NCBI GenBank assembly: GCA_021159365.1
Contig: JAGGRY010000020.1
Coordinates: 1 to 43,434 of the forward strand
Direction of reading: 5' to 3'
Origin: Nitrososphaerota archaeon
Lineage (GTDB): Archaea; Thermoproteota; Nitrososphaeria_A; Caldarchaeales; Wolframiiraptoraceae
DNA: 43,434 nucleotides
In this document: piece by piece, positions 1 to 43,434 of the stretch
Layout: each line of letters starts with the position of its first letter
How positions within the stretch are numbered: the stretch's first letter is position 1
The notes under the pieces: generated by a model
Databases searched by the model: none
Told to the model about the DNA's origin: nothing
Seen by the model: only the letters and a program-made list of their open reading frames with translations
Program-made: the position numbers and the translations under genes

Positions 1-553
1 TGCGGAGAAATTTTCTCGTCTTTGGATCTAATGGATAGCCTGAACCGAAGTCTCCGAAAAATGATTTCAACTCGTCGACCAATTCATCCCTTTTGGTCTT
101 TGCCAGAATCGATGCAGCCGAGACTACTGGATACTTTTCATCGGCCTTATGTTCAAGGATGAGCTGGCATCTCACCTTCAACATGTTCCTAATCAAAGAC
201 TCGAAGCTCCCTCTATTTCTTGAGGGTAGATCTATGTAAGCTATATCCGGCTTTAGATCATTTATTATTCGTGAGAAGATCTCCGCCTCAAGCTTATTCA
301 ATCCCATCGCTCCCCGCCTCTTGGTGGATTTGTCGACGGTCTCCGCGTCAACGATCACGAGCTTAACCGATTCAGCTATCTCCTTGATCTCGTCTGAGAG
401 TTTAAACCTCTTCTCTGGGGTGAGCTTCTTCGAGTCTTTGACTCCGAGATCTTCCAATCTCCAAATCTCTTTTTCATCTATTAAGATTCCCGCTACAACC
501 ATGGGGCCTATGACAGATCCTCTTCCAGCTTCATCTATTCCGCAAATCCTCAA
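1..553 (-). CDS. rnhB: Ribonuclease HII (3'-truncated at window edge), probable TTG start
   Basis: Minus-strand translation from a TTG at 553-551 gives LRICGIDEAGRGSVIGPMVVAGILIDEKEIWRLEDLGVKDSKKLTPEKR...MGLNKLEAEIFSRIINDLKPDIAYIDLPS, with the RNase HII motifs GIDEAGRGSVIGPMVV and DSKKL. Absent from the ORF track, probably because it runs off the window. Confidence 0.93.
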   Translation of the reverse strand, partial: MRICGIDEAGRGSVIGPMVVAGILIDEKEIWRLEDLGVKDSKKLTPEKRFKLSDEIKEIAESVKLVIVDAETVDKSTKRRGAMGLNKLEAEIFSRIINDLKPDIAYIDLPSRNRGSFESLIRNMLKVRCQLILEHKADEKYPVVSAASILAKTKRDELVDELKSFFGDFGSGYPLDPKTRKFLR

Positions 554-594
554 CGGTTCATAAAGATGCGGTGATGGGTATTAAGGTTTGGCCT

Positions 595-1959
595 TCAATA
601 CATGAACTTCTCCTTCCATTTATTCAGCTCCTCAACCGATCTCTTGACGTCCGAGAATAGGCTTAGCGCTCGATCCACATCCTTTACCGAGACTTCATCC
701 CTTCCCTCGGCTTTCGCGGTTTCATAGCTCGGCGTCAACAGTTGGACGGCATATCGAAGAGTCGATTGAACTCCTATCTCGGTGAGCTTATCCATGGCTT
801 CCTTTGAGATCTTAACACCTTCCTCCCTTGCCCTTATCTCAAGTATCTTCCTTATCTCATCCTTCGTGTACGGCCTAGTGCTTATGATCAGCATTCGGTC
901 AAGCATATCGAGTGGAATTCCATGAGGTGAAGTTATGTCAGTTCCCCTGACCCTCGTTATACCCCTATTGCTCGCGAAGATCATAATCGGGGCGAGCTCG
1001 CTCTCCATGGCCGCATTCAAGAATGAATACGCCTCGATATCCAATAGATGAACCTCGTCGATGAATAGAACTCCTGGGATAATCTCGGCGGTTCCTTCCT
1101 CAACCCTCTTCTTAACCATTTCATCAACCTCTCTCCTAACCTCGCTGTCAATCTCCTTGGTTGGAGGACCGCCGAACAATAGGCTGAATAATCCGCCGCC
1201 CCTCGATTGAGCGCTGAGCTGATCTAGATCATGTAGGGTTAAGACATAGACGAATTCTTTCTCCTTCTCAACCGGGCCGCCTGGCCTCGGGACAGGCTTC
1301 TCTCCAAGGCCGGCGATATCGTATTTTTCAGCGGCTTCCTCAGATCTTCCTATTCTCGTAACTCTACCGGTCTCGGCGTCTATCGTTATAACGTCTCCAA
1401 CAGTTATTCCTTGCTGGAGTATGTATGACGCTATTGTGGCTCCGGCTCTAAAGACTCTTCGATCATCTTTAGTCGTCAATCCTATCACGACATGATCTGG
1501 GATCTCCTGATATGGATTGTATGGATGTTTTCTGGTCTTTATCTCAAGTTGAGTGACTTCTCCCTCATATACTCTTCTTCTCTCTCTAAGTCTCACACCT
1601 ATGGCCTTCCTCATGGCCTGCGTCAAGACTTCCGTCTTCTTAAGCTCCGATGAATAAATCTCCGATCCGCTTAAAGCAACGAATGGAACATCCTTTCCAA
1701 GCTCTTTAGCTATTGCATAGGCTATTGCGGTCTTACCAGTTCCAGGTGGACCCGCGAATAAAACAGCTCTACCCGCCATCTTCCCGCTCTTAATCATCCT
1801 AACGATTATCCCAGCCGCTTCCCTCGCCTCTATCTGGCCCACAAGTCCGTCTCCAACAGGCTTGGCCTTTAATCCATCGAGTCCAAGTCCCTTGACGTGG
1901 CTATGTGCCCCAACTCTGAGAAACCTTTGACGCGAGTAGTCTGTGATGTCTTCGAGCAT
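595..1959 (-). CDS. TIP49/RuvB-like (RuvBL-family) AAA+ ATPase
   Basis: Walker A AGPPGTGKTAIAYAIAKELG, Walker B GVLFIDEVHLLDIEAYSFLNAAMES, sensor FASNRGITRVRGTDITSPHGIPLDMLDRMLII, and an inserted DNA-binding-like domain between Walker A and B, all typical of TIP49. Confidence 0.95.
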   Translation of the reverse strand: MLEDITDYSRQRFLRVGAHSHVKGLGLDGLKAKPVGDGLVGQIEAREAAGIIVRMIKSGKMAGRAVLFAGPPGTGKTAIAYAIAKELGKDVPFVALSGSEIYSSELKKTEVLTQAMRKAIGVRLRERRRVYEGEVTQLEIKTRKHPYNPYQEIPDHVVIGLTTKDDRRVFRAGATIASYILQQGITVGDVITIDAETGRVTRIGRSEEAAEKYDIAGLGEKPVPRPGGPVEKEKEFVYVLTLHDLDQLSAQSRGGGLFSLLFGGPPTKEIDSEVRREVDEMVKKRVEEGTAEIIPGVLFIDEVHLLDIEAYSFLNAAMESELAPIMIFASNRGITRVRGTDITSPHGIPLDMLDRMLIISTRPYTKDEIRKILEIRAREEGVKISKEAMDKLTEIGVQSTLRYAVQLLTPSYETAKAEGRDEVSVKDVDRALSLFSDVKRSVEELNKWKEKFMY

Positions 1960-2075
1960 ACTTCATCTCACCCAAATTATCGTGGACTGAAACTTCAATA
2001 AAGATTTAACCTCCGCTTAGAATTGCTTGAAGATGATCAAGTTAATATCTGGGTCTTTCACGAATATAATCGACC

Positions 2076-3038
2076 ATGACAAGCTTTCATCCACTCCTAG
2101 TTGGAATACATCCTAGAAGCGAGAAGCTGATAAAGACCTTTAGAGCATATTCTCGTAAAAAGATAAGTTTAGATGAATTGAATGGAACTCTTCAGAAGGA
2201 GTCGAGGGAGATAATCAAGCTCCAACTAGACTTGAATTATAGATACGTGATCGATGGAATGCTTAGATGGCATGATCTTTTGAGACCGCTAGCCGAGAAA
2301 CTTGACGGAGTTGAGATAGATGGACTTTCAAGGTGGTTTGACAACAACCTATTCTATAAGAAGCCGGTGATTATGGACGAGGTTAAGAGAACGGATGAAA
2401 TCTTAAAAGAATATATCTATCCGAGTGATGTCCCCGATGGAAGATTTAAGCTGATCTTACCCGATCCATTTACGTTCACATCGCTTTCAGAGCTTAGGAG
2501 AAGGAGATTTGATGATGTTCTTTTCGAGGTCTCTAAAGCCATGAATGAGGAAATCAAGGAGATCGAAATGAAGATCAAGCTTGGACAGGTTCAATTATCC
2601 GCTCCTTCCCTCGTCTGGAGAAAACTTGATGAAGACTCTCTAGAAATGGCTACAGACGCGATAGATGAATGCTTTAAAGGGGTTTCGGCTGAAACCATGA
2701 TCCACCTGCCATTCGGGGATGCATTAAACTCTTTTCCACAAATTCTTGATACGAGAGTGAATGTGATCGGATTTGATATGACCTCGACCAAGCTGAGGGA
2801 ATTGAGAGAATATAGGATCGATCGAGGCGTTGGGTTGGGATTCGTAGATGGGAGGAATAGTTTAATTGAGGATGTTAATTTTGTGAGAAGGAAGATTGAA
2901 GCTTATCTCGAATCGAATGAGCCTAAAGTGATCTACATAACTCCGAGCTGCGACCTCGAGCATCTTCCAAGAAATGTAGCCGATGAAAAGGTCAAGCTCT
3001 TGAAAAGAATAGTTGACGAGCTTGAGGAGGCTGAGTGA
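2076..3038 (+). CDS. MetE-like protein, N-terminal/paralogous methionine synthase subunit
   Basis: TIM-barrel MetE-like sequence with terminal PSCDLEHLPRNVADEKVKLLKRIVDEL. Immediately upstream of and overlapping a MetE C-terminal domain gene. Confidence 0.75.
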   Translation: MTSFHPLLVGIHPRSEKLIKTFRAYSRKKISLDELNGTLQKESREIIKLQLDLNYRYVIDGMLRWHDLLRPLAEKLDGVEIDGLSRWFDNNLFYKKPVIMDEVKRTDEILKEYIYPSDVPDGRFKLILPDPFTFTSLSELRRRRFDDVLFEVSKAMNEEIKEIEMKIKLGQVQLSAPSLVWRKLDEDSLEMATDAIDECFKGVSAETMIHLPFGDALNSFPQILDTRVNVIGFDMTSTKLRELREYRIDRGVGLGFVDGRNSLIEDVNFVRRKIEAYLESNEPKVIYITPSCDLEHLPRNVADEKVKLLKRIVDELEEAE

Positions 3039-4167
3039 ATTGGCGAAATTGTTTCCAACGCAGGAAGTTGGAAGTCTTTCAAAAGCTCCTTTTCTGAAGA
3101 AGATAACTAGGGAGAGGATTGAAGAGACTAAGCGGTGGGGTGAGCTGCTTGGAGTCGAGGGATTGAATGAACTTCTAAACCTATTAAGCGATCCTGATAA
3201 GGCCTATAAGAACATGGATAAGCTCTATGACTACGCATCTCTCTTCGCGATAAGATTCTTCGAGAAGGCTGGGCTAGACGTCGTTTGGGATGGAGAGCAG
3301 AAAAGGATAGAGATGTATGAATACCCATTAAATTATGTCGAGAACTTCAAGTTCCTCGGAGTCGTAAAGGTCTGGGATAACGAATTCTATAGGAAAGGAG
3401 CGTTCATGGGAGAGCCCAAGCTGAAGAAGCCATATCATTTAGATGAATTCATCTTCGTCAAGAAGCATGCGAGAAAAGAGGTGAAGATACCGATAACCGG
3501 AGCATATACTTTGGCAGATTGGTCTTTCGACGAACATTATCTTAAAAGATATCTGGATCTCGAAGACCCGATCAAGGCTAGGAGAAGGGCGAAAGAAGAT
3601 CTCGTGATGGATTTAGCGAAGAACGTCTTGAGGCCTAACATCCTAGCTTTGGTCGAGGCTGGGGCCAAGAGGATTCAGATAGACGAACCCGCGGTCACAA
3701 GTAAGCCTGAAGAAGTCCCATTAATGGTTGAGGCCTTAAACGAGTCCATCAAGGGAATCAATGCGAAAATAACGTTACATGTCTGTTACAGCGACTATCG
3801 AATGCTCTTCCCCCATATTGCCGAGGCGAGGCTTGATCAGATCTCGATCGAATGCGCGAATAGGGATACACTCGAACTCGGCTTAGACGATGAAAAGAGG
3901 AAGGGCTATCACCTGCTAGACTACTTTAAGGAATATACTCCATGGCTTGAGATCGCCGTCGGAGTAATAGATGTTCACACGAATTTCATAGAATCCCCAG
4001 AACTCGTCAGAGATAGGCTGATTTACGCGGCGAAGAGACTTGGAGATGAATCGAAGATCGTGGCATGCAATGACTGCGGTTTAAGAACTAGAAGCTGGGA
4101 TATAGCCTTCAAGAAGGAAGTAAATCTGGTTAAAGGAGCAGAACTTGCGAGAGAACTGTTTAAGTGA
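3013..4167 (+). CDS. metE: Methionine synthase, MetE C-terminal (catalytic) domain
   Basis: VGSLSKAPF start, QIDEPAV, zinc ligands HVC and CNDCGLRTRSW. The likely true start is the in-frame TTG near 3040 (MAKLFPTQEVGS). Confidence 0.88.
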   Translation: MTSLRRLSELAKLFPTQEVGSLSKAPFLKKITRERIEETKRWGELLGVEGLNELLNLLSDPDKAYKNMDKLYDYASLFAIRFFEKAGLDVVWDGEQKRIEMYEYPLNYVENFKFLGVVKVWDNEFYRKGAFMGEPKLKKPYHLDEFIFVKKHARKEVKIPITGAYTLADWSFDEHYLKRYLDLEDPIKARRRAKEDLVMDLAKNVLRPNILALVEAGAKRIQIDEPAVTSKPEEVPLMVEALNESIKGINAKITLHVCYSDYRMLFPHIAEARLDQISIECANRDTLELGLDDEKRKGYHLLDYFKEYTPWLEIAVGVIDVHTNFIESPELVRDRLIYAAKRLGDESKIVACNDCGLRTRSWDIAFKKEVNLVKGAELARELFK

Positions 4168-4629
4168 TCATCTACCTCTACGTCTCGAGACTCCTACAGC
4201 CGTTCCGGTTCTCCCAGTAGTCCTAGTTCTCTGGCCTCTGACCTTCAATCCAAGTGAGTGTCTCACGCCTCTCCAAGACTTTATCCTCATCTCTCTTCTG
4301 ATATCTTCTTTGATGGCGAAGACCAGATCTGAGCCATAGAGGTGTAGATCCTTACCGGTTAGTAGGTCTTTTCTCCTATTCAGGAGCCATGAGGGAATTC
4401 CATGAGCTAATGGATCTTTGGCCACTTCTTCAAGTCTCTTAAGCTCTTCCTCACTTAAGTATCCGAGCCTTTTCTCAGGATCGATTCCAGCTGCTCTAGC
4501 CAAGGCGTATCCGAGCATGACCCCGATTCCCTTCACCTTCGTGAGGGCATATGGAATCTTTAGAGACCCATCTAGGTCTGTTCCCATGAATCTGACGACC
4601 AGCTTAAACTCTTCCTTTGTTGCAGCCAT
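4168..4629 (-). CDS. rps13: 30S ribosomal protein S13
   Basis: FKLVVRFMGTDLDGSLKIPYALTKVKGIGVMLGYALARAAGID...SWRGVRHSLGLKVRGQRTRTTGRTGTAVGVSRRRGR. Confidence 0.97.
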   Translation of the reverse strand: MAATKEEFKLVVRFMGTDLDGSLKIPYALTKVKGIGVMLGYALARAAGIDPEKRLGYLSEEELKRLEEVAKDPLAHGIPSWLLNRRKDLLTGKDLHLYGSDLVFAIKEDIRREMRIKSWRGVRHSLGLKVRGQRTRTTGRTGTAVGVSRRRGR

Positions 4630-4828
4630 CCCTCGCCCACAAATAACTTCAGAAGCTTATAAAGATTGAATCAATTGAAGTGTTAACCGCGATCGCATAG
4701 AAGCCGGCGTCCGTAAACCATTAAATCTCTCAAAAATATGGGGAAATTCGGCGGGATTCCTCATGTAAGCCCCTTGTTCAATGAGTTCGCCTTAAATAGT
4801 AGTTAGGTGGCATAAGTTTTGAAGAATC

Positions 4829-5176
4829 ATGATTCAGGGAATCGAATGGATAATCGTCGCCGCGATAATCGTGATCCTCCTATTATGGGGACCATCAAAA
4901 CTACCTAAGATCGCGAGATCCTTTGGCGAGGCGAAGAAGGAATTTGAGAAAGCGATGAAAGAGGCTGAAGAAGTAAAACAGGAGGGAAGACAGTTTGCCA
5001 CTGAGGTTAAGGAGGCTGCCGTTCAACCCATTAAATCTCTTGCAACTACTGCTACTGAGGAAGTTCAAGCTACTGAGGATAAGTTGATCGAAGTTGCCAA
5101 AGCTTTAGGTATTCAGACTGAGGGTAAGACCAAAGACCAGATCGCTAAGGAGATCCTTGAGAAGACAAAGAAGTAG
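4829..5176 (+). CDS. tatA: Sec-independent translocase TatA/E-type protein with C-terminal SAP/Rho-N-like module
   Basis: N-terminal TM helix, GPSKLPKIARSFGEAKKEF amphipathic helix, followed by DKLIEVAKALGIQTEGKTKDQIAKEILEKTKK. Confidence 0.9.
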   Translation: MIQGIEWIIVAAIIVILLLWGPSKLPKIARSFGEAKKEFEKAMKEAEEVKQEGRQFATEVKEAAVQPIKSLATTATEEVQATEDKLIEVAKALGIQTEGKTKDQIAKEILEKTKK

Positions 5177-5196
5177 CTTTCTGTAAGTGAGGTGAA

Positions 5197-5436
5197 ATGG
5201 CGTTACTCGGCCCCGAACTCCTAGTCTTGCTAATATTATTGATAATCTTATTTAGACCGAGAACTATAACTGAGATTAGTAGAGGCTTAGGGAGACTAGT
5301 TGGAGAGTTCAAGCGCGGAGGATCTGAGGAAAAGAGGAGAAAATTGGTCAAGGTTGCGGAGGATCTTGGAATAGATCCAAAGGGAAAGAGCGAGGAGGAG
5401 CTTTTAGAGGAAATTAGGAGAAAACTTTTCGCCTAG
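5197..5436 (+). CDS. Second TatA/E-type protein
   Basis: MALLGPELLVLLILLIILFRPRTITEISRGLGRLVGEFKRG, with C-terminal KLVKVAEDLGIDPKGKSEEELLEEIRRKLFA. Confidence 0.85.
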   Translation: MALLGPELLVLLILLIILFRPRTITEISRGLGRLVGEFKRGGSEEKRRKLVKVAEDLGIDPKGKSEEELLEEIRRKLFA

Positions 5437-5455
5437 AATCTCGGGGGAGTTAGAG

Positions 5456-6385
5456 ATGCCTGAGAAGGGAGAGAAGCTGAGAGACATGAAGGAGATGACC
5501 CTACTCGAACATCTAATCGAGCTTAGAGATAGGCTTAAGGTATGCTTGATAACTATCGGCGTTCTAACGATAGTGATGCTCGTCTTTCCAGCGGAGCTAA
5601 ACATAACTTGGGAGAAAGCCCTTTACGCCTATAAGCCCATGGTCTCTTTGGTCTTAGATGTTTTGAGGAACATGGTTCTGCCGAAAGATATGAGGCTTAT
5701 AGGTTTAACGATAACAGCTCCGCTTGAACTCTACTTCATAGCATCTCTCATCTTCGGCTTAATCTTCAGCAGTCCTGTGATAGGATATGAGATATTCAAG
5801 TATGTCGATCCAGCGCTCTACCCACATGAAAGGAGGATGATATATCCATTTATGGCCGCCTTCTTGGGACTCTTCATAGGTGGGCTGCTCTTCGGATTAT
5901 ACATCATAACCCCGGCCACCTTCAAGGCTATGGTAATATTCTTCGCGCTCGTGGGAGCGGAGCCGATAATACATGTGATGGACTTTTACAACACGGTACT
6001 CATAGTAACCGTGGCGACGGGCATAATCTTCACAACTCCAGTCATACTCGTCCTGTTAGTCAGGGTTGGAATCATAGGTACTGAAGTTATCACAAGGAAT
6101 AGAAAGTGGATCTATGGAGTGGCATATATCGTCGCAGCGATAATAACTCCAGATGGAGGAGTATTCACAAATCTTCTCCTGCTTGGAGTCTTCATCGTGC
6201 TAATTGAAGGGGCGGTGATAGTAGCGCGGAGATATGAGAAGAAGAGGGAACTCGAAGAGAGGGGCGGCTCCATGAAAGAAATCGAACAGCCGCCGCCTAA
6301 ACCTGGAGTAGATATCTGCAAGTTCTGCGGCAAACCATTAAACGGAAAACTATTTTGTCCTTGGTGTGGTAGATCTCAGAGATAG
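5456..6385 (+). CDS. tatC: TatC twin-arginine translocase subunit with C-terminal zinc ribbon
   Basis: MTLLEHLIELRDRLKVC TatC start, multiple TM segments, SSPVIGYEIFKYVDPALYPHERR. C-terminal CKFCGKPLNGKLFCPWCGRSQR. Confidence 0.95.
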   Translation: MPEKGEKLRDMKEMTLLEHLIELRDRLKVCLITIGVLTIVMLVFPAELNITWEKALYAYKPMVSLVLDVLRNMVLPKDMRLIGLTITAPLELYFIASLIFGLIFSSPVIGYEIFKYVDPALYPHERRMIYPFMAAFLGLFIGGLLFGLYIITPATFKAMVIFFALVGAEPIIHVMDFYNTVLIVTVATGIIFTTPVILVLLVRVGIIGTEVITRNRKWIYGVAYIVAAIITPDGGVFTNLLLLGVFIVLIEGAVIVARRYEKKRELEERGGSMKEIEQPPPKPGVDICKFCGKPLNGKLFCPWCGRSQR

Positions 6386-6696
6386 GTCTCCGCGACTTCC
6401 TTCGCTTTTCTCATAGTTCCGCTGATGACCAACGTTCTTATGGCAATATCTTCTCCATCCAGCTTCGTTACAGATGCGGTTGCCAAGAGTAGGTTGGGGA
6501 GATGTTTCAGGAAACATCTGATAATCGCCACTCCCTCGTCTCTGTAAACTTTCATGACTTTAAATCCAGATATGGCTAAACCGAATAATCCGAATAACTC
6601 TCTATATGATGACTTTACAGCATTTACGATGCTATCTCCCGAAAGTCTGGGCTCGGCCATGATGACAACATATCTCCTCTTCAACCTCTTAGCCAA
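6376..6696 (-). CDS. rnp2: RNase P protein component 2 (Pop5 family)
   Basis: MAKRLKRRYVVIMAEP...SGDSIVNAVKSSYRELFGLFGLAISGFKVM...VAIIRC. Adjacent to rnp3. Confidence 0.9.
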   Translation of the reverse strand: MAKRLKRRYVVIMAEPRLSGDSIVNAVKSSYRELFGLFGLAISGFKVMKVYRDEGVAIIRCFLKHLPNLLLATASVTKLDGEDIAIRTLVISGTMRKAKEVAETYL

Positions 6697-7366
6697 GCCT
6701 CATAACACCTCTCATAACGTAATTCTTCGATAATTTCACTAAATTCTCCTCGATTAAGTTAGTTGCCTCAATCGAGATCGAGTTCAAGGCCCTTTCCTCA
6801 TCGAATCCTAGGACTTGAAGTAGGGAAGCAAGTTGCCTCGGATTTCTTAGTTCAAGGCTACATGAACCTGCAGACGAGACGATTATTCCACATCTCTTTC
6901 CCAAGACTGATACAATTTCAGACGCTGTTCTTAAGAATCCACCCTTATCCTTGAGAAAGTATCTAAATGGAAGCTCAACTCTATTCTTGAGTAAGGCTGC
7001 AACCCCCTTATCAAACCTATATCTGGGATTTACTGGAATTATGATCGTATCGACCCTTGAATCTCTCGCGGCCACGAGAGCTGTCTCAAGATTTCTACAG
7101 ATCACGCTTATCACCTCAAATCGTCCCCTGTTCTCTCTAAGCAGCTTCAAAAGTTCCTTTCGACTTGACGGCTCGAGAACAAGTTTCCTATACAGATTTA
7201 GCTCGATTTCTTCCGCTTCTTTTTTCAAGTAATCAAATTTTTCCAGACATTCTCCTCGAAGCTCTAAGACAGCGGAGCTGAATCCAAGTCTCTTTAAACA
7301 CCTTATCATCTCTAAGCATTTCTCTATGCTTTCACATCTCACCCATAAGTCGACATATCTTCTCAT
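6689..7366 (-). CDS. rnp3: RNase P protein component 3 (Rpp30 family)
   Basis: PHP-like barrel protein, FLKDKGGFLRTASEIVSVLGKRCGIIVSSAGSCSLELRNPRQLASLLQVLGFDEERALNSIS. Overlaps the pop5-like gene. Confidence 0.88.
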   Translation of the reverse strand: MRRYVDLWVRCESIEKCLEMIRCLKRLGFSSAVLELRGECLEKFDYLKKEAEEIELNLYRKLVLEPSSRKELLKLLRENRGRFEVISVICRNLETALVAARDSRVDTIIIPVNPRYRFDKGVAALLKNRVELPFRYFLKDKGGFLRTASEIVSVLGKRCGIIVSSAGSCSLELRNPRQLASLLQVLGFDEERALNSISIEATNLIEENLVKLSKNYVMRGVMRLG

Positions 7367-7827
7367 GTTTTCTCGCCCATGAGCTTTTCAAGCAACTTCT
7401 CCACTTTTCCCCTGATATTGACCTGGACCTTGACAGGATCCTTATCCATAATCCTAAAAGATCCAAGATATGCGGCTTGCTTATCGAATCTAAGATAGAT
7501 CTTTCCACCATGCTTTCCAAGCTTCGATCTTTCCCTCAAAATCTCCTGCAAGTCGTATTCGGATAGGTTTGATAATATCCTCGCCAAAGCCCTTTCAGCG
7601 ATTTTTGAATCATCTATTGTAAGCTTGATGAATAGAATTGGATCACCATAATGCCCCGTTAATGATTGGCTTATGACCGAAGCTTTCTCCATGGCCTCTG
7701 ATCCAATTATGTTCTCGACGGCCTTCATAACCTTCTCTTCATCCTCCGTCGCATGACATAGGACTTGGATTAGAATGCTGTCAACTCTCGGCATCCCTTC
7801 TTCACTGATCCCTCGCAACTTTCCCAT
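7363..7827 (-). CDS. Archaeal exosome-associated RNA-binding protein (COG1325-type)
   Basis: VLCHATEDEEKVMKAVENIIG...SQSLTGHYGDPILFIKLTI...GKIYLRFDKQAAYLG. Located next to the RNase P subunits. Confidence 0.82.
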   Translation of the reverse strand: MGKLRGISEEGMPRVDSILIQVLCHATEDEEKVMKAVENIIGSEAMEKASVISQSLTGHYGDPILFIKLTIDDSKIAERALARILSNLSEYDLQEILRERSKLGKHGGKIYLRFDKQAAYLGSFRIMDKDPVKVQVNIRGKVEKLLEKLMGEKT

Positions 7828-8314
7828 ATATCCTGTACGGCTTCTCAGCCTTGCTTCTCGTGAGCTCGAAGACTATCTGAACTATCCTCATCCCAGCTCT
7901 AACCTTTATCGGATGAGGAGTTATATTCGATATTTCAAGGATCTGATGGTTATATGATCCGGGGTGGATGAATCCGCTCGCCGAGTGGATAGCTATTCCA
8001 AGCCTCGCATATCTACTTCTTCCTTCAATCCAGCCGCAGAGATCTGAGTCGACGTACACCTTCTCGGCGGTCATTCCGATGATCATTCCATGAGGTGGGA
8101 TCGTGATCTCGTCCACATCCACTTCCTCCATCAAGTCTTCAAATCTAGCCGTGGCCAAGTCTATCAAATCGACGTCCTCCCTAAATCTCCAAAACTTTCT
8201 CGATAACGTCAAGTCCACCGATCCAGCGCCTATTTGATCAGGCTTTATAGCAGGCTCAAATCGAATCTTTCCTAATTTAATGAATTCTTTGATGTCTCGA
8301 TCGCTGAGGATCAT
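7802..8314 (-). CDS. dcd: dCTP deaminase (Dcd/Dut family)
   Basis: MILSDRDIKEFIKLGKI, GAGSVDLTLSRKFWRF, IEGRSRYARLGIAIHSASGFIHPGSYNHQILEISN. Confidence 0.94.
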   Translation of the reverse strand: MILSDRDIKEFIKLGKIRFEPAIKPDQIGAGSVDLTLSRKFWRFREDVDLIDLATARFEDLMEEVDVDEITIPPHGMIIGMTAEKVYVDSDLCGWIEGRSRYARLGIAIHSASGFIHPGSYNHQILEISNITPHPIKVRAGMRIVQIVFELTRSKAEKPYRIYGKVARDQ

Positions 8315-8533
8315 AGCCTTCCCGTCGGCTTAATACTATTTTAAAGGACTTAAAAAAGTTATGATAAAGTGCGCGTGCTCAGATTTCAGATTCTTTTCAC
8401 GCGGTCATTTAGATTATTTCGAACATTTCATTAATCATGATTTTTACAATCACGAAACCTAGTTCTAAGGAAGAGAATCGCGTTCTTCTTAGGGCTTAAA
8501 TAATGGCTAAGCCTGAATCTGACGGTTGAAAGG

Positions 8534-9028
8534 ATGGGGCTTTACGCTAAGCTCAATGAGTTGTGGAGGAAGAAGCCCGAAGAGCTGAAGACCTTGATGA
8601 AGCAGAGGCTGATTAGGTGGAGAAGAGGGCCCGCGGTGGTTAGAGTTGAGAAGCCCCTGAGATTAGATAGGGCTAGGATGTTGGGTTATAAGGCCAAGCA
8701 AGGATTCATAGTTTTAAGGGTTAGAGTTAGGAGAGGCGGATTCCAGAAGCCTAGGCCGAGAGCCGGCAGAAGACCTAAAGCCCTCGGAGTCGTAAAGCAT
8801 AAAGTTAATGTCTCGATGAAGGAGGAGGCTATCCAGCGCGCCAAGAAAAAGTATCCTAACCTTTATCCACTCGGAGCATATTGGGTTGCTGAGGATGGAA
8901 TGTATAAGTGGTTTGAAGTCATAATGGTTGACCCATATCATCCAGCCGTTCAGAAGGATAGAGAGATCAAGCTCCCAAGCCCGCTTTTAAAACATATCGC
9001 TAGAAGAAGTAAAAAGAAGAGAGAGTAG
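8534..9028 (+). CDS. rpl15e: 50S ribosomal protein L15e
   Basis: GLYAKLNELWRKKPEELKTLMKQRLIRWRRGPAVVRVEKPLRLDRARMLGYKAKQGFIVLRVRVRRGG. Confidence 0.97.
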   Translation: MGLYAKLNELWRKKPEELKTLMKQRLIRWRRGPAVVRVEKPLRLDRARMLGYKAKQGFIVLRVRVRRGGFQKPRPRAGRRPKALGVVKHKVNVSMKEEAIQRAKKKYPNLYPLGAYWVAEDGMYKWFEVIMVDPYHPAVQKDREIKLPSPLLKHIARRSKKKRE

Positions 9029-9047
9029 TTTTCTCGGAATTATTGCC

Positions 9048-9275
9048 TCACTCTTCGACGGTTATTGCTTGAACTGGACAGCCATCGGCAGCGCTCTTCA
9101 CGTCATTGAGGAGCTCGGCTGGGATCTCACCCTCGGCAAGATTTCCCCCAACCCTGTATTTTTCGACGACCTGGCTCTTTCCATCATCGCTGTTCTGCTC
9201 AAAGAAGTCCGGGCAGAGGGCCCAGCAAGCCCCGCATCCGATGCACGTCTCCCTATCTATTCTCGCTTTAGCCAT
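9048..9275 (-). CDS. 4Fe-4S ferredoxin
   Basis: CIGCGACWALCP motif plus DGCPVQAI at the C-terminus. Confidence 0.93.
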   Translation of the reverse strand: MAKARIDRETCIGCGACWALCPDFFEQNSDDGKSQVVEKYRVGGNLAEGEIPAELLNDVKSAADGCPVQAITVEE

Positions 9276-9401
9276 GATGCATCATATTTTGAGAGAAAAA
9301 CCAGGACTTAAATTCTTACTTCTCGCATCCGCTTTCATCAGTCCTCACAGTTTTAGAATTGATTATAGCAAAGATAATTTACTGCTTATTCCCCTTGATT
9401 C

Positions 9402-10613
9402 TTGATGGAGTTAGCTGGAATAGTTGGAAAGCCTAATGTTGGAAAGAGCACGATGTTCTCGGCCATGACCCTTGCGCCGATCGAGATAGCGAACTATCCT
9501 TTCACAACCATCAAGCCGAATAGAGGGGTCAGCTACCTCAGGATAAAATGCGTCTGTAAAGAGCTCGGTGTAAAAGATAACCCGAAGAACAGCAAGTGCA
9601 TCAATGGAGTAAGATTCATCCCGATAGAGTTGATAGACTGTCCAGGGATAATTCGAGGAGCACATGAAGGAAGAGGACTAGGACTGCAATTCCTCGATGA
9701 GATAAGGCAGGCATCAGCCCTAATAGTGGTTGCCGATGCAGCTGGAGCAACAGATCCAGATGGAAACCCTGTGAAGCCGGGGACAAGCGATCCAATTGAG
9801 GACGTTAAACTCGTCGAGGAAGAACTTGATTATTGGCTCGAGGGATTATTGGCCTCCGATTGGCAGCGAATCTGTAGGATTGTCGAGAATAGGGTTGGAG
9901 AACTTGAAGACGAGCTCTACAAGAAGTTTTCAGGATTAAGGATAAGCATGGAGATGATACATGAAACGATCCAAGACCTAAGCCTGGATCCAAACCATCC
10001 ATCAAGATGGAGCAAGGAAAAGCTCCACGAATTCATCACCGAGCTTAGAAAGAGGAGTAAGCCAATAATCGTTGCCGCGAATAAGATAGACATGCTTGAA
10101 GCGGAAGACGGCGTTAAGAGGCTCAAGGAAGCGGGCTATGAGGTGATCCCCGTCAGCGCAGAAGCTGAGAGGATCCTAAGATTGGCGGCGGAGAAAAATC
10201 TGATAAATTATCTCCCAGGAGACTCAGATTTCGAGATCATAGATGATTCAAAGCTCAATCCAGCTCAGCGAAGAGCTTTAGAGATGATAAGAGAAAATGT
10301 TTTGAAGAAATGGGGGTCAACTGGGGTTCAGGAAACTGTGAATAGAGCATACTTCAATCTTCTCCAATATATTCCAGTATATCCCGTTGAGGATCCTGAG
10401 AAGTTAACGGATCATGATGGAAACGTCCTCCCAGATGTCTATATAGTCCCAAAGGGATCAACTCCAAGGGATCTAGCATATATGATTCATACAGATCTGG
10501 GGAAAACGTTCCTATATGCGATAGATGCTAGAAGGAAGGTAAGGCTTGGAGAAGACTATAAGCTGAAGTGGGGAGACATAATCTCAATAGTCTCAGCGAG
10601 CAGGCGCGCATGA
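9402..10613 (+). CDS. OBG-family GTPase, Ygr210-like, with TGS domain (copy 1)
   Basis: GIVGKPNVGKSTMFSAMT, IELIDCPGIIRGAHEGRGLGLQFLDEIRQA, NKID, C-terminal TGS-like segment. Confidence 0.95.
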   Translation: MMELAGIVGKPNVGKSTMFSAMTLAPIEIANYPFTTIKPNRGVSYLRIKCVCKELGVKDNPKNSKCINGVRFIPIELIDCPGIIRGAHEGRGLGLQFLDEIRQASALIVVADAAGATDPDGNPVKPGTSDPIEDVKLVEEELDYWLEGLLASDWQRICRIVENRVGELEDELYKKFSGLRISMEMIHETIQDLSLDPNHPSRWSKEKLHEFITELRKRSKPIIVAANKIDMLEAEDGVKRLKEAGYEVIPVSAEAERILRLAAEKNLINYLPGDSDFEIIDDSKLNPAQRRALEMIRENVLKKWGSTGVQETVNRAYFNLLQYIPVYPVEDPEKLTDHDGNVLPDVYIVPKGSTPRDLAYMIHTDLGKTFLYAIDARRKVRLGEDYKLKWGDIISIVSASRRA

Positions 10614-10674
10614 AGATTGTTAAAATAGCTCGGAATTCAATTAATGCAAGTTTTCACATTTCGTTTAAATCCCA

Positions 10675-11025
10675 TTAATCTCCTCCGAGATATTTTGTTG
10701 AATAATATCCCCATTCTTTCTTGCTTCCAAAGCTCCTAACACCTCTTTCCCTCACCTGCTTCCTGAGCTTCTCAGCCTTTTCATGATCTATCTCTCCCCT
10801 CCTCTCAAGATAGTTTATGACCTCAAATGCTTCTTCATCATTCTCACATCTCCTAAGGTAATCTATCGGAGTCGGCATACCAGGTTCTCTACGTCTCTCA
10901 GCTTCTCTCTCCCCTTCCTCGATATCTGTTCGAACGGCATCTATCGAGACATACATTCTCTTGAGCATGATCTCTCTGTATAGGTTTGGGAACAATCTCT
11001 TGAACGTCTTCTCATCTATCTCCAT
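10675..11025 (-). CDS. Conserved archaeal protein, possibly DUF2095-like
   Basis: Probable start MEIDEKTFKRLFPNLYREIM is internal to the listed ORF 10675..11130, whose first 35 codons overlap the upstream gene. Highly charged helical protein. Confidence 0.65.
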   Translation of the reverse strand: MEIDEKTFKRLFPNLYREIMLKRMYVSIDAVRTDIEEGEREAERRREPGMPTPIDYLRRCENDEEAFEVINYLERRGEIDHEKAEKLRKQVRERGVRSFGSKKEWGYYSTKYLGGD

Positions 11026-11663
11026 TGCTTTCCCCTCTCTGGTATGAACAGGGCCGTGGGCATCTTCCTCAAAACTTTTCTCAGCTCGGGGATGTTTAAA
11101 CCTTTCTTGATGTCTCCAAATATGTCGCATCTAGGCGGATTCAGATAATTTTGATGCTCCTTCAAGATGATCTCGACTTCATGGCCTCTCTTTCCCAAAA
11201 TCCTGATCCGCCATAGGCTTCCATGTCTCAGAGGCTCTGGCACATCGATCCGCTCAATCCCCAAAATCTTATATCCAGACTCTTCGACCCTCCGCCTAAC
11301 TTCTTCTAGATTTTCCGAGTCGAGTTCGATGTCTATGTCGCTGCTAGGCTTGACTATTCCCCTCCAAACGCTTCCAACGAGTCTCGGGTTAAATTCGCCT
11401 AAATCCTCCATCACTTCTAATGCTTCATCCCTAAGCTCCTTTAACCTCATCCAATAATCATCTCCTTCAACCTCCAAAGCGTATTCAAGGATCTTCAACG
11501 CGACTTCACGATTACTTGGAAGAATCGAGGTCCCAAGATCTTCCGCAGCGGCTCTCTTAGCGTCGATATACTCTTTATACTTTCCATTATAGAGCAGCTT
11601 CGCCGCCTCGAATGCCACCAGATCTCTAAGCCGCCGCCTCGACTTCCTTGAGCTCTCTTTCAA
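11016..11663 (-). CDS. Predicted nucleotidyltransferase
   Basis: GSVWRGIVKPSSDIDIELDSEN matches the GSxxRG..xxSDIDI minimal nucleotidyltransferase motif. Confidence 0.85.
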   Translation of the reverse strand: MKESSRKSRRRLRDLVAFEAAKLLYNGKYKEYIDAKRAAAEDLGTSILPSNREVALKILEYALEVEGDDYWMRLKELRDEALEVMEDLGEFNPRLVGSVWRGIVKPSSDIDIELDSENLEEVRRRVEESGYKILGIERIDVPEPLRHGSLWRIRILGKRGHEVEIILKEHQNYLNPPRCDIFGDIKKGLNIPELRKVLRKMPTALFIPERGKQWR

Positions 11664-12267
11664 CTCCTTCCTCTGTATAGACCCACTCTGGAACTTTTAA
11701 GACCTTGCTCTTAATAACTCCAACATGTCTAAGCATCGTTATCTTCTTCGCCTCTTGATAGATATCTGATGCAGTCTTTCCTAAGACGAATTCCTGGGCA
11801 AGTTGTGAAAGGGTAAGTTTGCTCGCCGCCTCTTCCAATATCTTCTTCATGGCCTTTCTGATGAGCTTCGCCTTGATCGAATGCGATCTAACCCTTCTTA
11901 AGGTAAACGCGGTTGTTTGAACCCTTAAATCGAATCCATCCTTCGTCGTCAGATTGAATATCCCATCTATCCTACTCGACCCTCTTCTGACTAAACTTCT
12001 AACGAATTCTCTCCCATACTTATGGCCATAGAAGATCGTTTCCGCAACCGAGTCCTTAACCCTAACGATCTTAAACCTTATGAGGAGATACTGCTTCGAG
12101 AAGTCTCCCGTGAGGGTGTAGAGGCTGACCCAAATAGTTCTCCCGATGACTTGACTAGGATCGGAAGCCCAAGTAGTCCCAATCTCCTTATAACCAAAGT
12201 ATCTTGGAGAATATATGGTGTAGATCTGTTTGGGAGCCTTCTTCTCGGCTGAAGGTCTTCGCGGCAT
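11626..12267 (-). CDS. rps3ae: 30S ribosomal protein S3Ae (eS1)
   Basis: YTIYSPRYFGYKEIGTTWASDPSQVIGRTIWVSLYTLTGDFSKQYLLIRFKI...TTAFTLRRVRSHSIKAKLIRKAM. Confidence 0.96.
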   Translation of the reverse strand: MPRRPSAEKKAPKQIYTIYSPRYFGYKEIGTTWASDPSQVIGRTIWVSLYTLTGDFSKQYLLIRFKIVRVKDSVAETIFYGHKYGREFVRSLVRRGSSRIDGIFNLTTKDGFDLRVQTTAFTLRRVRSHSIKAKLIRKAMKKILEEAASKLTLSQLAQEFVLGKTASDIYQEAKKITMLRHVGVIKSKVLKVPEWVYTEEGVERELKEVEAAA

Positions 12268-12337
12268 CTCAAGGATAGCCTTGAGAGAGCCATTATAAGA
12301 ACCTTCGGAGACTTTTGATCGAATGCGATCTACTTTC

Positions 12338-12351
12338 GATGTTTTAACATC
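12338..12351. promoter_or_regulatory. Inverted repeat upstream of znuABC promoter
   Basis: GATGTT-TT-AACATC, 14 nt upstream of a TATA-like CTTATATGG (12368-12374 core) and about 45 nt upstream of the znuA GTG start. Confidence 0.35.
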
Positions 12352-12395
12352 TTCATGGAATTAAACTTATATGGAGAGTTTTTCAGGTTTAAGCC

Positions 12396-13415
12396 GTGCC
12401 TGTGCGCCTCGTGAAGACATGTATTCTCCTGCTGATCTCTCTGGGAACATTAATGATTCATCCGGTCTATGCGGATAAGATTTCGGTCGCGGTGAGCATG
12501 CCTCAGCTTAAACCCGTTGTCCAGGAGATCGGTGGAGAAAGAGTCTCGGTAGAATGTATTATTCCAGCTGGAGCGGATCCGCATAGTTATGAGCCGAGCG
12601 AGCAACTCTTAATGAAGGTTCTCTCAAATGCTTCTCTAATCGTATTGAGCGGACCAACCCACCTCTTAATCGAGAAGAAGATCTGGGAGCTACATAATAG
12701 AGGGGTCTTGGAAAGCCCGATAATAGATTATAGAGATTATGTAAGGGAAGGCTTAAAGATCTTGAATAACTTGAAGACTGGAACCCCGAATCCACATGGG
12801 TATATGTTCTCCTTAATGGGCTTGGAAGCGATGGCGAAGGCGATTACGAAAAAGCTCATCGAGATAGATCCGGAGAATCGAGGATACTATGAGATGAACT
12901 TAGAAAAATATCTCTCCAAGTTATCCTCGATCAAGAATGAGATAAGAGAGTTTGGAGTCCAAGGTGTTAAGGTGATCTTACTTGGACCGCCAATGCAGTA
13001 TGTGGCTGAGGATCTAGGTCTTAAGGTTGTTGACTGGGTTCTTCCAGAGCTCTCAATAGAGGTGACGGAGGGAGATGTATCGAGAATTGAGAATGAAATC
13101 ATGTCCGGGGAAGCTGACCTAGTTTTCATCAGCGACTTAGAGCTATCTAGGCAGGGCAAGTTCCTCGGCTTATTAAAAGAACGTAGGATACCATATGTAG
13201 TGGTTCCGGTTTTAAGTCTCTCAAATGAGCCTCACATGATCTCCTTCTTTGCTGCCACGTTATTGAAGTATAGGTCCGAGTTGGTGACAGGTGGGGCTGG
13301 TGAAAGCGATTTATGGAGATCCATGTTAGTCCCCTCGATTACCGCCAACATTATATTGACATTCCTCCTAGCTTTATTATTATTGAAGGTGAGAAGTTAT
13401 GCAAGAGAGCGTTGA
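12396..13415 (+). CDS. znuA: Metal (Zn/Mn) ABC transporter substrate-binding protein with C-terminal TM anchor
   Basis: Signal peptide, VSMPQLKPVVQEIGGERVSVECIIPAGADPHSYEPSEQ, C-terminal SITANIILTFLLALLLLKVRS. Heads an ABC operon. Confidence 0.88.
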   Translation: MPVRLVKTCILLLISLGTLMIHPVYADKISVAVSMPQLKPVVQEIGGERVSVECIIPAGADPHSYEPSEQLLMKVLSNASLIVLSGPTHLLIEKKIWELHNRGVLESPIIDYRDYVREGLKILNNLKTGTPNPHGYMFSLMGLEAMAKAITKKLIEIDPENRGYYEMNLEKYLSKLSSIKNEIREFGVQGVKVILLGPPMQYVAEDLGLKVVDWVLPELSIEVTEGDVSRIENEIMSGEADLVFISDLELSRQGKFLGLLKERRIPYVVVPVLSLSNEPHMISFFAATLLKYRSELVTGGAGESDLWRSMLVPSITANIILTFLLALLLLKVRSYARER

Positions 13416-14163
13416 AGCTCATAAGGTGACGTTCAGATTTGGGGAGAAGTTAGCCCTAGAGGATGTAAGCTTTAAGATTCCATCACCATTCTACTGCGCT
13501 GTGATGGGGCCTAATGGTGCTGGAAAGACTACGCTTCTCAAGATTATGCTTGGATTATTGAAGCCTCAAAGCGGCTGGATCAAGATCTATGGATATGATC
13601 CGATTAAGAATTCGAGAGATGTTAGGGAGCTGATAGGATATGTTCCCCAAGTCGTGAACATCGATCAGAGGGTTCCGATAACAGTTGAGGAATTAGTGGC
13701 GATGGGAGCCTTATCGAAGACTATACCGCCTAGAATAATAACAAGGGAGATTAAAGATCGGATCAGAGAGGTCTTAGACTTAGTGGAGATAGATGATCCA
13801 TCAGCGCTTTTCACGGAGCTGAGCGGCGGATTGAGGCAGAGAGCCTTGATAGCGAGAGCTTTGATCAAGAATCCGAAGCTCCTATTGCTCGATGAGCCTT
13901 TCTCGATGCTAGACTTCGATATGAAATGTCAGATAGCTGAGCTGCTCTATCAACTTCATGAGAAATTCAAGATAGACATATTCTTGGTTGCCCACGAGTT
14001 AAGTCCATGTATAGAGCTTGAGCCGACCGTGATCCTATTGAATAAACGAGTTTACGCCGTTGGAAGGGCTGAGGAAGTCTTAAGGCTTGAAAATTTGAGG
14101 AGAGCGTATCCAGGATTAACCGAGGTTCCAGCTGGATTCATTCTCGGTGAAGATCATGCTTGA
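13399..14163 (+). CDS. znuC: Metal ABC transporter ATP-binding protein
   Basis: GPNGAGKTTLLKIMLGLLKPQ, ELSGGLRQRALIARAL, LLLLDEPFSMLD. Confidence 0.95.
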   Translation: MQESVEAHKVTFRFGEKLALEDVSFKIPSPFYCAVMGPNGAGKTTLLKIMLGLLKPQSGWIKIYGYDPIKNSRDVRELIGYVPQVVNIDQRVPITVEELVAMGALSKTIPPRIITREIKDRIREVLDLVEIDDPSALFTELSGGLRQRALIARALIKNPKLLLLDEPFSMLDFDMKCQIAELLYQLHEKFKIDIFLVAHELSPCIELEPTVILLNKRVYAVGRAEEVLRLENLRRAYPGLTEVPAGFILGEDHA

Positions 14164-14962
14164 CGTAATCCTCTTAACATATGGATTGGCGGCGCTGAGC
14201 GGGATCCTGATAGGATCTATCAGCATGCCCATGATAACTTCAAGAAGCGTGATGTTCGCGTTAACGATGCTTCACTCAATTCTCGGTGGAGCGATCCTCG
14301 GAATCTACTTGAATATAGTCATGGGGATGAACATCCCAGTGCCGATAATCGCAACTCTAACGGCTATAGGTTTATCGATCTTGGCCGCTGAGCTCATCGA
14401 GAGGGGCTTCGCCGAAGACGTAGCAATAGCCTTAAGCGTCTCAATAGCCACGACGATAACGATAGTCTTCAGCTTTCTCGCCGCATATCTATCGAGTACG
14501 GCGATCGCTGAGGCATGGCTATACATCACTGGGACGTCGGCCATAGCAACTATCGATGATTTTTCGCGGATCTTAACGGCGTCGATCATAGTGATTCCAT
14601 TGATTCACATAATATCTAAGGAGTTGAAGTATATCGCATTCGATGAAGATGGAGCGAAGGCTCTTGGATTAAGCATAAGATTCTACAGATACCTGTTTTA
14701 CTCTTTGATCGCGTTGGCAGCCTCAATACTTTCCTCAACGATAGGAGTCTTGGTTACACACGTGATCATGGCCGTTCCCGGAGCCGTGGCCCTGAGATTC
14801 AGTAAGAGAGGTTCTTCCTCCATCTCATATCTCACAGCCATTGGCCTCATGATCGCTGGATACCTGTTCGCCAGAATGATCAACATACCTCCAAGTGGGG
14901 GCGTTGGAATATTCTCAGCCCTACTAATTCTCCTCATGATAGTTTGGAGGAAACATGCTTAG
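14147..14962 (+). CDS. znuB: Metal ABC transporter permease (ABC-3 family)
   Basis: Polytopic permease with MITSRSVMFALTMLHSILGGAILGIYL and KYIAFDEDGAKALGLSIRFYRYLFYSLIALAA. Confidence 0.93.
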   Translation: MKIMLDVILLTYGLAALSGILIGSISMPMITSRSVMFALTMLHSILGGAILGIYLNIVMGMNIPVPIIATLTAIGLSILAAELIERGFAEDVAIALSVSIATTITIVFSFLAAYLSSTAIAEAWLYITGTSAIATIDDFSRILTASIIVIPLIHIISKELKYIAFDEDGAKALGLSIRFYRYLFYSLIALAASILSSTIGVLVTHVIMAVPGAVALRFSKRGSSSISYLTAIGLMIAGYLFARMINIPPSGGVGIFSALLILLMIVWRKHA

Positions 14963-15222
14963 ATCTTTAGAGATCTTATGGTCTTTAACGCGAGATTCGC
15001 CATACATAGTATATCGTCCATGGTTGTGAGAAGAGATCTTACGCTTCTCTCACATTTAATCTTGAATAGGATCACGTTTCCATCATGGATCATCTTGAGC
15101 ATTAATCCCTTTGGGAGAGGTCGATTATCTGGTTCAAGACTCTTCGCGATTATCTCAGCCTCTTCTTCATTCTCAAATGTCAGCCTTAGCTCAGCTTCAC
15201 TTAGAATTTCCAAGCATCTCAC
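14959..15222 (-). CDS. pcc1: KEOPS complex subunit Pcc1
   Basis: AELRLTFENEEEAEIIAKSLEPDN...LFKIKCERSVRSLLTTMDDILCMANLALKTI. Downstream of S15 and RecJ-like genes. Confidence 0.85.
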   Translation of the reverse strand: MRCLEILSEAELRLTFENEEEAEIIAKSLEPDNRPLPKGLMLKMIHDGNVILFKIKCERSVRSLLTTMDDILCMANLALKTIRSLKI

Positions 15223-16636
15223 CCGTAATCCTATCGACTTCCAACACGAATAACGTCTTCTTAATCTTTGGTATCTCGGCTCCAGCCGCTATGTCATGGC
15301 CTCCTCCTCGACCTCCAACGATTCTCGCAGCTTCCTTCAGAATCTTACCCAAATCCAAGCCCATCTTAATCAGCTTCTTACTAGCTCTCGCTGACACCTT
15401 TATCGAACCTTCAGCTGAGGCCATGGCTATTAAGACCTTATCCTCTCCCATGATTCCAGTTGAAGAGATCATTGAAGCAACCGAGCTTATCAGCTTATGA
15501 TCTATCACGTCACCGCCGTCTATGACTACTGTGTGTTTAAGTTCCTGCTTGCTCTCATCTCTCATCGCATACTCTATGGCCCTGGCGAGCTTAATCCTGT
15601 AATCCTCTAGGAGTTCTTGGGCTTTTTCCAGGAGTTCAGCGCGATTACCCATGGCAACCGCTATTCCAACCCAGTCATTTCCAGTCTTTCCACAGGCATT
15701 TAGGAGAGAGGCGAACTCTCTGGCATCTCTCAGATAGGTCCAAGGCTCCTCTTTAACGAGTTCATAGACCTTTCCGATTATTCCTCTTGCTAGACTTGGC
15801 GGAAGCCCAAGTGATGCTAGATGCTTCATCAATCCATTATAGAGTTTCTTCTTCTCATCTTCATCGAGTTCGGCCAAAACCTTCCATCTATCGCCTTCCT
15901 TAACCTTGATCCCGACATCCATTAGGAAGCTATATGCTCTCGATTCATCTCCAGAGATTCCTGGAATGAATGGATTCGTCGTGCTGGCCAAGGCTATGTG
16001 GATGGGCTTATAACTTCTGCCATAAAATAATAGGTCTTCCTCGACCTTCATTAATCCGGCGTCAATAGAATCATTGACTATGAGCTCATTTAATCCATGG
16101 AGAGATCTTCCATCAATTCTATCCTGTAAATCTCCTAAAGCTCCCACGACAGCGATCGGGGAATAGCTCACATTCTCCTCGTTTAATGCCTTCGCTACGA
16201 GATAGGTCACTCCAGCTCCACTTATCTCATCGGCTCCATTTATTCCGCAGAGATGCGGATTTACCTGAATAATGTTTTTAGAGGATTCTCCTACTGGTTC
16301 ATGATGATCGAGTATGATGACGGGCGAATCTCCAACTACCTTAACTATCTCATCCAAGTAGCCGCTTCCAATATCCGTGAAGACCGGGATGAAATCTCCT
16401 GAGAAGTCCTTGAGATCCTCTAAGATATCGTCTATGCCTCCAACAGATCTAGTTAAGAATCTCGCCCCTTCCTTTAAGAACATTATTGAAGCTATGGCTC
16501 CGGATGAGAGTCCATCGGCATCATTATGGCAGAAAATCACGAACGATCTATCCTCATCTATGAGTCTCCGAATCTCCTCAGCAGCTCTTTCAACTTCTCC
16601 GAGGAATTCTCGATAAATGCTCTCATCCAAGCTCAT
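15197..16636 (-). CDS. DHH-family phosphoesterase, archaeal RecJ-like exonuclease
   Basis: FCHNDADGLSSGAIAS, PVIILDHHEP, IVGGRGGGHDIAAGAEI. Confidence 0.93.
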   Translation of the reverse strand: MSLDESIYREFLGEVERAAEEIRRLIDEDRSFVIFCHNDADGLSSGAIASIMFLKEGARFLTRSVGGIDDILEDLKDFSGDFIPVFTDIGSGYLDEIVKVVGDSPVIILDHHEPVGESSKNIIQVNPHLCGINGADEISGAGVTYLVAKALNEENVSYSPIAVVGALGDLQDRIDGRSLHGLNELIVNDSIDAGLMKVEEDLLFYGRSYKPIHIALASTTNPFIPGISGDESRAYSFLMDVGIKVKEGDRWKVLAELDEDEKKKLYNGLMKHLASLGLPPSLARGIIGKVYELVKEEPWTYLRDAREFASLLNACGKTGNDWVGIAVAMGNRAELLEKAQELLEDYRIKLARAIEYAMRDESKQELKHTVVIDGGDVIDHKLISSVASMISSTGIMGEDKVLIAMASAEGSIKVSARASKKLIKMGLDLGKILKEAARIVGGRGGGHDIAAGAEIPKIKKTLFVLEVDRITGEMLGNSK

Positions 16637-16708
16637 TGCTCAACTCTAATCTAAATTTTCGCCCTATATAGATGAACCCCATCTGCCGAGGCCCATTTAA
16701 GACCCAAA

Positions 16709-17155
16709 CTATCTGTAGGCGTAGATGAGCCTTGGCTGCCAATCAGGGGGTAGAATTCCCCTTCTCTTATAATATTTCACGAGTCTATGGATCTTGGACT
16801 CAACGAGCTGAAGTCTATGCCTATTATATCTGTCGCTCCTATTCTTGCTTAGGTGGACGTGCATCCTCCTAGCTCTTTCGAGTAGATTTGCGAGATCTTC
16901 AGGGATCTCCGGTAAGAGATTATTCTCCTTAAGGATCTGGGTTATCCTCTTCCCAGTTATCTGCTTGACGAGCGGAACTCCGTGCTGATCTCTCAGAATG
17001 ATCCCTATCATGCTTGGAGGATAACCTTCTTTCGCATACTTAACCACGAGCGCCTCAACCTCCTCGGGGGTGAGCTTAACCCATGATGGAGGAGCCTTGC
17101 TAATAGGCCTCTTCGACCCCGACTTCCCCCGCTTACGGGCATGCATCCTCGCCAT
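16709..17155 (-). CDS. rps15: 30S ribosomal protein S15
   Basis: [64 protein letters not shown]. Confidence 0.97.
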
Positions 17156-17281
17156 CTTTCCGCCTTAGAAGATTATGAGAGACCAATTATTTAAGATGTT
17201 GGAGCAGGTTTATGAATTCACAGCAGCTTGAAGAAACAAAACTTATTCGCGGTGAGCGTCACTCTATTTTAAGGAGGAACT

Positions 17282-18283
17282 ATGTATGCGAAGACCCATG
17301 AGATCTTGACGAGGGAGGCGGCGAAGCTAGCTGGAGTGGATGAAAAACTTATTCCAAACCTCTGCTTCGGGGCCAAATCCCCAGATCTAGTCCCAGACTA
17401 CAGCTATAAGGTCTACCTCACCTATCGTGGGAGGCTGAGAGTTAGGAAGACGAGGGTTAAACATCATGAACCAGATCCAAGTCTCTTGAAGAAGTATGTC
17501 GTTGAGGCCAGACATAGATGGCTTAAGGGAAGCAGAGAGGATGCCGCGAAGCTCGTTGGGAGAATCTTACACTATGTCGGCGACAGCGCAATAATCAGCC
17601 CATCCATAGATGATGATCTGCATGATCAAATGGAGAGGAAATGTTCAAGGATAAATCCAAGACAGGTGATCGAGAATCTAAACCTATTCAAGCCTATTGG
17701 GAAAAGGGAGACATTAAAGGTGTTAATGGATAGCTTGGAGAAGGGACCTGCATCAAGCGCTTTAGAGGCTGTTAAGAGAACCTTGGACACCTCCTTCAGC
17801 ATAATCTCCTCGATTTTATCCTCACCTACAGCTCCTAGAAGGTTTAGAGAACTCGGAGATCGATGCTATGAGTACTTCAAGGGAAGAAAGAATCTCACAC
17901 TTTTTCTCTCACTTTTCCTAATAATACTCCCATGTATCAACTTGATTCTGCTAAGTCTTAAGCTGAGTTTCGCCATTGCTCTCGCATCGCTGATCTTCAT
18001 AATAATACCTTCCATGATAGCGGGAATATCCGGCATGATCATGTATAGATCACGAGACATGAATACTGCGCTATACTCTGCCCGCCGAGCTTATGGATCG
18101 CTTCCTTGGATCGTCATAGGAATGGTTATCAGCGGATTAATCATATTCAGCATAGGGCACACGGTCGTCCTCACATTGTTGATCCCAGAAATCCCCATGA
18201 CAGTAATAATCTATCATAGACTATTCAAGATCTCAGAGTGGAAGAGGATCAAGGATGAAATCGACTGGTTCAAGTGGGAGTAA
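17282..18283 (+). CDS. Zinc-dependent phospholipase C-like domain with C-terminal membrane domain
   Basis: N-terminal AKTHEILTREAAKLAG...CFGAKSPDLVPDY...HHEP...GRILHYVGDSAIISPS resembles the S1/P1-nuclease/PLC fold. Roughly four predicted TM helices from about residue 200. Confidence 0.65.
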   Translation: MYAKTHEILTREAAKLAGVDEKLIPNLCFGAKSPDLVPDYSYKVYLTYRGRLRVRKTRVKHHEPDPSLLKKYVVEARHRWLKGSREDAAKLVGRILHYVGDSAIISPSIDDDLHDQMERKCSRINPRQVIENLNLFKPIGKRETLKVLMDSLEKGPASSALEAVKRTLDTSFSIISSILSSPTAPRRFRELGDRCYEYFKGRKNLTLFLSLFLIILPCINLILLSLKLSFAIALASLIFIIIPSMIAGISGMIMYRSRDMNTALYSARRAYGSLPWIVIGMVISGLIIFSIGHTVVLTLLIPEIPMTVIIYHRLFKISEWKRIKDEIDWFKWE

Positions 18284-18341
18284 CTTGAACTCGTAAAAAT
18301 TTCGGACATTCCATCAAGGTTGATAATCTATAAATTAATGA

Positions 18342-19541
18342 ATGAGCATCACTCCCCGAAAAATGGAGCTTAAAGGAAAATTATTAGCTACATTCATCTC
18401 CCTCTCTCTCGTCTCCCTCTTCGCGGACATAATCTATGAAGGGGCGAGATCTATCGGCGGAGCATATCTAAACTTCTTAACGGCTCCAGCAATAGCTGTC
18501 AGCATTCTGGGACTTGGAGAATTCCTAAGCAATTTGATGAGATTTTTAGGCGGGGTCCTGGCGCAGAGAATGGCTTCAGGAAGGGCTTACTGGTCTCTGA
18601 TATTCTTCGGCTATCTAGTAAACCTAGCGATACCTTGTTTGGCGTTCACAGGGGTTTGGGAGATCGCGATCATATTATTCCTAATCGAGCGAATTGGAAA
18701 GGGATTAAGGGCTCCGGCTAGGGACGTGATTCTCTCAGAATTGACCGATGAAGCAAAGAGAGGTAGATGGTTCGGACTGCATGAACTGATGGATCAGATA
18801 GGGGCGATAGCTGGTCCAGCGATAATTGGTGCAGCAATATACGTGAGCAAGCCTTTAGAAGCCGGATATAGACTTGCGTTCAACATCTTATGGATTCCAA
18901 TAATCATGATGATAGTTATGCTCCTCTCCGCCTACGTGAATTATCCTAGGCCAAAGGCGGTAAGCGCCGCTACCGAAGAGAAGGGTTTGAAGGGACTTGA
19001 TAAAAGATTTTGGAATTATTTAATTGGCTCGATCTTCACCTTACTAGGATTCATCTATTGGGGAGTAATAGCATATTATGCTCAAGACGCCGTTAGGGCC
19101 GGAATTCTGATGGCCGAGGAAGTTCCAATACTATATCTAATCGCGATGGCCGTTGACGCGGTCATAGCTTTACCGATAGGCTTGCTCTATGATCGAGTTG
19201 GATTGAAGTCCGTGGTTCTGGCCCCATTAACAGCCATCTCAATAACCCCCGCATTATTCATGATTAAGGGCAGAATTGGATTATATCTAGCATCTATTCC
19301 ATGGGGATTAACCATGGGAATTATCGAGACTATCATGAGGGCGAGCGTCGCGGATATAGCTCCAATCGAGGTCAGATCTCTCGCGTATGGAATCTATTCA
19401 TCCTCGATAGGGTTTGCATGGTTCACAGGATCGCTAATAATGGCATACATGTATCAAACCGGCCTCATAAACGCCATTATCATTCTAACGATAATATTAG
19501 AAGCCGCAGCGTTAACTATTTACGCCGCGACCTTGAGATAA
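18342..19541 (+). CDS. Major facilitator superfamily transporter
   Basis: 12-TM-like hydrophobic pattern, RIGKGLRAPARDVILSE, LPIGLLYDRVGLKSV. Confidence 0.9.
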   Translation: MSITPRKMELKGKLLATFISLSLVSLFADIIYEGARSIGGAYLNFLTAPAIAVSILGLGEFLSNLMRFLGGVLAQRMASGRAYWSLIFFGYLVNLAIPCLAFTGVWEIAIILFLIERIGKGLRAPARDVILSELTDEAKRGRWFGLHELMDQIGAIAGPAIIGAAIYVSKPLEAGYRLAFNILWIPIIMMIVMLLSAYVNYPRPKAVSAATEEKGLKGLDKRFWNYLIGSIFTLLGFIYWGVIAYYAQDAVRAGILMAEEVPILYLIAMAVDAVIALPIGLLYDRVGLKSVVLAPLTAISITPALFMIKGRIGLYLASIPWGLTMGIIETIMRASVADIAPIEVRSLAYGIYSSSIGFAWFTGSLIMAYMYQTGLINAIIILTIILEAAALTIYAATLR

Positions 19542-19762
19542 TTAGAGAGCTGAGACAATAGTTCAACACGATTCTAGGTATCTTGGGGGAACTCTGTTTA
19601 AAATGAAAGATTATACCGATTCAAGGCATCTTTTCAATTATTTTTTCTACTTCCTCCGTTGGGAATGCCTTAAGCGTCATCGATTGAGGCGCCGCAGATA
19701 ATTTAGGAGAATAAAATATAGTTTTGATAGCCCGGCCCGGATTCGAACCGGGGTCCCCGGGG

Positions 19763-19782
19763 TTCTCCTCATCTCCCTTGAT
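19763..19782 (-). other. tRNA-Gln canonical 37/38 intron (20 nt) with BHB motif
   Basis: CCGGG-CTCT-(GG^A)-TCA-AGGGAGA-TGA-GGAG-(AA^C)-CCCGG: outer helix, 4-bp central helix, two 3-nt bulges and an inner helix all fit. Confidence 0.88.
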
Positions 19783-19798
19783 CCAGAGCCCGGGATCC

Positions 19799-19820
19799 TT
19801 AGCCCTTTTTCTGACCAGGT
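19799..19820 (-). other. Probable second tRNA-Gln intron in the D-loop (22 nt)
   Basis: Extra ACCTGGTCAGAAAAAGGGCTAA between D-loop AGCGGCCAA and D-stem GGAT. Removing it restores a standard D-arm. A candidate central helix GGCC/GGCT flanked by AA^A and AA^G bulges exists, but the flanking helices are weak. Confidence 0.72.
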
Positions 19821-19848
19821 TTGGCCGCTAGACTACCGGGCTTCAATC

Positions 19849-20688
19849 ATGAGTCATCTTAAGGTAGCTTTATCCTTTTCGCAATCCATTTTAGTGGGGA
19901 TAAGAACTCGGATACTTGTGCTTAAGCATCTCTTAATTCTTCTCACAACCCTTACGGCAGGCTTCCTAGGCTCGATGCTGGGAGTTGGCGGGGGGTTCCT
20001 GATGATCCCGATCTTCGTCCTCCTCCTAAAGATCCCCATGCATGAAGCTGTTGCTTTAAGCTTGGTGGCAATCTCTGGGACGGCGATCTCCTCATCAACT
20101 ATCTACATCTCTAAGAAGCTTGTAGACTTTAAGACAGGAGTAATCCTTGAGTCGGTCACCATACTTGGGGCAATTATAGGTCCGAACATCGCCTTGAAGC
20201 TCAAGGCAGAGATTTTAGAATTAATCTTCGGATTAGTTCTCCTCTATGTAACTTATAGAATGTGGGTTAAGCAGGAAAATAGAAAACATGATGGAATAGC
20301 TGGAAGAGTGGGGCGTCTTAAATGGACTGCATCACTTTTAGGGGCATTCTCCGCTGGATTGATAGCCGGCATGATCGGAATCGGCGGAGGAACATTAAAG
20401 GTTCCAATAATGTTTCTAATTCTAGGCGTTCCTATGAGAATCGCGGTAGCAACAAGTCAATTCATGATTTCCTTAACATCGGTAACATCTTCATCGATCT
20501 ACATTTTGAATGGGCTCGTAAAACTGGACACGGGACTCGTGGCGATAACGGGGTCAATAAGCGGAGCCCAGCTTGGAAGTAGAACAGGCTTAAGATTAAA
20601 GACCCATCAGATCAGAAGATTGTTCTCTATAATCTTAGCATTCTTCTCGATAACCATGATCCTTAAATCAATTCATCTAATACCTTAG
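19849..20688 (+). CDS. TauE/SafE-family sulfite/anion exporter-like membrane protein
   Basis: Duplicated motif GSMLGVGGGFLMIPIFVLLLKIPMHEAVALSL / GMIGIGGGTLKVPIMFLILGVPMRIAVATS. Confidence 0.92.
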   Translation: MSHLKVALSFSQSILVGIRTRILVLKHLLILLTTLTAGFLGSMLGVGGGFLMIPIFVLLLKIPMHEAVALSLVAISGTAISSSTIYISKKLVDFKTGVILESVTILGAIIGPNIALKLKAEILELIFGLVLLYVTYRMWVKQENRKHDGIAGRVGRLKWTASLLGAFSAGLIAGMIGIGGGTLKVPIMFLILGVPMRIAVATSQFMISLTSVTSSSIYILNGLVKLDTGLVAITGSISGAQLGSRTGLRLKTHQIRRLFSIILAFFSITMILKSIHLIP

Positions 20689-20919
20689 ACATGATCTCAA
20701 GCTGATACTCCCTGATTTCTTCCGAACAATCTCTGGAATTCTCTAGGTAATTCTCTAAAAGTATTCAGAACAGATTCTTCGCCACATCACAGATTGAAAT
20801 GAATGACATGAACTTCAACAAATAATCTCTCAGTTCATCATCATATATTCTTAGAGCATTATTTCGCATTCAATTAAAGCTAACCATTAAAACCATTTGT
20901 TCAGCGACCTTAACCCGCA

Positions 20920-22137
20920 TTGGGGAGATATAGATACATTCTGAGCTACGGGATAAGGGATTCATGGAAGTACGCTAGAGATGGTTGGGGAATAGCGCTG
21001 CATAGGATCTGTTCTAGGACTGGAAGTTTTCCTCCTTCTCTCGCCCACTATTTCGTCATGAAGTATTCTAGGATTGGAGACGTGGTTTTAGACCCATTCA
21101 GCGGTAAAGGAACAGCACCTCTTGAAGCGTGCCTTAATGGGAGGATCGGCGTTGGAAACGACTTGTCTCCAGAGGCATATGTCCTCACGAGGGCTAAGGT
21201 TAGACCTGTCCCAAAGAGAAGGGTTATAGAATGGATAGATTACGCTGAGAGAAGACTTGACCCGTCGAGTTACGATGTCTCGGAGGTCGATGATGACGTC
21301 AGGGCGTTTTACAGCAACTATACTTTAAGGCAGATTCTTGCTGTTAGAGACCTAATAGATGAGACTGATGATGAAGATTTAGCGAATTTCATCAAGGCGA
21401 TGATGCTCGGAATACTCCACGGCCCAACTAAGATCCATCTAAGCGTTAGATGTTCTCACTCGTTCTCGATGGCGCCCGGATACATTAAGAGATATGTTAA
21501 GGAGAATGGTGTTAAGAAGCCGAAGAGAGATGTCTTGAAATGTTTGAGGATCAAGGCTGAGAGGGTGTTTAAAGATGGAATTCCATCCGTCAAAGGATTC
21601 GCATATATGAATGATGCGAGGAGTCTGCCGATAGAGGATGAGAGCGTAGATCTCGTGGTAACCTCTCCGCCATATTTCAATATGCAGACCTATGCCTGGG
21701 ATAATTGGCTCAGGCTCTGGTTTCTAGGATATACTTATGAGGAAGTTAGGAGGATGCTCTTCCAAACGGAGTCGATTAAGAAGTTTGAGGGATTCATGAC
21801 AGACGCTTTGAAGGAAATATTCAGAGTTTTGAAGTGGAATAGGGCGGCGATAATAGTCTTGGGGAGAGTGAAGTTGAAGGGAAAGGTCGTTGACATGGCG
21901 GAATTAGTCGCTCCAATAGCTGAGGAGATCGGGTTCCAAGTTAAATCTATAATCTCAGACTCCATTCCAAAAGCGAACAAGTATCTCTGGTATCTCAAGG
22001 AGGGGGATGGAGTCAGTAAAGAGGTGATCCTAGAATTGGCGAAGGGAGAATTTCAGCCAAACAATATCCAAGTTGATTGGAGTTCAGCGGAGCCTCTAAC
22101 GATCATCAAGGATTATGAGGAGGTGATCAAAGCATGA
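20920..22137 (+). CDS. DNA methyltransferase (N4/N6, motif order I then IV)
   Basis: DPFSGKGTAPLEACLNGRIGVGNDLSPEAY (motif I region) and VVTSPPYFNMQTYAWDNWLRLWFLGY (motif IV). Confidence 0.9.
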   Translation: MGRYRYILSYGIRDSWKYARDGWGIALHRICSRTGSFPPSLAHYFVMKYSRIGDVVLDPFSGKGTAPLEACLNGRIGVGNDLSPEAYVLTRAKVRPVPKRRVIEWIDYAERRLDPSSYDVSEVDDDVRAFYSNYTLRQILAVRDLIDETDDEDLANFIKAMMLGILHGPTKIHLSVRCSHSFSMAPGYIKRYVKENGVKKPKRDVLKCLRIKAERVFKDGIPSVKGFAYMNDARSLPIEDESVDLVVTSPPYFNMQTYAWDNWLRLWFLGYTYEEVRRMLFQTESIKKFEGFMTDALKEIFRVLKWNRAAIIVLGRVKLKGKVVDMAELVAPIAEEIGFQVKSIISDSIPKANKYLWYLKEGDGVSKEVILELAKGEFQPNNIQVDWSSAEPLTIIKDYEEVIKA

Positions 22138-23246
22138 TCCTGGAGAGTCATGGAGACGCCTGTAGACTTGGCTATTTGAGGTTGATCGCATGCCTCCTAG
22201 AGGATGGCTCTCAGAAGAGCTTCGACTTTCTCGCAAGCATACTCTATGATATGCTGAGAAACCTCGAATTCTATGAACCTCTCACGCAGAAGCCTACGGG
22301 GCTTATAACGAGATACGTCAACGCTAGAAATTATGTTACCTTAGCCGCCGAGATGGGTTTCATCGATAGAGCTTCACAGACCATCGGGGAATTCGGTAAG
22401 ATCTATCTCTGCCTCGACTCAGCGGATAAGTTCAGGGAGTTTGTTGAAGGTAGAAGTATCCCAAGCCTTAACGATCTCATCGCCCTAAATGATGCTGAAA
22501 AATTCTTCTTCCTATGGATTCTATTAAATAGGGATTACCCGATGATACAACATGTCCTGAGATGGGTTATTGATAGAAAGAGCTTTACGAGACAAGAGGC
22601 CATGAACCAAATCATGGAGGAATTTTATCCAAATTCCCTGAGAAAGGTTCTATCAACCCTCGACGGCAGGAGAAAGGAGCAGATAATAAGGGAAATCGAG
22701 GAGGCCGAAGGATTTAGGAAGAGAAGGCTTCAGATGGATGATAAGGTAAGCTGGATTAAGAGCAGTCAATATGCAAAATATCGTCATATAGCTCCTCCGA
22801 GGCTTGAATGGCTTGTCGACTGCGGAATCTTAAAGAGAGTTGGAAGAGGAAAATATGAAATTAGAGAGAGCTACTTAAAGCTCAGAACCGAGGTGCTAAA
22901 ATTAACATCTCTAAAGCCCGCGAAGCTCGACAACTATTTCTTCGGCGAATTCGTGAAGCTATTTTCGAAAGATTTCTCCGCTGCAAATAGGTATGAGATC
23001 TTAAAGACGATGATCGAGGTCTACGAGAGACTGAGGACGCTATTCGGGGATGAGGTGAATTTATCGACCTTGGAGTGCTCAACTATCATGGTCTTGATGG
23101 AGAGAGGCAAGTTCGCAGATCTAAAGACGATCCACAGCTCCTTCAATAGCTTGGCCTTGAAGTTTCCAGACAAGATCTATGTGATTCCTGGAAGAGAGAA
23201 AAATATGAATATAGCATACATAAATGTTGAGGAGATAGAAGTCTAG
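22134..23246 (+). CDS. Unknown protein coupled to DNA methyltransferase, winged-helix-like segments
   Basis: ATGA stop/start overlap with the upstream methyltransferase. Winged-helix-like stretches NYVTLAAEMGFIDRASQTIGEFGKIYL and PRLEWLVDCGILKRVGRGKYEIRESYLKL. Confidence 0.7.
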   Translation: MILESHGDACRLGYLRLIACLLEDGSQKSFDFLASILYDMLRNLEFYEPLTQKPTGLITRYVNARNYVTLAAEMGFIDRASQTIGEFGKIYLCLDSADKFREFVEGRSIPSLNDLIALNDAEKFFFLWILLNRDYPMIQHVLRWVIDRKSFTRQEAMNQIMEEFYPNSLRKVLSTLDGRRKEQIIREIEEAEGFRKRRLQMDDKVSWIKSSQYAKYRHIAPPRLEWLVDCGILKRVGRGKYEIRESYLKLRTEVLKLTSLKPAKLDNYFFGEFVKLFSKDFSAANRYEILKTMIEVYERLRTLFGDEVNLSTLECSTIMVLMERGKFADLKTIHSSFNSLALKFPDKIYVIPGREKNMNIAYINVEEIEV

Positions 23247-23290
23247 CCAAGAGCTATCCTTATATCTCCGCATCCCTACAAGCATTTGCT

Positions 23291-23686
23291 ATGAGTAAGC
23301 CTGCTGAATTGGGGTCTCTAAAGGTCGGCCACAACATCGTGATAGATGGAGAGCCGTGTAGAATAGTTGAACTCGAGAAGAGTAAGCCTGGGAAGCATGG
23401 AGCGGCGAAGGTCAGGCTCGTGGCCATAGGGATCTTCGACGGAGTCAAGCGGACGATGGTTGGACCAGCTGACTCAAGGGTTGAGGTTCCGATAATCGAG
23501 AAGAGAAGCGGGCAGGTGGTCTCGATAGGAGATATGGTGAGCGTAATGGATAATGAGACCTATGAAATACTTGAAGTTCCCATGCCGAAGGATGAGAAGC
23601 TCATTGAGAGACTTGAGCCTGGAGCCACGGTTGAATATTGGAAGATAATGGGGAGAAGTATGATAGTCCACGTAAAGGGAGAGTAG
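23291..23686 (+). CDS. eif5a: Translation initiation factor 5A (aIF5A)
   Basis: AELGSLKVGHNIVIDGEPCRIVELEKSKPGKHGAAKVRLVAIGIFDG. Confidence 0.97.
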   Translation: MSKPAELGSLKVGHNIVIDGEPCRIVELEKSKPGKHGAAKVRLVAIGIFDGVKRTMVGPADSRVEVPIIEKRSGQVVSIGDMVSVMDNETYEILEVPMPKDEKLIERLEPGATVEYWKIMGRSMIVHVKGE

Positions 23687-24643
23687 CTACATCTCCAAGA
23701 TCAGCTCGGCGAGCTCTGGAAACAGTTTGAGAAGCTGCCTCATACTTGGATGGTGCCGCGCTCCAAGCCCCATACACTTATAGGCTCCTAAAGCGTTCCC
23801 TATTTTTGCAGCATCACCTATTCTAAGTCCTCTTAATAATCCGTAGATGAATCCTGCGTTGAATGCGTCTCCAGCTCCAGTCGAATCCAAAACCCTAACC
23901 CTATATGTCGGTATAACTTGAATCTCATCATCTTCCACCACCATGCACCCTTTTTCACCGAGTTTAATCAATAATGCTCTGGATTCAAGGAGATCCTTCA
24001 AGGACTTAACCTCATCTTCACCCAGTTTCTCAGCATCAAGAAGTGAGCGAGCTTCAAACTCATTCATTAACGGATAATCTACGAGACCCTTAATCTTGAA
24101 CGTCTTTCTCGGATCCTTTAACGCGATTCCTTCGAGATCCATGCTCGTTGAAATGTTCCATTTCTTCGCGAAGCTCAGCAATTTGATACATGAAGCACCT
24201 CCATCATCGTTCAGCATCATATAACCTGATATGTGGAGATGTCTAACATTCCTCAATAGTTCAAGTTCATCTCCTCTAAGCCTGTAGGCTGCATTAGCGC
24301 CCCTAGCACATATCAGAGTTCTCTCACCCCTAGGATCTATCAAAACTATGCTTATTCCGGTAAATTCTTTAGCTATTCTCCTCACATACTTAACGTTAAC
24401 CCCACTTCTCCTAAGCTCTCTTAGAGCCAAGTCTCCAAATCGATCTTCTCCAACCGCTCCCAGTAAAGAGACCGGAACCCCTAGTCTCGCGAGAGCTGAG
24501 GAGAGGTTTCCCCCAACACCGCCATATGAGATCATCATTCTTCTAAGAGCTATCGAATCCCCCGGCTTCAGGTCTCTATCCATCTTAAAGACTAAGTCTA
24601 TGTTTATATCCCCTAGGATTAGGGCTTGGATGTCCTCTATCAC
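23687..24643 (-). CDS. PfkB-family carbohydrate/nucleoside kinase
   Basis: GGVGGNLSSALARLGVPVSLLGAVGEDRFG, DSTGAGDAFNAGFIYGLL. Confidence 0.94.
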   Translation of the reverse strand: MIEDIQALILGDINIDLVFKMDRDLKPGDSIALRRMMISYGGVGGNLSSALARLGVPVSLLGAVGEDRFGDLALRELRRSGVNVKYVRRIAKEFTGISIVLIDPRGERTLICARGANAAYRLRGDELELLRNVRHLHISGYMMLNDDGGASCIKLLSFAKKWNISTSMDLEGIALKDPRKTFKIKGLVDYPLMNEFEARSLLDAEKLGEDEVKSLKDLLESRALLIKLGEKGCMVVEDDEIQVIPTYRVRVLDSTGAGDAFNAGFIYGLLRGLRIGDAAKIGNALGAYKCMGLGARHHPSMRQLLKLFPELAELILEM

Positions 24644-25455
24644 GTGCCTCCCGTCCTAATCTTTTTCACCACTTCCATGAGCTTCCTAACTCTCTCAGGA
24701 TCGACTGGGTTCTGAGTTATGCCCTTAACCTTAAAGTAGGTTCCGACGATCGCTCCATCAGCATATCTTAATAATTTCTCGGCATTCCCGGCGGTTAATC
24801 CGCTTCCAATTATGACAGGCGTTTCTCCAACCACTCTCTTAACCCTTTTAACTAAATCGACATCGGGCTCAGATCCAGTCATTCTACCGGTTACGATCAA
24901 TGCGTCGGCGAGATAGAAATCCGTCCAAATCGCGTGAGTCTCGGGATCTATTCCAGACAACATAACGGCGTGCTTCTTATAGACGTCTGCGAAGAACCTT
25001 ATATCCTCGGCGTAGAGAGCTTTTCTCAATCTCATTAGATCCGCCGCATTTCCATTATCGATCTCTCCCGTATCCCAGATTATCGCCCCGGTATAGAGAC
25101 ATACTCGAATGAACTTTGCTCCAGCGGCCTTAGCTATTCCGAGAGCGATTCTCCCACCATTATGGATTGATGTTATTCCAACTGGGATGTTAAATGATTT
25201 GGCTATCTCTCGCGCTGCGACAGCGTGTGCTGCGACTTCTTCGGGTGGAATCCTCCTACTCGCATAATATGGTAAATCCCACATATTCTCAACTATCAAC
25301 CCATCAACCCCATTCTCGACGAGAATCCTCGCATCCCTCAAAGCGTATTCGATGACTTCATCCATGCTCCATCCTTCATAGGCTGGCGCTCCTGGAAGAG
25401 GCATTAAGTGAACCATTCCTATAATCGGCTTATTGACCCCGAATAGCTCTGACAA
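24640..25455 (-). CDS. BtpA/SgcQ-family TIM-barrel protein
   Basis: KPIIGMVHLMPLPGAPAYEGWSMDEVIEYALRDARILVENGVDGLIVENMWDLPY...GITSIHNGGRIALGIAKAAGAKFIRVC. Confidence 0.92.
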   Translation of the reverse strand: MSELFGVNKPIIGMVHLMPLPGAPAYEGWSMDEVIEYALRDARILVENGVDGLIVENMWDLPYYASRRIPPEEVAAHAVAAREIAKSFNIPVGITSIHNGGRIALGIAKAAGAKFIRVCLYTGAIIWDTGEIDNGNAADLMRLRKALYAEDIRFFADVYKKHAVMLSGIDPETHAIWTDFYLADALIVTGRMTGSEPDVDLVKRVKRVVGETPVIIGSGLTAGNAEKLLRYADGAIVGTYFKVKGITQNPVDPERVRKLMEVVKKIRTGGT

Positions 25456-25560
25456 ATCTTTTAGACGTTTTGAGTAGAATCTTCGAGCCCATTCTGGAAT
25501 TAGATCATCAATATTTGGACGCGTATTTCATCACCTCGACCATAATCCACGTAAATTCCA

Positions 25561-26247
25561 TTAATAATTTTTCTTTTCAGCAAGCTTGGCTCCCTTAATC
25601 TTGAGAAATCCTCTATCTCCTCTCCAATCGACTTCCACCTCAATAATCTCGATTCGTCGCTTGAAGATCGGAGCATCGAGGACAAAGGTCTCAAACTCTC
25701 CCCCCTCTCCAGCCGGATTAATTCCAAATCTATCTGAAGCCTGTTTAATTTCTTCAACTAAAGATGGAGTTAGACGAGCCCCTAGAAGCTCTTTTCCTAG
25801 ACCTGCGGCAGCAACACCAGTTATGATTATCTCAAATCCTTCACTGATCATCCTTTGGAGAATGGTTAATGGATTCATGCCCCAAAGCGGCGCAAATAGG
25901 TTGAGATCATATTTCTCACAGATCTCCTTGAAAGCTTTTAGCTGAAATCTACTCGCGATCGCCCCAGATACAACTCCGTCGACCATTCCCGAAACTTTCT
26001 CGATCAGTCTTGCGAGAGCCGAGCTCTCCTCGGCCCTGCCGATCCCGCATCTCTCCACGAGCTGATGTTTCATCATGGCCTCGGCTTGAAGCTTTGTAAG
26101 CTCGATATTCGGATAATGGAAATAGAGGGATTCATCGCTCTCAGGAAAGATCGTCAAGAGATATTCAACATTATGTCCACGTCTCTCCATCAAGTAGATG
26201 GCATAGGTCGAGTCCTTTCCACCACTGAAGAGAGCGGCGAGCCTCAA
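25561..26247 (-). CDS. Diphthine--ammonia ligase-like (Dph6-type) N-type ATP pyrophosphatase
   Basis: LAALFSGGKDSTYAIYLMERRGHNVEYLLTIFPE...GEGGEFETFVLDAPIFKRRI. Confidence 0.93.
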   Translation of the reverse strand: MRLAALFSGGKDSTYAIYLMERRGHNVEYLLTIFPESDESLYFHYPNIELTKLQAEAMMKHQLVERCGIGRAEESSALARLIEKVSGMVDGVVSGAIASRFQLKAFKEICEKYDLNLFAPLWGMNPLTILQRMISEGFEIIITGVAAAGLGKELLGARLTPSLVEEIKQASDRFGINPAGEGGEFETFVLDAPIFKRRIEIIEVEVDWRGDRGFLKIKGAKLAEKKNY

Positions 26248-26297
26248 TCCAAATAAATAGTGTGAAAGCCTCTTAAAATAGGAGAATTATCACCTTC

Positions 26298-27146
26298 ATG
26301 GATTCCCGATGCAGAAGGAGCCGCGGGATAATGGGTGAGGCTTTCGCGATCATTTACTCAGAAAAGAAGCCCAAGGCGGTTAAGGCGGCTAAGAGAGCCC
26401 TGGAGATCCTTGAAAAGAATGGGTTGAGAGGGGTGATGATGAATGCTAGAGAGGCTGTGGAGAAGAAAATTCCATCAGATACGGATATAGTGATAGCGCT
26501 AGGAGGCGATGGAACGATTCTAAAGGCGGTTAACGCGATCTCAGACGACGCCGCAATCCTCGGAGTAAACTTTGGCCGTGGAGGATACTTGATGGAAATT
26601 GAATCAGACATGCTTGAGGAATCGCTTGAGAAAGTAATCGGAGGCGAATACGGTGTCGAGGAGGCGATGATGCTCTACATCAAGTTAAATAACGGGGTTA
26701 TTGGAGAAGCTCTAAATGAAGCATATATCTCCTCAAATCAGCCTGGAAACATCCTCAACTTCAAGGTAATCCAAGATGAGGTTAAGCTCCTCGAATTTCC
26801 TGGAGACGCGTTGATCACGTCGACCCCGATAGGCTCGACAGCGCATGCATATTCAGCCGGAGGCCCGATACTCGATGATCGGTTAAACGCCATAGTCTTG
26901 GCGCCCGTATGTCCTTTAACTGATGTTAGGGCGATCATCGTCTCGATTTCTAGACCTATTAAAGTTGAGGTCTTAGGCGGAGGAGAGATGCAGGTATTAA
27001 TAGATGGATGGATTAGACGCTCGGTTAAATCGGAGAAGGCTGTTTTAGAGGTCGGGAGATCTGAGAGGACTGTTAAGTTCATTAAGTTGACTACGGAGAG
27101 AGGGTTTGAGAGGAGGATCAAGAAGAGATTTGGATACGAAGATTAA
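26298..27146 (+). CDS. nadK: NAD kinase
   Basis: IVIALGGDGTILKAVN, GVNFGRGGYLMEIE, ITSTPIGSTAHAYSAGGPI. The start may be the later MGEAFAIIYSEKK. Confidence 0.95.
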   Translation: MDSRCRRSRGIMGEAFAIIYSEKKPKAVKAAKRALEILEKNGLRGVMMNAREAVEKKIPSDTDIVIALGGDGTILKAVNAISDDAAILGVNFGRGGYLMEIESDMLEESLEKVIGGEYGVEEAMMLYIKLNNGVIGEALNEAYISSNQPGNILNFKVIQDEVKLLEFPGDALITSTPIGSTAHAYSAGGPILDDRLNAIVLAPVCPLTDVRAIIVSISRPIKVEVLGGGEMQVLIDGWIRRSVKSEKAVLEVGRSERTVKFIKLTTERGFERRIKKRFGYED

Positions 27147-27645
27147 GGTCTTAGATTCAACGGCGCTATTCATAGGATTCACCGAGGGAGGTAAAACCGA
27201 ATTAGTAACATGTAGAGAGGTCCTAGAAGAGGTGAAGTATGGTGGAGGCCAGCTTAGAGCCGCAGCTATTCGAGGAGGAGGCCTCGTGAAGATACTTGAA
27301 CCAAGTCACGACTATGTTGAGAGAGTTAGGGAATCGGCGTTAAAGGCTGGGGAGCATGATCTCTCTGAAACTGATATTAAGTTATTGGCCTTGGCTTTAC
27401 AGTTATTGGATGAGGGAGCCGATGTCTCGATAGTTACGTCAGATTACTCGATTCAGAACTTGGCCGAGATCATGGGATTAAAGGTTGAGCCCATCTTGCA
27501 CAAGGGTATAAAGAGGGTGATCAAGTGGACGACCTACTGCGAGATATGTGGATGGAGAGGCGAAGCTCAACCTGGAACACCATGTCCGAGATGCGGTGCG
27601 AGGCTTAAGAGGAAGCCAAGTAAAGAGGTGTCAGAGAAGAGTTGA
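27106..27645 (+). CDS. nob1: Nob1-like rRNA maturation endonuclease (PIN domain plus zinc ribbon)
   Basis: KVLDSTALFIGF PIN start, SETDIKLLALALQL, ATSDYS-like VTSDYSIQNLAE, zinc ribbon CEICGWRGEAQPGTPCPRCG. Confidence 0.9.
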   Translation: MRGGSRRDLDTKIKVLDSTALFIGFTEGGKTELVTCREVLEEVKYGGGQLRAAAIRGGGLVKILEPSHDYVERVRESALKAGEHDLSETDIKLLALALQLLDEGADVSIVTSDYSIQNLAEIMGLKVEPILHKGIKRVIKWTTYCEICGWRGEAQPGTPCPRCGARLKRKPSKEVSEKS

Positions 27646-28169
27646 GAATAAGAATTCTCTCCGAACTACATGATTCAGGAGCTCTCGAAAAGGTTGCCGA
27701 GGCGTTAAGAGAGATTTATGGAGAAGAGGTGAAGGTGGAGTTCGTAGATAAATTATTCGATGAAAAGTTCCTGAACTCTTCAAGAGGGCAGCATAATGCA
27801 TGGCTAATAGTTCAAAATTATAAGCATGTTAGAGCCGATGACGAATACTTGCTTCTGATCACTCTTGAAGATCTATACGCCGCCGGCCTAAACTATATCT
27901 TTGGATTGGCATGGCAAGGAGTTGCAATAGTCTCAACCCATAGACTTACCCAAGAATTCTACGGATTAAAGCCTGATCGAGAATTGTTCATCGAGAGACT
28001 TGTTAAGGAAGCTGTTCATGAGATCGGACACCTACATGGATTAACTCATTGTCCGGATAAGAGATGTGTCATGGCCTTCAGCAACTGGATAGGCGATACA
28101 GATTATAAGTCATATAGACTTTGCAGTAGATGTGAGAGGAAGCTTAAATTATTGAAATCTAAGACTTGA
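27642..28169 (+). CDS. amzA: Archaemetzincin family zinc metalloprotease
   Basis: EAVHEIGHLHGLTHCPDKRCVMAFSN (HExxHxxGxxHC) followed by CSRCERKL. Confidence 0.94.
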   Translation: MRIRILSELHDSGALEKVAEALREIYGEEVKVEFVDKLFDEKFLNSSRGQHNAWLIVQNYKHVRADDEYLLLITLEDLYAAGLNYIFGLAWQGVAIVSTHRLTQEFYGLKPDRELFIERLVKEAVHEIGHLHGLTHCPDKRCVMAFSNWIGDTDYKSYRLCSRCERKLKLLKSKT

Positions 28170-28629
28170 TCACAAACTCGCTCGAACCCTGTTCTCCCTC
28201 AGCCTTTTCGGCGAGTTGACTTAAAACCTTCTTCACCACTGATTTTGAAAGGACTCCTGCTTCGATCAAGTTCACTATCGAGTTCGGTGAAGCTTCTCCT
28301 GAAACCTTCCCGATATTTCCCCTAACCTGCCTCCAGATTAGATGCGTGTTCCCACTCTTAGATCTATAAATGATCCCCAAAACTTCCAAGGCCTTAATGA
28401 ATCTAATGTTCCTTATAGTTCCTAGATCGAGCTTGGAGACCGCCTCGACATAGATCCTTCCCTCAGAAGCATCTCTCTCCGGGAATATAGTTGGGTCGTT
28501 CAGATAGCCTTTAGGTATGAAGGAGAAGCATGTATTGAGGATCAAGAAGCGGCGAAATCGCTCGAGGGTCGTCCTAACCTCTATCCTCACCACCAGCCCA
28601 ACACCGCCCTTCCTCGAACAAAACTCCAA
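28159..28629 (-). CDS. Conserved hypothetical protein
   Basis: 156-aa ORF, convergent with amzA, with coding-like composition. No family recognised. Confidence 0.55.
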   Translation of the reverse strand: MEFCSRKGGVGLVVRIEVRTTLERFRRFLILNTCFSFIPKGYLNDPTIFPERDASEGRIYVEAVSKLDLGTIRNIRFIKALEVLGIIYRSKSGNTHLIWRQVRGNIGKVSGEASPNSIVNLIEAGVLSKSVVKKVLSQLAEKAEGEQGSSEFVIKS

Positions 28630-28828
28630 TCCTAAAATGGGTAAAGCACTTAATAATAATTCTTCATCGTTGATGGATGAAGATCCATGAAAGCCGTAAG
28701 CGCGTCGAAGCTCTATTAATGGAGATGGTTGAGGATCTTCAGGTATTACTTTCTAATATCTGAGATCTGGTGACGTGAAGATCTACGCCATAACGTTAAT
28801 AATCAGCTTGGATTTGAGTGGTTGAGGA

Positions 28829-30589
28829 ATGGGCATAGAGGGCAAGACCGCTGCTGAGCTCCTAGGCAGAGGTGGAGTTAGACGTACCTATATTCGAGAG
28901 GTGATCTTGGAGAACTTCATGAGCCATGAGTATTCGAGAATCCCCTTAAAGCCTGGGATGAATCTGATAACAGGGCCCAATGGAGCTGGGAAATCCTCGA
29001 TTCTCCTCGGAATAGCCGTGGCCTTGGGCCAAACCTACACGGATAGAAGTGAGAGGCTCAGCGATCTAATTAGAAGAGGTGAGAAGGCCGCTAGAGTCAC
29101 GGTAATCTTCGATAATATGGAGGTCGATGGAAAGAGGCCGATACCGTGGCTGAGTTCAGATCAGTTGGTCATAACTAGATATCTGAAGAGGAGTGGAGAC
29201 TACTGGCATTACGTGAACAATAGACTTAAGACGAAGGCGGAGGTCGAACATCTACTGCAGAGGCTTGGAATAAACCCGAACAACATGCTGATAATAATGC
29301 ATCAAAACATGATCGAGCAATTCGCGGCGAAGAGCGACGTCGAGAAGCTTAAGATGGTCGAAGACGCGGTTGGAGCATCCCATTTCAGAAGGAGAATAAT
29401 CGAGGCGGAGGCTAAGCTTAGAGATATTCAAGCTCAGGAGAAGAGCCTAAAGAGATCTCTGCAAGAAGCGAGGGCGGCCGTCGAGTATTGGAGAGAGGAA
29501 TACGAGAAATTATTGGCGAAGAAGAAGCTTGAAGATGAGAGGAAGAGGCTTGAACTCGAATATGCTTGGGCATTAGTCTCTGAAGTTGAGTCCTCGATCA
29601 AGAGAATTCAAGAGAGAATTGAAGGATTGAAGATTAAGGCGAATAAGCTCTCAGCTGAAGCAGATTACCATGAAGCTGAGGCGATTAAACTTCGCTCAGA
29701 GCTTCTGAACATGTTTTCAAGAATAGCTGATGGAGAGCATGTAAGCATTCAAGAGTTCGAGAAGAATCTCGATCTGTTACTTGATGAAAAAGTTGAAGCC
29801 GAAATCTCAAAGTTTAAGTTAAGATTAAATGAGTCCGAGATCAGGAGGCTTCAATCCGAGCTTAAGAGGCTTGAATCAGATTTAGCCGAAAAGAGAAGAA
29901 ACGCGGTCGCGCTTGGAGAAAGAGTTGAGACGAGGGAGAAGCCTCAGGACATACTTGAAGAGATCAAGGTGATAAACCTCAAGATAGCCTCGCTTGGAGA
30001 GGTCTTGGAAGAAGCCGAAGATATGTATCTAGTCGCTGACTCAAGGTATCGCGAAACGGAGATAAGATCTAAGGAAGTTGAGGAAAATCTACGCAAAGCT
30101 CTCGAAGAGGTTGAGTATAGGAAGGAACTTTGGAGAAAATTCCTAAGAGATTTGATGAGAGAGGTTGAACCACAATTCAATTCGATCCTTTCAACGGTTG
30201 AGGGAGCCGGTAGAATCGTGTTAAAGAATCTCGAAGATCCGGAGAAAGCTAGCATAGAACTCTATGTGGGATTTAGGGGAACAGAGCCCATGCTCCTAAA
30301 CGCCCATACCCACAGCGGAGGCGAGAGGATCGTTGGAACCCTTGCATTCCTCCTAGCCCTCCAGAAACATGTTAAGTCTCCATTTAGAGCAGTTGATGAA
30401 TTCGATGTCCACTTGGATCCACTTAACAGGGAGAGGATGATGAAGCTCTTAATCTCGACGGCTGAGAGTGAGGCGAGCACACAATATATCATAATAACTC
30501 CTGGAAGATTTCCGGTTGAAGGAGATGTTAACGTGCTGCTGGTTCAAAACGTTGGCGGGAGATCCGTAATAGGGAGGTATGGTGAATGA
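28829..30589 (+). CDS. Short SMC-family ATPase with Smc5/6-like head
   Basis: YIREVILENFMSHEYSRIPLKPGMNLITGPNGAGKSSILLGIAVALG (Walker A). HSGGERIVGTLAFLLALQKHVKSPFRAVDEFDVHLDPLNRERMMKLL (signature plus Walker B). STQYIIITPGRF. Central coiled coil with no Rad50 CxxC hook. Confidence 0.93.
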   Translation: MGIEGKTAAELLGRGGVRRTYIREVILENFMSHEYSRIPLKPGMNLITGPNGAGKSSILLGIAVALGQTYTDRSERLSDLIRRGEKAARVTVIFDNMEVDGKRPIPWLSSDQLVITRYLKRSGDYWHYVNNRLKTKAEVEHLLQRLGINPNNMLIIMHQNMIEQFAAKSDVEKLKMVEDAVGASHFRRRIIEAEAKLRDIQAQEKSLKRSLQEARAAVEYWREEYEKLLAKKKLEDERKRLELEYAWALVSEVESSIKRIQERIEGLKIKANKLSAEADYHEAEAIKLRSELLNMFSRIADGEHVSIQEFEKNLDLLLDEKVEAEISKFKLRLNESEIRRLQSELKRLESDLAEKRRNAVALGERVETREKPQDILEEIKVINLKIASLGEVLEEAEDMYLVADSRYRETEIRSKEVEENLRKALEEVEYRKELWRKFLRDLMREVEPQFNSILSTVEGAGRIVLKNLEDPEKASIELYVGFRGTEPMLLNAHTHSGGERIVGTLAFLLALQKHVKSPFRAVDEFDVHLDPLNRERMMKLLISTAESEASTQYIIITPGRFPVEGDVNVLLVQNVGGRSVIGRYGE

Positions 30590-31344
30590 GGAGGATCGAG
30601 GTCACTAGGGAAGAGCTTGAGCGAATAATCAAATTATGCGAGAACATCGAGAAGAGAGGATTAGATCCATTCACAGTAAATATTCGAGAATTGTTGGAGA
30701 AGCTTAGAAGAATCGTTGAGGAGAATCCAAACCTAGATCATTATATAATCGATGCTGAAACCCTCTATAGGATCTCAGCCTTAATCGCCCTCCAACATAA
30801 ATGGCTTAGAGAGAAGGCGAAGGCATTATTCATCGATGCTCAGATGATCTCGACCAGGCTCGTGGCCATGGATAAGAAGATGCTTGTCAAGGCTTTCTTG
30901 AAGGCTTGGCATCCAATAATCTCACTTGAGCAAATAACCCCTCAAAGACTTAGACAAGGATTAGAGCACTTCCTCTCACTTCCACCTAGAAGTGGGAGCA
31001 GAGAGTTTGGCTGGAAGATAACCGATAAGGAGATGAAGTTGGCTAAAGCGAGACTTGAGCTTGAGGAGAAGGCGATGATGGAGAAGATCAAGGCTCTCCA
31101 TCGAGAATTACTTAGGAGATTCGAAGAACAGGGAGGAGCGTTAGATTATTGGGAATTCATCAAGGGAAAGAATTTCGATGAAACATTTGAGCGCGCATAT
31201 CTCTTAAGCTTCCTAATAACCGAGGGATATGTTGACGTTAAGAGAAATCCGTTAAAGAATGAGGTAAAGCTCATACCACACAAAGAGCAAGTTAAGCGAA
31301 AATCTCCAACTTCTCTCGTCATAAGTTTAAGAGGTGAGATTTAA
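30586..31344 (+). CDS. Candidate kleisin (ScpA-like) subunit
   Basis: ATGA overlap with the SMC gene. EKRGLDPFTVNIRELLEKLRRIVEENPNLDHYIIDAETLYRISALIALQHKWLREKAKALF resembles the ScpA N-terminal domain. C-terminal winged-helix-like segment ETFERAYLLSFLITEGYVDVKRNPLKNEVKLIP. Confidence 0.7.
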   Translation: MRRIEVTREELERIIKLCENIEKRGLDPFTVNIRELLEKLRRIVEENPNLDHYIIDAETLYRISALIALQHKWLREKAKALFIDAQMISTRLVAMDKKMLVKAFLKAWHPIISLEQITPQRLRQGLEHFLSLPPRSGSREFGWKITDKEMKLAKARLELEEKAMMEKIKALHRELLRRFEEQGGALDYWEFIKGKNFDETFERAYLLSFLITEGYVDVKRNPLKNEVKLIPHKEQVKRKSPTSLVISLRGEI

Positions 31345-31904
31345 TGAGCGGAGAAGAGAGCTTTTCGAGGAGATTGATGATCGCGGCGACAATGCTTCTA
31401 TTCAAGAGCCATCGAAGACCTGGAGTTAGGGGCTGGGAGCTGAAGCATAGGCTCGGAAAGAATTACATGAGAGTTATCGATGCCCTAAACTCCAGGCTTA
31501 AGCAACTCGGCTTAGAAATCAAGACCGTTTTCGAGGAAGGTGAAGAAAATAACCTTGATAGAGCGAGATTCTACGTGGTCTTATCACATCCATTGACCAT
31601 GTCCGATTTAGTCGCAGCCGGATGGAGAATAGATGAAGTCGCAGCTCTCTCCATAACCCTCTCAATTCTATCAAGCAGAGGTGGTAAAGCCCCGTTAAGA
31701 GACGTCTTAGAGGTCTTGGAGACGAAGTTCCCTAAGTGGAAGGCTGAAACCTATCTCGAAAGAGCGATTAGAAGAGGATACATCGAGAGGCTTGAAGACG
31801 ATGTATTAACAATAGGCTGGAGAACGAAGGTGGAAGTCGAGCAAAAGGCCCTATTGAAGGCGGTCCTAGAAGCACGCGAAGAAAAAGAAATAAGATCGGA
31901 TTAG
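31344..31904 (+). CDS. Candidate KITE (ScpB/Nse3-like) tandem winged-helix subunit
   Basis: TAATG overlap with the upstream gene. Two WH-like segments: GWELKHRLGKNYMRVIDALNSRLKQLGLEIKTVFEEG..ARFYVVL and AALSITLSILSSRGGKAPLRDVLEVLETKF..YLERAIRRGYIERLEDDVLTIGW. Confidence 0.62.
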   Translation: MSGEESFSRRLMIAATMLLFKSHRRPGVRGWELKHRLGKNYMRVIDALNSRLKQLGLEIKTVFEEGEENNLDRARFYVVLSHPLTMSDLVAAGWRIDEVAALSITLSILSSRGGKAPLRDVLEVLETKFPKWKAETYLERAIRRGYIERLEDDVLTIGWRTKVEVEQKALLKAVLEAREEKEIRSD

Positions 31905-31940
31905 AATCTTATGGATGCGGCGTGCGGCCCACAGCTAGGC

Positions 31941-31997
31941 GGGGATGATGTCTCACCCCTGCTGGCTGAGGTTGATGAAACTCTCGATCTCTGACCC
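31941..31997 (+). ncRNA. Box C/D sRNA candidate
   Basis: ggggATGATGTctcacccctgctggCTGAggTTGATGAaactctcgatctCTGAccc: C (31945-31951), D' (31966-31969), C' (31972-31978), D (31991-31994), with 14- and 12-nt guides and a GGG/CCC terminal stem. Confidence 0.78.
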
Positions 31998-32155
31998 ATT
32001 CTAAACCTCTAGAATCGGTTGATAGATCTTTTCGAGAATCCCGAAGATCATATTCCGAGATTCTCCGATCGGATTCCCAGATATTCTAATCACTCTAACA
32101 TATTCTCCAAGTATTTTCAGATTTTTCTAGAATAGGAAGAGCTAAAAATCCTTAT

Positions 32156-32174
32156 CCACCTTATTTGTCGGTGG
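32156..32174 (+). promoter_or_regulatory. Small leader hairpin overlapping a putative ribosome-binding site
   Basis: CCACC-ttatttgtc-GGTGG, ending 6 nt upstream of the ATG at 32181. Confidence 0.4.
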
Positions 32175-32180
32175 CTGGAC

Positions 32181-32276
32181 ATGATGAGTGTTAAATGCGG
32201 TCTTAAGGTCATTCTCCTACTAACCATAAACATAACCTTGATCGCAATCCTAATAATAGCTGGATTCATGATCTAA
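32181..32276 (+). CDS. 31-aa single-TM micro-protein candidate
   Basis: MMSVKCGLKVILLLTINITLIAILIIAGFMI*. Positive residues then an uninterrupted hydrophobic helix, preceded by ggtgg. Too short for the ORF track. Confidence 0.55.
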   Translation: MMSVKCGLKVILLLTINITLIAILIIAGFMI

Positions 32277-32374
32277 AAAAGCAGATACCGCTTTTCCGCT
32301 TACACACCTATTTTCCCGTTTCTCCGGCTTCAAGCTTCTCCAATTTGAGGGCGTCGTCAGTACACGGATGATCC

Positions 32375-33736
32375 TTGAGAGTAACTTCTTTTAGCAACTT
32401 AAGCCTTAGTCTCCTTATGGATTCGGAGCGGGCTGAGGGAGAGCGATACTTTCGGAGAATCCTTGAATTGATAGATAAGCATCATAAACTGTTCAAACAC
32501 GTAATCCCCTTAATAGCGAGTGAGAATATTCCAAGCCCAGCTGTCCGAGAAGCTCTCGCATGCGACTTTGGAAACAGATATGCTGAGGGATGGCCTGGAG
32601 AGAGGCTTTACGCTGGATGTAAATATGTTGATGAGGTTGAGACCATAGCTCTAGAGCTCGCGAAAAAAGTCTATGAAGCGGAGTTTGCAGATGTAAGACC
32701 AATCTCTGGGGTCATGGCGAATCTAGTAGCGTATACCCTCTTCACGGAGCCCGGAGATCTCATGATAGCTCTCCCAATCCCATATGGTGGGCACATAAGT
32801 CATGGTAAACAGAAGTGGGGTGGAACAGCGGGCGTCGTTAGAGGTCTTAAAGTAGATCGATACGAGTTTGATGAAGAAAATTATGAGATAGATATCGATG
32901 CTACTAGAAGGAGGATCGAGAAGAAAGGTTTGAAGCCAAGATTATTCATGCTCGGCGCCAGCGTCTTCCTGTTTCCACATCCTGTTAAAGAAGTCGCAGA
33001 GCTTGCAGCAGAGTTTGACGCAAAGGTTGTCTATGACGCGGCTCACGTCGCCGGTTTAATCGCTGGAAAAGTCTTCCAAGATCCATTAAGAGAAGGGGCT
33101 GATATGATGACCCTCAGCACTCATAAGACATTAGCAGGTCCACAGCATGGAATGGTCCTCTCATGGAATAAGTATGCTGAAGACATAAAGAGGATAGTCT
33201 TCCCAGGGCTTCACTCAAATCATCATCTCCATGCGGTCGCTGGGGTCGCCATCGCCTTGGCAGAGGCTCTTGCATTCTATCGAGAATATGCTCGTAAGAT
33301 TGTTGAGAACGCTAAGGCTCTCGCCCAAGCTCTATATGAGCGAGGGATAAGGGTTCTCTATGAGCATAGAGGGTTCACGGAATCTCATACGATTATAGCC
33401 GATGTAAGCGAGTATATGAATGGATTGGAGGCTGAGAAGCTCCTTGAGAGGGCTAATATAATTTTAAACCGTAACCTGATACCGAAGGATTATAAGCTTA
33501 AAACCGATTATCGGGCTCCAAGTGGGATAAGGATGGGTGTTCAAGAGGTTACAAGGCTTGGAATGAATAAGAGTGAGATGATCGAGATAGCCGAACTGAT
33601 AAAAAAGGTCTTAATAGATAAAAAATCTCCAGAAGAGGTCGCGAAAGAGGTTGTAGAGCTCCGCAAGGACTTCCAACACGTAAAATACGCCTTCACGTCG
33701 GGGATCGAGGCATATGAGCACATATTGATAAGGTGA
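32375..33736 (+). CDS. glyA: Serine hydroxymethyltransferase
   Basis: IASENIPSPAVREAL, NRYAEGWPGERLYAGC, LSTHKTLAGPQHG. Probable start MDSERAEGERYFRR at 32417. Confidence 0.96.
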   Translation: MRVTSFSNLSLSLLMDSERAEGERYFRRILELIDKHHKLFKHVIPLIASENIPSPAVREALACDFGNRYAEGWPGERLYAGCKYVDEVETIALELAKKVYEAEFADVRPISGVMANLVAYTLFTEPGDLMIALPIPYGGHISHGKQKWGGTAGVVRGLKVDRYEFDEENYEIDIDATRRRIEKKGLKPRLFMLGASVFLFPHPVKEVAELAAEFDAKVVYDAAHVAGLIAGKVFQDPLREGADMMTLSTHKTLAGPQHGMVLSWNKYAEDIKRIVFPGLHSNHHLHAVAGVAIALAEALAFYREYARKIVENAKALAQALYERGIRVLYEHRGFTESHTIIADVSEYMNGLEAEKLLERANIILNRNLIPKDYKLKTDYRAPSGIRMGVQEVTRLGMNKSEMIEIAELIKKVLIDKKSPEEVAKEVVELRKDFQHVKYAFTSGIEAYEHILIR

Positions 33737-33811
33737 TGGGAAGATTTTAGGGGAAGTTCTCCTCGATAAGATGTTTATGGAGAAGGGCTTAATGCCAAGC
33801 TCCTTCTACTA

Positions 33812-35041
33812 TTGTGTGAGGGATTGACGATGGTGAGGATAGGGCTAATAGGGAAGACAAATACTGGGAAGACCACATTCTTTAATGCAGCAACTCTTGG
33901 GACAGCTGAGATCTCAACCTATCCATTCACAACTAAGCAGCCAAATTATGGGATCGGATACGTCCTGACTCCATGCGTCTGTAAAGAGTTCGGAGTTAAG
34001 GATAATCCGAGGAACTCTAAATGCATAAATGGATGGAGGCATATCCCGATAGAGCTGATAGACCTGCCGGGGCTCATCAAGGGCGCTTGGGCCGGAAAAG
34101 GACTTGGAAACCAATTTCTCTCCGTCGCCTCACAATCAGACGTGCTCCTCCACGTCGTTGACGCGAGTGGAAGCGTCGATGAAGAGGGTAGATTGACAGA
34201 ACCGGGAACTGGAGATCCACTTGCAGACTACTATGATATTGAGGAGGAGCTCGTGATGTGGTTCATGAAGCTTATAGATCGATCGACCGATAGGATAACC
34301 AGATCTTTGAGGAAGGGAAAAGAGCTCCCGGAAGCCATGGAAGAGGTCTTGATGGGAGTTAAGGTGAATAGGGAGCATATAAGGCAGGCCTTAATCCAGA
34401 GTAATCTCGAGAAGAAGGATTTCGAAAACTGGACTCCTATGGACGATAAGAGATTTGCAACGGCCTTAAGAGAGATATCCAAGCCCACCCTAATCGTGGC
34501 AAATAAGATGGATCTAGATACAGCTCCCGATAATTTTAAGAAGCTTAGAGATCAGCTCACAGACAAGATAGTGGTTCCATGCAGCGCCGAGGCTGAGTTA
34601 ATTCTAAGAAGGGCTGAGCAGAAGAAGTTGATAAGATATATTCCAGGCGAGGAAGAGTTTGAGATAGTTGATGAATCTAAGTTGACGGAGAGGCAGAGAT
34701 GGGCGCTGGATTTCATTAGGAGAAGGGTTCTAGACGAGTATATGAGAACTGGAGTTCAGTTCGCGTTAAACGTCGCCGTCTTCAAGCTGCTTAAGATGAA
34801 CGCAGTCTATCCCGTCTATGATATCCAGAAGCTATCCGATAGACATGGAAACGTGCTTCCAGATGTTTATCTAATGCCTGACGGAGCAGATGTTAGGGAA
34901 CTTGCTCAAGTAATTCACAGCGAGCTTGCTAAAGGCCTCCTCTATGCAATCGACGCGAGAACAGGTCTCAGGCTCCCCGCGAACTATAAGCTAAAGGATC
35001 GGGATGTCTTATCAGTGGTTTCTACAACGAGGAGAGGCTAA
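33812..35041 (+). CDS. OBG-family GTPase, Ygr210-like, with TGS domain (copy 2)
   Basis: GLIGKTNTGKTTFFNAATLG, IELIDLPGLIKGAWAGKGLGNQFLS, NKMD, TGS-like C-terminus. Probable start MVRIGLIGK at 33830. Confidence 0.95.
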   Translation: MCEGLTMVRIGLIGKTNTGKTTFFNAATLGTAEISTYPFTTKQPNYGIGYVLTPCVCKEFGVKDNPRNSKCINGWRHIPIELIDLPGLIKGAWAGKGLGNQFLSVASQSDVLLHVVDASGSVDEEGRLTEPGTGDPLADYYDIEEELVMWFMKLIDRSTDRITRSLRKGKELPEAMEEVLMGVKVNREHIRQALIQSNLEKKDFENWTPMDDKRFATALREISKPTLIVANKMDLDTAPDNFKKLRDQLTDKIVVPCSAEAELILRRAEQKKLIRYIPGEEEFEIVDESKLTERQRWALDFIRRRVLDEYMRTGVQFALNVAVFKLLKMNAVYPVYDIQKLSDRHGNVLPDVYLMPDGADVRELAQVIHSELAKGLLYAIDARTGLRLPANYKLKDRDVLSVVSTTRRG

Positions 35042-35526
35042 TCCTCAACCGGAACAATGAAATACGACATATAATTTTCTCCAGCTTTCTTCTTGAAATC
35101 TATCTTAACCCGCATCCCTCTCCTTAGTCTCTTAAAATCCTCGCAAAGAATCCAGGCTAGGATGTTAAATCCATCATCTAGTCTCGCTACGCCGAGGATA
35201 TAATCCGGGTATTTTTGATAGCTTTCAGGCTTAACCTTAACGACTGTATACGTTAATAGTCTTCCATAACCATTTACTTTGATCCACTCCATGTCACTCG
35301 ATCTACAATTTGGACAACACGCTTGAGGAGGAAAATACTTCTCTCCACATCTCTTACATTTAGTCGCTAGAAGTTTTCCATCCTTTAAGGCCTCAAAGAA
35401 ACGTTCGACCCCAGATATCGGTATCCTATACCTTAACTTCAGCTCTCTAGCGTCGATCCAGATGGGCTTTCCCGTCTTTTTATCCTCCTCGATCGGCAAA
35501 CACTTTTTCCCTGACTCATCCATCAT
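35038..35526 (-). CDS. Zinc-ribbon plus OB-fold (DUF35-type) protein
   Basis: LLATKCKRCGEKYFPPQACCPNCRSSDMEWIKVNGYGRLLTYTVVKVKPESY. Confidence 0.92.
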   Translation of the reverse strand: MMDESGKKCLPIEEDKKTGKPIWIDARELKLRYRIPISGVERFFEALKDGKLLATKCKRCGEKYFPPQACCPNCRSSDMEWIKVNGYGRLLTYTVVKVKPESYQKYPDYILGVARLDDGFNILAWILCEDFKRLRRGMRVKIDFKKKAGENYMSYFIVPVED

Positions 35527-35605
35527 AACATTTAGACAGGATAGCTCAATTTATGAATATTCATTGAAAAGGTTTTCATAATCCCGTAAGTAATACCGGT
35601 CGGCG

Positions 35606-37957
35606 ATGTGGAAGACGCCTCTTGCGGTGATGATGATATCGCTTCTATGCCTAACGATGTTAACGATTAAGAATGATCCAGCATTAGATGAACCGATAAA
35701 GTTTAAGAGAGTTTTGGTGGAGTTCGACAGAAGAGTTGACTTAACCCAATTTCTCGGAGATCTTGAGATAAGCGGGGTCGCCGGTGATTTGGCATCTGTG
35801 AAGATTCGTGATAATCTGCTGGAGAAGCTGATTAAAGATGGAGTGATAAAATCCGTTTGGAAACCTAGAAAATATCATTTGACGCTTGACGTCAGTGTCC
35901 CCGAAGTCCACGCGCCGGAGATTTGGGATGGTTTTAGAGACGTGATAGGAGGACAAGTCAATGGATCGGGAGTCGTGATAGGAATAATAGATACGGGGAT
36001 AGATTATAGGCATCCCGATTTTTGGTTTCCAAATGGCTCCACGAAGATTCTAAGCATCTGGGATCAGACAATAGATGGAAAACCTCCAAGAGGATTCAAG
36101 TATGGATACGAGTGCTCGAGGTGGGAGATAGAGGCTATGAAATGTCCGGAGAGAGATGAGACGGGTCACGGAACTCACGTGGCCTCGATAGCCGCTGGAA
36201 CGGGACTCGCATCATATAAAGGAGTTGCACCTGGAGCCTACCTCATAGTGGTTAAGACGGGCTACCCCGTATGCGGGGGACTTAAGTGGTTTATGGAGGA
36301 GGATAAGATACTGGATGGGATCTCCTATATCGTTGAGAAGGCGAGAGAACTCGGATTAAGACCCATAATAAATCTAAGCCTCGGATCGGATAATGGAGGC
36401 CATGATGGACACACCCCGCTTGAGAAGGTCATAGATGAGCTCACAGATGAGGGCGTGATCTTCGTCGTGGCCGCCGGAAACTCGGCTTCCGATCAAATAC
36501 ACTCGATGGGAGACTTAGCTATTACAGGCGAAGTTGAGGTTAAGTGGGTTCTTCAGCCGGCCACCAAGGAGTTAGATCTTTCTTATGTCACCGAGCCCGA
36601 TGACGAAGTTAGATTTAGCCTTAAAACACCTTATGGGACCATTGAAGGAAAAGAGGTTGAGAATTACAGAATTGGAAACTTGGTCGTCAACATCACCTTA
36701 AATTACTATGATTCTGGAAGAGACTGGGAAATAACGGTGAGAAGTGTTGAGGGAGATCTCTCAACCCATGGATGGGCGATGATGATTGAGCCCATCAAGT
36801 TAAATGGAACGGCGGTCTGGCATAGCTGGATAAGCAGCGATACATGCTCCTTCTCAAGGGAGAGATTCATAGCTGGGAATGGATACAATATAACTGAGAG
36901 CTATACGGTCACGGTTCCAGCGACAGCGAAAAAGGCGATAGCGGTTGGAGGATACGTCTCGAAGAGTTCATGGTATATGGATGGAAAATTGGTCTCATCC
37001 GGACTTAAGCTGGGAAGACTTCTACACTTTAGTGGAAGAGGGCCTAGCAGAGATGGAAGGATAAAACCAGATCTAGCTGCACCTGGCTCTGTGATAGTTG
37101 CGGCCAAACCAATCGAGAACTTCTCTTCAAGTATGAATTTCAGCGACTATTATACTGCTAGACATGGAACTAGTATGGCAGCCCCACACGTCACTGGAGT
37201 GATAGCATTAATGCTTCAACTATTTCCAAACGCATCATTCGATCAAATTTACAATGCCTTAACCTACTCAGCTCGATGGGAGGATTTCATGGGTAAGAGG
37301 CCGTCAAATGATTGGGGTTGGGGAAAACTCGACGCGAGAACAATCTACAAGCTTAGGGTTGAGGTTTTAGGGCTATCTGAAAACTCGTTTACGGAGGCCT
37401 CAATAGATGGTCTACAATTCAAGGTATCCTTAAAGAATCCGCTGACCATACCATTCCTCAATAACTCAGAGCACATACTCATAGCTCAGAAAGAGATCCC
37501 GATAAGCAGCTTAAGCATGTATCGATTAGAGACGGGTAATAAGTTCGTCATAAACAAGTCAATGAACATCATCTTAAGATACAATGTTTGGCATTATCTT
37601 GACGTTAAGTCACCATTTGGAGGAACCGAAGGGAGCGGATGGTATAGAGAAGGTGAGGAGGTATGGTTCTTCGCTCCCAGATCTATAACCCCGCCGATAT
37701 ATGATCTCTTATTCAAACCAGTTTTGAGATTAAGCTATTGGATCACTGAAGATGGAAGAAAACTTTATCATCCGAGGATCTTGATGGATAAGCCTCACAC
37801 GGTAACGGCAATCTATACTCCTGACTATGGCATAATGGTCTTCTCGTGGCTTACCATAGCGGTAGGATCATCTGCGATAACCATAATACTTAGAAGGCAT
37901 TATCAAAGAGTTCGGAGAGGAGTTGAGGGAGGCAAAATATCTGGTCAAGGTTCATGA
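35606..37957 (+). CDS. Subtilisin-like (S8) serine protease, secreted and membrane-anchored
   Basis: GVVIGIIDTGIDYRHPDF, DETGHGTHVASIAAG, RHGTSMAAPHVTGVIALMLQ. N-terminal signal sequence and C-terminal TM. Confidence 0.95.
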   Translation: MWKTPLAVMMISLLCLTMLTIKNDPALDEPIKFKRVLVEFDRRVDLTQFLGDLEISGVAGDLASVKIRDNLLEKLIKDGVIKSVWKPRKYHLTLDVSVPEVHAPEIWDGFRDVIGGQVNGSGVVIGIIDTGIDYRHPDFWFPNGSTKILSIWDQTIDGKPPRGFKYGYECSRWEIEAMKCPERDETGHGTHVASIAAGTGLASYKGVAPGAYLIVVKTGYPVCGGLKWFMEEDKILDGISYIVEKARELGLRPIINLSLGSDNGGHDGHTPLEKVIDELTDEGVIFVVAAGNSASDQIHSMGDLAITGEVEVKWVLQPATKELDLSYVTEPDDEVRFSLKTPYGTIEGKEVENYRIGNLVVNITLNYYDSGRDWEITVRSVEGDLSTHGWAMMIEPIKLNGTAVWHSWISSDTCSFSRERFIAGNGYNITESYTVTVPATAKKAIAVGGYVSKSSWYMDGKLVSSGLKLGRLLHFSGRGPSRDGRIKPDLAAPGSVIVAAKPIENFSSSMNFSDYYTARHGTSMAAPHVTGVIALMLQLFPNASFDQIYNALTYSARWEDFMGKRPSNDWGWGKLDARTIYKLRVEVLGLSENSFTEASIDGLQFKVSLKNPLTIPFLNNSEHILIAQKEIPISSLSMYRLETGNKFVINKSMNIILRYNVWHYLDVKSPFGGTEGSGWYREGEEVWFFAPRSITPPIYDLLFKPVLRLSYWITEDGRKLYHPRILMDKPHTVTAIYTPDYGIMVFSWLTIAVGSSAITIILRRHYQRVRRGVEGGKISGQGS

Positions 37958-38174
37958 AGCTAAAAGGGCTTTAAGGGTCAATAAAGAGATTGAAGAAGCC
38001 GTTAAAGGAGCTCTTGGGAGAAAGATGATCAGAAGGATGAAAAGAGAATATGTTGAATGTCCCATTGCGAATAGGAAGGTTTCATTCCTAGAATGCTTTA
38101 CATGCATCTCCTTCATTAGAAGAATTAAAGGAGTTGTCCACTGCTCTGGCGAGGGTTTCGGATATAAGCGCTGA
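37923..38174 (+). CDS. Small Cys-rich putative zinc-binding protein
   Basis: VECPIANRKVSFLECFTCISFIRRIKGVVHCSGEG (C-x11-C-x2-C-x12-C). Overlaps the end of the protease gene. Confidence 0.6.
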   Translation: MREAKYLVKVHEAKRALRVNKEIEEAVKGALGRKMIRRMKREYVECPIANRKVSFLECFTCISFIRRIKGVVHCSGEGFGYKR

Positions 38175-38197
38175 TCAAAAAGTCATAGTTAAATAGG

Positions 38198-40306
38198 ATG
38201 ATGGGAGCTGATGCTCCGATGCTTAGAGATAGTAGACTGACGAAGACTGTGAATAAACTGTTTTCCGAGAAGATGGTTCTCCTAGAGACGTCGATCATGT
38301 TCATGATTCTCACGATAGGTTTTCTCATCAGAATCTTTCCATTGAGATGGGGACTCTACCTAACAGAGTTCGATCCATGGATGCAATACAAGGAGTTCAT
38401 GTATATCGTTAGGAATGGATGGATGGGTTTCATAAAATTCTTCTCATGGCATGACATGACTTCATGGTATCCATTTGGAAGAAATGTCGGCAAAACAGCG
38501 TTCCCAGGCCTGCCATTTTTCGCCGCCTTCATCTACCACTCCTTACATGGCCTTGGAATAGAATTGAATCCACTTGAATTAGCGGCATTCATTCCACCGA
38601 CGTTATCAATAGTTGCTATAATCTTCGCATATCTCCTAGGAAAAGAGCTTGGCGGGAAACCAGCAGGATTATTCTCCGCATTTCTACTAGCCTTAAGCAG
38701 AGCGCATGTCGAGAGAAGCTTGCTCGGATGGTTCGACGACGAATGTATTGGAATTCCCTTGATGCTGATCGGAATCTGGGCATATATTCAGGCGATAAAG
38801 GATGAAAGATCTTGGAAGGAGTCGATGGCGTATGCGATCGTTTCGGGCTTCGCCCTAGGTTATCTCTCGGCGAGCTGGGGAGCGGCCAAATTCCCATTAA
38901 CGTATCTTCCCCTGATAACCGTGATCCTAGCTCTACTAGGCAGATATAGGAGGAGACTATTAACGTCATTTGCGGTAACATTCATCATTTATGCCATAAT
39001 ATCCATCATGGTTCCAAAGCTTGGAATAAGATATCTATTCGAGACAACGCTCCTCTCAGGATTCGCTGCACTCATAATCCTAGCCTCTTTCGAACTTTCG
39101 CAAACGCTTCCAGGAGGGAAACATGTAAAGAGGCTTCCATACTATATCATCGGCGCCGGAGTCGTTGGCTTCATAGCTCTAATAATTCTTGGCCTAGCAA
39201 ATCTTCCTGGATTAAAGTTCTTCAGCGTGGTCATCCCAACCCTTAGATCGAAGCTTCCGATAGTGATCTCAGTGGCCGAGAATCAAATCTCGACTTGGGC
39301 TATAATGTTCTCGGATGCGGGATTCCAGCTACTCCTAGCATTACTTGGATTCTACTACGCCTTGAGACGGAGGACGGATGAAGATCTGATCTTAAGCGGG
39401 TATGCTATACTGACGATATATTTCTCCTCGACGATGGTTAGGCTATCGACCATAATGGCTCCGATGGTCGCCGTGATGGCGGGTTTCGGTGTAGCGGAGA
39501 TCATAAGCAGTTTTTCGAGAAATCTTAAGCTCTTAACGCGTATGAAGGCTAGAGTTAAGCCCATAAGCCTCGAATATTATATCTTAACACCTCTCGTGAT
39601 CATCGGCCTACTTACAGTAAACTTTATTCCAAGCGCTTATGGATTCAGATATTCAATATCGGCAATAGATTCCGCGTATACTCCTCAAACCATAGTCTCT
39701 GCGAGCACTCCGCTGAGGATGAAGCTCGATGCATGGCTTAAGGCTCTTGAATGGATGAGGAATAATCTTCCAGAGAACGCGGTTGTGGCATGCTGGTGGG
39801 ACTATGGATACTGGGTCACGATCTTGGGCAATAGGACGAGCATAATTGACAACGCGACTCTAAACTCAACTCAAATCGGCGAGATAGCGTATGCCTTCAT
39901 GTCCAATGAAACCGTGGCTTACAGGGTCTTCAAGAAGCTAGGCGCAACCCACGTCCTAGTCTTCGTCACCCATATTGTACAATCTCAAGTTGGCGGCGCG
40001 ACGATAATGAGGCTCTGGACTTATGGCGATGAAGTCAAATGGATCTGGATGCTTAGAATAGCAAATCAAGAAGGATATCACTTTAATGAAAGTGAATATG
40101 TAACCGAACGTGGAGTACCGACTGAGAAATTCTGGTATGGGACGACCATAGGTCAACTAATACCATATAAGCCCACCACGACAGCAGGTGGAATCACATC
40201 CGATGTTTATCAGCCTCCAGATCTAAAACACTTTAAGCTCGTCTATCAATCGAGTCCACCATACAGCAGCTATGCATATGTTTACATCTACGAGATAGTT
40301 GATTAA
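38198..40306 (+). CDS. aglB: STT3/AglB oligosaccharyltransferase
   Basis: Multi-TM, EFDPWMQYKEF, SLLGWFDDECIGIP, VACWWDYGYWVTILGNRTSIIDNATLN. Confidence 0.95.
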   Translation: MMGADAPMLRDSRLTKTVNKLFSEKMVLLETSIMFMILTIGFLIRIFPLRWGLYLTEFDPWMQYKEFMYIVRNGWMGFIKFFSWHDMTSWYPFGRNVGKTAFPGLPFFAAFIYHSLHGLGIELNPLELAAFIPPTLSIVAIIFAYLLGKELGGKPAGLFSAFLLALSRAHVERSLLGWFDDECIGIPLMLIGIWAYIQAIKDERSWKESMAYAIVSGFALGYLSASWGAAKFPLTYLPLITVILALLGRYRRRLLTSFAVTFIIYAIISIMVPKLGIRYLFETTLLSGFAALIILASFELSQTLPGGKHVKRLPYYIIGAGVVGFIALIILGLANLPGLKFFSVVIPTLRSKLPIVISVAENQISTWAIMFSDAGFQLLLALLGFYYALRRRTDEDLILSGYAILTIYFSSTMVRLSTIMAPMVAVMAGFGVAEIISSFSRNLKLLTRMKARVKPISLEYYILTPLVIIGLLTVNFIPSAYGFRYSISAIDSAYTPQTIVSASTPLRMKLDAWLKALEWMRNNLPENAVVACWWDYGYWVTILGNRTSIIDNATLNSTQIGEIAYAFMSNETVAYRVFKKLGATHVLVFVTHIVQSQVGGATIMRLWTYGDEVKWIWMLRIANQEGYHFNESEYVTERGVPTEKFWYGTTIGQLIPYKPTTTAGGITSDVYQPPDLKHFKLVYQSSPPYSSYAYVYIYEIVD

Positions 40307-41085
40307 CCTATGTAGAACGGCTCTCTACTCGGTCTTCCCTTCTGTTTCTGAAGCATCTGTTCATATCCTCTCTGAACCTCTTCCAAGATCTTCCTATGCT
40401 TCTCTATCTCCTCGTCCAGTTGCTCAAGATCTACGCTGAACCCCAAGCCTTTCGCTAAGACTGTTATCAGCATCTTCGCAGAGATCGGGTCTGGGAAATA
40501 GGTTACGACCTCTGATACTAGAATGCATGCATGACCGGTGTCCTTCATATAGAGCATGAGCAGATAGGAGGAGAGTCTATCGGCTGGAATATTATCTAGA
40601 TTTGAGAGCATCCTAGCCCCAGAGTTTAAGAATCCTCTCATATCATCTGGATTAGATGAGGCAACGAAGACCGCTCTCTCACCCGTTATCCTAGAGCTCG
40701 ACAGAAGATAGTAGTTCACCGCTCCTCTCTCAACTAAGAACTTGTGAAGCTTACTGGCGATCAAATATCCGCCTTCCTCGCTTTCTATCGGGAAGTTTCT
40801 GGAGATGAAGACGAGCTTTAAGTCGCCATCTCTATGCAGATATAGGCTTATGCTTGGATGAGAAGCTAGTCCTTCATCGACTATGCTGACGTGAGGGAAG
40901 TGAAGAGATTTAACCTCAGCTATCTTGGCGGGCTTAAGGGTCTCAACCAGATAGTTTATGGCGATCAAGCCGGCCGCTCCCAAGCTTGGAGACGCCTCGA
41001 TCACATGCGCTCCCCTTAAATCGGCGCGCTCGCCGGCCTCGGTCAAGACTATCTCAACATCACCTCGATCCACGGGCTTTCCCAA
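40303..41085 (-). CDS. PAC2-family (proteasome assembly chaperone-like) protein
   Basis: VIEASPSLGAAGLIAINYLVETLKPAKIAEVKSLHFPHVSIVDEG...GAVNYYLLSSSRITG. Downstream of Nop10 and aIF2-alpha. Confidence 0.88.
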   Translation of the reverse strand: MGKPVDRGDVEIVLTEAGERADLRGAHVIEASPSLGAAGLIAINYLVETLKPAKIAEVKSLHFPHVSIVDEGLASHPSISLYLHRDGDLKLVFISRNFPIESEEGGYLIASKLHKFLVERGAVNYYLLSSSRITGERAVFVASSNPDDMRGFLNSGARMLSNLDNIPADRLSSYLLMLYMKDTGHACILVSEVVTYFPDPISAKMLITVLAKGLGFSVDLEQLDEEIEKHRKILEEVQRGYEQMLQKQKGRPSREPFYIG

Positions 41086-41128
41086 GAGCCCTCAGCACCA
41101 ATTATCCCTAAAGACTCTCATATTAAAG

Positions 41129-41296
41129 CTATTTTCCGCGAGTTCTCCTAAGCTCCAAGATCTTCTCTAAATACCTATGTTCGAGAGATATATTTGGAGG
41201 ATGAGCAGATCTAACTTCTCCACCGCAGCTTGGGCATCTGTCGGATCTCAACGTATACTTCCCACATTTAACGCATTTATGGATTAGAGTCCGCAT
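41129..41296 (-). CDS. nop10: H/ACA RNP protein Nop10
   Basis: Not in the ORF track (55 aa): MRTLIHKCVKCGKYTLRSDRCPSCGGEVRSAHPPNISLEHRYLEKILELRRTRGK*. CxxCxxYTL...CPxCG...HPP is the Nop10 pattern, and its position after aIF2-alpha is the usual archaeal order. Confidence 0.92.
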   Translation of the reverse strand: MRTLIHKCVKCGKYTLRSDRCPSCGGEVRSAHPPNISLEHRYLEKILELRRTRGK

Positions 41297-41299
41297 CCT

Positions 41300-42088
41300 T
41301 TATCCCGTCACCAGCTCTGCTTTTCCACCAGCCTCCTTAACCACCTTAATACATCGTTCAGCAACCTTCTCTAGAAGCTCTCTAGCCCTCGATTCTTCAT
41401 CTGCCTCAACCCTAATCAAGTATCTTGGAGAGCCTATGGCGGTTATCGAGATATTCTCTCCTCTGCCAGCCGTCTTCAATCCCTCTTTTATCGCCTTCCT
41501 AATTACCTCAACCCCGTTTCCAGAGGCGACTGAGAGCTTGAGAGTGGCCTTTAAGGCTACCTTCTTGAGCTTTATCTCTTTCTTAATCAACTCGAGTAGA
41601 AGTTGTGAGAGATTCTCATCCAACTTCATCCAACTTGGAAGCTTTCCAGAATCTAAGATATCCAGAAAGACATCATATAGAGTTAAGTTACGCTTAGCCG
41701 CGGGCTTAACTAGCATGGAGTTTATCTCCTCTGGGCTTCTTCCAGACCTTTCAGCGAGTAAATGTAAGACTCTCATGACCCTTTGAGTCCGCTTCCACTC
41801 CAAGAGCTTCTGCGTCCGCTCCTTCTTCGAAACCCTCCTAAGGGAGACGTCAGCTTGCTTCGCATCCATATTCATCCTCAAGACCTTGAAGACCTCTCTC
41901 TGCCTCTCCCTGAGATAATCTCTAATGTTCCTGACCCATTTAAGCGAGATCTCGGAGATGTGGACGAATCCTTCCCAGCCCGGATACTCCACCAAATCGA
42001 CATATACTCCATATCTCTCAACTCTCTTAACGACCCCTATCACGAGCTCTCCTATCTCGGGAGAATCCGATCGTACCAGCTCGGCCAT
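41300..42088 (-). CDS. eif2a: Translation initiation factor 2 subunit alpha (aIF2-alpha)
   Basis: GELVIGVVKRVERYGVYVDLVEYPGWEGFVHISEISLKWVRNIRDYLRERQREVFKVLRMN. Confidence 0.96.
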   Translation of the reverse strand: MAELVRSDSPEIGELVIGVVKRVERYGVYVDLVEYPGWEGFVHISEISLKWVRNIRDYLRERQREVFKVLRMNMDAKQADVSLRRVSKKERTQKLLEWKRTQRVMRVLHLLAERSGRSPEEINSMLVKPAAKRNLTLYDVFLDILDSGKLPSWMKLDENLSQLLLELIKKEIKLKKVALKATLKLSVASGNGVEVIRKAIKEGLKTAGRGENISITAIGSPRYLIRVEADEESRARELLEKVAERCIKVVKEAGGKAELVTG

Positions 42089-42218
42089 ACCTACCTATCC
42101 TTGAATTAGTTCACTATTTAAGAAACACATCTCAGAGGCTTCATCCAACTGAACTTTAATGAATACTCAATAGAGCTGAAAACTTGGAGAGACTCTACAA
42201 GTCAGAGCGAACTGTAGG

Positions 42219-43100
42219 CTAAGCCTTAATATTTAAGAGAACTATGCCGAGGCTCATAATCAATGCCGCAGCCACAGTTTTCTTTGAGAGGCGTTCCCTA
42301 AGGAGCATTAAGGCGAGCGCTGTTGAAAAGAGGGGCGTAGTCGAGCCTAGCGGCGCGGCGATATTCGCTTGGATCATATTTAATCCAATTAGATAGATTG
42401 TGTCACCGATGCCTATCGCTATCACGCCGCCTAAAGCCATTAACCCTATGTCAAGCTTAGATAGCTGCTTAATGAGTAACCGGTTTCTAGAGGACATCAA
42501 TGACATGGCCCCTAAGAGGGGGATCAAGAAGATTAGTCTGAGAAACGATAGAAGCACCGGATCGAAATACGCTAATATCATTTTGAAGCAAGTGGTTCCA
42601 AACGCCCAACAAGCCGCCGCCCCCAAGGATGCCGCTATCCCCAGCTTCGAATTCCCTAGATGCTGGGTCTCCTCCCGCGCTTCTCCTGTTATCATCCATA
42701 TCCCGGTGACCACACATATAGTTCCGATAACTATCTGTATGGTTAATGGTTCACCTAGTAGTAGAATGCTTATCGGCAACACGAAGAGAGGATACGAATA
42801 GGTCATCGGGACGGTCTTTCCAACGCCTATGAGTTTCAAGCCAAGGAAATATAAGGTGTCGCCGAGACCCCAAGTTACTAAAGATGTGAAACATATTAAA
42901 CCAGCCAGGCTTAGGGACAGTTTAGATATGTGATTTAGACTCTGAAGCGGAAAAAGCAGTAAGAAGATGAGCATGGCCGCCGAGGAGCTTCTGAACAAGT
43001 TAAGAATTAAGGGGCTCACATTTGACAGGCTTTTCTTGTATATGGAAGCGCCCAGAGCCCAGCAAAAAGCTGCTGACAGCGATAGAAGCTCCCCTTCCAT
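42219..43100 (-). CDS. EamA/DMT-family transporter
   Basis: Two EamA repeats with SLSAAFCWALGASIYKKSL and AASLGAAACWAFGTTCFKMIL, 10-TM pattern. Confidence 0.92.
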   Translation of the reverse strand: MEGELLSLSAAFCWALGASIYKKSLSNVSPLILNLFRSSSAAMLIFLLLFPLQSLNHISKLSLSLAGLICFTSLVTWGLGDTLYFLGLKLIGVGKTVPMTYSYPLFVLPISILLLGEPLTIQIVIGTICVVTGIWMITGEAREETQHLGNSKLGIAASLGAAACWAFGTTCFKMILAYFDPVLLSFLRLIFLIPLLGAMSLMSSRNRLLIKQLSKLDIGLMALGGVIAIGIGDTIYLIGLNMIQANIAAPLGSTTPLFSTALALMLLRERLSKKTVAAALIMSLGIVLLNIKA

Positions 43101-43375
43101 CTATCACCGCCCACCAATCAATCGCTAGTTATATGATTAGCGTCAAGCGGCTGAATTTAAAATTCCCCTTTCGATGTCAATTTCTAGCTGGATAGCGTCC
43201 AAAATGACGTAGAGGTGATCTCTCTTAATTGATCGATGGTTTTTCACTTAACATCTCTCTAACACGCGATGTCTTCACGAATTACGCATCTTTATGAGAT
43301 GGATAAAGTCTTATAGCTCGATAACATCCAACATTTTAGAATCAAAGCAAGGCTGATGCGGGATCGGGAATTGGT

Positions 43376-43434
43376 ATGCGATCCCTGCCGGTTGAGGTAA
43401 TGATAAGTACGTTAATAATCCTGATCCTCGCATC
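43376..43434 (+). CDS. Possible 5' end of a secreted/membrane protein gene, truncated at window edge
   Basis: ATG opening MRSLPVEVMISTLIILILA, signal-sequence-like; runs off the window. Confidence 0.35.
   Translation, partial: MRSLPVEVMISTLIILILA

Follow-up and report, generated by a model that had tools for sequence, protein, structure and literature searches.

An archaeal operon for a hinge-less, Smc5/6-like SMC ATPase with an Nse4-type kleisin and a KITE subunit

Three adjoining genes of an archaeon from the Aigarchaeota (Caldarchaeales) raise the question whether a complete SMC complex can be assembled around a short SMC protein, and to which kind of SMC complex it would belong. The window, i.e. 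the whole stretch of DNA analysed, is 43,434 nucleotides long. The initial annotation had described three overlapping open reading frames at 28829-31904, and their positions, forward strand and both stop/start overlaps have been verified (Table 1). Its composition of SMC, kleisin and KITE around a Smc5/6-like head is also upheld, with the kleisin amended from ScpA to Nse4 type. Our analysis points, with a probability of about 0.83, to an archaeal, homomeric SMC-kleisin-KITE complex that is of Smc5/6 type and reduced to the head-proximal half, its subunit interactions being predicted from homology.

Table 1. Coordinates of the three genes and their features within the window
Feature	Position	Strand	Basis
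Gene 1, hinge-less Smc5/6-like SMC ATPase	28829..30589	+	586 aa; Pfam SMC_N 2.4e-34
Walker A GPNGAGKSS, residues 49-57	28973..28999	+	sequence; GPNG.GKS conserved
Short antiparallel coiled-coil arm without globular hinge, about residues 183-440	29375..30148	+	alignment of 28 family members
ABC signature SGGER, residues 496-500	30314..30328	+	sequence motif
Walker B and D-loop AVDEFDVHLD, residues 521-530	30389..30418	+	sequence motif
ATGA stop/start overlap, genes 1/2	30586..30589	+	sequence
Gene 2, Nse4-type kleisin	30586..31344	+	252 aa; Nse4_C, PDB profile and folds
Kleisin N-terminal helical domain, long helix 57-94	30586..30867	+	AlphaFold2, block pLDDT 62-83
Kleisin middle region, W.PI...EQ motif	30868..31023	+	conserved in alignments; low model confidence
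Kleisin C-terminal helix and winged helix	31024..31281	+	Nse4_C and ScpA C-WHD matches; block pLDDT about 63-89
TAATG stop/start overlap, genes 2/3	31342..31346	+	sequence
Gene 3, KITE subunit with two winged helices in tandem, akin to Nse3/MAGE and Nse1	31344..31904	+	186 aa
Winged helix A, residues about 3-80	31350..31583	+	H3-19 H30-37 H41-53 E57-62 E75-80
Winged helix B, residues about 96-157, fits MAGE homology domain	31629..31814	+	model and MAGE profile

The short SMC protein and its head

The shortness of the gene 1 product (mini-SMC) comes from a missing hinge domain and truncated arms. None of the 28 family members matched the SMC_hinge family of Pfam, whereas the canonical SMC used as control did. 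In the 28-member alignment the length of the arm tip was found to differ among families and its C-side portion retains a pattern like that of the SMC neck/joint; the coiled-coil and joint assignments were read by eye from this alignment, not from a structure model. The initial annotation did not mention the missing hinge and truncated arms behind the short SMC. Gene 1 codes for neither a cysteine nor a CxxC motif, and the arms of the 29 relatives examined also lack CxxC; the absence of cysteines led us to reject a zinc hook of the Rad50/ClsN kind for the short SMC. The protein would act as a homodimer; a dimer joined through the arm tips is conceivable.

The Smc5/6-like head proposed earlier is borne out by the ranking of structural matches. 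When the C-terminal head was compared with the PDB without the coiled coil, human Smc5 (80.7 bits) was placed above Smc6 (56.4), archaeal Smc (53.7) and Smc1 (28.5), and the family profile gave Smc5 at 1.1e-33, Smc6 at 2.2e-24 and archaeal Smc at 5.3e-22. The host's canonical SMC showed the reverse ranking, with prokaryotic Smc and SMC1-4 first and Smc5 last at 54 bits. Moreover, the signature context HTHSGGER is close to TQSGGER of Smc5, and the PFR, DP.N and QY..ITP motifs near Walker B are common to Smc5 and mostly missing in canonical archaeal SMC. A head tree of 159 columns, in which Smc5 was the sole eukaryotic SMC and one very long Rad50 branch formed the root, failed to place the mini-SMCs together with Smc5; the tree is too short and poorly rooted, and it was therefore not used as clade support.

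Kleisin and KITE partners

Single-protein matches of genes 2 and 3 are weak, so the case for both stands on family-level evidence. With the gene 2 sequence alone Nse4_C gave E=0.0014, under the Pfam cut-off, whereas 24 of the 36 family members matched it (best 3.5e-7). The gene 2 profile placed yeast Nse4 first among PDB sequences (2.3e-6), followed by human EID3 (6.5e-4) and the ScpA C-terminal winged-helix domain (0.018). The AlphaFold2 model is of moderate confidence only (pLDDT 71, pTM 0.38); its six top folds were all kleisins, ScpA C-terminal winged helices also being among the matches, and no kleisin match fell at E<0.001 in this fold search. Hence the kleisin with a C-terminal winged helix seen in the initial annotation stands, and its ScpA-type identity is rejected as Nse4 ranks higher; the family matches Nse4_C instead of the ScpA family PF02616. 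By analogy with kleisin biology, the N-terminal helical domain is expected to bind the SMC neck and the C-terminal winged helix the SMC head cap, and the middle region would be expected to bind the KITE.

Gene 3 was modelled as a tandem winged helix by AlphaFold2 (pLDDT 86.7, pTM 0.76), and this model, the fold search and the MAGE-family matches together uphold the KITE assignment made earlier. Winged helix B consists of H96-111, E115-117, H118-125, H131-143, E147-150 and E154-157 in the model, and it is matched by positions about 118-206 of the MAGE profile. In the Foldseek search of the PDB the best structures were MAGE-G1/NSE1 (1.3e-5) and Nse1-Nse3-Nse4 (1.3e-4), with MukE and JetB further down and no ScpB among the 50 best folds. 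MAGE and SMC_Nse1 were the top two Pfam families by number of gene 3 family members matched. Across 151 genomes, 15 of the 18 MAGE matches, including all nine best, fell on the gene 3 family; the Nse1 matches were mostly off target (2/10 on the KITE gene), so the assignment relies on the MAGE/Nse3 matches together with the fold search. The gene 3 sequence alone had no relevant Pfam match, no match to the ScpB family PF04079 was obtained, and a RING domain is absent from this 186 aa protein, which has no cysteine. When the gene 3 sequence profile was run against the PDB, a designed repeat protein came out on top (5.4e-4), with no single stretch significant by itself; this match was treated as spurious.

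These results bear on the possibility that the trio is a second, diverged canonical Smc-ScpA-ScpB condensin whose hinge has been lost, the Nse likeness then reflecting the general kleisin/KITE fold. Such a reading could appeal to the ScpA winged helices among the profile and fold matches of gene 2, to the canonical-like D and H residues retained in the Walker B region of the mini-SMC, and to the short head tree, which does not separate the options. However, every profile test puts Smc5 and Nse4 above canonical Smc and ScpA, and the MAGE/Nse1 structures stand above all other KITEs for gene 3. Further, the genome already carries SMC-ScpA-ScpB in an operon of its own (ScpB at G000:C12), with a full-length, hinge-bearing SMC of 1147 aa. 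A diverged condensin is accordingly considered unlikely.

Linkage and distribution of the trio

In the survey of 300 Thermoproteota genomes, the SMC family (counted at E<=1e-60) was found in 129 genomes and the kleisin and KITE families in 127 each. Kleisin and KITE occurred together in 125 genomes, kleisin only in 2, KITE only in 2 and neither in 171 (Fisher p about 4e-80, kinship between genomes ignored). Each family gave about one match per genome, the few exceptions being related to fragments. The same-strand order SMC-kleisin-KITE was observed in 27 of 34 loci, covering 24 GTDB families, and the kleisin adjoins the KITE in 32 of the 34; in some families the SMC gene lies apart from the kleisin-KITE pair. 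All 29 good-quality relatives contained the trio, which is housekeeping-like. The three families recur together and the arrangement is not due to chance. The unrelated folds and lost synteny that the initial annotation had set against its own proposal were not encountered: the folds are as expected, and synteny of the trio extends across the phylum.

An SMC-like defence system against plasmids or phages, of the Wadjet or Lamassu type, was weighed on the same data. PADLOC assigned mad3, LmuB and other ABC ATPase models to gene 1, and Wadjet likewise includes an SMC, a kleisin and a KITE (PMC10586767). But the operon has no effector nuclease, among the PADLOC models gene 3 matched none and gene 2 just JetA (E=0.089), and the trio is near-universal in the order and persists across families, unlike defence systems. 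This reading is highly improbable and was rejected, the PADLOC matches being those of a generic ABC ATPase only. The viral-contig scans also gave no relatives, and a viral or mobile origin was rejected on this basis.

Another reading takes the mini-SMC as not self-sufficient, serving to regulate the full-length canonical SMC of the cell or to form a heterodimer with it. Both SMCs do occur in Caldarchaeales, and eukaryotic SMCs function as heterodimers. Against this, the mini-SMC has its own kleisin and KITE, and no SMC besides it was detected in 11 genomes belonging to five families other than that of the host (f8, f12, f29, f47 and f52), so that no canonical partner is needed there. A dependent role is thus scarcely credible.

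Proposed complex and its relation to known systems

For the self-contained Smc5/6-like complex, the following mechanism is proposed. The ATPase heads of two hinge-less SMC copies would come together on two bound ATPs. One Nse4-type kleisin would form an asymmetric bridge: its N-terminal helices would hold one neck and its C-terminal winged helix the opposite head. A KITE homodimer may sit on the kleisin middle, the complex probably being 2:1:2. With ATP bound, the engaged heads and short arms would hold the DNA from below and the KITE pair from above, for which the head-proximal clamp of yeast Smc5/6 serves as model (PMC9191643), and ATP hydrolysis would release it. Since there is no hinge and the arms are short, no large closed ring is formed, and clamping, bridging or short-step translocation of DNA is expected in place of a large-loop extrusion that depends on a hinge. 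Such activity would serve to maintain or repair the chromosome.

At somewhat short of even odds, the trio can be suggested to be a living archaeal stem form of eukaryotic Smc5/6, with Nse4 and a single KITE predating the Nse1/Nse3 split, which would act as an ATP-gated DNA clamp lacking a hinge and would be the sole SMC complex in some archaeal families. If true, a minimal functional SMC-kleisin machine needs neither a hinge nor a closed SMC ring. As far as we could find, no prokaryotic complex behind eukaryotic Smc5/6 has been described; what is known is limited to an archaeal SMC lineage recognised in phylogenetic trees. The operon supplies candidate Nse4 and Nse1/3-type KITE partners, by which the origin of Smc5/6 becomes directly testable. 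Hinge loss with kleisin and KITE kept, in an apparent sole SMC of some lineages, also tests the essentials of the ring/loop-extrusion model. The trio is hence a concrete model for the beginnings of Smc5/6 and for how few parts suffice; as the proteins are small, thermophilic and only three, reconstitution should be practicable. Archaeal ScpA has been argued not to bind ScpB (PMC7055376), and the trio qualifies the view of archaeal SMC complexes as KITE-less.

Among known systems, Rad50 and the archaea-specific SMC-related proteins (ClsN/coalescin, Sph) resemble gene 1 as short coiled-coil ABC ATPases without an SMC hinge. These use a zinc hook (PMC9389158), and Rad50 is without kleisin/KITE partners (PMC10586767), whereas gene 1 has no cysteine and the trio includes a kleisin and a KITE of its own. 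MukBEF and Wadjet JetABC have the same SMC-kleisin-KITE classes, and MukE and JetB are among the gene 3 folds, but their kleisin and KITE families differ by sequence and the trio operon has no JetD-like nuclease. Canonical Smc-ScpA (ScpB) shares the three subunit classes and the ABC head with the trio, and differs in its hinge-bearing full-length SMC and its ScpA/ScpB families. The archaeal 'SMC5/6-related' SMC groups with Smc5 and Smc6 with published support of 100/0.99 (Yoshinaga and Inagaki 2021, via PMC9389158), and the consulted passages of the latter, a 2022 paper, name no kleisin/KITE partner, operon or hinge-less form for it; nor, as far as found, have Nse4/KITE partners or a hinge-less form been published for it. 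Compared by description, the mini-SMC probably belongs to this same lineage. The eukaryotic Smc5/6 core (Smc5, Smc6, Nse4, Nse1 and Nse3) has two different SMCs, two different KITEs, a hinge on long arms and a RING on Nse1, whereas the trio has one SMC gene, one KITE gene, short arms, no hinge and no RING; the two are alike in Smc5-like head motifs and in subunit classes, both having an Nse4-type kleisin with the Nse4_C winged helix and KITEs of the Nse3/MAGE and Nse1 type.

The operon and its genomic setting

The initial annotation placed three overlapping reading frames at 28829-31904, and these were confirmed along with their overlaps. In the host genome (1.25 Mb, 89% complete), the window corresponds to contig C9. 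The closest named relative of the gene 2 product was found in Thaumarchaeota archaeon AUK039 (a MAG, named as filed) with 89% identity, followed in order by Benthortus, Wolframiiraptor, Geocrenenecus, Pelearchaeum, Terraquivivens and Caldarchaeum; on these matches the host is assigned to the Caldarchaeales (Aigarchaeota). Gene 2 was present in 39 of 41 near relatives, including all 29 good-quality genomes. Among 300 Thermoproteota genomes, genes 2 and 3 were each found in 127 and gene 1 in 129 (E<=1e-60); genes 2 and 3 were shared by 125 genomes and both missing from 171, and the four genomes having one without the other are drafts. Matches to gene 2 were obtained in 59 of 127 genera, and 31 GTDB families are represented among them.

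Synteny in relatives had been set beforehand as a test of the trio, and the order SMC-kleisin-KITE was kept on the same strand in 27 of 34 loci from 24 families, with the KITE gene adjoining the kleisin gene in 32. The SMC gene is located away from its partners in families f3, f10 and f47. In f3 (loci L104 and L132), the kleisin gene is separated from the KITE gene by two others, and the SMC gene lies several kb off on the opposite strand. The operon is also interrupted in G001, a genome of the same genus, yet intact in the genome of the window.

In many families an Lhr-type helicase gene, convergent with the operon, adjoins the KITE gene or lies nearby downstream. A functional link with the trio is possible, and this neighbour faintly hints at a role in DNA repair. 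Moreover, 13 loci encode, close to the operon, a conserved protein of about 230 amino acids without Pfam match, in most cases immediately upstream on the opposite strand.

Coordinates of the operon, its neighbours and related SMC systems
Feature	Location	Coordinates (strand)	Details
SMC (gene 1)	window	28829-30589 (+)	586 aa, mini-SMC
Kleisin (gene 2)	window	30586-31344 (+)	252 aa
KITE (gene 3)	window	31344-31904 (+)	186 aa
Orphan ORF	window	28159-28629 (-)	156 aa, just upstream of operon; no Pfam match
Interrupted operon	L131 (G001)	670-3211	about 2.5 kb between SMC and kleisin genes, with a 355-aa ORF in it
Canonical SMC operon	L136 (G000:C12, host)	2925-7567	SMC 1147 aa, ScpA-like 211 aa, ScpB 186 aa
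Rad50-Mre11	L137 (G000:C10, host)	423-3730	compact Rad50 654 aa, CPTC hook; 448-aa Mre11-like gene directly upstream
Conserved ~230-aa protein, example	L124	1040-1729
Conserved ~230-aa protein, example	L128	6357-7040
Lhr-type helicase downstream of KITE	L102, L104, L108, L110, L115, L119, L122, L126, L129, L132, L133, L135
Mini-SMC as sole SMC_prok_A match	G044, G053, G067, G101, G119 (f8); G048, G076 (f12); G201, G279 (f29); G251 (f52); G225 (f47)

Head and arm of the SMC protein

All ATPase motifs of gene 1 are intact in the sequence. The Smc5/6-like head claimed for it was borne out, as Smc5 topped the PDB search (human Smc5, 1.2e-32, the top five chains all being Smc5), the family-profile ranking (Smc5 1.1e-33, Smc6 2.2e-24, archaeal Smc 5.3e-22) and the search with the C-terminal head, which was used separately in order to avoid coiled-coil noise (80.7 bits for Smc5, 56.4 for Smc6, 53.7 for archaeal Smc and 28.5 for Smc1). 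The canonical SMC of the host, taken as control, matched prokaryotic Smc (341 bits), then SMC2, SMC1, SMC3 and SMC4, with Smc5 last (54 bits). Further, the surroundings of the signature and Walker B motifs in the family are Smc5-like (TQSGGER, PFR.VDE, DP.N and QY..ITP), while D and H of DEFDVHMD are still canonical-like.

In a tree of a short head alignment that included a single, very long Rad50 branch, the root was placed on Smc5 (UFBoot 85). Once Rad50 was left out, the mini-SMC, Smc5 and canonical SMC groups formed one trichotomy, in which the mini-SMCs came nearer to Smc5 (mean distance 2.7, 31.5% identity) than did the canonical SMCs (3.0, 26.7%). This tree being uninformative on rooting, the clade with Smc5 and Smc6 is taken from the analysis summarised in PMC9389158, where archaeal 'SMC5/6-related' SMCs cluster with both (support 100/0.99); the gene 1 family is likely to be this published lineage.

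Complete family members measure 572-699 amino acids against 1147 for the canonical SMC, and none of 28 matched the Pfam SMC_hinge model, which the canonical control did match. The family alignment shows the arm as N-side and C-side helical stretches joined at a tip that varies in length and contains no conserved globular insert. Gene 1 has no cysteine and no arm examined has a CxxC motif; hence, a zinc hook is absent.

The kleisin and KITE partners

Gene 2 was proposed earlier as an ScpA-like kleisin; the kleisin assignment stands, but the ScpA type gives way to Nse4. The top six of 350,542 PDB chains in the fold search were all kleisins (RAD21, ScpA and Nse4), albeit with E of 2e-3 to 5e-2. 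The model used (pLDDT 71) begins with an N-terminal helical domain that includes a long helix; its middle is flexible, and a further long helix runs on into a winged helix. Among 177,635 PDB sequences, the family profile placed yeast Nse4 (three constructs, 2.3e-6) and human EID3 (6.5e-4) in the first four ranks, ahead of two ScpA C-terminal domains. Nse4_C was matched by the single sequence (E=0.0014) and by 24 of 36 diverse family members (best 3.5e-7), no other Pfam family being matched by more than one of the 36. The f3 kleisin gave the strongest Nse4_C match of the relatives tested (6e-7), above the Pfam cut-off, and scanning with this model recovered gene 2 in 7 of 21 relatives and matched none of 14 control genomes.

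The tandem winged-helix KITE reading of gene 3 agrees with its confident model (pLDDT 86.7), which has two winged helices. In the PDB fold search, the MAGE-G1/NSE1 complex came first with two chains (1.3e-5 and 2.9e-5), followed by two Nse1-Nse3-Nse4 complex chains (1.3e-4 and 1e-3) and MAGE-A4; MukE, an Smc5/6 core chain and JetABC were among the matches after these. MAGE (8 of 36 members, best 0.0015) and SMC_Nse1 (5 of 36, best 0.0013) were the Pfam families matched most often. Over 151 genomes, the MAGE model gave 18 matches at E<=0.01. Gene 3 accounted for 15 of them and for all of the nine best; the model had no match in 14 control genomes.

Comparison with known SMC systems

The host genome carries two SMC-kleisin-KITE operons side by side. 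Since a canonical SMC-ScpA-ScpB operon is present on contig C12 (ScpB match 6e-37; ScpA-like protein with a weak PF02616 match, E=0.001), the trio represents an additional complex. Each system occurs independently of the other: f7 has ScpB and lacks the trio, the trio is present in f8 and f12 with ScpB undetected, and the mini-SMC is the sole SMC found by the SMC_prok_A model in eleven genomes (f8, f12, f29, f47 and f52).

In yeast, the clamp with which Smc5/6 grips DNA is built from the engaged heads and the necks together with Nse4 and the Nse1-Nse3 pair (PMC9191643). The trio keeps all these parts and little else, with homodimers probably replacing the heterodimers. On this basis, its subunits are proposed to assemble in 2:1:2 stoichiometry into a DNA clamp gated by ATP, in which the SMC proteins would form no closed ring.

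An archaeal SMC5/6-related SMC has already been published (PMC9389158, as summarised there), and archaeal SMC complexes have been argued to be without KITE subunits (PMC7055376). The open-access full texts searched described neither Nse4 nor Nse1/3 from archaea, nor an SMC that lacks the hinge but has a kleisin, and it is not certain that this is the first description of a hinge-less SMC with archaeal Nse4 and KITE partners.

According to a review of the superfamily (PMC10586767), SMC proteins combine a hinge with kleisin and KITE or HAWK partners, and Rad50 carries a zinc hook and none of those partners. The gene 1 family differs from the former in lacking the hinge, and from the latter in lacking the zinc hook, yet having kleisin and KITE partners. 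As hinge, heterodimers and RING are absent, the trio is not a strict member of eukaryotic Smc5/6 and is best filed as an SMC-kleisin-KITE complex of Smc5/6 type.

Follow-up and report, generated by a model that had tools for sequence, protein, structure and literature searches.

To our knowledge, Smc5/6 is the least understood among the eukaryotic SMC complexes and the sole one that retains kites. Hinges are present in canonical SMCs as well as in eukaryotic Smc5/6. For the yeast Smc5/6 complex, it has been shown that the heads, the necks, Nse4 and the Nse1-3 kites clamp one DNA duplex. Here, Nse4 contacts the neck of Smc6 with its N-terminal domain, and its C-terminal winged helix lies below the head of Smc5 (PMC9191643); the hinge and the distal arms lie outside this clamp. 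In archaeal Smc-ScpA, a kite is generally absent (PMC7055376). Archaeal 'SMC5/6-related' SMCs, which form a clade with Smc5 and Smc6, have been described (Yoshinaga and Inagaki, 2021) and were reused in PMC9389158; the available passages of the latter on this clade mention neither hinge status nor an operon, kleisin or kite partners. A further study, cited in PMC13142630 and PMC12629237, follows SMC complexes from their archaeal ancestors into eukaryotes (Van Hooff et al., 2025, Cell Rep 44:115855). In the searchable literature, to whose scope Yoshinaga and Inagaki (2021) and Van Hooff et al. (2025) do not belong, no description of a hinge-less SMC-kleisin-kite complex was found.

Here, such a locus was analyzed in the window, by which we mean the whole stretch of 43,434 nucleotides from a Nitrososphaerota archaeon, placed in the Caldarchaeales (Aigarchaeota) by its nearest relatives; its genome comprises 1.25 Mb in 58 contigs. 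Positions 28829-31904 would encode a minimal Smc5/6-type complex, consisting of one hinge-less, probably homodimeric SMC, an Nse4-type kleisin and a single unsplit kite, which together would act as an ATP-gated DNA clamp. This reading is proposed with good confidence, since the head phylogeny, the Nse4-type kleisin, the Nse1/Nse3 kite and the co-occurrence of the three genes in the same genomes all point to a three-subunit complex of the Smc5/6 type. Archaeal SMC5/6-related proteins are already known and the three-gene hinge-less form is a variant of these; the SMC of the window very probably belongs to the group of Yoshinaga and Inagaki. The features are listed in Table 1.

Table 1. Features of the SMC-kleisin-kite operon in the window and examples of the Lhr-family neighbor in other loci.
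Feature	Residues	Position	Strand	Basis
Smc5/6-related, hinge-less SMC ATPase (586 aa)		28829..30589	+	ORF; PDB profile search, best to Smc6/Smc5; head phylogeny
SMC N-head	20-183	28886..29377	+	Alignment, AF2 model, motif counts
Walker A GPNGAGKS, in N-head	49-56			
Q-loop MHQ, in N-head	157-159			
N-terminal coil, one unbroken helix	184-300	29378..29728	+	AF2, conservation
Coil tip, short turn where a hinge or hook would be	301-306	29729..29746	+	AF2, SMC_hinge negative
C-terminal coil, breaks at 363-371 and 389-395 (joint)	307-455	29747..30193	+	AF2
SMC C-head: SGGER signature, FRAVDEFDVHLDP (Walker B/D-loop), QYIIITPG	456-586	30194..30586	+	Alignment, AF2, PDB profile
Nse4-type kleisin (252 aa)		30586..31344	+	Pfam Nse4_C, PDB profile
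Nse4_C winged-helix segment of the kleisin	191-232	31156..31281	+	E 0.0014 for the window member alone
Kite, undifferentiated Nse1/Nse3 (MAGE-type tandem winged helix, 186 aa)		31344..31904	+	Pfam, Foldseek
Lhr-family helicase, examples (30 further loci)		L020:9548-12409	-	
		L047:9232-12123	-	

The first gene of the operon is a complete SMC-superfamily ATPase with intact ATPase motifs, which is matched by Pfam SMC_N at 2.4e-34. The open reading frame and the motifs quoted for it in an earlier note on this DNA were found as described, and the motifs are conserved: 27 orthologues keep the Walker A GPNGxGKS, SGGE[RK], FRAVDEFDVH[LM]DP and the ITPG segment by alignment and motif counts, and the forms carried by the SMC of the window are those given in Table 1.

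A profile built from the 27 orthologues was run against all PDB chains. The ten best chains were all Smc5 or Smc6 (190-224 bits), with Smc6 (224.0 bits) and Smc5 (221.8 bits) level at the top and the human proteins at 214 bits (Smc6) and 190 bits (Smc5). Below these followed archaeal Smc (187.9 bits), Smc2 (170), Smc1 (135), Smc3 (about 120-128) and Rad50 (under 60). For the canonical SMC of the same genome, a separate gene of 1147 aa used as control, the ranking was reversed (Smc 341, Smc2 154, Smc1 144, Smc5 54 and Smc6 30 bits). The two halves of the orthologue profile prefer different paralogues, since the N-terminal half favors yeast Smc6 (139.8 vs. 110.7 bits for Smc5) and the C-terminal half yeast Smc5 (113.8 vs. 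87.0 bits for Smc6), with the totals tied at 222-224 bits. At the level of these profiles, the mixture of Smc5-like and Smc6-like motifs that had been noticed earlier by eye is more than chance.

The head phylogeny suggested in the earlier note was calculated from 65 sequences and 319 columns under LG+F+R5 (supports given as SH-aLRT/UFBoot), with PMSF LG+C10 as second model. It contains the 27 archaeal orthologues, yeast and human Smc5 and Smc6 (two sequences each, from PDB alignments), canonical archaeal and bacterial SMCs, Rad50-like proteins and one ASRP; Smc1-4 and Asgard SMCs were left out. The archaeal orthologues form a group of their own (98.4/98 under LG+F+R5, 97/98 under PMSF LG+C10), which falls together with Smc5 and Smc6 at 99.8/100 and 99.7/100, respectively. 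Judged from these trees, the membership of the head in the Smc5/6 lineage is firm.

Placement of the head within canonical SMCs (AU 0.014) or within Rad50/ASRP (AU 0.007) was rejected, and these were the placements that would have spoken against the earlier proposal. The protein does not reach the canonical models either (TIGR02169 203 vs. a cut-off of 729 bits, TIGR02168 150 vs. 567). Here, the phylogeny is the stronger test, because the genome's own canonical SMC also misses TIGR02169 (530 vs. 729). The ABC head with coil and joint is common to the SMC of the window and to archaeal canonical Smc-ScpA; the canonical protein is about 1150 aa long and hinged, in contrast to the hinge-less protein of 586 aa described here.

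The claim that the protein is not a Rad50 likewise holds. A CxxC motif is lacking, and a zinc hook is absent because the whole translation contains no cysteine. That the SMC is an archaea-specific SMC-related protein (ASRP: ClsN/Sph) or a Rad50 derivative and resembles Smc5/6 by motif only is therefore extremely improbable. Its length is near the 593 positions of the ASRP model and both the ASRP and the Rad50 model match it, but it reaches only 67.9 bits with NF045487 against a cut-off of 300, compared to 380 for a true ASRP used as control (L152), and it is accompanied by Nse4 and kite partners. ASRP (ClsN, Sph) and Rad50/arcadin-4 have in common with it that they are short and carry ATPase halves at both ends of the coil; in contrast, ASRP and Rad50 have no kleisin or kite, mostly possess a zinc hook and take another position in the tree.

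Within the Smc5/6 lineage, the full-head trees pair Smc5 with Smc6 and leave the archaeal SMC outside (85.6/96 under LG+F+R5, 56.4/93 under PMSF LG+C10). On these trees, a pre-duplication state of the head, sister to the Smc5+Smc6 pair, is favored. Alternatively, the SMC could be a reduced post-duplication derivative of an Smc6-like (or Smc5-like) ancestor, of which the partner SMC, the hinge and the distal arms were lost. This would fit to the tree of the C-head only, where the archaeal SMC stands beside Smc6 (77.5/98), and to the AU test, which keeps a grouping with Smc6 alone (p = 0.26) as well as with Smc5 alone (p = 0.36); the tree of the N-head only does not resolve the placement, and neither single-head tree is strong or consistent enough to choose between a sister of both paralogues and a sister of one. 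Nevertheless, such a derivation from one paralogue seems unlikely in view of the full-head trees, of the halves favoring different paralogues with tied totals, and of a kite that matches both Nse1 and Nse3, as is expected before duplication. The either/or of the earlier note, a pre-duplication state or a reduced derivative, thus divides between the parts of the protein: the head fits the former, with the groupings with Smc5 or Smc6 alone unrejected, and the arm and tip look reduced, since the whole archaeal clade is without hinge compared to the hinged canonical SMCs and eukaryotic Smc5/6.

This reduction is visible in the AF2 model of the SMC monomer (pLDDT 86.6). Helices are predicted for residues 184-300, 307-362, 372-388 and 396-455, followed by the C-head, and the coil reverses in the turn 301-306. 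These limits are close to those drawn earlier by inspection (residues 190 and 450 vs. 184 and 455). Also the argument that a hinge would find no room is borne out by the six-residue turn, by Pfam SMC_hinge matching none of the 27 orthologues and by the coil nature of the distal part; neither a hinge nor a hook, either of which would have contradicted the earlier note, is predicted. As controls, the archaeal SMCs L135 and L151 are matched by SMC_hinge. The Pfam test is supportive and not decisive, because the genome's own canonical SMC is also unmatched. In orthologues of greater length, up to 680 aa, neither Pfam nor composition revealed a concealed hinge. Together, AF2, Pfam and the alignment agree and show an SMC that is predicted to possess neither hinge nor zinc hook.

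The joint region of the N-terminal coil holds the invariant W221 and W247, the latter shared with human SMC5, human SMC6 and yeast Smc6 but absent in yeast Smc5. Across the 27 orthologues, the head-to-joint segments always measure 64 and 86 residues. Beyond the joint, the distal segment ranges from 116 to 217 residues, is a coil low in Gly/Pro in every orthologue and represents the most poorly conserved part, with residues 281-310 around the tip as the least conserved stretch of the SMC and residues ~311-345 moderately conserved. The best fold match of the model is 5xei, an engineered and crystallized head-coil-joint construct of P. yayanosii Smc; the hinge-less SMC would be a natural version of the fragment that crystallographers cut out.

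It is conceivable that the ends of the helical hairpins form a small four-helix contact replacing the hinge, which would yield a closed SMC ring that may extrude loops. The arms are kept, residues ~311-345 following the tip are moderately conserved, and the AF2 model is monomeric, so dimer contacts are compatible with it. On the contrary, the tip itself is the least conserved stretch, the length of the distal segment varies while those of head, neck and joint are fixed, and no domain or metal-binding motif is common to the tips. We consider this dimerization via the tip rather doubtful, and return to an SMC without a hinge substitute. Its simplest history is a loss of the hinge, because canonical SMCs and eukaryotic Smc5/6 possess hinges. 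We infer that this loss probably took place in the archaeal branch, and the single SMC and single kite look like ancestral traits that were kept.

The genes downstream, an Nse4-type and an Nse1/3-type gene missed by the earlier note, are stronger evidence than the motifs of the SMC. The three reading frames run into each other, with 4 nt shared by the SMC stop and the kleisin start and 1 nt shared by the kleisin stop and the kite start. Nse4_C was found by Pfam in 16 of 26 kleisin orthologues (best 5.3e-6); the kleisin of the window alone reaches 19.3 bits, which is below the Pfam cut-off of 26. With a kleisin profile, only Nse4 chains were significant among PDB entries (yeast 1.3e-5, human EID3/NSE4 1.9e-5), and no ScpA-family match is listed by Pfam for the orthologues. 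In a separate search with the N-terminal half, the N-domain of an archaeal ScpA ranks third at 0.087, a weak likeness that would be expected of a kleisin but is suggestive at most; two spike fusion cores, chance coiled-coil matches, outrank it.

For the kite family, Pfam revealed MAGE in 8 of 25 members (best 2e-5) and SMC_Nse1 in 6 of 25 (best 6.5e-4), and no Pfam match for the window member alone. The identity of kleisin and kite rests on the family, since the members of the window singly fall below the Pfam cut-offs. With the AF2 model of the kite (pLDDT 89.7), the sole Foldseek matches below 0.001 were human NSE1 (8.4e-6), MAGE-G1 (1e-5) and an Nse3 chain (3.6e-4), and MukE is a weak fold match. 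No RING was matched on the kite; the protein stops past the second winged helix plus one helix. A further kite copy or paralogue was not found elsewhere in the genome. From profiles and model, the kite looks like a single subunit prior to the split into Nse1 and Nse3. The Nse2 SUMO ligase and the Nse5/6 loader subunits are not encoded within the operon.

A weaker, second Nse4_C-like protein of 226-285 aa is present elsewhere in several genomes, mostly of one family (G258:C11:16340-16570, G215:C2:3999-4238, G227:C28:50718-50936 and G060:C13:17039-17263). It may represent the canonical kleisin ScpA or else a paralogue.

Almost every locus retrieved shows the genes in the order SMC-kleisin-kite; the loci stem from Caldarchaeales, Hadesarchaea, Bathyarchaeota, Geothermarchaeota, Methanodesulfokora and others. 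Among 240 evenly drawn Thermoproteota genomes of at least 90% completeness, 97 possess the SMC, 97 the kleisin and 95 the kite (~40%), and these are essentially the same genomes; the mismatches noticed are G111 with a partial SMC only and G142 with a marginal kleisin match only. A kleisin match was obtained in 22 of 28 genomes from the group holding the Hadesarchaeal loci. Also in genomes with a broken operon (e.g., G023, G049 and G245), SMC, kleisin and kite remain within a region of about 12 kb. In the genomes searched, the Smc5/6-type SMC occurs once per genome that carries it, and the genome studied here possesses it in addition to one canonical SMC. The conserved order, the co-occurrence and the proximity in broken operons are strong evidence that SMC, kleisin and kite would form one functional unit.

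A Lhr-family SF2 helicase of ~950 aa is convergent with the SMC operon in 32 of 56 loci, which belong to several orders. The 3' ends usually overlap or abut, with overlaps of few to 46 bp; being convergent, the helicase gene is not co-transcribed with the SMC operon. In the genome studied here, the Lhr orthologue lies on another contig (G000:C11:23914-26754), and it is displaced also in the close relatives. Replication-fork structures are given as preferred targets of archaeal Lhr in PMC7437997. The linkage points, indirectly, to replication-coupled repair. A role of the complex in the protection or repair of stalled replication forks or of recombination intermediates, alongside the Lhr-type helicase, is likely.

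An open reading frame of 156 aa without family match (28159-28629, minus strand) directly precedes the SMC operon in divergent orientation; a related minus-strand family occupies a similar position in seven Caldarchaeales loci. Downstream in the window, a subtilisin-like (S8) protease (35606-37957, +), an STT3-type oligosaccharyltransferase (38198-40306, +) and a protein of the proteasome-assembly-chaperone family (40303-41085, -) are encoded, which are ordinary neighbors.

An anti-plasmid or anti-virus system has also to be considered, since restriction of extrachromosomal DNA is a function of human Smc5/6, and since Wadjet, too, is built from SMC, kleisin and kite (PMC10586767). The operon could then be a dedicated defense system like Wadjet or Lamassu and not serve housekeeping repair. 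However, PADLOC gave no match for kleisin or kite and only a weak one for the SMC, with no more than 30.9 bits to JetC and no JetA/B match for kleisin or kite, and the operon contains no JetD-like gene. Further, the distribution is clade-consistent, as the SMC was found at some level in 60 of 61 relatives searched and in every Caldarchaeales family, and the neighborhood with housekeeping genes is stable, unlike that of mobile defense systems. A dedicated defense function is therefore very unlikely. Wadjet JetABCD and MukBEF resemble the archaeal operon as prokaryotic SMC-kleisin-kite complexes, whereas JetC and MukB are long, hinged and possess distant heads.

With eukaryotic Smc5/6, the proposed complex has in common the head phylogeny, the Nse4-type kleisin, the MAGE/Nse1-type kite and the SMC-kleisin-kite logic. 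It differs by a single SMC and a single kite, where eukaryotes have two of each, by short arms and by the lack of RING and hinge. It is the closest prokaryotic relative of eukaryotic Smc5/6 found in the present analysis.

The archaeal operon supplies counterparts to every part of the yeast Smc5/6 clamp. A homodimeric clamp is expected, because these counterparts are present and the hinge and arms lie outside the clamp. Mechanistically, the two SMC heads of the homodimer would meet around two ATPs. The kleisin would bridge them, with its C-terminal winged helix capping one head and its N-terminal helical domain bound to the neck of the second head. The top would be closed by two kites that sit as a dimer on the kleisin, so that one DNA duplex would be held as in eukaryotic Smc5/6, and hydrolysis would open the clamp. 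Lacking a hinge, the SMC dimer would depend for its cohesion solely on heads, kleisin and kites, or on weak contacts of the coils. Since the hinge is absent, an ATP-gated clamp or junction stabilizer is expected and not a hinge-dependent, long-step loop extruder. Whether a natural SMC-kleisin-kite complex works hinge-free as an ATP-gated DNA clamp and at the same time displays the single-SMC, single-kite make-up of the Smc5/6 ancestor is, in our estimate, an even call.

If true, the hinge and long arms would be dispensable for at least one SMC function. A one-SMC, one-kite archaeal complex may further show Smc5/6 before its parts were duplicated and would thereby be a direct model of the pre-duplication state. 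It becomes testable whether Smc5/6 passed from archaea to eukaryotes already complete, as a complex of three parts, whether a single kite gave rise to both Nse1 and Nse3, and whether DNA clamping, or even loop extrusion, can be performed by an SMC complex without hinge. With subunits of 586, 252 and 186 aa from thermophiles, the complex is attractive for cryo-EM and single-molecule work.

Short SMC-superfamily proteins were also observed outside this operon. The same genome encodes a Rad50-like protein of 654 aa (L119, G000:C10:426-2387) with a single CxxC hook near its middle, which scores far below the Rad50 and ASRP cut-offs and is another unusual short member. The canonical SMCs of Hadesarchaea (L132, L133 and L134) have 753-773 aa, with the central part of TIGR02169 apparently skipped; L132 has no SMC_hinge match, possibly a second, independent hinge loss. 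Strongly shortened arms are also seen in the canonical-lineage SMCs L135 (Methanodesulfokora, 764 aa) and L136 (758 aa), and L135 carries a clear SMC_hinge at residues 312-417.
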